43,325 nucleotides of DNA from Actinomycetales bacterium. Lineage in GTDB: Bacteria; Actinomycetota; Actinomycetes; Actinomycetales; Kineosporiaceae. The translations under genes were made by a program, and so were the position numbers. Location: contig JAAYAH010000123.1 in assembly GCA_012719445.1 (NCBI GenBank), positions 1 to 43,325 on the forward strand, written 5' to 3'. Shown here piece by piece: positions 1-43,325 of this stretch; positions within the stretch are counted from its first letter, which is position 1; each line of letters opens with the position of its first letter. Under the pieces are notes generated by a model. It had not been told where the DNA came from and searched no databases. It saw nothing but the letters and a program-made list of their open reading frames with translations.

Positions 1-56
1 GCGGGTCGCGCGTCCCTCGTGGGCTTGCGTGTGTCTCGCGCGGCCCGTCGGTCGAC

Positions 57-119
57 CGTCCACTGGTGGCGAATCGGGGTCATTTCCCGGTTTTAGGCCC
101 GCTTTGCCACCAGTGGGCG
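57..119. repeat. 63-bp palindromic element, copy 1
   Basis: An imperfect hairpin with outer arms CCACTGGTGGC and GCCACCAGTGG, fully complementary. The reverse complement of positions 36171-36233 has the same length and matches this copy at about 46 of 63 positions, best in the arms. The C-to-T change in the left arm here is balanced by G-to-A in the right arm, so the stem is preserved. It resembles a REP-like or small MITE-like element; a role as a transcript-end hairpin is also possible. Confidence 0.7.
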
Positions 120-225
120 TGGACGCGTCGACGCGCGGGACGTGCGCGGGACATGGTGTGCGCGGGAGGCACCGGGACGGCGCGAGGCGGTCGGGGCATC
201 GGCGACGGCACCGGCCCCGGGGCGG

Positions 226-1812
226 TCAGGTGGTCCGCTGCCGGGTCCTGCGCCGGGCGGGGCTGCCGGTGCCCCGTCGGTCCGGGTGCCGGCGACGGCT
301 CCTCGCGGGTGCACGGCCGGATCCGGGGTCCGCCAGGTCCCGGCGGACCTCGACGGCCTGCCCCGACGTGGCGACGGTGCGCACGGCCTCGTGTCCCGGG
401 GCGACGGCGACGACCGTCGGCTGGACCCTGGCCGCCTCGTGGAGCCGTTGCACGTCACGGACCTGGCCGGGCTCGACGAGTGCCAGGACCGTTCCCGCGG
501 CCCCGGCTCTCGCGGTCCGGCCGGACCGGTGCACGTAGTCCTTGTGGTCGTTCGGCGGGTCGTAGTGGACGACCAGATCGATCCCGTCCACGTGGATTCC
601 CCTGGCCGCGACGTCGGTGGCCACGAGGACCCGGCTGACCCCCGCGCTGAAGGAGGCCAGCGCGCGCTGTCGCTGCCCCTGGTTGAGATCCCCGTGGATG
701 GCGACCGCCTCCACCCCGGCCCGCTCCAGCTGCCTGCGGAGCCGGTCGGCACCGTGCTTGGTCCGCACGAAGATGAGGGTCCGCCCCGGCCGCCCGGCGA
801 TCTCGGTGACGACCGCGGTCTTGTGCTCGTGGGCGAGGGTGAAGACCCGGTGGTCCATGGACGTCACCGGCGAGATGGTCGGGGTGACCGCGTGCACCAC
901 GGGATCGGTCAGGAAGCGCTCGACGAGGGAGGCGACCCCGCGGTCGAGGGTCGCCGAGAAGAGCAGCCGTTGCCCCTGGGCCGGTGTCCTCTCCAGGAGC
1001 CCGGTGACCACCGGGAGGAACCCCAGGTCGGCCATGTAGTCGGCCTCGTCGAGGACGGTGACCTCGACCAGGTCCAGGCGGCAGGCCCCGCGCTCGATGA
1101 GGTCGACGAGCCGGCCGGGGGTGGCGATGACGACGTCGACGCCACGGGCCAGCGCGTCGAGTTGGCGGCCGTACCGTGCCCCGCCGTAGACGGTCGTCAC
1201 CCGCAGACCGAGGCGGTCCGCGAACGGTGACAGCACCTCGGCGACCTGGAGGGCCAGCTCCCGGGTCGGGACCAGGACCAGCGCCCGCGGTGCCCCCGGC
1301 ACCCTCAGCGGTGTCCGACCCGCCTCGTTCGGTTCCCGGCGCCCGCGGGGCCCGGACCGGTGCCCGGTGTCGTCGCCGGCCAGCCGGGTGAGCAGGGCCA
1401 GCCCGAAGGCGAGGGTCTTCCCGGAACCGGTCTGGGCCCGACCGAGGACGTCCCGCCCGGAGAGGGCGTCGGGCAGGGACCGGGTCTGGATGGCGAACGG
1501 GGCGGTGATTCCCCGCCGGGTGAGCGCCTCGACCAACTGTCGGGGGACGCCGAGCTCGGCGAAGTCGTCGACCTCGGGGTACTGCCTGGCCAGCGAGGCG
1601 TCCAGGGCACGGTCGAGGGCCTCCTGGGCGGCCCGCCGTCCGTCGGCTGCTCCCCGGCCACCCTCACCGCGGCGGCGACCCGCGGACGCCGCCGGACGGC
1701 GTCTCGGGTGGGTGTCCGGGCGTGCCGCGGCCGCGGGGTCGTGGTGGGACCCGGCCTCACGACGGGACCGGCGGGCGGACGCGGACGTTCGCGGAGTGGT
1801 GGTGCGAGCCAT
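226..1812 (-). CDS. DEAD-box ATP-dependent RNA helicase
   Basis: A 528-residue cytoplasmic RNA helicase that would unwind RNA duplexes at the cost of ATP. Motifs run in the family order: a Q-motif region (about 85-110), motif I AQTGSGKT (126-133), PTREL (about 182), TPGR (about 231), motif II DEAD (255-258), SAT (about 286), then in the C-terminal RecA domain ARGIHVDGIDLVVHYD and HRSGRTARAG. The first 80 residues and the last 50 are Arg/Ala-rich, low-complexity tails, common in actinobacterial members. The ATG at 1812 has GGAG upstream; the frame stays open to 1887, so a longer form cannot be excluded. Substrate and exact subfamily cannot be read from sequence. Confidence 0.93.
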   Translation of the reverse strand: MARTTTPRTSASARRSRREAGSHHDPAAAARPDTHPRRRPAASAGRRRGEGGRGAADGRRAAQEALDRALDASLARQYPEVDDFAELGVPRQLVEALTRRGITAPFAIQTRSLPDALSGRDVLGRAQTGSGKTLAFGLALLTRLAGDDTGHRSGPRGRREPNEAGRTPLRVPGAPRALVLVPTRELALQVAEVLSPFADRLGLRVTTVYGGARYGRQLDALARGVDVVIATPGRLVDLIERGACRLDLVEVTVLDEADYMADLGFLPVVTGLLERTPAQGQRLLFSATLDRGVASLVERFLTDPVVHAVTPTISPVTSMDHRVFTLAHEHKTAVVTEIAGRPGRTLIFVRTKHGADRLRRQLERAGVEAVAIHGDLNQGQRQRALASFSAGVSRVLVATDVAARGIHVDGIDLVVHYDPPNDHKDYVHRSGRTARAGAAGTVLALVEPGQVRDVQRLHEAARVQPTVVAVAPGHEAVRTVATSGQAVEVRRDLADPGSGRAPARSRRRHPDRRGTGSPARRRTRQRTT

Positions 1813-2036
1813 GCGGAGTGCTCCAGGTGTGCGTCGGGGGCCGCGACATCGTCCTCGCTGGCATTGCGCCGTCGACGACGGGCCCACCGGGCTGGAGTCT
1901 CACACTGCGACCGTGCGGGAGGTTTCCCGCCGACAGCCATCGCCCCATCTCGGTCGATGTCGACGCGGTGGCTCTCCCGGCCAGGCTAACAGCCTCCGCC
2001 CCGGGCGCTCGTCTGGCGCCGCCCGTCGCCGTCTGC

Positions 2037-2055
2037 ATACGGGCGGGGGTATAGT
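2037..2055 (+). promoter_or_regulatory. Candidate CsoR-family operator overlapping a -10 box
   Basis: ATAC (2037-2040), eight bases, GTAT (2049-2052) form an inverted repeat with a G-tract core (CGGGGGTAT). This resembles copper-sensing CsoR operators, which carry a G5-6TAT half-site. TATAGT at 2050-2055 is a good -10 box, so a bound repressor would block the promoter. No clear -35 hexamer is seen. No csoR gene is in the window, so the regulator is inferred. Confidence 0.4.
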
Positions 2056-2092
2056 GGGGACCGCAGTTCCCGACGAGAGGGAGGTTTCGACC

Positions 2093-2209
2093 ATGTGCAG
2101 TCCCGCGGTCTGTGGCCGGTGCGGCAAGGTCACCTACACCGGGTGCGGTCAGCACGTCGACGAGGTGCTCGCCGGCGTCTCGTCCGACCGGCGGTGCACC
2201 TGCCGCTGA
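2093..2209 (+). CDS. Cys-rich 38-residue zinc-ribbon-like small protein
   Basis: A very short gene with GAGAGGGAGG about 8 bases before its ATG and its own -10 box just upstream. Six of 38 residues are Cys: C2, C7, C10, C18, C35 and C37, including a CGRC knuckle and a terminal CTC. That pattern suggests metal binding, as in a half zinc ribbon or a metallothionein-like chelator. It resembles small conserved hypothetical proteins I recall from actinobacteria. The CsoR-like site upstream hints at copper, but metal identity and function are inference. Confidence 0.7.
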   Translation: MCSPAVCGRCGKVTYTGCGQHVDEVLAGVSSDRRCTCR

Positions 2210-2252
2210 TCCCGAAGGATCCGGAGGTCAGGGGTTTTCAGGTCCTTCGGGG

Positions 2253-2489
2253 TCACCGCCGGGTGGCGCGGGCGAGGCAGGCGGCGGTGCCGAGGATGGC
2301 CGCGTAGCCGGTGAGGCGGAGTGCCCCGCCGAGCGCGCCTCCGGTGCCGTCCGGGTCGCCCTGGAGGGACGGCGCCATGGCGGCGACCCCGAAGGCGATC
2401 ACGCCGACGGTGACGAGCACCGCCGCCACCAGGTAGTACCTCGACCGCGGGGAGCGCCCGGTCTTCTGGTCGTCGTCCGTTCCGGTCAC
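2253..2489 (-). CDS. Small two-TM membrane protein, unknown function
   Basis: A 78-residue protein with a charged N-terminus (about 1-18), a hydrophobic segment YYLVAAVLVTVGVIAFGVAA (18-37), a polar loop, then a second hydrophobic stretch (about 55-72) and an Arg-rich end. This predicts two membrane helices with both ends in the cytoplasm. The start is GTG with a modest G-rich upstream stretch. It is divergent from the membrane-protein/GntR pair starting at 2624 and may share that control region. I do not recognise the family. Confidence 0.55.
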   Translation of the reverse strand: MTGTDDDQKTGRSPRSRYYLVAAVLVTVGVIAFGVAAMAPSLQGDPDGTGGALGGALRLTGYAAILGTAACLARATRR

Positions 2490-2530
2490 CCGGTCATGGT
2501 AGGCCCCCGGTGACCGCCGGCCTCCGCGAT

Positions 2531-2596
2531 TTGTATCAACTGCTTGACATATCCAGGGGGTGGGTGGAACCTACATGTGTCAAAGTATTGGTACAA
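2531..2596. promoter_or_regulatory. Inverted-repeat operator/promoter region
   Basis: Two 22-base arms (2531-2552 and 2575-2596) are inverted copies matching at 16 positions. Each reads TTGTAYCAA, five bases, TTGACAYAT, so each arm also holds a -35-like TTGACA. The site lies between divergent genes starting at 2489 and 2624. The latter is co-transcribed with a GntR regulator (3625-4038), so autoregulation through this site is a natural inference. Confidence 0.55.
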
Positions 2597-2623
2597 GCCA
2601 CGGTGGTGGGACGAGGAGGGCAC

Positions 2624-3607
2624 ATGTCCCTGGGGCTGGTCGTGGTCGTCGCAGGCCTGGTCGTGGGCGTGGGGGCGGTCATCGCTCTGGTGCTGGCCCT
2701 GGTACCGACGAGGGCGGCGGGGGAGGCCGTTCCGGTCCGGGTCAGACGGCGGCTGGTGGTCTGGCGGTGGGTGGGTGCTGGGCTCGGTGTCGCGGCTGCG
2801 GTGACCGCCTCGGCGACCGGTGCCCTCGGGCGCGGGCTGATGCTCGCCGTCCCCCTGTTCGGGCTGTTCCTCGTCCTCGGGGTCCTCGCGGGCGAGCTGA
2901 GCGTCAGCGCTCCGTCCGGGCCCACCCGGCGGGCCTCGCTCGATCCCCGGCGGCTGGGTGACTACCTGCCCCGCGCCCTCACCGCGGCCGTGGTGACGGC
3001 GACAGCGGCCCTGGCCGGGCTGCTCGTCACCACGACACTCCTGGGGAGCCCGGACGACCTCGGCCGGAACGGGCGCTGGCTGTCCGCCCGGTGCGGCATG
3101 GACGGATCCGAGGGACACGGCCCGTGGCCGGGGTCGTACTACGCCGTCCCGCTCGCCGCCGTCGTGATCCTCGGTCTCGTCGCGGTCGCGGTCACCCTGC
3201 ACCGGGTGGTCCGCAGGCCCCGGCCCGGAGACCCCGTCGCGCTCGCGGCCTCCGACGACCTGCTCCGCCGCCGGGCTGCCCGGGTCGCCGTCGGTGGGTG
3301 GGGGGTGCTGGTCACCATCCCGCTCGTCGGGATCTCCGTCGTCGCCGGGGCGGGGCTCCGTGCCGTCTCGTGTGGTCCCGACTGGTGGGACACCCTGGCC
3401 GGGGTGACGACGGCTCTCGTCCCGGTGTGGGTGGTGGTGCTGATCTGGAGTGCGTCGACGGTGGTCCTCACGCGTCCCGTCGTCGCGACGGGCGGCGCAG
3501 CCGATGGGAGCACTGTCGGGGCAGGTACGTCCGGCGGCGTGATCCCCGGTGCGGGCGGGCCCGGCGGGACCGGGGCCGAGGTGAACACCCCCGGAGCGGG
3601 CAGGTGA
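2624..3607 (+). CDS. Polytopic membrane protein of a GntR-controlled operon
   Basis: A 327-residue integral membrane protein. Hydrophobic segments occur near residues 2-25, 45-62, 68-88, 122-142, 180-198, 223-245 and 260-290, giving roughly seven or eight helices. The last 40 residues are Gly/Thr-rich and probably extracellular. The ATG has CGAGGAGGG just upstream. The stop overlaps a possible GTG start (3604) of the downstream GntR gene, so the two form an operon. Related YtrA-type regulators are often paired with small membrane proteins or ABC transporters that respond to cell-envelope stress. I do not recognise a named domain. Confidence 0.7.
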   Translation: MSLGLVVVVAGLVVGVGAVIALVLALVPTRAAGEAVPVRVRRRLVVWRWVGAGLGVAAAVTASATGALGRGLMLAVPLFGLFLVLGVLAGELSVSAPSGPTRRASLDPRRLGDYLPRALTAAVVTATAALAGLLVTTTLLGSPDDLGRNGRWLSARCGMDGSEGHGPWPGSYYAVPLAAVVILGLVAVAVTLHRVVRRPRPGDPVALAASDDLLRRRAARVAVGGWGVLVTIPLVGISVVAGAGLRAVSCGPDWWDTLAGVTTALVPVWVVVLIWSASTVVLTRPVVATGGAADGSTVGAGTSGGVIPGAGGPGGTGAEVNTPGAGR

Positions 3608-3624
3608 CGGACCGGGGGAGGGGA

Positions 3625-4038
3625 ATGCCGACGCTCGTCGTCGACGCCACCGACCCGGTACCGCCGTACGAGCAGTTGCGCCGGCAACTGGCCGAGCTCG
3701 TGGTCTCCGGGGTGCTCGGGCCGGGGGAGCGGCTGCCGCCGCTGCGGCAGCTCGCCTCCGATCTCGGGCTCGCGGTGGGGACGGTCGCCCGCACCTACCG
3801 GGAGCTGGAGACCGCCGGGCTGGTCCGGTCCCGTCGCGGCGGGGGGACCCGGGTGGTGGACGAGCCGCCCACGGTCCCCGGTGACCGGTTGGCGGAGCTG
3901 CTCCGCGAGCACGCCGCCGGCTACGTGCACCGGGCCCGGCTGCTGGGGGCGCCGGACGACGCCGTTCTCGACGCCGTCCGGCAGGCGCTCACGACGTCCT
4001 GGTCCGCACCGGGATCTCGCGGACCAGCCCCCAGGTGA
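3625..4038 (+). CDS. GntR family transcriptional regulator (YtrA-like, short)
   Basis: A 137-residue DNA-binding repressor candidate. The N-terminal winged helix (about 10-75) has the GntR hallmarks: PPYEQLRRQLAELVVSGVL, GERLPPLRQLASDLGLAVGT, then RTYRELETAGLVRSRRGGGT. The effector part is only about 55 residues, as in the YtrA subfamily. The ATG at 3625 has GGGGGAGGGG close upstream; a GTG at 3604 overlapping the previous stop is an alternative. Its 3' end overlaps by 50 bp the 3' end of the convergent permease gene. Likely target: the inverted repeat at 2531-2596. Confidence 0.85.
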   Translation: MPTLVVDATDPVPPYEQLRRQLAELVVSGVLGPGERLPPLRQLASDLGLAVGTVARTYRELETAGLVRSRRGGGTRVVDEPPTVPGDRLAELLREHAAGYVHRARLLGAPDDAVLDAVRQALTTSWSAPGSRGPAPR

Positions 4039-4708
4039 TGGCCAGTCCGACGGCGTACCCGGCGAGGCAGGAGAGCATGCCGATCGGCAGTCCGAGACTG
4101 GACTCGCCGAGGAGCCGGCTGACGAACGGCAGACCGTTGATCCCCGTGGCGACGCTGGCGAGGATCGCCAGGACAACGGCGGGCAGCAGGGCGATCACCC
4201 CCCAGCCCTCGTCCGCGCCGGTGAAGCCGGCCCCGAGGAAGGCTCCGACCGTCGTCCAGAGCAGGAGCAGCACCCAGTAGCACAGGGCGATGAGCCAGAA
4301 CTGGTCCGGGGCGTCGAACAACCGCTCGTCCGCCAACTGCTGCCGCCAGCCCGCGAGGCCGTAGACCCCCTTCTCCAGCAGGTACCCCAGGGCCAGCAAC
4401 GCCCCCAGCACGCCGGTCAGCGCGGCGACGAAGCAGGAACTCTGGATCATGAACTCCCGGCGGGTACGTCCGTGCGCGATGCACAGCGGCAGCATCCGGG
4501 TGGTCAGGTAGGCGCCGTAGCCGAGGGCGAACCAGCGCAGGATCGGTACGGCGATGTCCCAGACGCTGTGGTTCACCGTGCCGACGACCGCGACGACACC
4601 GGCGGCCGCGGTGAGGAGTACCGCGACCGGGACCCACAGCAGGACGAGGAAGGGCAGGTGGGTCGAGAAGAGCAGGCGGGCGACGGCCCAGTGCCGGAAG
4701 CGACTCAT
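3989..4708 (-). CDS. ABC transporter permease-like membrane protein
   Basis: A 239-residue membrane protein with about six hydrophobic segments (near 18-42, 52-68, 88-108, 135-160, 168-188, 205-228). It overlaps the upstream ATP-binding gene by ATGA, so it is the expected membrane partner of that ATPase. Order regulator, ATPase, permease is the usual layout of YtrA-type ABC operons in Gram-positive bacteria, many linked to antibiotic or envelope stress. Sequence alone does not show the substrate. The 3' end runs 50 bp into the convergent GntR gene on the other strand. Confidence 0.75.
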   Translation of the reverse strand: MSRFRHWAVARLLFSTHLPFLVLLWVPVAVLLTAAAGVVAVVGTVNHSVWDIAVPILRWFALGYGAYLTTRMLPLCIAHGRTRREFMIQSSCFVAALTGVLGALLALGYLLEKGVYGLAGWRQQLADERLFDAPDQFWLIALCYWVLLLLWTTVGAFLGAGFTGADEGWGVIALLPAVVLAILASVATGINGLPFVSRLLGESSLGLPIGMLSCLAGYAVGLAITWGLVREIPVRTRTS

Positions 4709-5652
4709 CGCGGCCCTCCGTCGGGGTCGGTGCGGTGGACGTCGGGGTCGGTGAGATGGATGAAGAGGTCCTGCAGGGCCATCGGGGTGAGGTCGAGTCC
4801 CGCCTGCCCGGCCCGGACCCGGTCGGCGTCGTCGAGGTCGCCGAAGACGGTGACCTCGACGGTGCGACCGAGTCGTCTCTCGCCGAGGGTCGTCATGCCC
4901 GCCGTGAAGGTCTCGACCGCCGCGGCGTGGCCGGTCACCGTGGTGCCGCGGGCGAGCAGGGTGTCGGTCTCCTCCTGGACGACGAGCCGGCCCCTGTCGA
5001 GGATCAGGACCTCCTCGAACAGGGGTGCCTGCTCCTCGATGAGGTGGGTGGAGACGACGACCGTGCGCGGGGAGGCCCCGACCTCGGCGATCAGCTCCTC
5101 CTGGAACGCCTCCCGGCTCGGGGCGTCCAGCCCCAGATGAGCCTCGTCGAACATGAGCAGCGGGGTCCGGCTCGCCAGCCCCACCACGATCCCCAGCGCC
5201 GACCGCTGACCACGGGAGAGATCCTTCACCTTCCGGTCCAGCGGTACCCCGAACCGGTCGACCAGCCGTCGCGCGTACTCGGCGTCCCAGCTCGGTCGCA
5301 GGTGCCTCGCGATGTCGAGGGTCTCCTTGACCCTGTCGTCCCCGTCGCCGACGTCGCCGGACTCCCGGATCAGGCAGACCTGCCGGGTGATCCGGCTGTT
5401 CTCGAACACCGGCTCTCCGGAGACGAGGACCTCTCCCGCCGAGGCCCTGCGGAACCCGGCCAGCACGGACAGCAGGCTGGTCTTCCCGGCCCCGTTCCGC
5501 CCCAGCAGGCCGTAGACGCGGCCTCCTGGGAGGGAGAGGCTCAGGTCGTCGAGAGCGACGGTCCTGCCGTAGCTCAGCCGGAGCTGTCGCACCTCGACAT
5601 CGACGGTCACCGGGGGCACCGTCCCCTCGGCGTCGACCCGTGCGCGGGTCAT
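4705..5652 (-). CDS. ABC transporter ATP-binding protein
   Basis: A 315-residue nucleotide-binding subunit. Walker A is GRNGAGKT (51-58), the signature LSRGQ (145-149), Walker B LLMFDE (165-170) followed by AHLGLD, and the switch His lies in VVVSTHLIEE. Usual ABC ATPases have LSGGQ, so the Arg is a mild variation. The C-terminal 100 residues are a regulatory extension typical of drug or bacteriocin exporters. The gene overlaps the YtrA-like regulator upstream (start 5652, regulator stop 5649) and the permease downstream by 4 bp each, indicating one transcript. Confidence 0.92.
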   Translation of the reverse strand: MTRARVDAEGTVPPVTVDVEVRQLRLSYGRTVALDDLSLSLPGGRVYGLLGRNGAGKTSLLSVLAGFRRASAGEVLVSGEPVFENSRITRQVCLIRESGDVGDGDDRVKETLDIARHLRPSWDAEYARRLVDRFGVPLDRKVKDLSRGQRSALGIVVGLASRTPLLMFDEAHLGLDAPSREAFQEELIAEVGASPRTVVVSTHLIEEQAPLFEEVLILDRGRLVVQEETDTLLARGTTVTGHAAAVETFTAGMTTLGERRLGRTVEVTVFGDLDDADRVRAGQAGLDLTPMALQDLFIHLTDPDVHRTDPDGGPR

Positions 5653-6017
5653 CGGACGTCCTCGTTCATCGACTGCTCGATTCTCTTGACGATCTCGCCG
5701 AGCGGGATCCCGATCGCCCTGGCCTCGGCCACCATCGGATCCACCACGTCACCGAAGAAGCTCTCCCGGCGGCGGGCCCTGAGCGCCGCAGGGGCGTCCG
5801 GGCTGACGAACATGCCCACCCCGCGCCTCTTGTAGAGCACTCCCTCGTCGACGAGCTGCTGGAAGGCCTTGGCTGCGGTCGCCGGGTTGATCCGGTAGTA
5901 CGTCGCGTACTGCGTCGTCGACATGACCTGCTCGTCGGCGAGCAGGACCCCGTTGAGCACGTCAGCCGTGATCCGCTCGGCGATCTGGCGGTAGATCGGG
6001 CTGCGGTCGTCGAACAT
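5649..6017 (-). CDS. GntR family transcriptional regulator (YtrA subfamily)
   Basis: A roughly 122-residue repressor candidate of the ABC operon it heads. It opens with FDDRSPIYRQIAERI and continues with a winged helix including STTQYATYYRINPATAAKAF and LVDEGVLYKRRGVGMFVS, close to the YtrA consensus. The C-terminal dimerisation part is short. I chose the ATG at 6017 because GGAG lies five bases upstream; an in-frame ATG at 6041 lacks a ribosome site and would add eight residues. The promoter at 6056-6084 leaves a leader of about 30 bases to 6017. Stop and ATPase start overlap. Confidence 0.88.
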   Translation of the reverse strand: MFDDRSPIYRQIAERITADVLNGVLLADEQVMSTTQYATYYRINPATAAKAFQQLVDEGVLYKRRGVGMFVSPDAPAALRARRRESFFGDVVDPMVAEARAIGIPLGEIVKRIEQSMNEDVR

Positions 6018-6055
6018 CGGGGCTCCGGCTCTGTGGTTCATTACTGATGTAAAGA

Positions 6056-6084
6056 ACCGTAGAAGTGTGCCGGCGTTCCGTCAA
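6056..6084 (-). promoter_or_regulatory. Housekeeping-type promoter of the YtrA/ABC operon
   Basis: On the minus strand TTGACG (6084-6079), a 17-base spacer and TACGGT (6061-6056) fit a vegetative promoter. The predicted start falls near 6049, giving a short leader that contains the GGAG site before the start at 6017. Confidence 0.6.
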
Positions 6085-6245
6085 CCCGTCCGAGCGGTGG
6101 CGCCGGGGGAGGTCCGGTCGGGCCCAGGGCCCGGGCGGCGGGAACACCGGGGACCGGGCCGGGGAGTACGGGCCGGGGAGTACGGGCCGGGGAATACCGA
6201 GGGCGGTCGTCGGCGTTGCCCGCGCGGCGCGATCGAAGGAGGGGC

Positions 6246-7058
6246 ATGAACCGGGACGCCGAGACCGAGTTCGACCGACAGGTGGGGGTGCTGCTCGACC
6301 GGGGGTACCCGGCGCTCGCGGGGATCACGGAGCCGGAGTTCGCCGCCGTGGTCGAGCCGCTGCGGGACCTCGTCCGCACCGAGGTGCCGGTGCTCGACGG
6401 CAGGGGGACGACGTCCCGGGTGCCGTTCGTCGTGGTCACCCCGCCCGCGGCGATCAGGGCGGAGGACCTCGTCCCCACGCTCTCGCTGGTGGACGGCGGG
6501 CAGGCGGGGATCCTCGACCGCAACCACGGCGAGGCCGGACTCGCCCCCTACCGGCCGTTGCCCTGGCTCGGGGTCCCGGACTCGGGGGCCTACCTGCTGC
6601 TCGACGTCGAGCGGGGCGAGGAGTTCTGCGGTGTCCGGCCGGAGGACGCCCTCCCGGTGGTGCGCGGCCGCGGCCGCAGCCCGCTGACCGTTCACGAGGG
6701 CATCGCCCTGGTCACCGCGTTCCCCGCGGTGCTGGAACGGAACCGGTGCTTCATGCTCGCCGGGTCACGGCGTGGCGACCGGAGGGTTCCCGCGCTCTGG
6801 ATCTCCGGGCGGGCGCCGAAGCTCGGTTGGTGCTGGGACGGGAACCCGCACAGCTGGCTCGGGACGGCATCGACCGCCCGCCGGGTGTCGGCGCAGCCGG
6901 GCGGGCACGGGGACGGCGGGGCGGAGGGCGTCGGCTCCGGGGCTGCGGGACCGGTCCCGGTCGGCGCGGAGTGGTCGCCGGGACGGCGAGGGCCGGGGGA
7001 CACCGTCTCCCCCGGCCCTCGCCGTCACCCGGGCGGGCTCAGACCAGGGTCGGCCTGA
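6246..7058 (+). CDS. DUF5701 family protein with an unusual C-terminal extension
   Basis: A 270-residue soluble protein starting at an ATG behind AAGGAGGGG. The first 205 residues look like the actinobacterial DUF5701 family: FDRQVGVLLDRGYPALAGIT near the start, a central VPFVVVTP and DGGQAGILDRNHGEAGLAPY, and PKLGWCWDGNPHSWLGTAS near residue 200. No function is known to me. The last 65 residues are Gly/Arg/Pro-rich and are encoded across a perfect 19-bp hairpin (6982-7026), and the end overlaps the convergent gene by 20 bp. The tail may be an accidental read-through after loss of the original stop. Confidence 0.8.
   Translation: MNRDAETEFDRQVGVLLDRGYPALAGITEPEFAAVVEPLRDLVRTEVPVLDGRGTTSRVPFVVVTPPAAIRAEDLVPTLSLVDGGQAGILDRNHGEAGLAPYRPLPWLGVPDSGAYLLLDVERGEEFCGVRPEDALPVVRGRGRSPLTVHEGIALVTAFPAVLERNRCFMLAGSRRGDRRVPALWISGRAPKLGWCWDGNPHSWLGTASTARRVSAQPGGHGDGGAEGVGSGAAGPVPVGAEWSPGRRGPGDTVSPGPRRHPGGLRPGSA
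6982..7026. terminator. Bidirectional terminator-like hairpin
   Basis: A perfect 19-bp stem (6982-7000 with 7008-7026) and a 7-base loop, with no T tract, as is common in high-GC actinobacteria. It sits 12 bases after the stop of the minus-strand deacetylase gene and inside the 3' end of the plus-strand DUF5701 frame. Confidence 0.75.
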
Positions 7059-10000
7059 CCGCGTTGGAGCGTCGTGACGCGGGCCCGGTGCCGACGGCGT
7101 TGACCGCCCGGACGGTGAACGAGTACCTCAGACCGGGCAGCAGGCCGGTCACCCGGAGGCTGGTCGCCGTCGCCGAGGCGCTCACGGTCTTCAGCAGCAG
7201 CGAACTCGTCCCCGAGTACACCAGGACCCGGTAGCCGGTGATCGCCGATCCGCCGTTGCTGGTCGGGGCCGTCCAGCGGACGGTCGCGGATCGCGCACCG
7301 GGGGCCGCGGTCCCGATGGTGGGGGCCGACGGCACGGTGCGCGGGGTCACCGCGGCCGAGCGGGCGGACTCCGCCCCGGTGCCCGCCGCGTTGGTCGCGG
7401 CGACGGTGAAGGTGTACGCCGTCCCGTTGACCAGACCGGTCACGGACACCCAGGTCGCCGTCGCGGCGGCGGTCACGGTCCGCTCCGGGGTCGTCCCGGT
7501 TCCCGCGTAGGCCCTGACCTGGTAGCCGGTGATCGCCGACCCGCCGTTGCCGGTCGGGGCCGTCCAGCGGACGGTGGCCGCGGCGTTGCCTGCGGTCGCG
7601 GTCCCGATGGTGGGGGCCGACGGCACGGTGCGCGGGGTCACCGCGGCCGAGCGGGCGGACTCCGCCCCGGTGCCCACTGTGTTGGTCGCGGCGACGGTGA
7701 AGGTGTACGCCGTCCCGTTGACCAGCTCGGTGATCGCGGTGTCGGTGGCCGGAGCCGTGACGGTCACGGTCCGCTCCGGGGTCGTCGCGGTCCCCCGGAA
7801 CACCTGGACCCGGTACTCGGTGACCGGTGACCCGCCGTCGTCCGTCGGGGCCGTCCAGCGGACGGTCGCCGAGGTGTCGCCGGGGGCAGCGGTCCCGATC
7901 GTCGGTGCGCCGGGCGCCACGACGGGGGGAGTGAGCGGGGTGATCAGCGCTGTCCGCGCCGAGGGCTCGCCGGCACCCACGCCGTTGACGCCGGTCACCG
8001 AGAACGTGTAGCCGGTGCCGTTGACCAGGTCGGTCACCCTGAGCTCGGTGGCGTCGGCCGGGGCGTCGAGGGTGCGGACCGGGGTGTCTCCGTCGCCCTC
8101 GAACACCTGGACGGTCCACCCGGTGACGGGTGTGCCGCCGTCGCCGGTCGACGTCCAGGTCACCACGGCCGAGGCGTCACCGGCGGTCGCGGAGGCGGTC
8201 GGCGCCGGGGGCGTCGTGACGCCGACGTAGCCGCCCATCGGGGTGGGCGGCACCGCGACCACGGTGTCCGTCGCCCCGCCGGGGAGCCATCCGGAGAGCT
8301 CGCCGTCGTAGGGCTCCAGGGTCACGCCGCCGGTGTCCGTCCCGGTGGGGACGGTGAGCGGGACCTCGACCCCTGCGGCCCCGGAGACGTGCACCCCGGT
8401 CGTGTCGACGTAGGCGGAGACGGTGTCGCGGGCCGTCGTCCAGGCCGTCGCCCGGGTGAGCGCCCTGGCCTGTCCCGTCAGGCCGGTGTGGACCAGCGGG
8501 GACATCGTCGTGTCGACGGAGGAGTCGTAGGCGTCGAGGATCCCCTGGACGATCGGGTAGAGGATGCCGTCCTCGGCGAGGTTGGACTGGTGGGCGAAGA
8601 ACGGCCGCGGGTCGCCGGAGAGGATGTACCGGAGGGCGATGCTCACCTCCAGCGGCTTGATGTAGCCGTGGAAGCTGTTCTCCGCCTGCGCCGGGGTCGC
8701 CGCGGGCAGCGGGGTGATGCAGGTGCTCGTCATCGGGTTGGCCGAGCAGATGCCGCTGCCGCCGTCGGCGGCACTGGTGTAGATCCAGTTGTACTCGTCG
8801 ACCTCCTCGGTGAAGGTGGCCGCGTTGTAGTACACGTTCAGGGGGTGGCGCGGCGCGGTCGTGGCCGGCCCGACCACCCGCTCGGTGCTCTCCCGTGAGG
8901 CGTCGGAGGCGAGCGTCGACACCCCGGCGCCGGCGAGCGCGGGGGCGAGGAACGGGTTGTCGGCCACCTGCTGCGGCAGCGTCGCCAGGCCGGAGTGCTC
9001 GCCGGTCACCAGCTCCTCCGGGTCGAACCGGGTGAGCGAGGCGCCGGTCGCCCAGGCGGTGTTGTCCTGGATCTCCTTCCGGATCGCCGCCTCGGACAGC
9101 CACCTGGTGTCCCCGGACACCGCGGTGTCGGTGAGGGCGAGGTCCTCGTTGAGGAACGACGACTGCGGGTCGCCCGGACCGGCGCACCGCCACTGCCCGC
9201 CGGGCTGGGCCGGTGCGAGCTGGACACAGCCGAGGAACGTGTGGGTGTAGGTGTGGTTGATCCAGTGGAACCGGTTCTCCACCGTCGAGGCGGTCAGCGC
9301 CGCGGTCAGCGGGTCGGTCCCGTTGTTCGCCAGGGCGGCCGTGACGCTGCCGGCCGCGTTGAAGACCAGGTCCGGGGCGAACCCGGTCGCGTCGACGAAG
9401 TCGACGAGCCGGGTGACGTCCGCCGGGGTCATCCGGATGTCCGTGGTCTGCAGGGCCGGGTTGGTGCAGGTGTCACCGGGGGTGCAGTCGCCGGCGACGC
9501 TCCACCGGCTGTCCGGCAGCAGCACGTCGTCGACCTGCACCGCGAGGTGGTTGCGGTGGTGGCCGAGGTGCAGGCCCCTGGTCATCCAGGTGACGATCCC
9601 GTGGCCCAGCTGGGAGAACCAGCGCTGGTTCTCCGAATAGGCGACGGTGATGACCAGCTCCTCGCGGAAGTCATGCGCGAACACGCCGATGACGGAACCC
9701 GTCACGGTGCTGCCGTTCTCACCGACGGCGGAGGCGGTGACCAGCGGGGTGAAGGACTGCCCCGCCGGTGGGTCGGGCAGGCCGTTCACGAGGTAGCCGT
9801 ACGTCTCGCCCATCGACGCCGAGTCGTCGTCGAACGTCACCGGGCCGTCGATCGCCGGGAAGGCCGCGGAGCGACCGGCCGTCGTCACCGTCGCCTGGCG
9901 GCCGTCGAGCGTTCCCGAGTAGTCGGCGTAGTTGACCCCGAACGAGGGGTTCGGCCAGACGTAGCTGTTCACGTGGCGGACGCCGTACTCCCGCTCGTAG

Positions 10001-10455
10001 GACGCGACGGCCGCCTGCTCCGCGGCACTCAGCAACCCGGAGCCGGTCGGGCCGGAGGTCACGATCGCCTGGTACCGGCCGGTGCCCGTGCCGGCGTCGG
10101 CGAGGAAGTCGGGGGTGATCTGGTCGGAGCCGTCGAGGTTGACGGCGGTGTAGGGAACGCCCTCGCGGTCCATCAGGGCGACCAGCGCACCCGTCGTCGC
10201 GGAGCCGTCGAGGAGGACGAGGACCCGCAGGTCCACCCGCTTCCCGGTGGCGGACCCGGTGGCGGCGTCAGCCGGGGGCGGGGGTGCCGCCGTCACCGCC
10301 GCGAGGGCGGCGAGGACGGTCAGGGCAGAGGTCAGCAGGGCGAGGGCTCTCCGTCGCCGGGGCGGCGGGGCCGGGTCGGCGCAGCGTCGAGGTGCGCGGT
10401 GGCCGGCTGCTCGCCGGGATCGATCGCTGGTGGGCTGGTGATGCTCTGGATGCAT
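7039..10455 (-). CDS. Secreted Agd3-like polysaccharide deacetylase with four FN3 domains
   Basis: A 1138-residue exported protein. The ATG at 10455 follows GAGGGG and leads into an Arg-rich n-region, a hydrophobic core (about 38-55) and a likely signal cleavage near PADA-ATG (64-65). Residues 70-740 resemble Agd3, the founding CE18 deacetylase acting on fungal galactosaminogalactan: QVDDVLLPDSRW (from about 307) supplies a metal-binding Asp pair, HWINHTYTHTFLG (from about 397) the His residues, and FFAHQSNLAEDG lies near 620. Four FN3 domains follow (about 750-1138). It is divergent from a PelF-like/Sph3-like operon, which supports a role in trimming an amino-sugar polymer. CE18 assignment is by motif recall. 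Confidence 0.75.
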   Translation of the reverse strand: MHPEHHQPTSDRSRRAAGHRAPRRCADPAPPPRRRRALALLTSALTVLAALAAVTAAPPPPADAATGSATGKRVDLRVLVLLDGSATTGALVALMDREGVPYTAVNLDGSDQITPDFLADAGTGTGRYQAIVTSGPTGSGLLSAAEQAAVASYEREYGVRHVNSYVWPNPSFGVNYADYSGTLDGRQATVTTAGRSAAFPAIDGPVTFDDDSASMGETYGYLVNGLPDPPAGQSFTPLVTASAVGENGSTVTGSVIGVFAHDFREELVITVAYSENQRWFSQLGHGIVTWMTRGLHLGHHRNHLAVQVDDVLLPDSRWSVAGDCTPGDTCTNPALQTTDIRMTPADVTRLVDFVDATGFAPDLVFNAAGSVTAALANNGTDPLTAALTASTVENRFHWINHTYTHTFLGCVQLAPAQPGGQWRCAGPGDPQSSFLNEDLALTDTAVSGDTRWLSEAAIRKEIQDNTAWATGASLTRFDPEELVTGEHSGLATLPQQVADNPFLAPALAGAGVSTLASDASRESTERVVGPATTAPRHPLNVYYNAATFTEEVDEYNWIYTSAADGGSGICSANPMTSTCITPLPAATPAQAENSFHGYIKPLEVSIALRYILSGDPRPFFAHQSNLAEDGILYPIVQGILDAYDSSVDTTMSPLVHTGLTGQARALTRATAWTTARDTVSAYVDTTGVHVSGAAGVEVPLTVPTGTDTGGVTLEPYDGELSGWLPGGATDTVVAVPPTPMGGYVGVTTPPAPTASATAGDASAVVTWTSTGDGGTPVTGWTVQVFEGDGDTPVRTLDAPADATELRVTDLVNGTGYTFSVTGVNGVGAGEPSARTALITPLTPPVVAPGAPTIGTAAPGDTSATVRWTAPTDDGGSPVTEYRVQVFRGTATTPERTVTVTAPATDTAITELVNGTAYTFTVAATNTVGTGAESARSAAVTPRTVPSAPTIGTATAGNAAATVRWTAPTGNGGSAITGYQVRAYAGTGTTPERTVTAAATATWVSVTGLVNGTAYTFTVAATNAAGTGAESARSAAVTPRTVPSAPTIGTAAPGARSATVRWTAPTSNGGSAITGYRVLVYSGTSSLLLKTVSASATATSLRVTGLLPGLRYSFTVRAVNAVGTGPASRRSNAVRPTLV
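7308..7725. repeat. Recently duplicated FN3-coding segment
   Basis: Positions 7308-7434 and 7599-7725 match at 124 of 127 bases with a 291-bp period, equal to one 97-residue FN3 domain. The three mismatches are clustered (GCCGCG against ACTGTG). The block around 7228-7279 also recurs at 7519-7570. Neighbouring FN3 copies are more diverged, so this pair arose by recent tandem duplication or gene conversion. Confidence 0.85.
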
Positions 10456-10864
10456 GGCTGGGATCCCCTCCACGGAGTCGTCGCGGGCGCCGGGGCCGGG
10501 CGGGGCGTCGGGACGTCCACGACCGGAGCGGCGGGGCTCTCGGTGGGGCGGGTGTCGTCCCGGATGGCGGGTTCCGCCCCGGAGCGACGACTCCGCCCCA
10601 CGGCTCCGCGAGGAGCGAACCCCACGCCGAGCCCCGCCGGTCGTGGGCCTGATGGCTCACTGCGGGACCGTCGGATGCCGCGATCGTTACCCGAAACATC
10701 CTTTCGGGGTTTAGTGATCTTTACGACACTTCCGGCGACAATCATCCGAACGGTCCATGTGAGTGATCTGTTCGGAGTAATGACCGGCATGTGCGCCGAC
10801 TCCCGGTCTCGGATGTGGTGCTCTGTAATGGAACGCGATCGGCAGGTGGGGGAGGGTCCGAGCG
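10456..10864. other. Divergent control region of the polysaccharide locus
   Basis: A 409-bp gene-free region between the starts of the deacetylase and glycosyltransferase genes. The half nearest the deacetylase is GC-rich. Positions 10680-10830 are clearly more AT-rich than the surroundings and hold an inverted repeat (10690-10708), so both promoters probably lie there. I cannot assign exact -10/-35 boxes. Confidence 0.5.
10690..10708. promoter_or_regulatory. Perfect inverted repeat in the divergent promoter region
   Basis: CCCGAAA, five bases, TTTCGGG: a perfect 7-bp dyad with a 5-base spacer in the AT-richer part of the divergent region. It could be an operator for a dimeric regulator of both transcripts. 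No regulator gene is adjacent. Confidence 0.45.
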
Positions 10865-12328
10865 ATGAAGGTCTCGCTGATCGTCGAGGGGTGTTATCCC
10901 TTCGTGACCGGCGGAGTCAGTACCTGGTGCGATCAGCTCATCCGTGGGCTCCGGCAGCATTCCTTCGAGGTTGTCGCCATCACCGGGTCCAGCGGGCAGC
11001 GTCCGCTCCTCGACCTGCCGGAGAACGTCCTCTCCCTGCGCACCGTCGCGCTGTGGGACTGGGTTCCCCCGCGCTGGCGGTCTCCGCGGTCGATCCGCAG
11101 GGCGTTCCTCGACGCCTACCGACCCTTCCTCCTGGCCGTGCTCGACCCGGCCGTACCCCAGCAGGCGTTCACTGACGGCCTCCGCGAGTTGTTCGTCCTC
11201 GCCCAGGCCACCGACCTCGCCCTCGCCCAGCGCTCCGAGGAGGCGGTGAGCCTGCTCGCCGAGACCTGGCACGAGGTGTTCCCGGACCGGCGGATGAGCC
11301 TGCGGGACGCCGTCGAGGCCACGGAGGTCGTCGAGCACCTGCTGCTGCCCCTCTCCGAACGCGTCATCGAGGCGGACGTCAGCCACGCGGCGTCCAACGG
11401 GCTGCCGGCGCTGATGGGACTCGCGGCCAAGTGGCGGTACGGCACCCCCCTGGTGATGTCCGAGCACGGTGTCTACCTGCGGGAGAGGTACCTGTCCTGC
11501 AGGGGGGCCGGCTACCGGTGGCCGGTGAAGACCATGCTGCTCTCCCTCATCCGCCGCATCTGCGTCTCGGCCTACGCGGCCTGCGACACGATCGTCCCGG
11601 TGAACGTGTACAACCAGCGCTGGGAGGTCAGGAACGGGGCGGACCCCGACGCGATCTCCACCTCCTACAACGGGGTCGACGCCGCGTCCTTCGCCCCGGC
11701 GAGCGGTGAGCCGGAGACGCCGACGATCGGCTGGGTGGGCAGGATCGACCCGCTCAAGGACCTCGAGACGCTGGTCAGGGCGTTCGCCCTGGTCCGAGAG
11801 ACGATCCCGGAGGCCGTCCTGCGGCTGTTCGGCCCGGTGCCGGAGGGCGGGGAGTGGTACGAGCGCCGGATCCGGGCGCTGGTGGACGAGCTGGGTCTCA
11901 CCGCGTCGGTGACCTTCGAGGGGCCGGTACGGCCGGTCGCCAGGGCCTACCACGCGTCGACCGTCGTGGCCCTGTCGAGCATCTCCGAGGGCCTGCCCTA
12001 CACGGTGATGGAGGCCATGATGTGCGGTCGTACCACCGTGTCCACCGCCGTCGGCGGGGTGCCGGAGATCGTGGGCGACACCGGCGTCGTCGTCCCCCCG
12101 CGGGACCCGGGCGCGCTCGCCAAGGGGTGCATCGGGCTGCTGGACGACCCGGAGCGGCGCGCCTGCCTCGCCGAGAGCGCGAGGGCGCGGGCGATCGAGA
12201 GGTTCTGCCTCGAACGCATGCTCGAGGCCTTCGACGGGGTGTACGAGGAGGTCACCCGCAGGCACCGGAACCTGCTGGCCTCCCGGTTCCAGGCCGCCGG
12301 ACCGGTGCCGGCGGCGGTGGGGAGGTGA
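10865..12328 (+). CDS. PelF-like GT4 family glycosyltransferase
   Basis: A 487-residue cytoplasmic glycosyltransferase of GT-B fold, predicted to polymerise a sugar from a nucleotide donor. The start follows GGGGGAGGG. It begins MKVSLIVEGCYPFVTGGVST, matching the glycine-rich N-terminal loop of PelF proteins. EHGVYLRERY (from residue 200) is a PelF-type motif, and the GT4 EX7E motif is E375-GLPYTVM-E383, followed by GGVPEIVGDTGVVVPP. PelF of Pseudomonas uses UDP-GalNAc/GlcNAc; that donor is only inferred here. The stop overlaps a possible GTG of the next gene, and three genes run on without a gap. Confidence 0.85.
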   Translation: MKVSLIVEGCYPFVTGGVSTWCDQLIRGLRQHSFEVVAITGSSGQRPLLDLPENVLSLRTVALWDWVPPRWRSPRSIRRAFLDAYRPFLLAVLDPAVPQQAFTDGLRELFVLAQATDLALAQRSEEAVSLLAETWHEVFPDRRMSLRDAVEATEVVEHLLLPLSERVIEADVSHAASNGLPALMGLAAKWRYGTPLVMSEHGVYLRERYLSCRGAGYRWPVKTMLLSLIRRICVSAYAACDTIVPVNVYNQRWEVRNGADPDAISTSYNGVDAASFAPASGEPETPTIGWVGRIDPLKDLETLVRAFALVRETIPEAVLRLFGPVPEGGEWYERRIRALVDELGLTASVTFEGPVRPVARAYHASTVVALSSISEGLPYTVMEAMMCGRTTVSTAVGGVPEIVGDTGVVVPPRDPGALAKGCIGLLDDPERRACLAESARARAIERFCLERMLEAFDGVYEEVTRRHRNLLASRFQAAGPVPAAVGR

Positions 12329-12330
12329 CC

Positions 12331-13797
12331 GTGCGCGGCACGACGTCCCTCGGACGACAGCCTGTCGACGACGAGATCGCCGGTGCGGATCCGGTCGCCC
12401 TCCTGGCCAGGCAGTACGACGAGCTGTGCTCCCTCGCGGCCGACCGGTTCGAGATCGCGGCCGGGCTCGAGGCCGAGGGGGTGAACGACCAGCAGGCCCG
12501 CAGGACCTTCGGGTTCGCCAGCGTCTTCGAGCTCGCCGAGCACCTCTTCGAGACCGTCCCGCGGCGGCCGTCGGAGCCGGAGGCCCCGGAGAACCCCTGG
12601 CACCGGCCGGTCGGTCGGCACCTGGCCCGTGGGCTGCTCTACGTGCTGCCGGGACTGGTCTACGTGGTGGCCGTGCTCGGCCTCGGCACCCGGGCCGACG
12701 CCCGGGTGCTGCTCGGCGCGACGGCGGTCTCGGTGGCCCTGTCCCAGGCGCTCTCGGTGCTCGGACACGCCCTGCACGGCCGGGGGGAGCACCTGGCGGC
12801 CCGGCGGCTGTTGCGCGGGGCCGTGCTCGCGGGGGTCGGCGGCGGGGGAGCCCTGCTGCTGGCCGCCCGGCCGGGCGCGGTGACGGCACCCGGAACCGCC
12901 GTCCTCGCCTGGCTCCAGCTGGTCTACCTCCTCGCGGCCACCGTGCTCCTCGTCCTCGACGACGAGCACGTCCTGCTCGCCGTCCTCGCGCCCGGGGTGC
13001 TGGTGGCGCTCGGGGCGCTGACCGGCGCCCTGGACGACGTGCCGTCCCGGCTGGTCCGGGCGGCCCTCGGCGGGTGCGTCCTCGCCACGGTGGTCGTCGC
13101 CCTCGTCCGGGCCGGTCGTCCGGCCCGGGGCGGCGCCGGACGGTCGGGGCAGCGCCTCGGCACCGCGCTGGGCGGCGGCGAACTCCGGCTGGCCTGCGGC
13201 CACCTCCTGGCCGGGCTCACCACGGTGGGGCTCGCGTCCTTCGCCGTCGTCGACGCCGTGACCGGCCCGGGGCGGGCACAGGGGGTCTCCGTCTGGCCGG
13301 CCATGCTGCCCCTCCTCGCCGGGCTGGGCCCCGCGGACTGGCTGCTGCACCGGTTGCGCGGGTTCGGCGTCCTGCTCCAGCACCAGGTGACCTCGGCCGA
13401 GACCTTTCGGACCAGGACCAGATCCCGGCTCACGGCGGTCGTGGCGGCCTTCGCCGCCGCCGAGACGGCCGTCGCGGGCGTCGTCGTGGTCGTGTCCGCC
13501 GCCGCCGGTGGTCGTCCCGGTCCGGCGGAGGTCCTCGACACCTACGCCTACGCCCTGCTCGGGGTCTGCTTCCTGCTGGTCACCGTCCTGCTGTCGCTCG
13601 GGCTGCACCAGGTGGTCCTGGTCTGCACCGGTACGGCCCTGGTCGTGGACGCCGTCCTGCGCTGGACGGTCGGGACGACCGGCGGACCGGGGACGCTGCT
13701 GCTGGCCTCCGCCCACCTGGCGGTGATCGTGGGGTTGCTGATGGCGCTGCTCCTGGTCTCCCTCACCGAGTACTCGAGCGTGGCGAGGCACCGGTGA
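12331..13797 (+). CDS. Twelve-TM membrane protein of the polysaccharide operon (PelG-like role?)
   Basis: A 488-residue protein with a soluble N-terminal part (about 1-85, containing EIAAGLEAEGVNDQQARRTF and a VFELAEHLFE segment) followed by about twelve hydrophobic helices to the end. I recall similar proteins in actinobacteria next to PelF-like glycosyltransferases, without known function. Helix number and position between GT4 and hydrolase genes fit a PelG-like exporter or flippase, but I see no diagnostic PelG sequence motif. The GTG at 12331 has GGGGAGG five bases upstream; a GTG at 12325 inside the previous stop is an alternative. Its stop overlaps the next start (GTGA). Confidence 0.7.
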   Translation: MRGTTSLGRQPVDDEIAGADPVALLARQYDELCSLAADRFEIAAGLEAEGVNDQQARRTFGFASVFELAEHLFETVPRRPSEPEAPENPWHRPVGRHLARGLLYVLPGLVYVVAVLGLGTRADARVLLGATAVSVALSQALSVLGHALHGRGEHLAARRLLRGAVLAGVGGGGALLLAARPGAVTAPGTAVLAWLQLVYLLAATVLLVLDDEHVLLAVLAPGVLVALGALTGALDDVPSRLVRAALGGCVLATVVVALVRAGRPARGGAGRSGQRLGTALGGGELRLACGHLLAGLTTVGLASFAVVDAVTGPGRAQGVSVWPAMLPLLAGLGPADWLLHRLRGFGVLLQHQVTSAETFRTRTRSRLTAVVAAFAAAETAVAGVVVVVSAAAGGRPGPAEVLDTYAYALLGVCFLLVTVLLSLGLHQVVLVCTGTALVVDAVLRWTVGTTGGPGTLLLASAHLAVIVGLLMALLLVSLTEYSSVARHR

Positions 13798-13841
13798 GCC
13801 GGGGGAACGCCGTGCCGGTGAGCCCGGGGAACGCCGTGCCG
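13794..13841 (+). repeat. 24-bp tandem duplication at a start codon
   Basis: Positions 13794-13817 and 13818-13841 are near-identical 24-mers, each beginning GTGAGCC and ending GCCGTGCCG. The duplication doubles the possible GTG start of the hydrolase gene and keeps the frame. Confidence 0.8.
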
Positions 13842-14543
13842 GACGGCCTGCTGGACCTCGTGGTCCCGGTGTACGTCCACCCGGACGAGGCCCCGCACCG
13901 GTGGCAGCGCCTGGCGTCGATGGCGGACCGGGTGCGGATCGCCGTGGTCAACGTGCACGACGGGCCCGGCTCGGGCAGGGACCCCGCGTACCTGTGCGCC
14001 GTGCACGCCCTCCGGCTGTCCGGGATCCGGGTCGCCGGGTACGTGGACACCGGCTACGGGCGGCGGACCGTCACCGAGGTGGCGTCGGACGTCGCCGCCT
14101 ACCGGCGCTGGTACGACCTGGACGCGGTGTTCCTCGACCAGGTGTCCTCGGGACTCGCCGAACTGGACCACTACGCGGACTGCGTCCTCGGGGCCAGGTC
14201 GGAGGGGGCGCGGTTCGTCACCCTCAACCCCGGGACCCATCCCCACCCCGGGTACGTCGACCTCGCCAACCTCACGGTCACCTTCGAGGGCACCTGGGTG
14301 GACTACCGGAGGCTCGACGTGCCGTCCTGGGTCGCCGCCCGCCCGGCGAGCCGTTTCTGCCACCTCGTGTACGACGTCCCGCCGTGGGCGTTCGCCGAGG
14401 GCGTGCGGCTGGCCGGTCGGCGCAACGTCCGCAGCGTCTTCCTCAGCGACGGGCACGGGGCCAACCCCTGGGACCGGTGCCCGACCAGTCTCGCGGAGGT
14501 CATGACCCGCGCGGGGGAGCAGAGCTGGCCGGACACCGGGTGA
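13794..14543 (+). CDS. Spherulin-4/Sph3-like glycoside hydrolase (GH135-type)
   Basis: A 249-residue TIM-barrel-type protein. It shows the spherulin-4 pattern: LLDLVVPVYVHPDEAP near the start, RVRIAVVNVHDGPG, GIRVAGYVDTGYG, AVFLDQVSS with D115-Q116, FVTLNPGTHP, TVTFEGTWVDY with E165, and FCHLVYDVP. Sph3 of Aspergillus cleaves N-acetylgalactosamine stretches of galactosaminogalactan. As I recall, Sph3 has Asp-Glu where this protein has Asp-Gln, so activity is uncertain. No signal peptide is seen, unusual for an exopolysaccharide hydrolase. The first 16 residues come from a 24-bp tandem duplication, leaving a second possible GTG start at 13818. Confidence 0.82.
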   Translation: MSRGNAVPVSPGNAVPDGLLDLVVPVYVHPDEAPHRWQRLASMADRVRIAVVNVHDGPGSGRDPAYLCAVHALRLSGIRVAGYVDTGYGRRTVTEVASDVAAYRRWYDLDAVFLDQVSSGLAELDHYADCVLGARSEGARFVTLNPGTHPHPGYVDLANLTVTFEGTWVDYRRLDVPSWVAARPASRFCHLVYDVPPWAFAEGVRLAGRRNVRSVFLSDGHGANPWDRCPTSLAEVMTRAGEQSWPDTG

Positions 14544-14598
14544 GCACCCGGAGCGGGGCCGGGGCAGGCGCCCACCCGGACCCGGGGGCGACGATTCG

Positions 14599-14670
14599 CC
14601 ACCTGGCCCGTCGGACGATCAGCCACCCGGCCCGTCGGACGGCCCGTCACCCGGCCCGTCGGACGGTTCG
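14599..14670. repeat. Three-copy 24-bp tandem repeat
   Basis: Three units with starts at 14599, 14623 and 14647 share a CACCCGGCCCGTCGGACG core (first copy has one change). The array lies between the ends of the convergent hydrolase and RtcB genes. GGCCCGTC and GACGG stretches could form weak hairpins, so it might aid transcript ending. Confidence 0.7.
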
Positions 14671-14681
14671 CCGCGCTCCGG

Positions 14682-15878
14682 TCACCCCTTGACGCACATC
14701 ACCTGCCGCAGCCTGGTGACGATCTCGACGAGGTCGGCCTGGTTGGTCATCACCTCGTCGATGTCCTTGTACGCGGCCGGGATCTCGTCGACGACCCCGG
14801 AGTCCTTGCGGCACTCGATCCCGGCGGTCTGTGCGACCAGGTCCGCGGTGTCGAAGCGGCGCCTGGCCTCGGCCCTGCTCATCCTGCGCCCGGCGCCGTG
14901 TGACGCCGAGCAGAAGGACTCCGGGTTGCCGAGACCGCGGACGATGTAGCTCGCCGTCCCCATCGAGCCGGGGATGATCCCCAACCGTCCGGCCTCGGCG
15001 CTGATCGCCCCCTTGCGGGTGACCAGGACGTCGAGGTCGTCGTGCCGTTCCTCGGCGACGTAGTTGTGGTGGCAGGAGATCGGCGTCCCGAACCCGACCT
15101 GCGGGAGGAGCCTCCGCAGCACGCCGGTGTACAGGTCGAGCATCGCCTCGCGGTTGCACCGCGCGTACTCCTGGGCCCAGAACAGGTCGTGCCGGTACGA
15201 CCGCATCTCCTCGCTGCCGTCGAGGAGGACGGCGAGGTCGCGGTCGGGCAGGTCCGTGTTGTGCGGCAGGGACTTGGCGACCCCGATGTGGTGCTCCGCG
15301 AGTTCCTTGCCGATGTTGCGGGACCCGGAGTGCAGCATCAGCCACACCCGGGGGTCACCCTCCGCCGGGCTGGGACCGTCCCCGGCGTCCTCGAGGCAGA
15401 GCTCGATGAAGTGGTTCCCGCCGCCGAGGGTGCCGAGCTGCCGCTGGGCCCGGGACAGCCGGGCGTGCACCGCGGGCGCCAGGTGCTCGAAGGACGCCCA
15501 CAGCGGCAACCGCTCGACCGTGCGCGAGGCCTCCTCGTGGCCGCGGTGGCCGACCGGGATCGCCGCCTCGACGGCGGAGCGCAGCGCGCCTAGGTCGTCG
15601 GGCAGTTCCGCGGCGGTGAGGGTGGTCCGGACCGCCGTCATCCCGCAGCCGATGTCGACCCCGACGGCGGCGGGGCTCACCGCGCCCCGCATGGCGATCA
15701 CCGAGCCGACGGTCGCCCCCTTGCCCAGGTGGACGTCGGGCATCGCGGCGACGTGGGAGTGCACCCAGGGCAGTGACGCGATCCGGCGCAACTGGTCGAG
15801 GGCCGCCGACCCGACTTCCTCCGGCCGGGCCCACATCCGCACGGGCACCGTGCCTCCGCGCAGCGTCGCCAGTGCCAT
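14682..15878 (-). CDS. rtcB: RNA-splicing ligase RtcB
   Basis: A 398-residue RNA ligase that joins 2',3'-cyclic phosphate (or 3'-phosphate) to 5'-OH ends using GTP and Mn2+. Family motifs are all present: PDVHLGKGATVGSV, VDIGCGM with the metal-binding Cys, GTLGGGNHFIE, LMLHSGSRN, SCHHNYV and SASHGAGRRMSR, which carries the guanylated His. The length fits actinobacterial RtcB. I chose the ATG at 15878 behind AAGGGGGACGAG; the frame is open further upstream but that part has no family similarity. No archease or rtcA/rtcR gene is nearby, so its RNA target is unknown. Confidence 0.95.
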   Translation of the reverse strand: MALATLRGGTVPVRMWARPEEVGSAALDQLRRIASLPWVHSHVAAMPDVHLGKGATVGSVIAMRGAVSPAAVGVDIGCGMTAVRTTLTAAELPDDLGALRSAVEAAIPVGHRGHEEASRTVERLPLWASFEHLAPAVHARLSRAQRQLGTLGGGNHFIELCLEDAGDGPSPAEGDPRVWLMLHSGSRNIGKELAEHHIGVAKSLPHNTDLPDRDLAVLLDGSEEMRSYRHDLFWAQEYARCNREAMLDLYTGVLRRLLPQVGFGTPISCHHNYVAEERHDDLDVLVTRKGAISAEAGRLGIIPGSMGTASYIVRGLGNPESFCSASHGAGRRMSRAEARRRFDTADLVAQTAGIECRKDSGVVDEIPAAYKDIDEVMTNQADLVEIVTRLRQVMCVKG

Positions 15879-16092
15879 CTCGTCCCCCTTCTCGGTGCCG
15901 GCCGTCCCGGCAACCCCTCCGCCCCACCGGCGCGGTGCCGTCCCGGGGTCCCCGGGTCCCGCCCACGCGGTGCCGGACAACGCGGTCGATCATGACAGCA
16001 GGGGTCGGCCGATGCCACGGGATTCCCCGCCGGGTCCTCAGGGACCGCGACGGGGAAGGTGTCGATCGCGCGGCTGGGGGTAGGAACCGAGC

Positions 16093-16623
16093 ATGCCCGA
16101 TCGCGACCTGATCACCTCCGACGCCGCGCCCGACGCCCTTCCGGCGTACTCGCGCGGTCATGAGACCGCCGCCGAACGACTCGACCGGAACTGGAACGAC
16201 CTGCTGCAGGAGCTGCGGGTGGTCCAGACCGGCGTCCAGATCCTCACCGGTTTCCTGCTGACCGTCCCGTTCCAGCAGCGGTTCTCGGAGCTCACCGAGG
16301 CCCAGCACCGGCTCTATCTCGGCCTGGTCGTCGCCGCAGTGACGACGATCGGGTTGCTGATCGCCCCGGTCGGCATGCACCGGGTGCTGTTCCGGCGGCG
16401 GCAGAAGGACACCCTGATCGAGCTCGCCGACCGGTTGGCGCGGGCCGGCCTGTTCTGCCTCTGTGTCGTGGTGTCCGGGGTGCTGCTCCTGGTCTTCGAC
16501 ATCGTCGTCGGCCTGGGGGCCGCCCTCGCCGTTTCGCTGACCATGCTCTCCCTGCTGCTCCTCGGCTGGTTCGTCGTGCCGTTCGTGATCAGGGCACGGG
16601 GGCACCGCAGGGCGGGCGGCTGA
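16093..16623 (+). CDS. DUF6328 family membrane protein
   Basis: A 176-residue membrane protein. After a polar N-terminus comes the conserved RLDRNWNDLLQELRVVQTGV, then ILTGFLLTVPFQQRFSELTE, followed by helices near 75-95, 118-140 and 145-165, giving about four membrane passes. This matches actinobacterial DUF6328 proteins of unknown function. The ATG has GGTAGGA upstream. It stands alone, convergent with the metallophosphoesterase gene 31 bp away and divergent from rtcB. A GTGT-N15-GGGTAG stretch just before the gene resembles a weak stress-sigma site but lies very close to the start. Confidence 0.8.
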   Translation: MPDRDLITSDAAPDALPAYSRGHETAAERLDRNWNDLLQELRVVQTGVQILTGFLLTVPFQQRFSELTEAQHRLYLGLVVAAVTTIGLLIAPVGMHRVLFRRRQKDTLIELADRLARAGLFCLCVVVSGVLLLVFDIVVGLGAALAVSLTMLSLLLLGWFVVPFVIRARGHRRAGG

Positions 16624-16654
16624 TCCGCGTCAGCGGCAGCCGGACCGGCGCACG

Positions 16655-17392
16655 TCAGCAGGACCCGGGCCCGCTCGTCGGCCGGACGCAGTACACCGCG
16701 TACGGCGTCCGGATCACCGGCATCGCCACGTTGCGGACCGGCACCCCGCCCGGGGTGAGCCCTCGCTCGGAGCCGGCGTGGGCGTGCCCGTGCACGGCGA
16801 GGTGCGCCCCGGCCTCGTCGACGGCCTCGGCGAGGAGATGGCTGCCGAGGAAGGGCCAGATCTCCCGCGGCTCTCCCTCGAGGGTGTCCTCGACCGGGGC
16901 ATAGTGGGTGAGCGCGACCCGGACGTCGGCGTCCCCGATCGTGCGCAGGGCCGCAAGGAGACTGCTCGCCGACCGCCTGCCGTGCCGGACGAACGCCTTC
17001 ATCTCCGGCTCGCCGAAGTCGCTCCCGCACCGGCCGGCGAACCCGAGCCCGAACCCCTTCACCCCGGCAACGCCGAGGACGGCGCCGGCGATCGGGATCC
17101 GGACCGCCTCTCCCTCGAGGACGTGGATGCCCGCCGACGCGAGCAGGCGGTGTATCCCGTCCTGCACGTCGGAGTGGTAGTCGTGGTTGCCGAGCACGGC
17201 GACGACCGGCACGGGCAGGTCGCGGAACTCGTCCACCACGACGGCGGCCTCGCGGAGGGTCCCGTGCCGGGTGAGATCCCCCGCCAGCAGGAGCACGTCC
17301 GCCTCCTCGCCGAGCCGCGTCAGCCCGGCGCGCACCCGGCCGCGCAGGTCCTCGTCCAGGTGCACGTCGCCGACGGCCGCGATCCGGATCAC
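16655..17392 (-). CDS. Metallophosphoesterase
   Basis: A 245-residue calcineurin-like phosphoesterase. The five metal-binding blocks are present in order: GDVHLD (8-13), LLAGDLT, VLGNHDY, LTHYAP, and VHGHAHAGSE near the end. Such enzymes use two metal ions to hydrolyse phosphomono- or diesters; the substrate cannot be told. It has no signal peptide. The GTG start overlaps the BON-protein stop by 4 bp, so the two genes are translationally coupled. Confidence 0.9.
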   Translation of the reverse strand: MIRIAAVGDVHLDEDLRGRVRAGLTRLGEEADVLLLAGDLTRHGTLREAAVVVDEFRDLPVPVVAVLGNHDYHSDVQDGIHRLLASAGIHVLEGEAVRIPIAGAVLGVAGVKGFGLGFAGRCGSDFGEPEMKAFVRHGRRSASSLLAALRTIGDADVRVALTHYAPVEDTLEGEPREIWPFLGSHLLAEAVDEAGAHLAVHGHAHAGSERGLTPGGVPVRNVAMPVIRTPYAVYCVRPTSGPGSC

Positions 17393-17640
17393 GGCAGCAG
17401 CTCCGGGCCCGGCTCGGCGGTCGCGGCCGTGATCGACACCTCGTTGCGTACCTCGACCCCCGGCTCGGCCCGGCGCACCACCTCGGTCAGCCGGTCCCGC
17501 CGCTCCTCGGAGTGGACCTCGCCGCCCAGGTGCAGCACGCCGTCGATGATCCTCACGCGGATGCCGAGCTCGGCGGTGTCGGCGTCCTCCGCGAGGAGCC
17601 GTTCGAGTCGGGCAGCGCGGTGAACATCGGGGTACGGCAT
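17389..17640 (-). CDS. BON domain small protein
   Basis: An 83-residue protein with a BON-type fold: RLERLLAEDADTAELGIRVR, then IIDGVLHLGGEVHSEERRDR, then a conserved VVRRAEPGVEVRNEVSI strand. BON domains often bind membranes or ligands in osmotic-stress proteins, but here there is no signal peptide. The ATG has GAGGAG upstream, located inside the 3' end of the preceding nucleotidyltransferase frame; the overlap is 88 bp. It is coupled to the metallophosphoesterase. Confidence 0.8.
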   Translation of the reverse strand: MPYPDVHRAARLERLLAEDADTAELGIRVRIIDGVLHLGGEVHSEERRDRLTEVVRRAEPGVEVRNEVSITAATAEPGPELLP

Positions 17641-18221
17641 GTCGTGGTCTCCTCGGGTCCGGGGTCCGTGGTGATGCCGAGCAGCGAGCAGAGCACGAGG
17701 AAGGCGACGGCGTAGGGCGAGTCCTCGGTCTCTGCCCGAACCGCTGCCCAGTCGATCTGCTCCCGCAGCGCTCGCACCAGCAGCAGGGCGGGGGAGAAGT
17801 CGACGTTGTGGGCGGAGAACGCCCTGAGCTTGCCCACGGTGAGGTCCGTCGCGTCGAGCACCGGCATCCGCACCGAGCCGACCTCCAGGTCGTCCGCCCG
17901 GCCGAGGACGGCGTCGTCGACGGGCCTCCCGCCGATCCGGAAGATCAGGTCGACGAGGACGTCGCCGTCGTACACCTTGACCAGCCAGTCCTCGGGGCAC
18001 GTCTCCGCGTGCATGCCCGCAGCGGTGAGCACGGACCTGGCCCGTTCCGCGTCGACCTCGCGGACGGCGAAGTCGACGTCGTGGGTGCTCGGCGGCCCGC
18101 CACGGGCGAACACGGCGAACCCTCCGCTGAGGGCGAAGGGGACGCCGTCCCGTTTGAGCAGGACGGCGACCTGCTTGAGCGACTCGATCAGTGGTGCCGA
18201 CGGCGACAGCGGGCTGGTCAT
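17553..18221 (-). CDS. Nucleotidyltransferase (AbiEii-like fold)
   Basis: A 222-residue protein of the polymerase-beta-like nucleotidyltransferase superfamily. ALSGGFAVFARGG followed by STHDVDFAV gives the GG-Nn-DxD catalytic signature, and VLVDLIFRIG supplies the third acidic residue. It resembles stand-alone AbiEii/AbiGii-like proteins; there is no adjacent AbiEi-type antitoxin, so a toxin role is not supported. The start is ATG 18221 with a weak GAGGCGG. The last 28 codons overlap the BON gene in another frame and are low in similarity to anything, suggesting the original stop was lost. Confidence 0.75.
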   Translation of the reverse strand: MTSPLSPSAPLIESLKQVAVLLKRDGVPFALSGGFAVFARGGPPSTHDVDFAVREVDAERARSVLTAAGMHAETCPEDWLVKVYDGDVLVDLIFRIGGRPVDDAVLGRADDLEVGSVRMPVLDATDLTVGKLRAFSAHNVDFSPALLLVRALREQIDWAAVRAETEDSPYAVAFLVLCSLLGITTDPGPEETTTCRTPMFTALPDSNGSSRRTPTPPSSASA

Positions 18222-18422
18222 CCGCCTCGCATACCCCCGATCCGGGAGACCATTCCCGCCCCACACCCGGTCGACGAGGGACGCCACGGACACCACCCGC
18301 CCCGCGTCGACGAGCAGCGCGGCGAAGGCGACCTGCTGCCGGGGCGATCCCGCGGACTTCCACCGGCCGGTGACCTGGAGCTGCCGACCATGCTGCCCCG
18401 GCGCGACGCGGAGTGCTTCGAC
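18222..18422 (-). pseudogene. Fragment of a SARP/AfsR-type regulator (winged-helix part)
   Basis: The minus-strand frame directly upstream of the nucleotidyltransferase encodes GSPRQQVAFAALLVDAGRVV and SVASLVDRVWGGNGLPD. This matches the N-terminal DNA-binding domain of SARP/BTAD regulators, whose usual form is ARQRxVLAALLLDAGRxVSVDRLVDxLWG. The match ends abruptly after LPD, and no BTAD domain follows. It has no clear start of its own and is a truncated remnant, later joined in frame to the nucleotidyltransferase start region. Confidence 0.65.
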
Positions 18423-18441
18423 GTCGTCGAGGTGTGAGCGG

Positions 18442-18466
18442 GTTTGGCCCGATGGGCCCGGGGTAT
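18442..18466 (+). promoter_or_regulatory. SigB/SigF-type promoter of the DUF3618/YihY operon
   Basis: GTTT at 18442-18445, 15 bases, GGGTAT at 18461-18466. This fits the actinobacterial general-stress promoter (GTTT-N14-17-GGGTA). It lies about 76 bp before the start of the three-gene operon. Confidence 0.6.
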
Positions 18467-18542
18467 CGCGGGGGCTCAGCCGTGAGTCCGCGGATCGATG
18501 CGGATATCGACGCGGATCAGGACCGACGGAGGGAGCGCTGCG

Positions 18543-18908
18543 ATGGCAGACGGCTACCACGAGGACAGGGAACGGAGCGCCGGCATCGACGTCGCCGACT
18601 GGGTCGACGAACACGGGCCGGAGGCCCTGGTGGAGGAGACCCGCGACTACGCCCGCAGGCACCCGGGGATGTTCCTCGGCATGGCTACCCTCACCGGGCT
18701 GGTCGTCGGCCGGCTCACCAGGGGAACCATCGCCAACCAGAGGTCGGCCGACGGGCACGGCTCGGCCAACGGTCACGGGTCGGCCGACGGGCATCGGCAG
18801 GACCGGCCGGCGGACCCGATGACGTCGCCGTACCCGACGAGCCCGGCCCCGCAGGGCCCGTCGTCCACCTACCCGCCGCGCGTCCCGCTAGAGGAGCCGC
18901 TGCGATGA
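18543..18908 (+). CDS. Hypothetical protein of the DUF3618/YihY operon
   Basis: A 121-residue protein. The N-terminal 45 residues are charged and helical (DVADWVDEHGPEALVEETRD), then a single hydrophobic stretch MFLGMATLTGLVVGRLTRG (about 40-58), then a polar tail with a near-repeat (SADGHGSANGHGSADGH) and Pro/Ser-rich end. I do not recognise the family, though similar small proteins precede DUF3618 genes in actinobacteria. The ATG at 18543 has GGAGGGAGC upstream; an earlier in-frame ATG at 18498 lacks one. It overlaps the DUF3618 gene by ATGA. Confidence 0.75.
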   Translation: MADGYHEDRERSAGIDVADWVDEHGPEALVEETRDYARRHPGMFLGMATLTGLVVGRLTRGTIANQRSADGHGSANGHGSADGHRQDRPADPMTSPYPTSPAPQGPSSTYPPRVPLEEPLR

Positions 18909-19525
18909 CGACGAGGAAACCCGAGGAGATCCGCGAGGACATCGAGGTCACCAGGAGCCGGCTCAGCGACGACGTCGACGAACTGGCCGACAACGTCCGC
19001 CCGTCCACCATGGTCCGCATCACGGTGAACCGGGTGCGGGACCGGCTCAGTGGCATGGGTCCGAGGGTGACCGACATCAGGGAGCGCACGATGGGCACGG
19101 TTCAGGGCACGGTCCACGGGGTGCGGGAGACCGGCGGTTCGGTCGCGGGGACGGTCGGCGACGCCGCCACCGCGGTCCCCGACCGGGTCCGCGAGGTCCC
19201 GGGCAGGGTACGGGACGAGACCAGGGGCAACCCCCTGGCCGCGGGGCTCGTCGACTTCGGCGTCGGCTGGCTCGCCGGATCCCTCATCCGGGCCGGCGAG
19301 GCCGAGAGACAGGCGTCGGAGTGGGTGAAGGAGCAGGCCGCTCCGGTCGCGCACCAGACGACCGACATCGCCAAGGACACGGCGGCCCATCTCAGGGAGC
19401 CGGCCCAGCAGGCGGTGCAGTCGGTCAGGGAGACCGCCTCGGAGGCGACGGGCACCGTGCGGTCCGAGGCACGGTCCGAGGCCGGGAGCACGATGGACGA
19501 GACACGCAGGGTCGCCGCCAGGTGA
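18905..19525 (+). CDS. DUF3618 domain protein
   Basis: A 206-residue protein. It starts with the DUF3618 signature RKPEEIREDIEVTRSRLSDD and VDELADNVRP, followed by a long amphipathic, Thr/Val/Arg-rich region of apolipoprotein-like repeats (GTVQGTVHGVRETGGSVAGT) and a short hydrophobic segment NPLAAGLVDFGVGWLAGSL. It probably associates with the membrane. DUF3618 proteins commonly accompany holin-like and YihY proteins in stress-induced envelope operons; function is unknown. It overlaps both neighbours by 4 bp. Confidence 0.85.
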   Translation: MTTRKPEEIREDIEVTRSRLSDDVDELADNVRPSTMVRITVNRVRDRLSGMGPRVTDIRERTMGTVQGTVHGVRETGGSVAGTVGDAATAVPDRVREVPGRVRDETRGNPLAAGLVDFGVGWLAGSLIRAGEAERQASEWVKEQAAPVAHQTTDIAKDTAAHLREPAQQAVQSVRETASEATGTVRSEARSEAGSTMDETRRVAAR

Positions 19526-20505
19526 CCGGGAGCCGGCAGCGTGACGGCAGGCCCGTCGGCTCCGTGGACCCGGGGGACCACCCGGGCTCCCCGGGGCCGA
19601 CGGGCCTGCCGAGACGGTCCTGGTTCGGCGTGGCGAGGGCGTCGGTGCGCGAGGTCGTCGACGACCAGCTCACCGACGCCGCCGCCGCGCTGACGTACTA
19701 CTCGGCGCTGTCGGTCTTCCCCGGCCTGCTGGTGCTGGTGTCCCTGGTCGGGTTCGTCGGCGAGGACGTGACGGCCCGGCTGGTGCAGGACCTCGGCGCG
19801 GCCGTGCCCGGTGCGGCGAGGGACATCCTCGTCGGGGCCGTGGAGAGCCTCCAGGCGAACCGTCGGACGGCGGGCACCGCGGCGGTCCTCGGCCTGCTCG
19901 GCGGGATCTGGTCAGCCTCCGGCTACGTGGGGGCCTACATGCGGGCGAGCAACACCGTGTACGACGTCCCGGAGGGACGGCCGGTGTGGAAGACGCTGCC
20001 GATCCGGCTCGCGGTCACCGTCGTGCTGCTCGTGCTGCTGGCGGCCAGCGTGGTGATCATCGTCTTCACGGGCGGGGCGGCGGACTGGGTCGGGGACGTC
20101 CTCGGTCTCGGGACGACGGTCGTCACGGCCTGGGGCATCCTCAAGTGGCCGGTGCTGCTGGCCCTGCTCATGCTCGTGATCGCCATCCTCAACTGGGCCT
20201 CGCCCAACGCCCGGCACCCCGGTTTCCGCTGGGTGACGCCCGGCAGCATCCTCAGCATCCTGCTGTGGGGACTCGCCTCGGTCGGGTTGGCCTTCTACGT
20301 GGCCAACTTCGCCGACTACAACAAGGTCTACGGCACTCTTGCCGGGGTCGTCGTGTTCCTTGTCTGGCTCTGGGTCTCCAACCTGGCGCTGCTCGTCGGC
20401 GCCGAGTTCGACGCCGAACTGGAGCGGGCCAGGGCCGAGGCCACGGGGCACCCGCCCGGTGAGGAGCCCTACCTCGAACTGCGTGACACCCGTACCCTCG
20501 GCTGA
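19522..20505 (+). CDS. YihY/BrkB family membrane protein
   Basis: A 327-residue integral membrane protein. After a 40-residue polar N-terminus it has the family core: VDDQLTDAAAALTYYSALSV FPG, a region of six helices (about 60-290), WASPNARHPGFRWVTPGSIL and FADYNKVYGTLAGVVVFLVW, all typical of YihY/BrkB (once mis-called RNase BN). The polar C-terminus is cytoplasmic. Function is unproven; transport or envelope roles are proposed. The GTG start overlaps the DUF3618 stop, so expression is coupled and probably stress-induced through the site at 18442. Confidence 0.9.
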   Translation: MTGSRQRDGRPVGSVDPGDHPGSPGPTGLPRRSWFGVARASVREVVDDQLTDAAAALTYYSALSVFPGLLVLVSLVGFVGEDVTARLVQDLGAAVPGAARDILVGAVESLQANRRTAGTAAVLGLLGGIWSASGYVGAYMRASNTVYDVPEGRPVWKTLPIRLAVTVVLLVLLAASVVIIVFTGGAADWVGDVLGLGTTVVTAWGILKWPVLLALLMLVIAILNWASPNARHPGFRWVTPGSILSILLWGLASVGLAFYVANFADYNKVYGTLAGVVVFLVWLWVSNLALLVGAEFDAELERARAEATGHPPGEEPYLELRDTRTLG

Positions 20506-20592
20506 TCGTCCACAGGCACGTGCAACCTCCGGCGGTGTCGGCTCCGTGTTGGGGAGGGACGGCGGGACAGCCGTCCGGATCCGGGAGGCGCT

Positions 20593-21300
20593 GTGGACAT
20601 CGTGCTGGACGGGAGTGGGATCATCGCGGGACGAGGCTCGCCGCCGGGCGACCGCGGCGCCGGGTACCGGTGGAGCCGGGCCGGGCACCGGACGGCCGAC
20701 GGTGCCCGAACCCTCTCCGGTGACGCCGTCGCGAGCGTGACGGAACGGACAGGGCCGACGGCCGACGAGGCGGGGTTCCGTTCCTGGGCCGAGCACCGGA
20801 GGGCCTCCCTCCGGCGGACCGCCTACCTCATCTGCGGCGACTGGCACCTGGCTGACGACGCGGTACAGGACACTCTCACCTCCATCTACACCCGGTGGCG
20901 GCGCATCGCCTCAGGGGGGAGGGTCGAGGCCTATGCCCGTCGGGTGCTGGTGAACGCGCTCGTCGACGTGCGCCGCCGACCGTGGCGTCGGGAGCGGGTG
21001 ACCGAGACCCTCCCCGAGCGTGAGGACCTCGGCCAGCGGTGCGACCTGGACCGCCCCCTCGACCGGCAGGTCCTCGTCGAGGCGCTGGGCATGCTCGCTG
21101 CGGGCCAGCGGGCCGTCCTCGTGCTGCGCTTCTGGGAGGACCTGCCCGTCGACCAGGTCGCCGATCTGCTCGGCGTGTCACCCGGCACGGTGAAGAGCCA
21201 GACCTCACGGGCACTGGACCGGATGCGGACGGTCCTCGGAGCAGAGGATCAACCCGCGCACACCCGCATTCCGACGACGGTGGGGAAGGACGCACGATGA
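20593..21300 (+). CDS. ECF RNA polymerase sigma factor (SigE-family)
   Basis: A sigma-70 family ECF factor of 235 residues from the GTG at 20593, which has GGGAGG upstream. The conserved part begins near residue 57 (FRSWAEHRRASLRRTAYLIC, region 2.1; ADDAVQDTLTSIYTRW, region 2.2-2.4) and ends with region 4 (LPVDQVADLLGVSPGTVKSQ). Usual members are about 170-190 residues, so a start at GTG 20737 (187 residues) is a real alternative. It overlaps the downstream membrane protein gene by ATGA, the usual arrangement for a sigma factor and its regulator. Confidence 0.9.
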   Translation: MDIVLDGSGIIAGRGSPPGDRGAGYRWSRAGHRTADGARTLSGDAVASVTERTGPTADEAGFRSWAEHRRASLRRTAYLICGDWHLADDAVQDTLTSIYTRWRRIASGGRVEAYARRVLVNALVDVRRRPWRRERVTETLPEREDLGQRCDLDRPLDRQVLVEALGMLAAGQRAVLVLRFWEDLPVDQVADLLGVSPGTVKSQTSRALDRMRTVLGAEDQPAHTRIPTTVGKDAR

Positions 21301-22127
21301 GCACCCGGTCGACCGAACGGATCAACGAGCTGTTCATGCTGGCCGTCGCCGAGGAGCCCTCCTCGAGGGTCAGCGTCGACCAGGCCGTCCGGCGGGGGCT
21401 GCGGGCCCGCCGCCGGCGCCGGGCCACCGGCTCCCTCGCCGTCCTGGCGGCCGTGGCCTCGGCCTCGGCCGTGCTGCCCACCGTGCTGGCCCTCCCGGCC
21501 GGCACGGCCTTCGACGGCGGCCGGCACGGGGCGGGAGTCGTGGCCGCGGAGGGCGGACCGTCCCACGACGGCCGGTCGACAGACGGCGGAACACCGCTGA
21601 AGGGGACGACGGTCGCGCTGTCGGTCCGCTCCGGCGAGGGCGTCGACGTGGGGACGGCGCTGCCGCTGCCGGACGACGCCGCTGCCGCGGTGGTGGACGC
21701 GGTCACGGAGCGGTGGACCGAGTGGGGCCTCGACAGGACGCCCCGGTCCTCGGTGACGGGGAGGTTGTTCGCCTCCGGCGCTCGCGACGTGAAGCCCTCG
21801 CCGGAGGCGTGGCTGGAGCTGCCCCTCGCCGAGGGCGGGATCCTGCACACCCAGGTCGTCGAGGTGGAGGGGTGCACGGTCCCGGTCGGAGGGCAGGATC
21901 TGTGCGACGTCGTGACGACGGTGCCCGCCGACGGCGACGAGGAGTCGACGGACGTCGGTGCGTACCGTCACCTGCTCCCCGACGGCCGGACCGCGATCCT
22001 GGTGATCGCGACCTACGGGCCGGCGACCGACGTCCTCGGGAGGGCTGACGCGCTGGAGAACTACAACGTCCCGATCTGGACAGCCCTGCGGAAGGCCGGG
22101 ATGGGCGTGGTGAGGGCAGGGTCGTGA
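21297..22127 (+). CDS. Single-TM protein, putative partner of the ECF sigma factor
   Basis: A 276-residue protein with a 35-residue Arg-rich cytoplasmic start (VDQAVRRGLRARRRRRA), one hydrophobic helix (about 44-65) and a 200-residue extracytoplasmic domain with two Cys (EGCTVPVGGQDLCDV) that could form a disulphide. Coupling to the sigma gene by ATGA and topology suggest an anti-sigma or sensor role, but I see no classic ZAS zinc motif (HxxxCxxC) in the short N-terminus. Family not recognised. It ends 31 bp before a strong hairpin. Confidence 0.75.
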   Translation: MSTRSTERINELFMLAVAEEPSSRVSVDQAVRRGLRARRRRRATGSLAVLAAVASASAVLPTVLALPAGTAFDGGRHGAGVVAAEGGPSHDGRSTDGGTPLKGTTVALSVRSGEGVDVGTALPLPDDAAAAVVDAVTERWTEWGLDRTPRSSVTGRLFASGARDVKPSPEAWLELPLAEGGILHTQVVEVEGCTVPVGGQDLCDVVTTVPADGDEESTDVGAYRHLLPDGRTAILVIATYGPATDVLGRADALENYNVPIWTALRKAGMGVVRAGS

Positions 22128-22157
22128 CGTCGGTTCGGTCGTGATGTCCGGGTCGAG

Positions 22158-22193
22158 GACGTGGGAGCCAAGCCTGCGGTCGGCTCCCACGTC
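22158..22193. terminator. Bidirectional terminator hairpin
   Basis: A perfect 12-bp stem GACGTGGGAGCC / GGCTCCCACGTC with a 12-base loop, between the ends of convergent genes at 22127 and 22215. Confidence 0.8.
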
Positions 22194-22214
22194 CGGACAG
22201 CGCCGGGCGGGTAC

Positions 22215-22607
22215 TCACCGGTGGTGGGACCGCCGGGCGAGCCAGGCCAGACCTCCTGCCGTGGTCGCGCCGGCGAGGGCGTACCCGGCGATCCGCGGCC
22301 GGGGCCGCGACAGCCGCCCGCGCGCCCGGTGCGGTGTCTGCACGTCGAGGACCTCGGCCATGGCACGGATCAGCTTCGCGAGGTCCTTCCGGAGGCGCTC
22401 GTCCCTGCTGAGCTTGCCGAGCTTCCCCTCCTTGCCGGACAGGTCACGGGAGAGGACGACGGCCCGGTCGAGCACCCGGTTCGTCGCCACCCGGACCTCG
22501 GGATCGCGGAACACCCGCCGCACGATGACCGCGCTCGGGGCCAGCCCTGCCACCCGGGCGACCCGCCCGGCGTGCCCCGAGTCCTTCTTCCGCTTCGTGG
22601 TTCCCAT
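22215..22607 (-). CDS. Small basic protein with C-terminal hydrophobic segment
   Basis: A 130-residue, strongly basic protein starting behind GGAGGG. It begins MGTTKRKKDSGHAGRVARVA, has a helical middle rich in Arg, Lys and Asp (EGKLGKLSRDERLRKDLAKL) and a weakly hydrophobic stretch IAGYALAGATTAGGLAWLA near the end, which may anchor it in the membrane. I do not recognise the family. It lies just downstream of, and on the same strand as, the RsbW-like gene, 25 bp away, so it may belong to that operon. Confidence 0.7.
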   Translation of the reverse strand: MGTTKRKKDSGHAGRVARVAGLAPSAVIVRRVFRDPEVRVATNRVLDRAVVLSRDLSGKEGKLGKLSRDERLRKDLAKLIRAMAEVLDVQTPHRARGRLSRPRPRIAGYALAGATTAGGLAWLARRSHHR

Positions 22608-22632
22608 CTCGTGCCCTCCATCGGTCGCTCGG

Positions 22633-23151
22633 TCAGGACGGAGCCAGGTCCCGTCCGTTCCCCTCGGTGGTCCCGGCAAACCTCGGGATCCGGTCCGAGG
22701 TCCCCGGCGTGCTGGGCTGGGCGGGGAGGTGGACCCACACCCGCTTGCCGAGCATGTGGTCGTCCACCCCCCAGTCCGCGGCGACGCGCTCGACGAGCCG
22801 GAGCCCCAACCCGCTCCGGTCGGGGCGCAGCACCGGCAGTTCCGGTGACCCGTCGGCGATGGATAGCCGGATGACGTCCTCCTCGGAGGCCGACAGCTCC
22901 AGGTCCAGGTCACCCGCGGTTCCGGCGTAGCGCACGGCGTTCGAGGCGATCTCGCTCGCGACCAGCTCGGCCAGCTCGACGGACTCGGGGAACCCCCAGG
23001 CCAGCAGCAGGGTCGAGACCAGCCGTCTGGCCGTCAACGGAGCCCGCTCGTCGGCGGGCAGGACCGCTCGCGCGTTCCACGCCCGGCCCGTCGCGTCCCC
23101 CACGGGCACGCCGGGTGCCGCGTCCGCCCGGTCGGCGCGGTCACCGGTCAT
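22633..23151 (-). CDS. RsbW-like ATP-binding protein (anti-sigma kinase type), copy A
   Basis: A 172-residue GHKL ATPase of the kind that phosphorylates STAS proteins and sequesters stress sigma factors. The N-box is ELVASEIASNAVRYAG, followed by VIRLSIADGSPELPVLR (G1-like DxS/G) and GLGLRLVERVAADWGVDDH (G2). The ATG at 23151 has GAGG six bases upstream and overlaps the preceding ANTAR gene by 11 bp. Residues about 20-150 are paralogous to the protein at 31751-32197, which has the same type of upstream partner. Kinase partner is not known; the STAS protein at 32237 is a candidate. Confidence 0.88.
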   Translation of the reverse strand: MTGDRADRADAAPGVPVGDATGRAWNARAVLPADERAPLTARRLVSTLLLAWGFPESVELAELVASEIASNAVRYAGTAGDLDLELSASEEDVIRLSIADGSPELPVLRPDRSGLGLRLVERVAADWGVDDHMLGKRVWVHLPAQPSTPGTSDRIPRFAGTTEGNGRDLAPS

Positions 23152-24511
23152 GACGTGCCTCACCCCCCTCCCGAGGGGTGGCGCGGAGACCCACCCAGCT
23201 GAGCAGGACCCCGGCCCGGTAGCGGGTGATCCGGAAGTCCGCGACCGCCCGGTGGGTCCTGCGCTGCGTGGTGACCTGCCAGGGGTGCCGGGGCAGGTCG
23301 AAGAGGACGCCGGTGGTCAGGACCCGCAGGCAGGCCGCGAACAGCCCGGTCCGTACCGAGTCCGGGTACAGCTCGAGGAAGCTGCGGTCGGTGAGTCTGC
23401 CGGCTCCCCGGCCGGCCGGGTCGAGCGTCGCGGGGTTCGCGTGCATCACCCGCAGGTCGCTCACCTCGCCGTCCCGGTCCAGCACGGGCAGGCACAGCAG
23501 CACCGGGTGCAGCAGGGCGTCGAGCACGGCGACGGTCGGGTCCGTGGCCGGCGACACCGCGGCGGTCCCCCCGGAGAGTCGACGGTGCGCCGGGGGCGTG
23601 CCGACGACCGGGAGCTTCGCGACGGCGGCCGCGACGGCGGAGGCGATCCGCTCGACGCCCGCCCGATCCGACCCGGCCGGGCGGCGGTCGCCCGACCAGA
23701 CCAGGGTCAGCACGCCGCGGAAGGCCGAGTCGTCGGCCAGCGGGAGCACCGCGGCGAGGTCCCAGCTGCCCGGGAGCCCCAGCCCGAGGCCGGATCCGCT
23801 CCGCGCGCCGGCGGAGCCGTCCAGCCACCGGGGCTGCCCGGTGCGGGCCACGACGCAGCTCGGCAGCGGCAGGTCGACGGGCACCCGGTGCCACCGGGCC
23901 ACGACCGGGGAGGCGACGCCGTACCAGGCGATCGAGGTGAGCACGCCCTGGTCGTCCAGGACCCCGAGCACCGCCGCGACCGGCGGGAACTCGGTGAGAC
24001 CGGTGAAGACGACGGTGTCGACGAGATCCTGGGGACGCCCGGCGGCGAGCAGTTCGGCCCGCGTCCTGGTCCGCCGCGCCTTGGCGCGGACCTGGGTGCC
24101 GAACTCGCCCTCGCCGCTGACCTCACGCGGCCAGCTGTCGGTGGCCCGCTGCCTGGTCACCCGGGCCAGGTCCCCCGGCGTCGCCCCGGCGCGACGAGCC
24201 CCGCCGCTCCCGCCGCCACCGGAGTGTCGGGCCGCGGACGGCGCCACGTCGACGAGCGAGCGCGCCACCTCCGTGAGCCTCGCGTCCGCCTGGACGGACA
24301 GCCGCACCAGCCGGTCGAGGGCGTCCTCGGGGGTGCAGCCGTACCGTTCCATGAGCATGCCCTTGGCCTGCTCGACGACGGAGCCGTGACTGATGGCCCG
24401 GCGCATGGCCACGATCTCGTCCCGCAGCCGCTCCGCGGTCGGGGCGAGGTAGGTCTCGGGCAGGGGGTCACGGTCACCCGCGGCGGGCAGGTCTCCGGAG
24501 CTCATCGTCAC
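23141..24511 (-). CDS. ANTAR-GAF-PAS-like sensor protein, copy A
   Basis: A 456-residue soluble signalling protein. Residues about 28-90 form an ANTAR domain (VVEQAKGMLMERYGCTPEDA), which binds paired hexaloop RNA hairpins and prevents termination in known members. Residues about 155-300 look like a GAF sensor and 325-440 like a PAS domain (ADFRITRYRAGVLLSWVGL at its end). ANTAR normally sits at the C-terminus, so this N-terminal position is unusual. The GTG at 24511 has GGAGG ten bases upstream; ATG 24505 is an alternative. It overlaps the RsbW-like gene, indicating joint action. Paralogue: 30369-31754. Confidence 0.85.
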   Translation of the reverse strand: MTMSSGDLPAAGDRDPLPETYLAPTAERLRDEIVAMRRAISHGSVVEQAKGMLMERYGCTPEDALDRLVRLSVQADARLTEVARSLVDVAPSAARHSGGGGSGGARRAGATPGDLARVTRQRATDSWPREVSGEGEFGTQVRAKARRTRTRAELLAAGRPQDLVDTVVFTGLTEFPPVAAVLGVLDDQGVLTSIAWYGVASPVVARWHRVPVDLPLPSCVVARTGQPRWLDGSAGARSGSGLGLGLPGSWDLAAVLPLADDSAFRGVLTLVWSGDRRPAGSDRAGVERIASAVAAAVAKLPVVGTPPAHRRLSGGTAAVSPATDPTVAVLDALLHPVLLCLPVLDRDGEVSDLRVMHANPATLDPAGRGAGRLTDRSFLELYPDSVRTGLFAACLRVLTTGVLFDLPRHPWQVTTQRRTHRAVADFRITRYRAGVLLSWVGLRATPREGGEARHDR

Positions 24512-24614
24512 GTCGACCCCACCTCCTCCGGTCGTGTCGCCCCGGTCCCCGGGACGATCCCGGGTCCGGAACCCCTCCGGCCCCGACGTGCTGCGGGTGC
24601 CGGCAGCGGGCAGG

Positions 24615-25181
24615 TCAGTGGTCCGCGATCCCCCGCTGGTCCGCTGCGGGTTCGTGACCGTCGGTCAGCTCGCCTCCGGCGTTCTCCAGGTGGGCCCGGA
24701 CGAACCACTGGAACAGCTCCAACTGCTCCACGTGGTCGATGAGGAGGTCCTGGGTCACCAGGTCGAGCTCCTCCAGTTCGCCGATCACCGCCCGGTGGCG
24801 GGTGATGACCCCGGTGTAGACGACGTCGAGGGCGGTGAGATGGGTGATCGCGTCCGCCCTGCCGATGGCGTAGTCGTCCCAGGAGAAGGCGGAGGCGAGG
24901 GTGCTCGGCGTGCCCGAGGGGGAGCCCCCGAGGGTCGCGATCCGCTCGGCCGTCTCGTCCACCATCGCGCGGACGGCCTCCACCTGCGGGTCGAGCATGG
25001 TGTGGACGCCGATGAAGTGCGGACCGACGACGTTCCAGTGGACGTGCTTGAGGATGAGGGCCAGGCCGTTCAGGGTGTTGAGACGCTCCTGGAGCATGCT
25101 CGCCACCCTGGTGCCGGTCTCGCCGGACAGACCGGGGGCGGTGTAGGCGACACCGTCGGAACCATCGTGCGCGGGGGACAT
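24615..25181 (-). CDS. dps: Dps family ferritin-like protein
   Basis: A 188-residue Dps. The intersubunit ferroxidase residues are visible in HVHWNVVGPHFIGVHTMLDP (His, His, Asp) followed by QVEAVRAMVDE (Glu), and the C-terminal helix LFQWFVRAHLEN is typical. Dps forms 12-mers that oxidise and store iron and protect DNA during oxidative stress or starvation. The N-terminal 20 residues are not Lys-rich, so direct DNA binding is uncertain. ATG 25181 has an AGGA-rich upstream. It stands alone upstream of the ANTAR/RsbW-like operon, 103 bp away. Confidence 0.93.
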   Translation of the reverse strand: MSPAHDGSDGVAYTAPGLSGETGTRVASMLQERLNTLNGLALILKHVHWNVVGPHFIGVHTMLDPQVEAVRAMVDETAERIATLGGSPSGTPSTLASAFSWDDYAIGRADAITHLTALDVVYTGVITRHRAVIGELEELDLVTQDLLIDHVEQLELFQWFVRAHLENAGGELTDGHEPAADQRGIADH

Positions 25182-25380
25182 CGTCCTGTTCCTCTCCTGT
25201 CGGGTTCGGCCGTCCCGGACCGCGCCGAGGCGGGCGACGACCCGTCCGGACCGGCCGTCGACGTCTGTGCCCGGCCCGTGACCGGAGGCCGCCCGCTGAC
25301 GGTGCGGTCGCGAGACGCACTGCCTGCCCGCTCCGGAGCGGGCCTAAACCCCCGGGGTAGCACCTTCCCGCCGTCCCGGG

Positions 25381-25405
25381 GTGTAGCCGGGGACTCGCCG
25401 GGTAG
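25381..25405 (+). promoter_or_regulatory. Possible SigB/SigF-type promoter of the DUF2795 gene
   Basis: GTGT at 25381-25384, 15 bases, GGGTAG at 25400-25405. The -35 has one change from GTTT. It lies 60 bp before the DUF2795 start in the dps/DUF2795 divergent region, which shows no other clear promoter. Confidence 0.35.
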
Positions 25406-25464
25406 GGGTACAGGACCGGCCGAGCGTCACCGGTCCCGGCCGGGAGACGAGAGGGGAGCGCACC

Positions 25465-25875
25465 ATGGGTGAGCAGACGGGACCTCGGGCCCGGCACCGG
25501 GACGATCAGCTCAAGCACGAGGTGATCGGTCTCATCCGGAGCGGGCGCAGCAGCCGCGCCGAGGAGTGGCGGGACCCCGAGCCGGCGGCCGAGGACCGGC
25601 CGACGGGTGACACCGGGATCGTCCCCGAGGACCGGCGCGGCACCCCGGAGGGCATGACCAGCCGGGACGTCGAGGACCGGTTCGAGGTCGCCCGCTTCCT
25701 CGGGCCGTCGGCGTTCCCCGCCGATCGGGACGGCCTGCTGCAGGTCGCGCAGGCCAACAGGGCCTCGGACCGGGTGGTCGACCTGCTCCGCGACCTGCCG
25801 GACGGCGAGCGGTACCGGAACGTCCAGGACGTCGCGAGAGCGCTCGGCGTCGGGACGGAGACCCGCCGCGGCTGA
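25465..25875 (+). CDS. DUF2795 family protein
   Basis: A 136-residue, highly charged protein. The C-terminal 65 residues match DUF2795: RFLGPSAFPADRDGLLQVAQ, then DRVVDLLRDLPDGERYRNVQDVARAL, a small helical domain. The N-terminal half is disordered and acidic/basic. DUF2795 proteins are common in actinobacteria next to stress genes and have no proven function to my knowledge. The ATG has GAGGGGAG upstream. The stop lies within a palindrome (25870-25885). It is divergent from dps. Confidence 0.85.
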   Translation: MGEQTGPRARHRDDQLKHEVIGLIRSGRSSRAEEWRDPEPAAEDRPTGDTGIVPEDRRGTPEGMTSRDVEDRFEVARFLGPSAFPADRDGLLQVAQANRASDRVVDLLRDLPDGERYRNVQDVARALGVGTETRRG

Positions 25876-25885
25876 CCGGTCAGCC
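25870..25885. terminator. Possible terminator palindrome at the DUF2795 stop
   Basis: GGCTGACCGGTCAGCC is a perfect 16-base palindrome that includes the TGA of the DUF2795 gene. Too short a loop for a normal RNA hairpin unless the centre opens, so weak. Confidence 0.3.
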
Positions 25886-25902
25886 GGCCACCGTCACCGG
25901 TG

Positions 25903-26060
25903 TCAGGACCGAGGCGGCGGGACCGGACCGCAGAGGGTGACCGATCCGGTCCCGCACGCCGTCGCCAGGTGGGCGATCCCGGTGTCGCCGGACAGCACGG
26001 CGCGCTGTGGGCGACCAGTCCCGCCGGGCCCGGCAGGTCGGTGAGGGTGTCGCCCGGCCC
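25903..26060 (-). pseudogene. Frameshifted remnant of a GT9 (heptosyltransferase-like) gene
   Basis: The minus strand encodes GPGDTLTDLPGPAGLVA in one frame and then, after a one-base shift near 26005, RAVLSGDTGIAHLATACGT and SVTLCGPVPPPRS to a stop at 25903. Together these match the conserved C-terminal part of GT9 glycosyltransferases (usual form LVVSGDTGVAHLATAxGTPSVxLFGPVPP). The N-terminal two thirds are absent. A decayed fragment, convergent with the DUF2795 gene. Confidence 0.7.
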
Positions 26061-26258
26061 GAGGGCGCGGAGGGCAGGCCACGGACGTCTCACGGCCAAG
26101 AGCTCTCCTGGCTCGCGCACGTCCACCTTCTCCCTCTGCCCCGGGCCTGCCGGGCGCGAGGCTGCCGGTGCGGGGGGCGGGCCGGCGGGTCACCGGTGGC
26201 GGGATGATCGAGGGGTGAACGATCGCGCCGCGAACGACCCCGAACGGACGGCCATCCC

Positions 26259-26960
26259 GTGAACCCTCCCGTGAACCCCGCAGCGGACGACCGGCGGTCG
26301 GATGCCCCGGTCGACCGCCCACCCACGGAGGACACCCCCTCCGGCGACGTCGACGCTCTCTCCTACCAGGACCGGTACCGGCAGCGGCGGGGAGTCGTGG
26401 AGGTGTCCTGGACCACCTTCTCGGCGCTGTGCAAGGGACTGGCGCTGGCGCTGGCGGACTACGCGCCGGAGACCGTCGTCGGCCTCACCCGCGGCGGGGT
26501 CTATCCCGCCGCGCAGCTCTCGCACCTGCTGCGGGCCGATCTCGTGGTGCTGGGCATCTCCCGGCGGGAACGCGACCGGGTGGTCCACCGGACCCCGGTG
26601 CTGACGGCGCCGCCGGCCGACCGGCTGACGGGTCGCCGGGTGCTCGTCGTCGACGAGATCTGTGACTCGGGGGAGACCCTGGTCCTGGCCAGGGCGGAGG
26701 TGGAGCGGGTCGGAGCGGCCGAGACGAGGACCTGCGTCCTCTACTCCCACACCAGGGCCGTGCACGTCCCCGACTACGTCGGCCTGGTCAGCGACGAGCT
26801 GCTGATGAACCCGTGGGACCGGGAGGTGCTGGAGGAGGGGCGCCTGGTGCGGCACCCCGAGTACGTCGCGGCGCTCTCGGCCCAGGGGCTGGAGGGTTCG
26901 CACCTCGGCCAGGGCACGCCCCCGGTCGCTCCCGCCGTCACCCCGGCCACCGGCAGGTGA
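26259..26960 (+). CDS. Phosphoribosyltransferase family protein
   Basis: A 233-residue type I phosphoribosyltransferase-like protein. The PRPP-binding loop is RRVLVVDEICDSGETL (about 127-142) with the two acidic residues and SGET in place. VGLTRGGVYPAAQLSHLL is the PPi-binding loop and a C-terminal VPDYVGLVSDELLMNPWDRE resembles xanthine/hypoxanthine PRT family members. The base is not determinable. The first 30 residues are disordered. Start is GTG 26259 without a good ribosome site; GTG 26271 is an alternative. A 14-codon frame (GTG 26215 to TGA 26260-26262) behind GAGGGG overlaps the start and could couple translation. Confidence 0.85.
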   Translation: MNPPVNPAADDRRSDAPVDRPPTEDTPSGDVDALSYQDRYRQRRGVVEVSWTTFSALCKGLALALADYAPETVVGLTRGGVYPAAQLSHLLRADLVVLGISRRERDRVVHRTPVLTAPPADRLTGRRVLVVDEICDSGETLVLARAEVERVGAAETRTCVLYSHTRAVHVPDYVGLVSDELLMNPWDREVLEEGRLVRHPEYVAALSAQGLEGSHLGQGTPPVAPAVTPATGR

Positions 26961-26968
26961 CGGGAGGG

Positions 26969-26992
26969 GTTTGGCGCGCGGAATTCGGGTAA
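26969..26992 (+). promoter_or_regulatory. SigB/SigF-type promoter of the GlsB-like gene
   Basis: GTTT at 26969-26972, 14 bases, GGGTAA at 26987-26992. It lies 82 bp before the start at 27075 in a locally AT-richer stretch (GGAATTCGGGTAACTGA) and matches the general-stress promoter form. Confidence 0.65.
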
Positions 26993-27074
26993 CTGACCCC
27001 TCGTCACTCCGGCTGCGTCGCCAGGGGCGCGGAACACCGCGTCCCGCCGGCGCACCGATCGGAAGGAGAGGTTC

Positions 27075-27350
27075 GTGCTCGAGTTCATCATCGTGCTGAT
27101 CGTCGTCGGAGCCATCGCCGGCTTCATCGCCCGTCTGCTCCTCCCCGGCCGGGACCCGATGGGCGTCGTCGCCACGATCGTCGTGGGCATCGTCGGCTCG
27201 TTCATCGGTGGTTTCCTCGGTTACCTGCTCTTCGGCAAGGACTCCGGGGAGGGCGCGCTGCAGAGCTCCGGCATCATCGGATCGATCGTCGGAGCGATCA
27301 TCGTGCTGCTGATCCTGCGCGCCACCCGTCGCAGCGGGGCGATGGTCTGA
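27075..27350 (+). CDS. GlsB/YeaQ/YmgE-like stress membrane protein
   Basis: A 91-residue membrane protein made of three hydrophobic glycine-rich helices (about 3-24, 30-56, 67-83). The family pattern is clear: GAIAGFIARLLLPGRDPMGV, VGIVGSFIGGFLGYLLFG and GIIGSIVGAIIVLLILR. Members (formerly transglycosylase-associated proteins) are induced by general stress. Start is GTG with AAGGAGAGG. A good SigB/SigF-type site lies upstream and a hairpin follows at 27397-27442, so it is a single-gene unit. Confidence 0.92.
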   Translation: MLEFIIVLIVVGAIAGFIARLLLPGRDPMGVVATIVVGIVGSFIGGFLGYLLFGKDSGEGALQSSGIIGSIVGAIIVLLILRATRRSGAMV

Positions 27351-27396
27351 CGACCGACACCGGCGCACCCGCCATCGCACATCGCCGCACTGCCAC

Positions 27397-27442
27397 GTCG
27401 CCCGGGTCACCGGTCCCCTGGGGACCCGGTGACCCGGGCGAC
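27397..27442. terminator. Terminator-like hairpin after the GlsB-like gene
   Basis: A stem of about 21 bp (27397-27417 with 27421-27442, one bulged C) and a 3-base loop, 46 bp after the stop at 27350. No T tract. Confidence 0.75.
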
Positions 27443-27508
27443 CGGTTCGGATATACGGGACACTGATCCAGGGCCGGGAAGCGGCCGGGCGAGTCAGCGG
27501 AGGAGCTC

Positions 27509-30121
27509 GTGGCACACCTGCCGAGGCGCATCCACCTGCCGAGGCGCGATGGGACCGTCGTGGCCATCGTGGCGGTCCTGTTCGTGGCGGTCCTCGCGCT
27601 CCGGTGGAGCCTCCCCTCGGCGACGACCGCCGTCGCGGTGCTCTACGCCGCGCCGGTCGCCCTGCTCGCCGGTCGGTTCGGGGTACGGGCGGGCTTCGGG
27701 GCCGCCCTCCTCGCCTGTGCCATGACCTTCGGCTGGAGCGTCTTCAACAACGGCTACCTGGACCCGTTGGCCCTCACCATCCGGTTCGCCCTGTTCCTGG
27801 GGACGGGGATCGCCGCGGGGCTGGGAGCCGAGGGGTTTCACCGGGTCGCCGAGGAGAGCCGCGGTCTCCAGGTCGCCCACGAGAACGCCGTCCAGCGGGG
27901 AAAGCTCGCCGAGCAGCTCCAGGCCGTGGTGGGCGGGCTCTCCCGGGCGGCGACCCCGCAGGAGGTCGCCCAGGCCTACGTCACCGGAGGGGTGCCGCTG
28001 CTCGGCTTCTCCCGCGGCGGCGTCTTCGTGCTCGACCGGACGGGAACCACCCTGTCGCTGGTCGCCGTGCACCGTCCGGTCCGGCCGTTGACCGCCTGGC
28101 GCGCCGTTCCGGTGACCGCGCACACCCCGCCCAGCGACGCCGTACGCACCGGGCAGGCCAACTACCAGCGCACCGTCGACGAGATCGTCGCCGCCTACCC
28201 GGACCTGGCCGACGTCAGGGAACGGTCGGGCGACCAGGCCTGGGTCGCGGTGCCGATGTTCGGCTCCCAGGGCGTGATCGGCGCCGTCACGGCGGCCTTC
28301 GAGGCGCCGCGGGACTTCGCTCCGGGAGAGCGTGAGCTGCTGGCCGCGGTCACGGACCGGGTCGCCGAGGCCATGGAGCGGGCGCAGCTGCTGGAGAAGG
28401 CGAGCCAGGAACGCGGCCGCGCCGAGGCCTCGGAACGGCGTGCCTCCCTGCTCGCCGACGTGGGAGCCGTGCTCACCACCGACCTCGGCTCCGCCGAGCG
28501 CATGCAGCGGCTGCTGGACCTCCTCGTCCCCGGGTTCGCCGACATGGGCACCGTCGAGGTGTTCGCCGACCGGGGACTGGAGCCGATCGCGGCGGGGCAC
28601 GTCGACCCGGAGCTCGCCCCAGGCCTGCTGGACCTCCGCCGGCACCTCACCCGCGGCCAGAGCGACGACCGGCTGCTCCTGCCGGCGGTCCGCAGCGGCC
28701 GGGCCACGCTGCGCAGGCTGCTGTCGGGAACCGCCCCGGTCCGGGTGCCGACGGACGCAGAGCCGGAGCCGGTCCCGGACGCCCTCCGGCCGCGGTCGGC
28801 CCTGGCCGTCCCGCTCCGGGCCAGGGGGACGGTGATCGGCGGCCTGCTGCTCATGCACTCGGTCTCGGGCCGGGAGTACGGCCAGGCCGACCTGGCCCTC
28901 GCCGAGCTGTTCGCGGGCAGGGCGGCGCTGGCCCTCGACAACGCCCGCCTCTTCGAGCAGCAGCGGGCCGTCGCGTCCACGTTGCAGCACTCGCTGCTGC
29001 CGGAGGACCTGCCGTGGCTGCCCGGGGTGACGGCCACCGCCCGCTACCTGCCCGGCGAGACGGCGCTCGACGTCGGCGGCGACTGGTACGACGTGTTCGC
29101 GCTGCCGCGGGACCGGACCGGGATCGTGCTCGGGGACGTGGTCGGTCAGGGGGTCGCCGCTGCGGCGACGATGGGCCGGCTGCGCAGCGCCGTCGCCGCG
29201 CTGGCGCCCTACTGCTCCGGCCCGGCGGAGCTGCTGCACCGTCTCGACCGGTTCGCCGCGTCGGTGCCGGGTGCCGCCCTCGCGACGGTGGCCTACGCGG
29301 AGTACGACCCGCTGACCGGCGTGCTGGGCTACGCCTGCGCCGGACACCCGCCGCCGTTCCTGCTGACCGCGGACGGCGAGGGGCGGTTCCTCGGCGGTGG
29401 GCGGAACGTGCCGCTGGGCACCGGGTCCGGCCTGCCGTGGACCCAGGACGAGGTGACGCTGGACAGCTCGGCCATGCTCGTCTGCTACTCCGACGGGCTC
29501 GTCGAGCGCCGCGGCACCCACCTGGACGTGCGGCTCGGCCAGCTCGGCGACACCGTGGTCGAGCTCCGGAAGGAGGAGCTGGACGACCTCTGCGAGTCCC
29601 TGCTCGGCCGGATGATCGCCGGGTCCCGGCTCTCCGACGACGTCGCCCTGCTGTGCCTGAGGCTGGAGCGGTTCCCCGAGGGGGGGTTCCGCGATGCGAT
29701 CACCGCCGACCGGAACGAGCTCACCGGGCTCCGGCACCGGTTGCGCGGCTGGGCCGTCGGGGTGGGCCTGGACAAAGCCCAGGTCGCCGACCTGCTCCTC
29801 GCCACCGGCGAGGCCTGCGCGAACGCGGTGGAGCACGCCTACCTGGGCTCCCGGTCGGAGGGCCACGTGGACGTGTGGGCGCACCGGGAACCGGACGGCA
29901 CGGTCGTCGTCACGGTCAGCGACACGGGATCGTGGCGATCGGAGCCGCACGGGATCGAGTACCGAGGGCTGGGCCTTCGCCTCATCCGGGCGACCGTCGG
30001 CGCCGTGGAGATCGACTCCCGTCCCTCGGGCACGACGGTGACCATGCGGACGCCGCCGCGGGAGCAGCGTCCCGCTCCGGTGGCGCCCGGGGAGGGCGGG
30101 ACGGCACCCTCGTCGCGCTGA
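27509..30121 (+). CDS. Membrane GAF-GAF-SpoIIE phosphatase with C-terminal RsbW-like domain
   Basis: An 870-residue, multi-domain signalling protein. Residues about 17-105 hold three or four membrane helices like DUF4118/KdpD-type sensors, then a short coiled coil, GAF 1 (about 140-300), GAF 2 (about 318-480), a PP2C/SpoIIE phosphatase (about 495-735; LDVGGDWYDVF, VLGDVVGQG, CAGHPPPFLL, LVCYSDGLVERRG, SDDVALLCLR) and a GHKL ATPase (about 740-850; LATGEACANAVEHAY, VSDTGSWR, GLGLRLIRATV). It could both dephosphorylate STAS proteins and bind or phosphorylate them, so it fits as the switch of the stress-sigma network here. GTG start behind GGAGGAG. Confidence 0.92.
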   Translation: MAHLPRRIHLPRRDGTVVAIVAVLFVAVLALRWSLPSATTAVAVLYAAPVALLAGRFGVRAGFGAALLACAMTFGWSVFNNGYLDPLALTIRFALFLGTGIAAGLGAEGFHRVAEESRGLQVAHENAVQRGKLAEQLQAVVGGLSRAATPQEVAQAYVTGGVPLLGFSRGGVFVLDRTGTTLSLVAVHRPVRPLTAWRAVPVTAHTPPSDAVRTGQANYQRTVDEIVAAYPDLADVRERSGDQAWVAVPMFGSQGVIGAVTAAFEAPRDFAPGERELLAAVTDRVAEAMERAQLLEKASQERGRAEASERRASLLADVGAVLTTDLGSAERMQRLLDLLVPGFADMGTVEVFADRGLEPIAAGHVDPELAPGLLDLRRHLTRGQSDDRLLLPAVRSGRATLRRLLSGTAPVRVPTDAEPEPVPDALRPRSALAVPLRARGTVIGGLLLMHSVSGREYGQADLALAELFAGRAALALDNARLFEQQRAVASTLQHSLLPEDLPWLPGVTATARYLPGETALDVGGDWYDVFALPRDRTGIVLGDVVGQGVAAAATMGRLRSAVAALAPYCSGPAELLHRLDRFAASVPGAALATVAYAEYDPLTGVLGYACAGHPPPFLLTADGEGRFLGGGRNVPLGTGSGLPWTQDEVTLDSSAMLVCYSDGLVERRGTHLDVRLGQLGDTVVELRKEELDDLCESLLGRMIAGSRLSDDVALLCLRLERFPEGGFRDAITADRNELTGLRHRLRGWAVGVGLDKAQVADLLLATGEACANAVEHAYLGSRSEGHVDVWAHREPDGTVVVTVSDTGSWRSEPHGIEYRGLGLRLIRATVGAVEIDSRPSGTTVTMRTPPREQRPAPVAPGEGGTAPSSR

Positions 30122-30368
30122 CGGGCCGCGCCCGCCCGGCCCGCTCACCACCCGGCGCTCGCCGGCTCTCCGTCGCCGCGGGCTGATCCTGGCTTCGCGA
30201 AGCGCGCGTCCCGGCCCCATGCTGTCCCTTGGACGTGCCTCATAAGTCCCGGTAACTCCCGACGACGTGTCTCCCGACGACGTCACGTCGGAAGCGACCG
30301 ATCGACCGGGCGCACGCCACCGTGCAGCGCGTCCCGGACGCCCGGAGCGGATACGAGGGTGGTGCCCA

Positions 30369-31754
30369 GTGAGCGGTGCGAGGAACCAGGACCGGCCGGG
30401 AGCTCCGGCACCCGCCGGGTCTCCCGAGCCGTCGCTCGCGCCGACCGTCGACCGGTTGCGGGACGAGGTGGAGGGGCTCCGCCACGCGCTGCGCAGCCGG
30501 TCGATCATCGAGCAGGCCAAGGGCATGCTCATGGAGCGCTACGGCTGCACCCCCGACGAGGCCTTCGAACGGCTGGCCCGGCTGTCCCAGCACGCCAACG
30601 TCAAGCTCGCCGACGTCGCCTCCGCGCTCGTGGAGGCGTCGCTCGCGGCGGCGGAGCCGCCGAGGGGCCCCGCAGGAGGCAGGAGGCGGACGCGGGGCGG
30701 AGCGGAGCGAGGCGCCCCCGCGCGACCGGTGGTGGACCTGGCCGGGGAGGCCGCCGCGCGCTGGCCGCGGCAGGGCAGCGGCGAGGGGGAGTTCGGGGCC
30801 AGGATCCGCGACCTCGCACGGGGGCCGCGGACCCGGGCGGAGCTGCTCGCGGCCCGCGACCCGCAGGACATCCTCGCGGCGGTGGTGCGCACGGGGCTCT
30901 CCCACCGGCCACCGAACGCCGCCGTCCTGGTGGCCCTCGACGTCAACGGGGTGGTCACCCTGCTGGCGTCGCACGGGATGTCGTCGGCCACGGCGGCCCG
31001 TTGGCGCACCTTCCCGCTCGACCTCGACCTCCCGGTCTGCAGGGTGCTCAGGACGGGTCGCGCGGACTGGCTCACCCGTCCGGAAGGCGGCGGGACCCCC
31101 GGGGACGTCGCCGAGCGGGCAGGTCCGGCCCTCGGGCTCGGTCTTCCCGAGGACTGGTCGACCGTGGCCGCGGTGCCGCTGGGATCCGGCGGCGGCGCGC
31201 TCGTCCTGGTCTGGGCCCGGGGCGGGCCGACGGATCCCGACGACCGGGCGGAGGTGGAGCGGCTCGCGGCCGCTGCCGCCGTCAGCCTCGGCAAGCTGCC
31301 GCATCCGGCACCCGGGCGGCCGAACCCCCGGTGGGTGCCGTCCGGGCTCGCGGCGGACCCGACGCTCGCGGTGCTGGACGCCCTGTGGCATCCGGTCCTG
31401 GTCTGCGAGCCGGTGGCGCAGCCGGACGGCGCCGTCGTCGACTTCCGGGTCGTCCACCTGAACCCGGCGGCGGCCGACCAGTTCGGACCCGGCCGCGATC
31501 CCGCCGCAGGGCGCCGGCTGCTCGAGATCAGTCCCGACTCCGTGGACAACGGCCTGTTCGCCGCCTGCCGCCGGGTGGTGGCGACCGGCGCCCAGGTCGA
31601 CCTGCCGGGGCTCGGCTGGCGGCTGGCCTCGTCCGGCCGGGTCGGTCGGGAGACGGTCGACGTCCGGCTCACGCGATACCGTGGTGGGGTTCTGCTCACC
31701 TGGGCACGGGAGCCGGTGACGGAGGACCGTTCGGAGGCGGGAGAGCGGACGTGA
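30369..31754 (+). CDS. ANTAR-GAF-PAS-like sensor protein, copy B
   Basis: A 461-residue paralogue of the protein at 23141-24511 with the same order: ANTAR at about 25-90 (IIEQAKGMLMERYGCTPDEA), Arg/Gly-rich linker, GAF-like region (about 145-300, RTRAELLAARDPQDILAAVV at its start) and PAS-like end (about 325-445, VDVRLTRYRGGVLLTWAREP). The GTG at 30369 follows GAGGGTGG; the frame is open upstream to 30267 without family similarity. GTGA overlap couples it to the RsbW-like gene. The linker has a purine-rich GGCGGAGCGGAGCGAGGCG tract. RNA target unknown. Confidence 0.85.
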   Translation: MSGARNQDRPGAPAPAGSPEPSLAPTVDRLRDEVEGLRHALRSRSIIEQAKGMLMERYGCTPDEAFERLARLSQHANVKLADVASALVEASLAAAEPPRGPAGGRRRTRGGAERGAPARPVVDLAGEAAARWPRQGSGEGEFGARIRDLARGPRTRAELLAARDPQDILAAVVRTGLSHRPPNAAVLVALDVNGVVTLLASHGMSSATAARWRTFPLDLDLPVCRVLRTGRADWLTRPEGGGTPGDVAERAGPALGLGLPEDWSTVAAVPLGSGGGALVLVWARGGPTDPDDRAEVERLAAAAAVSLGKLPHPAPGRPNPRWVPSGLAADPTLAVLDALWHPVLVCEPVAQPDGAVVDFRVVHLNPAAADQFGPGRDPAAGRRLLEISPDSVDNGLFAACRRVVATGAQVDLPGLGWRLASSGRVGRETVDVRLTRYRGGVLLTWAREPVTEDRSEAGERT

Positions 31755-32197
31755 CGACCGAGGCGGTGGACGTGCGATCCGGTCGGCACGGACCGGACGA
31801 GCTGTGGACGGCCAGGGTGCTCCTGCCCGCCAGCGAGCGGGCCCCGTTCGCCGCCCGCCGGGTGGTCTCGACCCTGCTCGTCACCTGGGGGTGCGCGGAC
31901 CAGGTCGAACTGGCGGAGCTGGTGATCAGCGAACTGGTCTCGAACGCGGTCCGCTACGCGGCCGCCCACGGTCCGGTCGAGGTCGAGCTCCTGGCCGGGC
32001 CCGACGTCATCCGGCTCTCGGTCGCCGACGGGTCTCCCGAACGGCCGACGCTGCGGGAGGACCCGGTCGGGGAGCGCCGCGGGCTCGGGCTGAACCTCGT
32101 GGAGCAGGTCGCCGTCCGGTGGGGGGTCGAGGACTACCTCCTCGGCAAGCGGGTCTGGCTGGAACTGCCGACGGTGCGGGACGGCGAACCGGCCTGA
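31751..32197 (+). CDS. RsbW-like ATP-binding protein (anti-sigma kinase type), copy B
   Basis: A 148-residue GHKL ATPase. N-box ELVISELVSNAVRYAA, then VIRLSVADGSPERPTLR and GLGLNLVEQVAVRWGVEDY. It is a close paralogue of the protein at 22633-23151 (both contain ERAP-ARR-VSTLL-WG and end LGKRVW-LP) and likewise overlaps an ANTAR sensor gene by 4 bp. Probable role: reversible binding or phosphorylation of an anti-anti-sigma or sigma protein in response to the sensor. The STAS gene lies 40 bp away in convergent orientation. Confidence 0.88.
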   Translation: MTTEAVDVRSGRHGPDELWTARVLLPASERAPFAARRVVSTLLVTWGCADQVELAELVISELVSNAVRYAAAHGPVEVELLAGPDVIRLSVADGSPERPTLREDPVGERRGLGLNLVEQVAVRWGVEDYLLGKRVWLELPTVRDGEPA

Positions 32198-32236
32198 GCC
32201 GCGGCAGCCGGGCCGTCTGCGGTGAGCCGCCCGGGG

Positions 32237-32719
32237 TCAGCGATCCGCGGTCGTGGGTCGGAGCGTGACCGGGAGCACCCGGTCCATCCCGGCGAGGGCG
32301 AGGGTCCTGGCGACGGCCGTGTCCTCACCCGTCGCGACCTGCACGGCCGTCCCCGCGGTCGCGAGAACCCGGTGGATCCGGTGCAGGACGGAGATCCCCG
32401 CGCTGTCGATGAAGGCCAGGTCCACCAGATCGATGACGATCGAGGTGCTCTCCTTCGCGGCGTCGAGCAGGTGCTGGTAGACCTCCTCGGAGTTCGACAT
32501 GTCGAGCTCCCCGGTGACCACGGCCAGCGACTGCTCACCGTGCCGCTCCACGTGGACCGTCGCCAGCTCCGCGTCCTGATCACCGGTGCCGGGACGGGCC
32601 GCCGGTCGGCTGTCGGCGGCACGCGGCGCGGCGGGCAGCGCGGTGGGCAGGGAGGAACCGGGCTCCGTGGATTCCACGTTGTCAGATCGCACTCGGACCG
32701 CCTCTGGTTCTCGCTCCAT
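32237..32719 (-). CDS. STAS domain anti-anti-sigma factor
   Basis: A 160-residue protein with a disordered 50-residue N-terminus and a STAS domain (about 52-155). VVTGELDMSNSEEVYQHLLD and IDLVDLAFIDSAGISVLHRI contain the conserved DSAG site whose Ser is phosphorylated by RsbW-type kinases. In known systems the unphosphorylated form binds the kinase and frees the sigma factor. Candidate partners here are the ATPases at 22633 and 31751, the phosphatase at 27509 and the sigma factor at 35269. ATG 32719 has only a weak ribosome site (GGCGAGA). Confidence 0.9.
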   Translation of the reverse strand: MEREPEAVRVRSDNVESTEPGSSLPTALPAAPRAADSRPAARPGTGDQDAELATVHVERHGEQSLAVVTGELDMSNSEEVYQHLLDAAKESTSIVIDLVDLAFIDSAGISVLHRIHRVLATAGTAVQVATGEDTAVARTLALAGMDRVLPVTLRPTTADR

Positions 32720-32904
32720 GTTCGGCGTCTCGCCGAAGGCCTCGGTGTTCGGCTGCTCACGAACGCTGGGCCCACTCCGACGAGCGGTTCAGCGTAATCG
32801 ACCTGTTCCGAGAGTTGCCTCTCGGCGGCATCCCCGCAACTCGCGGCCGCTCCGTCCGGCGGATCCCGGGCGGATCCCGGGTGGACCAGGAGCGGAGCGG
32901 AGGC

Positions 32905-33927
32905 ATGAGCAGGCCTCCTCGTGGGCAGGTCCTCCCCATGGACGGTGATGTGATGGTCTTCGCGCCGGCTCCCCAGCTCACGATCACGATCGAGGACACC
33001 GCCGGTCGCGCGGACCTGCACCTCCATCCGGGAGGTCAGGGGGTGTGGCAGGCCCGCATGGTGCGGGCACTGGGCGGGCGTCCGGTGCTGTGCGCCGTGC
33101 TGGGCGGGGAGCCGGGGGTGGTGCTGGGCACTCTCCTCGACGTGGAGGGCGTCCCCGCGCGCACGGTGCACCGCCCGGCGGGCAGCGGCTGGTACGTGCA
33201 CGACCGCCGTGGGGGGTCCCGGAGGGTGATCCTCGAGGATCCGGGCGCCCCGCTGGCCCGGCACGACCTGGACGAGCTGTACAACCTGGCTCTCGCCGAG
33301 GGGCTCAGGGCGGGGGTTGCCCTGCTCAGCGGACCGGCGGACCCGTCCGTGGTGTCACCGGAGGTGTACCGGCGGCTGACGGCCGACCTCACCGCGAACG
33401 GCTGCCGGGTCGTCGCCGATCTCTCCGGGGCGATGCTCCACGCCGTCCTGGCGGGTGGGGTGACCTTCGTGAAGGTCAGTCACGAGGAACTGCTCCGGGA
33501 CGGGCTCGTCACCGAGGACACCCCCGAGGAGGCGGTCCGCGCCCTGCTGCGGCTCCGCGACGACGGGGCCGGGGCGGCCCTGGTCAGCCGGGCCGAGCGG
33601 CCGGCCCTCGCCCTGCTCGACGGGACCGTGCACCGGGTGGAGGTCCCCCGGCTCCAGACGGTCGAGCCGCGCGGCAGCGGGGACTCGATGACCGCGGCCG
33701 TCGCCACCGTGCTGTCGCGGGGCGGTGACCTGGAGCAGGCCGTTCTGGCCGGGGCGGCGGCAGGGGCCGTCAACGTGACCCGGCACGGCCTGGGGTCAGC
33801 GCGCGGGGACGCCGTCGAGGAACTGCTGACCCGGGTCCAGCTGGTCCCGGAACGAGCCCCCACGGGCGACCGGGAGGGGACCACGTGGGGGGACGGCGAG
33901 CCGTCCCCGGAAGGAGGCGCGTCGTGA
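32905..33927 (+). CDS. PfkB family (1-phosphofructokinase-like) sugar kinase
   Basis: A 340-residue ribokinase-fold kinase. GGQGVWQARMVRALGGRPVL is the first PfkB signature region, close to the GG-N-NvA form of 1-phosphofructokinases but with Gln/Trp in place of the usual Asn residues, and GSGDSMTAAVA near residue 255 carries the catalytic Asp (usual GAGD). The substrate is uncertain; a hexose or hexose phosphate is likely. ATG 32905 follows GGAGCGGAGG closely; ATG 32938 or 32953 would give starts more like family members. GTGA overlap with surE suggests joint function. Confidence 0.85.
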   Translation: MSRPPRGQVLPMDGDVMVFAPAPQLTITIEDTAGRADLHLHPGGQGVWQARMVRALGGRPVLCAVLGGEPGVVLGTLLDVEGVPARTVHRPAGSGWYVHDRRGGSRRVILEDPGAPLARHDLDELYNLALAEGLRAGVALLSGPADPSVVSPEVYRRLTADLTANGCRVVADLSGAMLHAVLAGGVTFVKVSHEELLRDGLVTEDTPEEAVRALLRLRDDGAGAALVSRAERPALALLDGTVHRVEVPRLQTVEPRGSGDSMTAAVATVLSRGGDLEQAVLAGAAAGAVNVTRHGLGSARGDAVEELLTRVQLVPERAPTGDREGTTWGDGEPSPEGGAS

Positions 33928-34874
33928 GCGGGTGGCCGGAGGGCGAGACGAGGCGGGAGCCGGACGGGGTCGGGACGCCGCCGGACCGGCACGACCCGGG
34001 ACACCTGCGCGAGCCGGGACCCCGGGAGCGGGGCGACCGGGACGGGCCCCTCAGAGCCCTCGTCACCAACGACGACGGCGTGGAGGCACCAGGGCTGCGC
34101 GCCCTCGCCGCGGCGGCGGTCGAGCACGGGTACCGGGTCACGGTCGCGGCGCCGAGGGACGAGTCGAGCGGGAGCAGTGCCGCGTTGACGGCGGTGGTCC
34201 GCAGGCAGCGGGTGGTCGTGACGCGCCGCCAGGTGCCCGGTCTCGACGTCGACTGCGTCGGGGTCGCGGCGTCACCCGGGTACATCGTGGTGCTGGCGAC
34301 GCTCGGGGCCTTCGGGCCGGCTCCGGACCTCGTGCTGTCCGGGATCAACCGGGGTGCCAACGCCGGACAGGCCGTTCTGCACTCGGGCACCGTCGGCGCC
34401 GTCCTCACCGCGGCGAGTGCCGGCAGGCGGGGGATGGCCGTGTCCGTCGACGTGCTGTCACCGGCCGGGGCGACCGACACCGGCGAGGGCAGGGCGCTGG
34501 CCGCCGTCGACGCCTCGACCGACGACCTGCGGAACTGGGAGACCGCGGCGGACCAGGCGCGAGCCCTGTTCCCTGCCCTGGAGGCGGCACCGGAGGGCAC
34601 CGTCCTCAACCTCAACGTCCCCGACCGGCCGGCGGGCCGGGTGCGCGGGCTGCGTCGGGCCCGGCTCGCCCGGTTCGGTCAGGTGCAGTTGGCCATCGCC
34701 GAGGTGGGGGAGGGATTCGTCCGGACGGTGGTCGAGGACGCCGGCTCCCGACGGGAACCGGGCACCGATCTCGCCGGCCTGACCTCCGGGTACGCCACCG
34801 TCACCGCGCTGCGGGCCATGGTGGAGACCGACGACGTCCCGCTGGGGGACCTGGCGCCGGAGCTGGAGGGCTGA
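33924..34874 (+). CDS. surE: SurE family 5'/3'-nucleotidase
   Basis: A 316-residue stationary-phase nucleotidase homologue. The SurE motifs are clear: ALVTNDDGVEAPGLRAL (metal-binding DD at about 49-50), APRDESSGSSAALT, VLSGINRGANAG and HSGTVGAVLTAA. SurE hydrolyses nucleoside monophosphates and short polyphosphate with a divalent metal. The N-terminus is about 40 residues longer than in most members and looks disordered. GTG start behind AAGGAGG, overlapping the kinase stop by 4 bp. Confidence 0.92.
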   Translation: MSGWPEGETRREPDGVGTPPDRHDPGHLREPGPRERGDRDGPLRALVTNDDGVEAPGLRALAAAAVEHGYRVTVAAPRDESSGSSAALTAVVRRQRVVVTRRQVPGLDVDCVGVAASPGYIVVLATLGAFGPAPDLVLSGINRGANAGQAVLHSGTVGAVLTAASAGRRGMAVSVDVLSPAGATDTGEGRALAAVDASTDDLRNWETAADQARALFPALEAAPEGTVLNLNVPDRPAGRVRGLRRARLARFGQVQLAIAEVGEGFVRTVVEDAGSRREPGTDLAGLTSGYATVTALRAMVETDDVPLGDLAPELEG

Positions 34875-35268
34875 CCGGCTCCGATTGCGGCCCCCGGAGG
34901 GCGCCGGTACCGTCACAGCATCGAGTGACTCAGTTCACTCGAACGTCGTGAAGACGCTCCAGACCCCCCGGGGTGTCGAGGCGCTCGCCATCGAGGGAGA
35001 CCTCCGGTTCGCGGATCCACCCGCGCCGGACAGGGTACGACCGGTCTCCCGACGGTGATCGACGCGAGGTCCGCGCCGGCAACGGACGCGGGGCCGACTG
35101 TCCACACCGTGCGCCGCCTCCGGGGCTTCCCTCGGCATCCCCACCTCGACCGGACCGGTCGCGGGTGAGCGGTGCCAGTCCCGGTGGCCGGTCGCCGATG
35201 TCGGGCGTGGGCGACGTGCGCCCCCCAGGGGCGCGAACTCTGATCCGACTGTGCTGAGGAGCCCTGTC
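34875..35268. other. 394-bp region upstream of the stress sigma gene
   Basis: No supported gene. It holds a perfect 8-bp dyad (34921-34942). A 36-codon frame (GTG 34948 to 35058) has no ribosome site or recognisable product. GC content dips near 34910-34950 and 35230-35280. I saw no GTTT-N15-GGGTA site, so the sigma gene may use another promoter. Confidence 0.45.
34921..34942. promoter_or_regulatory. Perfect 8-bp inverted repeat
   Basis: TCGAGTGA, six bases, TCACTCGA. A perfect dyad of the size used by TetR, MarR or similar dimers, located 47 bp after the surE stop and about 330 bp before the sigma gene. It may be an operator or a small hairpin at the end of the surE transcript. Confidence 0.4.
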
Positions 35269-36144
35269 GTGACAGTTGTTCCGTTCACCGCTCGTACCAC
35301 CGCCCCCGCAGACCCCTACGAGACCGACCACCACGACGACACGGTCGTCCGGCTCGCGGACCGCCGTCCCCGGTCGTTGCCCGACCGGGACTCCGCGGAC
35401 GGCCGCGCCGTCGCGCTCCTGCAGCGCATGGCGGAGACGGCCGATCCCGACCGGCGTCGGCGCCTCCGCGAGGAGGTCATCGAGATCCAGCGTCCGTTCG
35501 CGAACCTCCTCGCCCGCAGGTTCCGCAACAGGGGGGAGCCCCTGGAGGACCTCCGGCAGGTGGCGGCACTCGGCCTGATCAAGGCCATCGACGGGTTCGA
35601 CGCGGGCAAGGGACACAGCTTCGCCGCCTACGCGACCCCCACCATCCTCGGCGAGCTGCGTCGGCACTTCCGGGACAAGGGCTGGAACGTGCGGGTCCCG
35701 CGGCGGCTGCAGGAACTGCGCGCCGAGATCATCTCCGCGACCGAGGCGCTGACCCAGGAGCTCGGCCGGGCCCCCACCACGGCCGACCTGGCCCGCGAGC
35801 TCGGGGTGAGCGAGGAGGACGTCTGCCAGGGCGTGTTCGCGGCCCAGGCGTACTCCGCCAGCTCCCTGCAGGCCCCGCTCCACTCCGAGGGTGACGGCGC
35901 CACGCTCGCGGATCTCATGGCCCACGAGGACGGTGGCTACGACGTCGTGGAGGCCAGGGAGGCGCTGCGCCCGGTCCTGTGCGACCTCCCGGAGCGGGAG
36001 CGCCGGATCCTCGGGCTGCGGTTCTTCCGCCAGCTCACCCAGTCCGAGATCGCCGCCGAGCTGGGGATCTCGCAGATGCACGTGTCCCGGATCCTGAGCC
36101 GTTCCCTCGGCTCGCTCCGCGAACGGTTGGAGCTCGCCGGCTGA
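35269..36144 (+). CDS. SigB/SigF/SigG-family RNA polymerase sigma factor
   Basis: A 291-residue general-stress sigma factor. Region 2 is LLARRFRNRGEPLEDLRQVA with ALGLIKAIDGFDAGKGHSFA and YATPTILGELRRHFRDKGW; region 3 follows (RVPRRLQELRAEI); region 4 is LPERERRILGLRFF and LTQSEIAAELGISQMHVSRI. This matches actinobacterial SigF/SigB, which are controlled by RsbW-type kinases and STAS proteins; several such genes lie within 14 kb. GTG 35269 has GAGGAG eight bases upstream; GTG 35251 is an alternative. A hairpin element follows 27 bp after the stop. Confidence 0.92.
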   Translation: MTVVPFTARTTAPADPYETDHHDDTVVRLADRRPRSLPDRDSADGRAVALLQRMAETADPDRRRRLREEVIEIQRPFANLLARRFRNRGEPLEDLRQVAALGLIKAIDGFDAGKGHSFAAYATPTILGELRRHFRDKGWNVRVPRRLQELRAEIISATEALTQELGRAPTTADLARELGVSEEDVCQGVFAAQAYSASSLQAPLHSEGDGATLADLMAHEDGGYDVVEAREALRPVLCDLPERERRILGLRFFRQLTQSEIAAELGISQMHVSRILSRSLGSLRERLELAG

Positions 36145-36170
36145 CCGGCGTCGGCTCCCACCCTGCCGCC

Positions 36171-36233
36171 CGCCCACCGGTGGCCAATGGGTCCCATTCC
36201 TGGGTTGAGACCCCGATTGGCCACCGGTGGGCG
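36171..36233. repeat. 63-bp palindromic element, copy 2
   Basis: Hairpin with outer arms beginning CGCCCACCGGTGGCCAAT and ending ATTGGCCACCGGTGGGCG (18-bp perfect stem) and inner GGGTC/GACCC pairing around a short loop. Related to 57-119 in inverted orientation at about 73 % identity. It starts 26 bp after the sigma factor stop, so it may also act as a transcript-end hairpin. Confidence 0.75.
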
Positions 36234-36377
36234 GGCTGCGCAGGCCGGAGGCGACGGGCAGCGCCGCCCAGCGGTTCGGGTTGCGGGTAGTTCACTTATG
36301 AATCAACTTTGCGGTGAGGCCAACCTCAGTTCTCGGCGCCGACCGGCCCGGGAGCGGTCGTATCGAGGAGAGGTGTC

Positions 36378-36878
36378 ATGGCTGAGGTATCCACGAGGAC
36401 AACCGCGCAGGTCTCCGGGCAGAAGGCGGCGAACACCATCCGGTGGATCGCGCTCATCACCGCGGTGGCAGGGGTCGTCCTCATCGTCGCGGGGATCACG
36501 ACCTGGGGGGTCGTCCAGAACCAGTTGGGGGACGAGAAGATCACCGTTTCCGACGACGCCGCGCGCTTCGCCGGTGAACCGGTGGACGGCCCGCTCACGG
36601 CCTACCAGCAGGCCGAGGTCATCGAGAAGCACGCCCGTGAGGCCGCCGAGGGCAAGACCTACGCGCAACTGGAGCGGGAGGACCCCCGCCGGGAGACCGT
36701 CATGACCGGGTCCTTCCTGCGGGCGTCGCTGTTCGTCTCGGTCGTGTCCTTCGGGGTCTCCGCCATGGCGATCGGGCTGGGCGTCGTGTTGGTCCTCGTC
36801 GGCGTGGCCCTCAGGAGGGTGACGGCGCTCCTGCCGGTGGTGGCCGGTGCTCCCGCGGTCGAGAGCACGAACACCTGA
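36378..36878 (+). CDS. Two-TM membrane protein (so-called LigA-like hypothetical)
   Basis: A 166-residue protein with helices at about 20-48 (WIALITAVAGVVLIVAGITT) and 112-145, separated by a charged extracytoplasmic loop (EKITVSDDAARFAGEPVDGP and AYQQAEVIEKHAREAAEGKT). Similar actinobacterial proteins are often labelled aromatic ring-opening dioxygenase LigA, which the sequence does not support. Function unknown. ATG behind GAGGAGAGG. A strong hairpin ends the unit at 36958-37004. Confidence 0.75.
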   Translation: MAEVSTRTTAQVSGQKAANTIRWIALITAVAGVVLIVAGITTWGVVQNQLGDEKITVSDDAARFAGEPVDGPLTAYQQAEVIEKHAREAAEGKTYAQLEREDPRRETVMTGSFLRASLFVSVVSFGVSAMAIGLGVVLVLVGVALRRVTALLPVVAGAPAVESTNT

Positions 36879-36957
36879 CCGACACCGCCGACCCGATGCC
36901 CGGCGCGTGCGAACCCGCCGGTTCGGCCGGCGCGGCCGGTCCGACCGGCACGGGCCG

Positions 36958-37004
36958 ACGGACGGAGAGGGGCTCCGGAGTTCCCGGGGCCCCTCTCCGT
37001 CCGT
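36958..37004. terminator. Bidirectional terminator hairpin
   Basis: A perfect 16-bp stem ACGGACGGAGAGGGGC / GCCCCTCTCCGTCCGT with a 15-base loop, between the ends of convergent genes at 36878 and 37047. Confidence 0.85.
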
Positions 37005-37046
37005 ACTTCGGATCTTCGTCCGGTCGTCCCCTCCCCGCGCGGTGGT

Positions 37047-37619
37047 TCAGAACGCGAGCAGGCGCTGGAAGAACGAGCGGTAGTGCCGCAGTGTCAGGCG
37101 CAGGTCCTCGGTGGACACCTCGTCCCCCCGGCTCCACCGCGACTCCAACTGCTGTCGTTCGGCGGCGAAGGCCTTGGCCAGTCGCTGCATGAGCTCGGCG
37201 ACGAGGGAGTCCGCATCCTGCACGGCCCGGCGGGGTTCGTCGACGAAGTCCGCCTGGACGTCCTGCCAGCGACTCCTCATGGCCGCGATGGTCTCGTCGT
37301 CCAGCAGGTCGATCCCGTCCGCCGGGGCGCTGTCGTCCGGGGTGCTGTCGTCCAAGGTGCCGTCGACCGGGGTGCTGTCGGGAGAGCCCTGGTCGGCCGA
37401 CGACCCGTCCGTGGCGGAGCCGCCGGACCCGTCCTCGACGGGCTGGCCGTTCGCGGGCTCCTCGGCTCGCGCCCCTGCGAGATCCTCGGTGGTCAGTCGC
37501 TCGTCCGTCGCCGGCTGCTCGGCGTCCGTGACCGGTTGACCGTCCACGGTCAGGTGCTCGTCCTCGTGCTCGTCCCGGCGCGTTCGCTCGGTCCCCCAGA
37601 ATGTCCGCGATTCGCTCAT
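37047..37619 (-). CDS. Acidic protein with C-terminal helical domain, paralogue of upstream gene
   Basis: A 190-residue soluble protein. Residues 1-105 are acidic, low complexity and contain short repeats (STPVDGTLDDSTPDDSAPAD). Residues about 105-190 form a helical domain: RWQDVQADFVDEPRRAVQDA, then DSLVAELMQRLAKAF and STEDLRLTLRHYRSFFQRLL. The same domain occurs in the upstream gene product, so the pair arose by duplication. Function not recognised. Start ATG overlaps the upstream stop by 4 bp, so the two are one transcript under the site at 38358-38383. Confidence 0.8.
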   Translation of the reverse strand: MSESRTFWGTERTRRDEHEDEHLTVDGQPVTDAEQPATDERLTTEDLAGARAEEPANGQPVEDGSGGSATDGSSADQGSPDSTPVDGTLDDSTPDDSAPADGIDLLDDETIAAMRSRWQDVQADFVDEPRRAVQDADSLVAELMQRLAKAFAAERQQLESRWSRGDEVSTEDLRLTLRHYRSFFQRLLAF

Positions 37620-38326
37620 CGCCGTTCCTCCCGTACCGGCTGCCGGTGGACCGGCTGCCCGGTCGCCGCGTCCTGATCGGCCGCGGCCAGGTCCACCCGG
37701 TGCTCGTCGGACCGGTGCTCGCCGATTCCTCGCTCGTCGACTCGGTGCTCGCCGGGGCGGGTCTCCGCTCCGTCGATCGGCTCGGCGGAGCCCTCAGGCC
37801 GCAACAGGTTCTCGAACAGCGACCGGTACCGGAGCAGTGCCTCACGGAGGTCCTCGGTGCTCGCCCCGCCGTCACGGGCGCGGCGGCTGATCGCGTGGGC
37901 GTTCCGGTAGTCCTCGACGAGGGTCGGATGGTCGACCGAGACCAGGTCCGCCTGCCTGTCGACGTCGGAGACGGGATAGCCCCGCTCCTCCATGACCCGG
38001 GTGAGCAGGTACCCCGCCGCCTCGACAGCCGCGGTCGGGCGATCGACGAACTGCGCCTGCACCCGGTGCCACTCCTCGGCGTACCGGAGCCGGGAGGGCT
38101 CGGCCAGCGGCACGATCCTCAACCGGGAGCGTGTCGCCGCCCGGTCGCTCAGTTGCTCCTCCGCGGCTCGCCTGCTGCTCGACGTCCTGACCGTCCGGTC
38201 GTACTCGGGACCGAACCGGTCGCGCAACGAGCTGGTCCTCCGGCGGGCGGCGGTCGCCTTCACGAGGACGGCGACGACCACCACGACGAGGGCCACGATG
38301 ATCAAAGCCCAGATCCACGGTTCCAT
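37616..38326 (-). CDS. Membrane-anchored protein with the same helical domain
   Basis: A 236-residue protein: an N-terminal membrane helix (WIWALIIVALVVVVVAVLVK, residues 4-23), a basic stretch, a helical domain (about 80-180; EEWHRVQAQFVDRPTAAVEA and STEDLREALLRYRSLFENLL) and an acidic/His-rich tail with repeats of EHR-DE. ATG 38326 has GGAGG five bases upstream. This looks like the family of short actinobacterial membrane proteins often put under general-stress control; no function known to me. Domain is paralogous to the downstream gene. Confidence 0.8.
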   Translation of the reverse strand: MEPWIWALIIVALVVVVVAVLVKATAARRRTSSLRDRFGPEYDRTVRTSSSRRAAEEQLSDRAATRSRLRIVPLAEPSRLRYAEEWHRVQAQFVDRPTAAVEAAGYLLTRVMEERGYPVSDVDRQADLVSVDHPTLVEDYRNAHAISRRARDGGASTEDLREALLRYRSLFENLLRPEGSAEPIDGAETRPGEHRVDERGIGEHRSDEHRVDLAAADQDAATGQPVHRQPVREERR

Positions 38327-38357
38327 GTGTTCCTCCATCGACGTCGGTCGGCATCGG

Positions 38358-38383
38358 GTACCCGGGGGGCGCGGAGACCAAAC
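38358..38383 (-). promoter_or_regulatory. SigB/SigF-type promoter of the paralogous pair
   Basis: On the minus strand GTTT (38383-38380), 16 bases, GGGTAC (38363-38358), 32 bp before the start at 38326. Matches the general-stress promoter form. Confidence 0.65.
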
Positions 38384-38409
38384 CGGCCACCGTGGTTCGC
38401 CGCGGGATG

Positions 38410-38465
38410 AACCGGAGAGCCGGAACCGGAGAGCCGGAACCGGAGAGCCGGAACCGGAGAGCCGG
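38410..38465. repeat. Four-copy 14-bp tandem repeat
   Basis: Four units of AACCGGAGAGCCGG, starting at 38410, 38424, 38438 and 38452, followed by a degenerate AACCGGGGAGGG. Each unit contains CCGG twice and lies just upstream of the stress promoter at 38358-38383. Confidence 0.85.
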
Positions 38466-38639
38466 AACCGGGGAGGGATGAACTGGGGAGGGATGACACC
38501 GGCGGGACTCGGGTAGCGGCCGACTCGCCGCCCGTCACCCCGGCGCGACGGCTCCCGGGAGGACAGGGGACGAGCGGTCGCCAGACGGCGTCGGACGTCG
38601 CCGGACGGCCCGGGGTGGGCCCGGCGTCGGAGCGGGCGG

Positions 38640-38840
38640 GGGCTCGTCCACCTGGACCAGGACGGCGACCGCTTCACCGATCCGGCGCAGCTCGTCCGCC
38701 TGCTCGACCTGGGGTTCTTCCGGATCCACGGCGAGATCTACGCGGAGGAGAACGCGAGCTTCGGCCTGGCGACGCTGCGCAGGGAGCACCTGCGGATCGC
38801 CGACGGCTGGTGGTCCGTGCCCTCGCGGATCAGTTCCTGA
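38640..38840 (+). pseudogene. 3' coding remnant of an unidentified gene
   Basis: A start-less frame of 66 codons with G or C in almost every third position encodes LVHLDQDGDRFTDPAQLVRL, LDLGFFRIHGEIYAEENASF and LRIADGWWSVPSRISS before TGA. The sequence looks like genuine protein (charged and aromatic residues, a DP-loop, WW) but I do not recognise the family. There is no start codon or ribosome site and coding character fades before 38635. Likely the surviving C-terminus of a deleted gene; it overlaps the convergent ChaB-like gene by 11 bp. Confidence 0.5.
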
Positions 38841-39243
38841 CCTCGGCGGTCCTGCGCCGGTTCGTCGCCTTCAGGGCTTCGACGAGCTCCTGCTTGGTCA
38901 TGGACGAGCGACCGGGGATGTCGAGGCGCTTGGCGAGGTCGTACAGGTGCTGCTTGCTGGCGGTGGCGTCGACGCCCTCCGCGGTGCGCTCCCTTCCGCT
39001 CCTCGCCCGTTCCCCGCCCTGCCGGGCCCTGGCGTCCGACGGTCCCTTCCGGCCGCCGGGCTTCGGCTCCCAGTGGTCGCCCACCTTCTCGAACCCGTGC
39101 TTCAGGGCGGAGAAGGCCGTCCGGTGCGCCCGCTCGCCCTCGCCGTAGGTCTCCACGGCCGCGTCGTGCGCTGCGGACCAGACCTCCTGGGCCTCCTTGG
39201 GGGACCGGCGGATCGTGGACGGCATCTCCTCGCGTGCCGACAT
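38830..39243 (-). CDS. ChaB-like protein with Rho-N/SAP-like C-terminus
   Basis: A 137-residue basic protein. The N-terminal 60 residues match ChaB-type domains: MPSTIRRSPKEAQEVWSAAH, DAAVETYGEGERAHRTAFSALKH. The last 40 residues (QHLYDLAKRLDIPGRSSMTK QELVEALK) resemble a Rho termination factor N-terminal or SAP-like helix-extension-helix that binds nucleic acid. The middle is a disordered Gly/Arg linker. Such proteins are common near stress genes in actinobacteria; function unproven. ATG 39243 follows AGGAGGTGAGCAGG. Confidence 0.85.
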   Translation of the reverse strand: MSAREEMPSTIRRSPKEAQEVWSAAHDAAVETYGEGERAHRTAFSALKHGFEKVGDHWEPKPGGRKGPSDARARQGGERARSGRERTAEGVDATASKQHLYDLAKRLDIPGRSSMTKQELVEALKATNRRRTAEVRN

Positions 39244-39308
39244 CCTGCTCACCTCCTGCTCGGGTCGGGGCGCCACCCACTCGCGTCGCTACCCCGTCAC
39301 TCGGGTCG

Positions 39309-39977
39309 CTACTCCGTCATGAGGTCACGGGTCCGTTCGACGAGGCTCGCGTCGGGAGTGACCAACCGGTCGAAGGGGGGTTCGTCCGGCACCGAAGGAT
39401 GCGGCCGGGTCGGAACCCTCCGGATCGTGGCGCCGGCCAGCCGACCGAGCTCCCTGAGCTCCTGGCTGCTCGCCGCCTCGACCAGCCGCGGGAAGAGCAC
39501 CCGTTCCTCCTCGCGGAGGTGCGTCCTGATCAGCGGGATCAGCGCGTCCAGCGTCGCCTCGTACTCCTCGTCGGGGATCTCCGGGGACTCGAGCCGCCTC
39601 ATGAGTTCCTCCACCTCGGCGTGCTCGGCGTGCTCGTGCTCGACGAGGTCGTCGCCGTCCGGGACGAGCTGCCGGGTCGCGGGGTGGAGGACCTGCTCCT
39701 CGGCGGCGGCGTGCCGCACCAATTCCATGATCACTCGATCGACGAGCGGGCGCCGCGACGGGTGGCCGGGCGGCAGGTGCTCCAGTCGTGCGAGCAGCGA
39801 CTCCAGGTCCCGGTGGTCGTCGGTGAGGACGGCGACGAGGTCCCTGTCGTCGAGACCGTGCCCGTCGAACTCCTGCCCGTCGAGCTCCTGGTCGCCGGTC
39901 GCGCCGTCGTCGAGCACCCGGCCGTCGGCACCGCCCCTGTCGACTCCGGGAGAGTGCCATCCGGTGTCACCAGACAT
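39309..39977 (-). CDS. Hemerythrin-like HHE domain protein
   Basis: A 222-residue protein. After an acidic, disordered 45 residues comes a four-helix HHE domain with the di-iron ligand pattern: LTDDHRDLESLLARLEHL, VIMELVRHAAAEEQVLHPAT, VEHEHAEHAEVEELMRRLES and LIRTHLREEERVLFPRLVEA. Members bind O2, NO or act in oxidative and nitrosative stress. ATG 39977 has GGAGGAGGG upstream, and a SigB/SigF-type promoter lies 23 bp farther. A 20-bp repeat (TGACGGRGTAGCGACSCGAG twice on the minus strand) covers its stop region at 39265-39305. Confidence 0.9.
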   Translation of the reverse strand: MSGDTGWHSPGVDRGGADGRVLDDGATGDQELDGQEFDGHGLDDRDLVAVLTDDHRDLESLLARLEHLPPGHPSRRPLVDRVIMELVRHAAAEEQVLHPATRQLVPDGDDLVEHEHAEHAEVEELMRRLESPEIPDEEYEATLDALIPLIRTHLREEERVLFPRLVEAASSQELRELGRLAGATIRRVPTRPHPSVPDEPPFDRLVTPDASLVERTRDLMTE

Positions 39978-39999
39978 GATCCCTCCTCCGGGCTTCCGG

Positions 40000-40024
40000 G
40001 TACCCCGGGGCGGTCCGGCTAAAC
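40000..40024 (-). promoter_or_regulatory. SigB/SigF-type promoter of the hemerythrin-like gene
   Basis: On the minus strand GTTT (40024-40021), 15 bases, GGGTAC (40005-40000), 23 bp before the start at 39977. Confidence 0.65.
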
Positions 40025-40140
40025 GCCGTCCTACCAGCACCGGCGCGCACGGTGGTGGCCGGGCGGCGGCGCGCCGGATCTCCTGCGGACCAGGGCGGGC
40101 CGGAGGGCGGACGCGGGCCAGGAGGTGCCGGGTCGGGACC

Positions 40141-41175
40141 TCACCGACCAGCCGGGGTGGCTCCCTCGCCGGGCGTGGTGGCCGTCCTGGTGACGGTGCC
40201 GTCCACCCCGACCAGGTAGATGTCGATGGACAGCAGGTCGCGGACGACGGTGGGCACCCGGACCGCGGCGGCCCGGGCGGACTCCGGGACCACGAGCGCG
40301 TAGCGGGTGGTCTCCGGTCGGTGGTCCATCTGGCGCAGCAGCAGACCGTAGGCGGAGTCCAGGTCCAGCCCGCCGGCCGCGCCGTCCGGGGTGCGTCCCT
40401 TGGCCTCGGCGACGAGGCGACGGCTGCCCTTGGTGGCGACGACGTCGGCGTGCTGGACGTCCACGTCCACCTGCCAGCCGTCGTCCTCCAGCCACCGGGT
40501 GAAGGTCCTGACGATCTCCTCCTCGGTGGTGACCCATGGACGGGTGGGCCGGCTCCGGACCAGGGTCGCCGCGCACCGGAACGCGTGGACCTGCTCGGCC
40601 CAGCGACGGGACACCTCCTCGTCCGTCCCGGTGAGGTCCGACCGGTCGGTCTCTCTCGTCGGGACGACGGAGCACCGGTCGGCCAGATCCCGGTGCAGCG
40701 TGCGGAGGCGGTACCAGGACAGGCAGGCGTCGGTCCCGAGCAGGACGACCACCTTGAGCCGGGGCAGCAGTCCGAGCAGCTCGGCGAGCGCGACCACGCC
40801 CGCCTGGCGCTCCTCCGCGGTGGGGGCGTGGTCGGTGTACCAGGGGTGTGCGCACCAGCCGATGCAGGAGCTCACGGCGAGCCCGGCCTGGTCGAGGAGG
40901 TCGGCCAGCCGTTCCGACGCCTCGTCGTCGTTCTCCGTGCACAGGAACCCGGAGCCGTCGGCGTCCCTCCCGTCGGGCGGTGGGCCGGGATCCCGCTGGA
41001 GGAGCAGGACCTCGGCCTCGCTCCCGCCGAAGTGCGGGGCGACGTGGGGTACCGGTCCGCGATCCCCGCGGTCACCGAGTCGGTCCACCAGTTCGTTCAC
41101 GGTCCGCACGTGGGGCGCGTAACGTCCGGCCTCCTGCGCGTCCCGGAACGCGGGATCCTTCATCCGCCGATGCAT
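40141..41175 (-). CDS. Uracil-DNA-glycosylase-like domain fused to PD-(D/E)XK nuclease-like domain
   Basis: A 344-residue protein. Residues about 20-165 resemble the UDG-like superfamily: EVLLLQRDPGPPPDG, GSGFLCTENDDEASERLADL, CIGWCAHPWY and LKVVVLLGTDAC. Residues about 215-325 look like a restriction-endonuclease fold: EEEIVRTFTRWLEDDGWQV, then D244 in HADVVATKG and E257-A-K259 in LVAEAKG, the PD-(D/E)XK core. A joined glycosylase-like and nuclease-like protein could excise and cut modified or damaged DNA. Catalytic competence of the first domain is doubtful because the usual NxxPWY-type block is altered. ATG 41175 has GAGGAGGCAGG upstream; the frame extends much farther but that part is repeat and shadow. 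Confidence 0.7.
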   Translation of the reverse strand: MHRRMKDPAFRDAQEAGRYAPHVRTVNELVDRLGDRGDRGPVPHVAPHFGGSEAEVLLLQRDPGPPPDGRDADGSGFLCTENDDEASERLADLLDQAGLAVSSCIGWCAHPWYTDHAPTAEERQAGVVALAELLGLLPRLKVVVLLGTDACLSWYRLRTLHRDLADRCSVVPTRETDRSDLTGTDEEVSRRWAEQVHAFRCAATLVRSRPTRPWVTTEEEIVRTFTRWLEDDGWQVDVDVQHADVVATKGSRRLVAEAKGRTPDGAAGGLDLDSAYGLLLRQMDHRPETTRYALVVPESARAAAVRVPTVVRDLLSIDIYLVGVDGTVTRTATTPGEGATPAGR

Positions 41176-41958
41176 CCTGCCTCCTCTCAGTGACCGATCC
41201 TTCACCAAAATGACGGTGTGTCGCTGACAAACGGTGATGCCCGGATGCCCTGAGGGGCAGGGGATCTGCGGAGGCGGGCAGAGGGTCTGCGGCGGCGGGC
41301 AGAGGGTCTGCGGCGGCGGGCAGAGGGTCTGCGGCGGCGGGCAGGGGGTCTGCGGCGGCGGGCAGGGGATCTGCGGCGGCGGGCAGGGGATCTGCGGAGG
41401 CGGGCAGAGGGTCTGCGGAGGCGGGCAGGGGGTCTGCGGAGGCAGGCCGCGCGCCGTCGGGCGGCCCGGCGGGAATGGGCATGGTCGTCGTCGGCCCGGG
41501 GACGTACCCGGCCGGGAAGTCCGACGTCCGCGGTTCCTTTTCCCGTGCGGAACTCCGGTACGCGGTTTTCCACCGGGTGGTGTCGGCCGTGGGAATGGGG
41601 TTCCTGGCCGGTGGTGATTATCGAGTGTTACCAGTGTGTTGATCGTGCGGGCGGCCACGATCCTCGCGCGGGGGTCCGGTGATCGGGGAACTCTCTCGTC
41701 CGCGGTGTCAGCGGTGCCGGTTCCGCGGTGCCAGCGGTGCTGACGATGGTGGGTGGGGTCGCGGCGGTGGGGGTGGTCCACCTTCACTTCCCGGTTGCCC
41801 GTCGTTTCCGGGATGTCTTCTCGGGAATAGGTGTCGCACTGTCGGGATGCCCTTTTGGGAAGTCGTGTCTGCCCCTTCGGGAATGGGGCTTCGGATTCTC
41901 GGGGGTCGACGATTTCCGAGGTACCGTGCCGGAATCGCGTCGAAGAGGAGGTATCGGG
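41176..41958. other. 783-bp region between divergent genes
   Basis: No supported gene. From left to right: an AT-richer stretch (41190-41240) likely holding the promoter of the minus-strand gene, the 21-bp minisatellite (41255-41443), then about 500 bp with moderate GC, including AT-richer patches near 41530-41640. GGGAATGGG or GGGAATAGG occurs four times (41471, 41591, 41823, 41879), possible regulator sites for the cellulase gene. Confidence 0.5.
41255..41443. repeat. Nine-copy 21-bp minisatellite
   Basis: Units start every 21 bases from 41255 to 41423. The consensus is GGGCAGRGGRTCTGCGGMGGC, with variation at only three or four positions. Being a multiple of three and stop-free, it creates heptapeptide-repeat open frames in several reading frames, which is why long false frames cross it. 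No spacer diversity, so not CRISPR. Confidence 0.92.
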
Positions 41959-43325
41959 ATGAGGCTGCGAACGGGTGTGGTGGGACCGCGGATCGCGGCG
42001 ATATCCGTTGGCGGCGCGCTCGTCCTGGGTGCCGGCCTGACGGCACCGGCGGCCCCCGCGCAGGCCGTCGTCGCCTGTGCGGTGCAGTACCGGCAGGACC
42101 AGTGGCCGGGTGGGATGACCGTCAACATCACTGTCCGGAATCTCGGGGATCCCCTGACGGACTGGGCCCTCGACTTCACCTTCCCCACCACGGGACAGCG
42201 GATCATGCACGGGTGGTCGGCCACGTGGACCCAGACGGGCAGGGACGTCACCGCGCGCAGCCTGCCGTGGAACGCGGTCATCCCGGCCGGCTCCTCGGCG
42301 ACCATCGGTTTCGTCGGCTCCTGGTCGAGCACCAACCCGGTCCCGACGTCCTTCGCGGTCTCGGCCACCGGCGGGACCTGCGGACCGGGGCCGGTGACCC
42401 TGACCTCCACGACCCCGACGACGACCAGCACAACGACGACCTCGACGACGACCACCACGACGACCACCACGACGACCACCACGACGACCACCACGACGAC
42501 CACCACGACGACTCCGACCACGACCAGTACGACGACGGGGGACTCCCGGCTGGACAACCCCTACCTCGGGGCGACGGTCTACGTGAACCCCGAGTGGTCG
42601 GCGAAGGCCGCGGCGGACGGCGGACAGGCGATCGCCGACCAGCCGACCGCGATCTGGCTGGACAGCATCGCGTCCATCACCGCACCACCCGGATCCGGGT
42701 ACGACACCGGGCTGCGCGAACACCTGGACAACGCGCTGGAGCAGGGGGCCGACCTCGTCCAGGTGGTCGTCTACGACCTGCCCGGTGGCCGGTGCGCGCT
42801 GCTCTCCCCGCACGGTGAGCTGGAGGTGGACGAACTCGAGGTGTACCGGACCGAGTTCATCGACCCGATCGCCGAGATCGAGGCCGACCCGAAGTACGCG
42901 GACCTCCGGATCGTCAACATCATCGAGCCCAACTCGCTGCCCAACCTGCTCACCGGCACCGGCAACCTCGAACGGCCGGAGTGCAACGTCCCCCTGATCG
43001 CGGACACCTACGTCGGCGCGGTCGTCCACGCGCTGTCCGCGCTGCACGCCGCGGGGCCGAACGTCTACAACTACCTCGACGCCGCCCACCACGCCTGGCT
43101 CGGCTGGGAGACCAACTTCCGTCCGGCCGCCCAACTGTTCGCGAGGGTCGCCCGCCAGGCCACCGGAGGGGTGGGCACCGTCCAGGGATTCGTCACCAAC
43201 ACCGCCGGCTACGCCGCGACCCGGGAGCCGTACTACACCGCGACCACCGTCGTCGCCGGGGTGTCCGTCCGGCAGTCGCGGTGGGTGGACTGGAACAACT
43301 ACGTCGACGAGCTCTCCTTCGCGAC
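41959..43325 (+). CDS. Secreted CBM2-GH6 cellulase homologue (3' end outside window)
   Basis: The first 455 codons of a gene that continues past the window. ATG 41959 follows GAGGAGG. It has a signal peptide (about 1-33, ending APAQA), a CBM2 (about 34-145; GGMTVNITVRNLGDPLTDWA, WNAVIPAGSSATIGFVGSWS), a Thr-rich linker (about 152-193) and a GH6 domain from about 197: NPYLGATVYVNPEWSAKAA, VYNYLDAAHHAWLGWETNF, GFVTNTAGYAATREPYY and RQSRWVDWNNYVDELSFA. Known GH6 enzymes cut cellulose from chain ends or internally. The two GH6 signature sites read VVYDLPGGRCA (usual PxRDC) and IIEPNSLPN (usual EPD), so both signature Asp residues are missing at about 278 and 325. Confidence 0.88.
   Translation, partial: MRLRTGVVGPRIAAISVGGALVLGAGLTAPAAPAQAVVACAVQYRQDQWPGGMTVNITVRNLGDPLTDWALDFTFPTTGQRIMHGWSATWTQTGRDVTARSLPWNAVIPAGSSATIGFVGSWSSTNPVPTSFAVSATGGTCGPGPVTLTSTTPTTTSTTTTSTTTTTTTTTTTTTTTTTTTTTTTPTTTSTTTGDSRLDNPYLGATVYVNPEWSAKAAADGGQAIADQPTAIWLDSIASITAPPGSGYDTGLREHLDNALEQGADLVQVVVYDLPGGRCALLSPHGELEVDELEVYRTEFIDPIAEIEADPKYADLRIVNIIEPNSLPNLLTGTGNLERPECNVPLIADTYVGAVVHALSALHAAGPNVYNYLDAAHHAWLGWETNFRPAAQLFARVARQATGGVGTVQGFVTNTAGYAATREPYYTATTVVAGVSVRQSRWVDWNNYVDELSFA

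Follow-up and report, generated by a model that had tools for sequence, protein, structure and literature searches.

A predicted Pel/galactosaminogalactan-type exopolysaccharide locus in a Kineosporiaceae genome

Agd3 and Sph3 are required for the adhesive galactosaminogalactan (GAG) of Aspergillus, and the Pel polymer in biofilms of Pseudomonas and Bacillus depends on PelF. PelG, the membrane protein of Pel systems, belongs to the MOP superfamily.

In Aspergillus fumigatus the GAG cluster consists of uge3, sph3, ega3, agd3 and gtb3 (PMC4817252), and Sph3 is described as membrane-bound and working where the polymer exits Gtb3 (PMC12054363). The Gram-positive pelDEADAFG operon of Bacillus cereus encodes the PelF synthase, a polytopic PelG partner and a three-domain extracellular deacetylase whose N-terminal domain resembles Agd3 (PMC7112168, PMC13254593). 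Agd3 operons in Actinobacteria, some with Spherulin-4, were already reported by Bamford et al. 2020 (PMC7229062), and the idea that the fungal GAG cluster came from bacteria is also in print (PMC7229062, PMC4817252). A search of literature listings and the opening portions of abstracts found no experimentally characterised GAG-like system in Actinobacteria, PMC7229062 being the closest report.

Layout of the locus and its place among described systems

The locus lies at positions 7039-14543 of the window, which is the whole stretch of 43,325 nucleotides analysed (Actinomycetales bacterium, Kineosporiaceae; GCA_012719445.1, contig JAAYAH010000123.1). A gene for an Agd3-type (CE18/CBM87) deacetylase diverges from an operon encoding a PelF-family GT4 glycosyltransferase, a 12-TM protein and a GH135 (Spherulin4/Sph3) protein. 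Start and stop codons overlap by four bases within the operon, at 12325-12328 between the pelF-like and 12-TM genes and at 13794-13797 between the 12-TM and Sph3-like genes. When the coordinates were rechecked, all four genes of the original prediction were present at this place and in this arrangement.

7039..10455, minus strand: Agd3-like secreted polysaccharide deacetylase (CE18/CBM87 type) with a C-terminal fibronectin-III tail (profiles, 6nwz, model)
7054..8226, minus strand: four fibronectin type III repeats (profiles)
8590..8592, minus strand: catalytic acid His (CM4), aligned with Agd3 H668
9241..9255, minus strand: HxxxH metal motif (CM2), aligned with Agd3 H510/H514
9526..9531, minus strand: DD pair (CM1), aligned with Agd3 catalytic base D377 and metal ligand D378
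9883..10236, minus strand: CBM87 (Agd3) match (profile search)
10262..10359, minus strand: signal-peptide-like N-terminal segment, RRRR followed by a hydrophobic stretch (translation, by eye)
10456..10864, no strand: divergent intergenic region of 409 bases between deacetylase and operon
10865..12328, plus strand: PelF-family GT4 glycosyltransferase, DUF3492 plus GT4 (profiles)
12325..13797, plus strand: 12-TM protein (sequence, model, fold search)
13794..14543, plus strand: GH135 (Spherulin4/Sph3) glycoside hydrolase (Spherulin4 profile)
14136..14138, plus strand: D115, in one alignment column with the Asp of Sph3's GIFFDE strand and invariant in 24 of 24 rows (alignment)
14286..14288, plus strand: E165, aligned with the Sph3 catalytic Glu222 (alignment)

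A scan of the divergent intergenic region for sigma-70 consensus promoters and intrinsic terminators, the only site types it covered, found neither. Whole-genome searches gave no match to GalE or GH114 on the contig that carries the window (C80); elsewhere in the same genome the two families score 312.9 and 170.8 bits, respectively.

The locus adds to the predicted set already in print for Actinobacteria (PMC7229062). Both it and the operons described there combine an Agd3 homologue with a cytoplasmic glycosyltransferase and a multi-span membrane protein, and some of the operons from Actinobacteria share Spherulin-4 as well. GH114, reported as highly consistent in those operons, is missing from the window locus. 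Beyond the operon account in that source, our analysis adds a modelled MOP fold for the membrane protein, a GH135 protein with no visible signal peptide, a LegB-like gene module and the presence of two loci in one genome. Compared with the A. fumigatus cluster, the window has functional counterparts of agd3, gtb3 and sph3, with galE and GH114 unlinked and the GH135 protein predicted to be cytoplasmic. Gtb3 is a single putative transmembrane glycosyltransferase, whereas two genes occupy its place here. The B. cereus operon shares a PelF synthase, a polytopic membrane partner and an extracellular deacetylase with an Agd3-like domain (PMC7112168, PMC13254593). It differs in that the window has an Agd3-type deacetylase, a GH135 protein in place of PelAH and no sequence-recognisable PelG.

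The four proteins

The deacetylase. The start codon is an ATG at 10455, with an in-frame GTG at 10473. Neither Agd3 Pfam profile reaches its cut-off of 27.6 bits (24.2-25.3 for PF25116, Agd3 CBM87; 17.3-19.6 for PF25115, Agd3_CE), although PF25116 rises to 28.1 bits in a genome search when neighbouring pieces are included. A sequence-level search against the solved Agd3 structure 6nwz gives E=1.7e-9. The predicted structure has the three-domain fold of CBM87, CE and beta domain, and residues 8-677 of the model superpose on residues 142-806 of 6nwz (Z 28.8, rmsd 2.7 A over 549 residues). In the ranking by Z, Agd3 is followed by human NDST1 (at most 23.1) and then CE4-type enzymes (at most 14.5); Foldseek returns Agd3 at E 4.8e-30. 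The predicted structure settles the assignment of the protein to the Agd3 type. Together with the signal-peptide-like N-terminus seen by eye, this fold agrees with the proposal of a secreted Agd3-like deacetylase.

The CM1 DD pair, the CM2 HxxxH motif and the CM4 His are column-aligned with 6nwz, and all five residues are invariant in 31 of 31 rows. The original prediction had described the metal site as DD plus HxxxHxxxH. Both are present in the sequence, the latter as HWINHTYTH, but only the last two His residues are conserved, each in all 31 rows, and these match Agd3's HxxxH metal motif; the first is kept in just two. At the position of CM4 residue M666 of Agd3, which is a conserved position and does not define the family, the window protein has Phe. 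M666 is reported to be highly conserved in Agd3, and mutating it abrogates adhesion. The fibronectin type III repeats are absent from the paralogue in the same genome (L019).

The glycosyltransferase. The PelF profile NF038011 matches at 174.2 bits against a cut-off of 100, with protein residues 3-460 on profile positions 2-489. With the additional DUF3492 and GT4 matches, the PelF-like GT4 assignment holds.

The 12-TM protein. The model contains 12 long helices, as predicted from the sequence. Residues 89-490 adopt a MATE/MOP transporter fold, preceded at about residues 20-80 by a small helical N-terminal domain. The closest structural matches are MATE1 (Z 22.4, rmsd 5.0 over 375 residues) and NtMATE2 (Z 22.0, rmsd 4.5 over 385 residues), and WzxE (Z 18.7) and MurJ (Z 18.0) also match; the Foldseek E-value of the MATE match is only 9.4e-4. 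An identity with PelG did not stand at the level of sequence. PF16933 matches none of 38 family members at E 0.1, hhalign gives a probability of 0.1 against four real PelG proteins (with a shallow PelG profile), and PelG has no match in the window's genome. Judged from its modelled MOP fold, the protein could nevertheless replace PelG functionally.

The GH135 protein. The gene starts with GTG at 13794 and encodes 249 aa; the 705-aa open frame ending at 14543 begins far too early. The Spherulin4 profile matches at 116.7 bits (cut-off 30.2, E 1.6e-33). This match and the alignment of a conserved catalytic Asp and Glu bear out the proposed Sph3-like hydrolase. The counterpart of D115 in Sph3 is presumably D166 (offset +50), and D115 is the putative catalytic Asp. 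The Sph3 nucleophile is given as Asp196 in PMC12054363, and this position falls at an insertion of the alignment between the window protein and Sph3.

By a hydropathy measure, which is not a trained predictor, the window protein has no hydrophobic N-terminal stretch, and neither a signal peptide nor a TM anchor is visible. It is therefore predicted to be cytoplasmic, unlike the membrane-anchored or exported placement expected of an Sph3-type enzyme. None of 80 operon-linked GH135 proteins measured reaches a 15-residue hydropathy of 1.6 within the 60 residues before the fold, whereas four of five separate copies exceed 2.1 by the same measure. A Tat-like start is seen in one operon-linked protein (L071), and L132 and L137 have separate GH135 genes that encode signal peptides. 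The absence of signal peptides by hydropathy from the operon-linked proteins is the freshest point of this analysis, and it suggests a cytoplasmic role in synthesis.

Conservation of the gene set and its relatives

Partners were counted among the best 80 PelF loci by similarity, with testable loci as denominators. Agd3 accompanies PelF in 74 of 75 (two of these matches, L068 and L097, are weak), the TM protein in 78 of 78 and Sph in 64 of 66. Across a sample of the phylum, 16 of 19 Spherulin4 places have a PelF match above cut-off no more than 6 kb away (14 of 17 when the window's own genome is left out), and the other three have no PelF nearby. In the fetched regions of an order sample, PelF is present at three of four Spherulin4 places (G002, G118, G122, G135), and G002 is close to a contig end. 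By these comparisons of sequence, the four-gene set is a conserved unit. The set is kept in other genomes, which excludes a chance origin.

Profile, solved-structure search or predicted fold upheld three of the four family assignments, and a check for unrelated families or missing co-occurrence favoured the original prediction. The four-gene observation is confirmed and its interpretation supported; gene families, arrangement and conservation as a unit are all seen in sequence and predicted fold.

Among the rows compared, L026 is the closest relative of all four window proteins by bit score. L134 and L135 come next for TM and Sph and are among the next three for PelF. In these three loci galE is directly upstream of pelF (330-340 bits, cut-off 262.3), and GH114 is present in L026, L133, L134, L136 and L022. 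With both genes, L026 and L134 have a counterpart for each of the five functions of the fungal GAG cluster. In a quick tree that took in none of L133-L136 and came with long-branch warnings, the window clusters with three MAG loci (L026, L028, L066), all lacking the LegB-like module.

The window's genome also carries a second, seven-gene copy of the locus (C2 locus) with that module, which consists of a LegB-like 4,6-dehydratase, a sugar-1-phosphate nucleotidyltransferase and a second SDR. The module occurs in 26 of 66 loci and lies between TM and Sph in 25; no Sph was found in the other, L065. In the fetched stretches, which for L066 reach only 1.4 kb upstream of pelF, it is absent from the window locus, L026, L028, L066, L134 and L135.

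Proposed pathway and competing explanations

The locus probably encodes a synthase-dependent exopolysaccharide system whose product would be a cationic polymer of aminosugars, de-N-acetylated in part and of the Pel/galactosaminogalactan type; we infer that GalNAc is the sugar. The PelF-type GT4 would polymerise UDP-GalNAc in the cytoplasm, and the MOP-fold protein would pass the chain across the membrane in PelG's place, the two forming a split version of the GT4-plus-membrane protein Gtb3. Outside the membrane, the secreted Agd3-type enzyme would deacetylate the chain to give a cationic, adhesive polymer, and GH135 at the cytoplasmic face may edit, release or set the length of the nascent chain. 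UDP-GalNAc would be supplied by the GalE encoded elsewhere in the genome, because the nearest relatives have galE within their operons.

Several observations count against this explanation: the absence of GalE and GH114 from the contig, the deacetylase Pfam scores, Phe in place of the CM4 Met, the lack of sequence relationship between the TM protein and PelG, the modest Foldseek value for MATE, the LegB-like module, the three Spherulin4 places with no PelF nearby and the start of L071.

A broader proposal is more tentative, and we consider it somewhat less likely than not. Here GH135 would be a cytoplasmic synthase subunit beside PelF and the MOP exporter (releasing, length-setting or transglycosylating) while secreted GH135 proteins remodel, the MOP proteins would form an exporter family for GalNAc-type polymers distinct from PelG, and the LegB loci would represent a second, 6-deoxy-aminosugar chemotype.

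A similar polymer, if streptomycetes and related bacteria make one, could, as a guess, underlie surface attachment or pelleting in this industrially central group. Such loci would then offer bacterial models of the fungal pathway that are genetically tractable, and they bear on the published proposal that the GAG cluster passed from bacteria to fungi. The apparently cytoplasmic GH135 would make the role of Sph3-type enzymes in synthesis directly testable.

The polymer might instead consist of a 6-deoxy-N-acetylhexosamine, for instance FucNAc or QuiNAc, with the donor made by the enzymes of the seven-gene locus and the window sharing the C2 supply. Judged from sequence, the three donor genes point to a 6-deoxy sugar in the own-genome paralogue and the 26 module-bearing loci, and SDR1 matches LegB TIGR04180 at 447-456 bits, just below the cut-off of 475. 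However, the window and its module-free relatives do not fit, with galE instead in L026, L134 and L135, and GalNAc-polymer systems are where the published PelF, GH135 and CE18 enzymes work. We consider this origin of the polymer unlikely.

That the locus is a canonical Pel system merely diverged, with PelG as its TM protein, is very improbable. The PelF score and the MOP fold, that of PelG's superfamily, are as expected of such a system, and L127/L128 combine PelF-PelG with an Agd3-type deacetylase and GH135, but the failed PelG comparisons already disfavour it at the sequence level. PelD_GGDEF has no match in the window's genome, and control genomes gave none either. Least probable is that the genes serve to degrade GalNAc polymers of fungi or bacteria rather than to make one, as the polymer-degrading families GH135 and GH114 and the separate, signal-peptide-bearing GH135 genes of L132 and L137 might suggest. 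Against this, no export signal is visible in the operon-linked GH135 proteins, and the partners that go with them throughout the loci counted are a synthase of the PelF type and the 12-TM protein with its MOP fold.

The four-gene locus and its products

The locus consists of a three-gene operon divergent from a deacetylase gene, with a gap of 409 bases between them. Starts and stops within the operon overlap by four bases at both junctions.

Genes of the locus
7039-10455, minus strand: Agd3-type deacetylase gene; the protein begins with a signal-peptide-like segment, is of Agd3 type in its N-terminal part and bears four C-terminal fibronectin-III repeats
10865-12328, plus strand: PelF-like gene, first in the operon
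12325-13797, plus strand: 12-TM gene, middle of the operon
13794-14543, plus strand: Spherulin4/GH135 gene, third in the operon

The original prediction named a PelF-like glycosyltransferase and an Sph3-like hydrolase, and profile searches bear out both identities (PelF, 174.2 bits against a cut-off of 100; Spherulin4/GH135, 116.7 bits against 30.2). The deacetylase falls below the Pfam Agd3 cut-offs, yet in a search against solved structures it matches Agd3 (6nwz) at 1.7e-9. Its model, built with an alignment of 31 sequences (mean pLDDT 87.6), superposes on Agd3 across all three domains (Z 28.8, 2.7 Å, 549 residues, 21% identity), which upholds the predicted Agd3-like character. The next structural neighbours are the human heparan-sulfate N-deacetylase (Z up to 23.1) and then CE4-type deacetylases (up to 14.5). 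The DD pair aligns with D377/D378 of Agd3, the HxxxH pair with H510/H514 and the catalytic histidine with H668, and the position of M666 is occupied by Phe. The longer HxxxHxxxH motif that had been proposed is present as HWINHTYTH, but just 2 of the 31 rows share its first histidine.

In profile searches the 12-TM protein matched nothing in Pfam and nothing of note in NCBIfam, and a relation to PelG is undetectable by sequence. A model built with 38 sequences (pLDDT 89.8) has a predicted MATE/MOP fold (Z 22.4 over 375 residues; WzxE 18.7, MurJ 18.0), for which Foldseek's own E-value is weak (9.4e-4).

The deacetylase gene and a DUF5701 gene (6216-7058, plus strand) overlap tail to tail at their 3' ends by 20 bases (7039-7058). 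Beside the locus, one minus-strand run of genes at 3989-6041 encodes a GntR-type regulator, an ABC ATPase and what is, by eye, a putative membrane protein, and an RtcB RNA ligase gene (14682-15980, minus strand) directly follows the operon. A long poly-valine run in a reading frame at 41784-42557 is probably a simple repeat.

Conservation of the gene set

Scanning genome contigs with a PelF alignment yielded at least 576 confirmed relatives. The best 80, selected by similarity to the window's PelF, are mainly from Streptomyces and Kitasatospora, and include Actinomadura, Streptoalloteichus, Actinoplanes, Catenuloplanes, Kineosporia and some MAGs; one locus (L092) looks the same as another (L020). 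Partner genes were sought with profiles built on two to four loci. Of the 75 loci having 3 kb upstream, 74 matched Agd3 (missed in L027; weak in L068, 104 bits, and L097, 65 bits). All 78 loci having 2 kb downstream matched the TM protein, and of the 66 having 6.5 kb downstream, 64 matched Sph (missed in L065 and L097). The four genes co-occur in other genomes, in favour of the original prediction.

A phylum sample not chosen for PelF agrees with a conserved unit. Spherulin4 is rare there (19 places in 11 of 396 genomes). Sixteen of these places have a PelF over its cut-off within 6 kb, or 14/17 without the two from the window's own genome; the three that do not are G539:C13 and two in G558. 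If each place had a 2% chance under the null, the probability of this outcome would be about 6e-25, related genomes not being independent. In an order sample (198 genomes), Spherulin4 has 8 places in 7 genomes, and 7 of the 8 are beside PelF; the exception, in G002, is near a contig end.

The 66 loci with 6.5 kb downstream fall into two types: 39 have no gene of a sugar-nucleotide module and 26 have all three, with two genes in the remaining locus. Where all three are present, the module sits between the TM and Sph genes in the same orientation in 25 of the 26 loci. The window's genome carries a second complete locus, of seven genes.

Genes of the second locus
Contig C2 (L019:2527-11223), all genes on one strand: Agd3, PelF, TM, LegB-like dehydratase, nucleotidyltransferase, second SDR, Sph

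Its LegB-like dehydratase scores 447 bits against a cut-off of 475. A quick tree, which carries long-branch warnings, places the C2 PelF among Kineosporia-family loci and the window's PelF among MAG loci of other families.

Nearest relatives, probable substrate and proposed site of GH135 action

Among the rows compared, a Frankiaceae MAG locus (L026) is nearest to all four window proteins by bit score. For TM and Sph it is followed by two further related loci, L134 and L135, and L134 is second for Agd3; the PelF order is L026, L134, L027 (a partial copy from a different contig in the L026 MAG), L135. A GalE gene (330-340 bits, cut-off 262.3) adjoins pelF upstream in L026, L134 and L135, GH114 occurs in L026, L133, L134, L136 and L022, and GlmS is near the L026 locus. 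PMC4817252 gives the fungal galactosaminogalactan (GAG) cluster as uge3, gtb3, sph3, ega3 and agd3. Because galE and GH114 join the four-gene set in L026 and L134, these loci hold counterparts of all five Aspergillus fumigatus genes, with gtb3 split in two. Both galE and GH114 are absent from the window's contig and present elsewhere in its genome. Their presence there and in the nearest relatives' loci lends support, short of proof, to UDP-GalNAc as the donor.

Export of GH135 was gauged by 15-residue hydropathy over the 60 residues that precede the fold, a measure that is not a trained signal-peptide predictor. None of 80 measured operon-linked copies reached 1.6 (highest 1.37); in the remaining two of the 82 copies, just 7 and 11 residues are open before the fold. 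Four of five separate or opposite-strand copies exceed 2.1, and the fifth (L137) has a hydrophobic stretch further upstream, so a signal lying far from the fold can escape this measure. L026 carries one copy of each form. Because the operon-linked copies by this measure lack a hydrophobic stretch before the fold, we read the GH135 of the synthase operon as cytoplasmic, whereas PMC12054363 describes fungal Sph3 as a membrane-bound enzyme that works at the point where the polymer exits Gtb3. A Tat-like N-terminus (SRRKVLRD) was noted by eye in a sole operon-linked copy, L071:15600-16392.

This kind of locus is already known as a prediction, and our literature search, at the level of listings, found no experimental actinobacterial case. 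Relative to the published passages available to us, the additions are a predicted MOP fold for the membrane protein, the predicted export-less GH135, the two locus types with a count of each, and a genome in which both types occur together.

Variant arrangements

In two genomes from a single genus (GC about 0.70; L127:6465-13052 and L128:5342-11931), canonical PelF-PelG is followed by an Agd3-type deacetylase, and an opposite-strand GH135 has a signal peptide, giving a mixed Pel/GAG arrangement. In L022:1-7208, an Agd3-type gene stands on either side of a group made up of PelF, a membrane protein of 433 aa and a GH114 lipoprotein. Crude hydropathy gives this membrane protein 9 TM segments, and the window's TM profile does not match it; no GH135 was found in the 12 kb fetched. 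Two Kineosporia-family loci carry a lipoprotein-like gene with no Pfam match between agd3 and pelF (L020:9799-10461 and L021:6214-6969).
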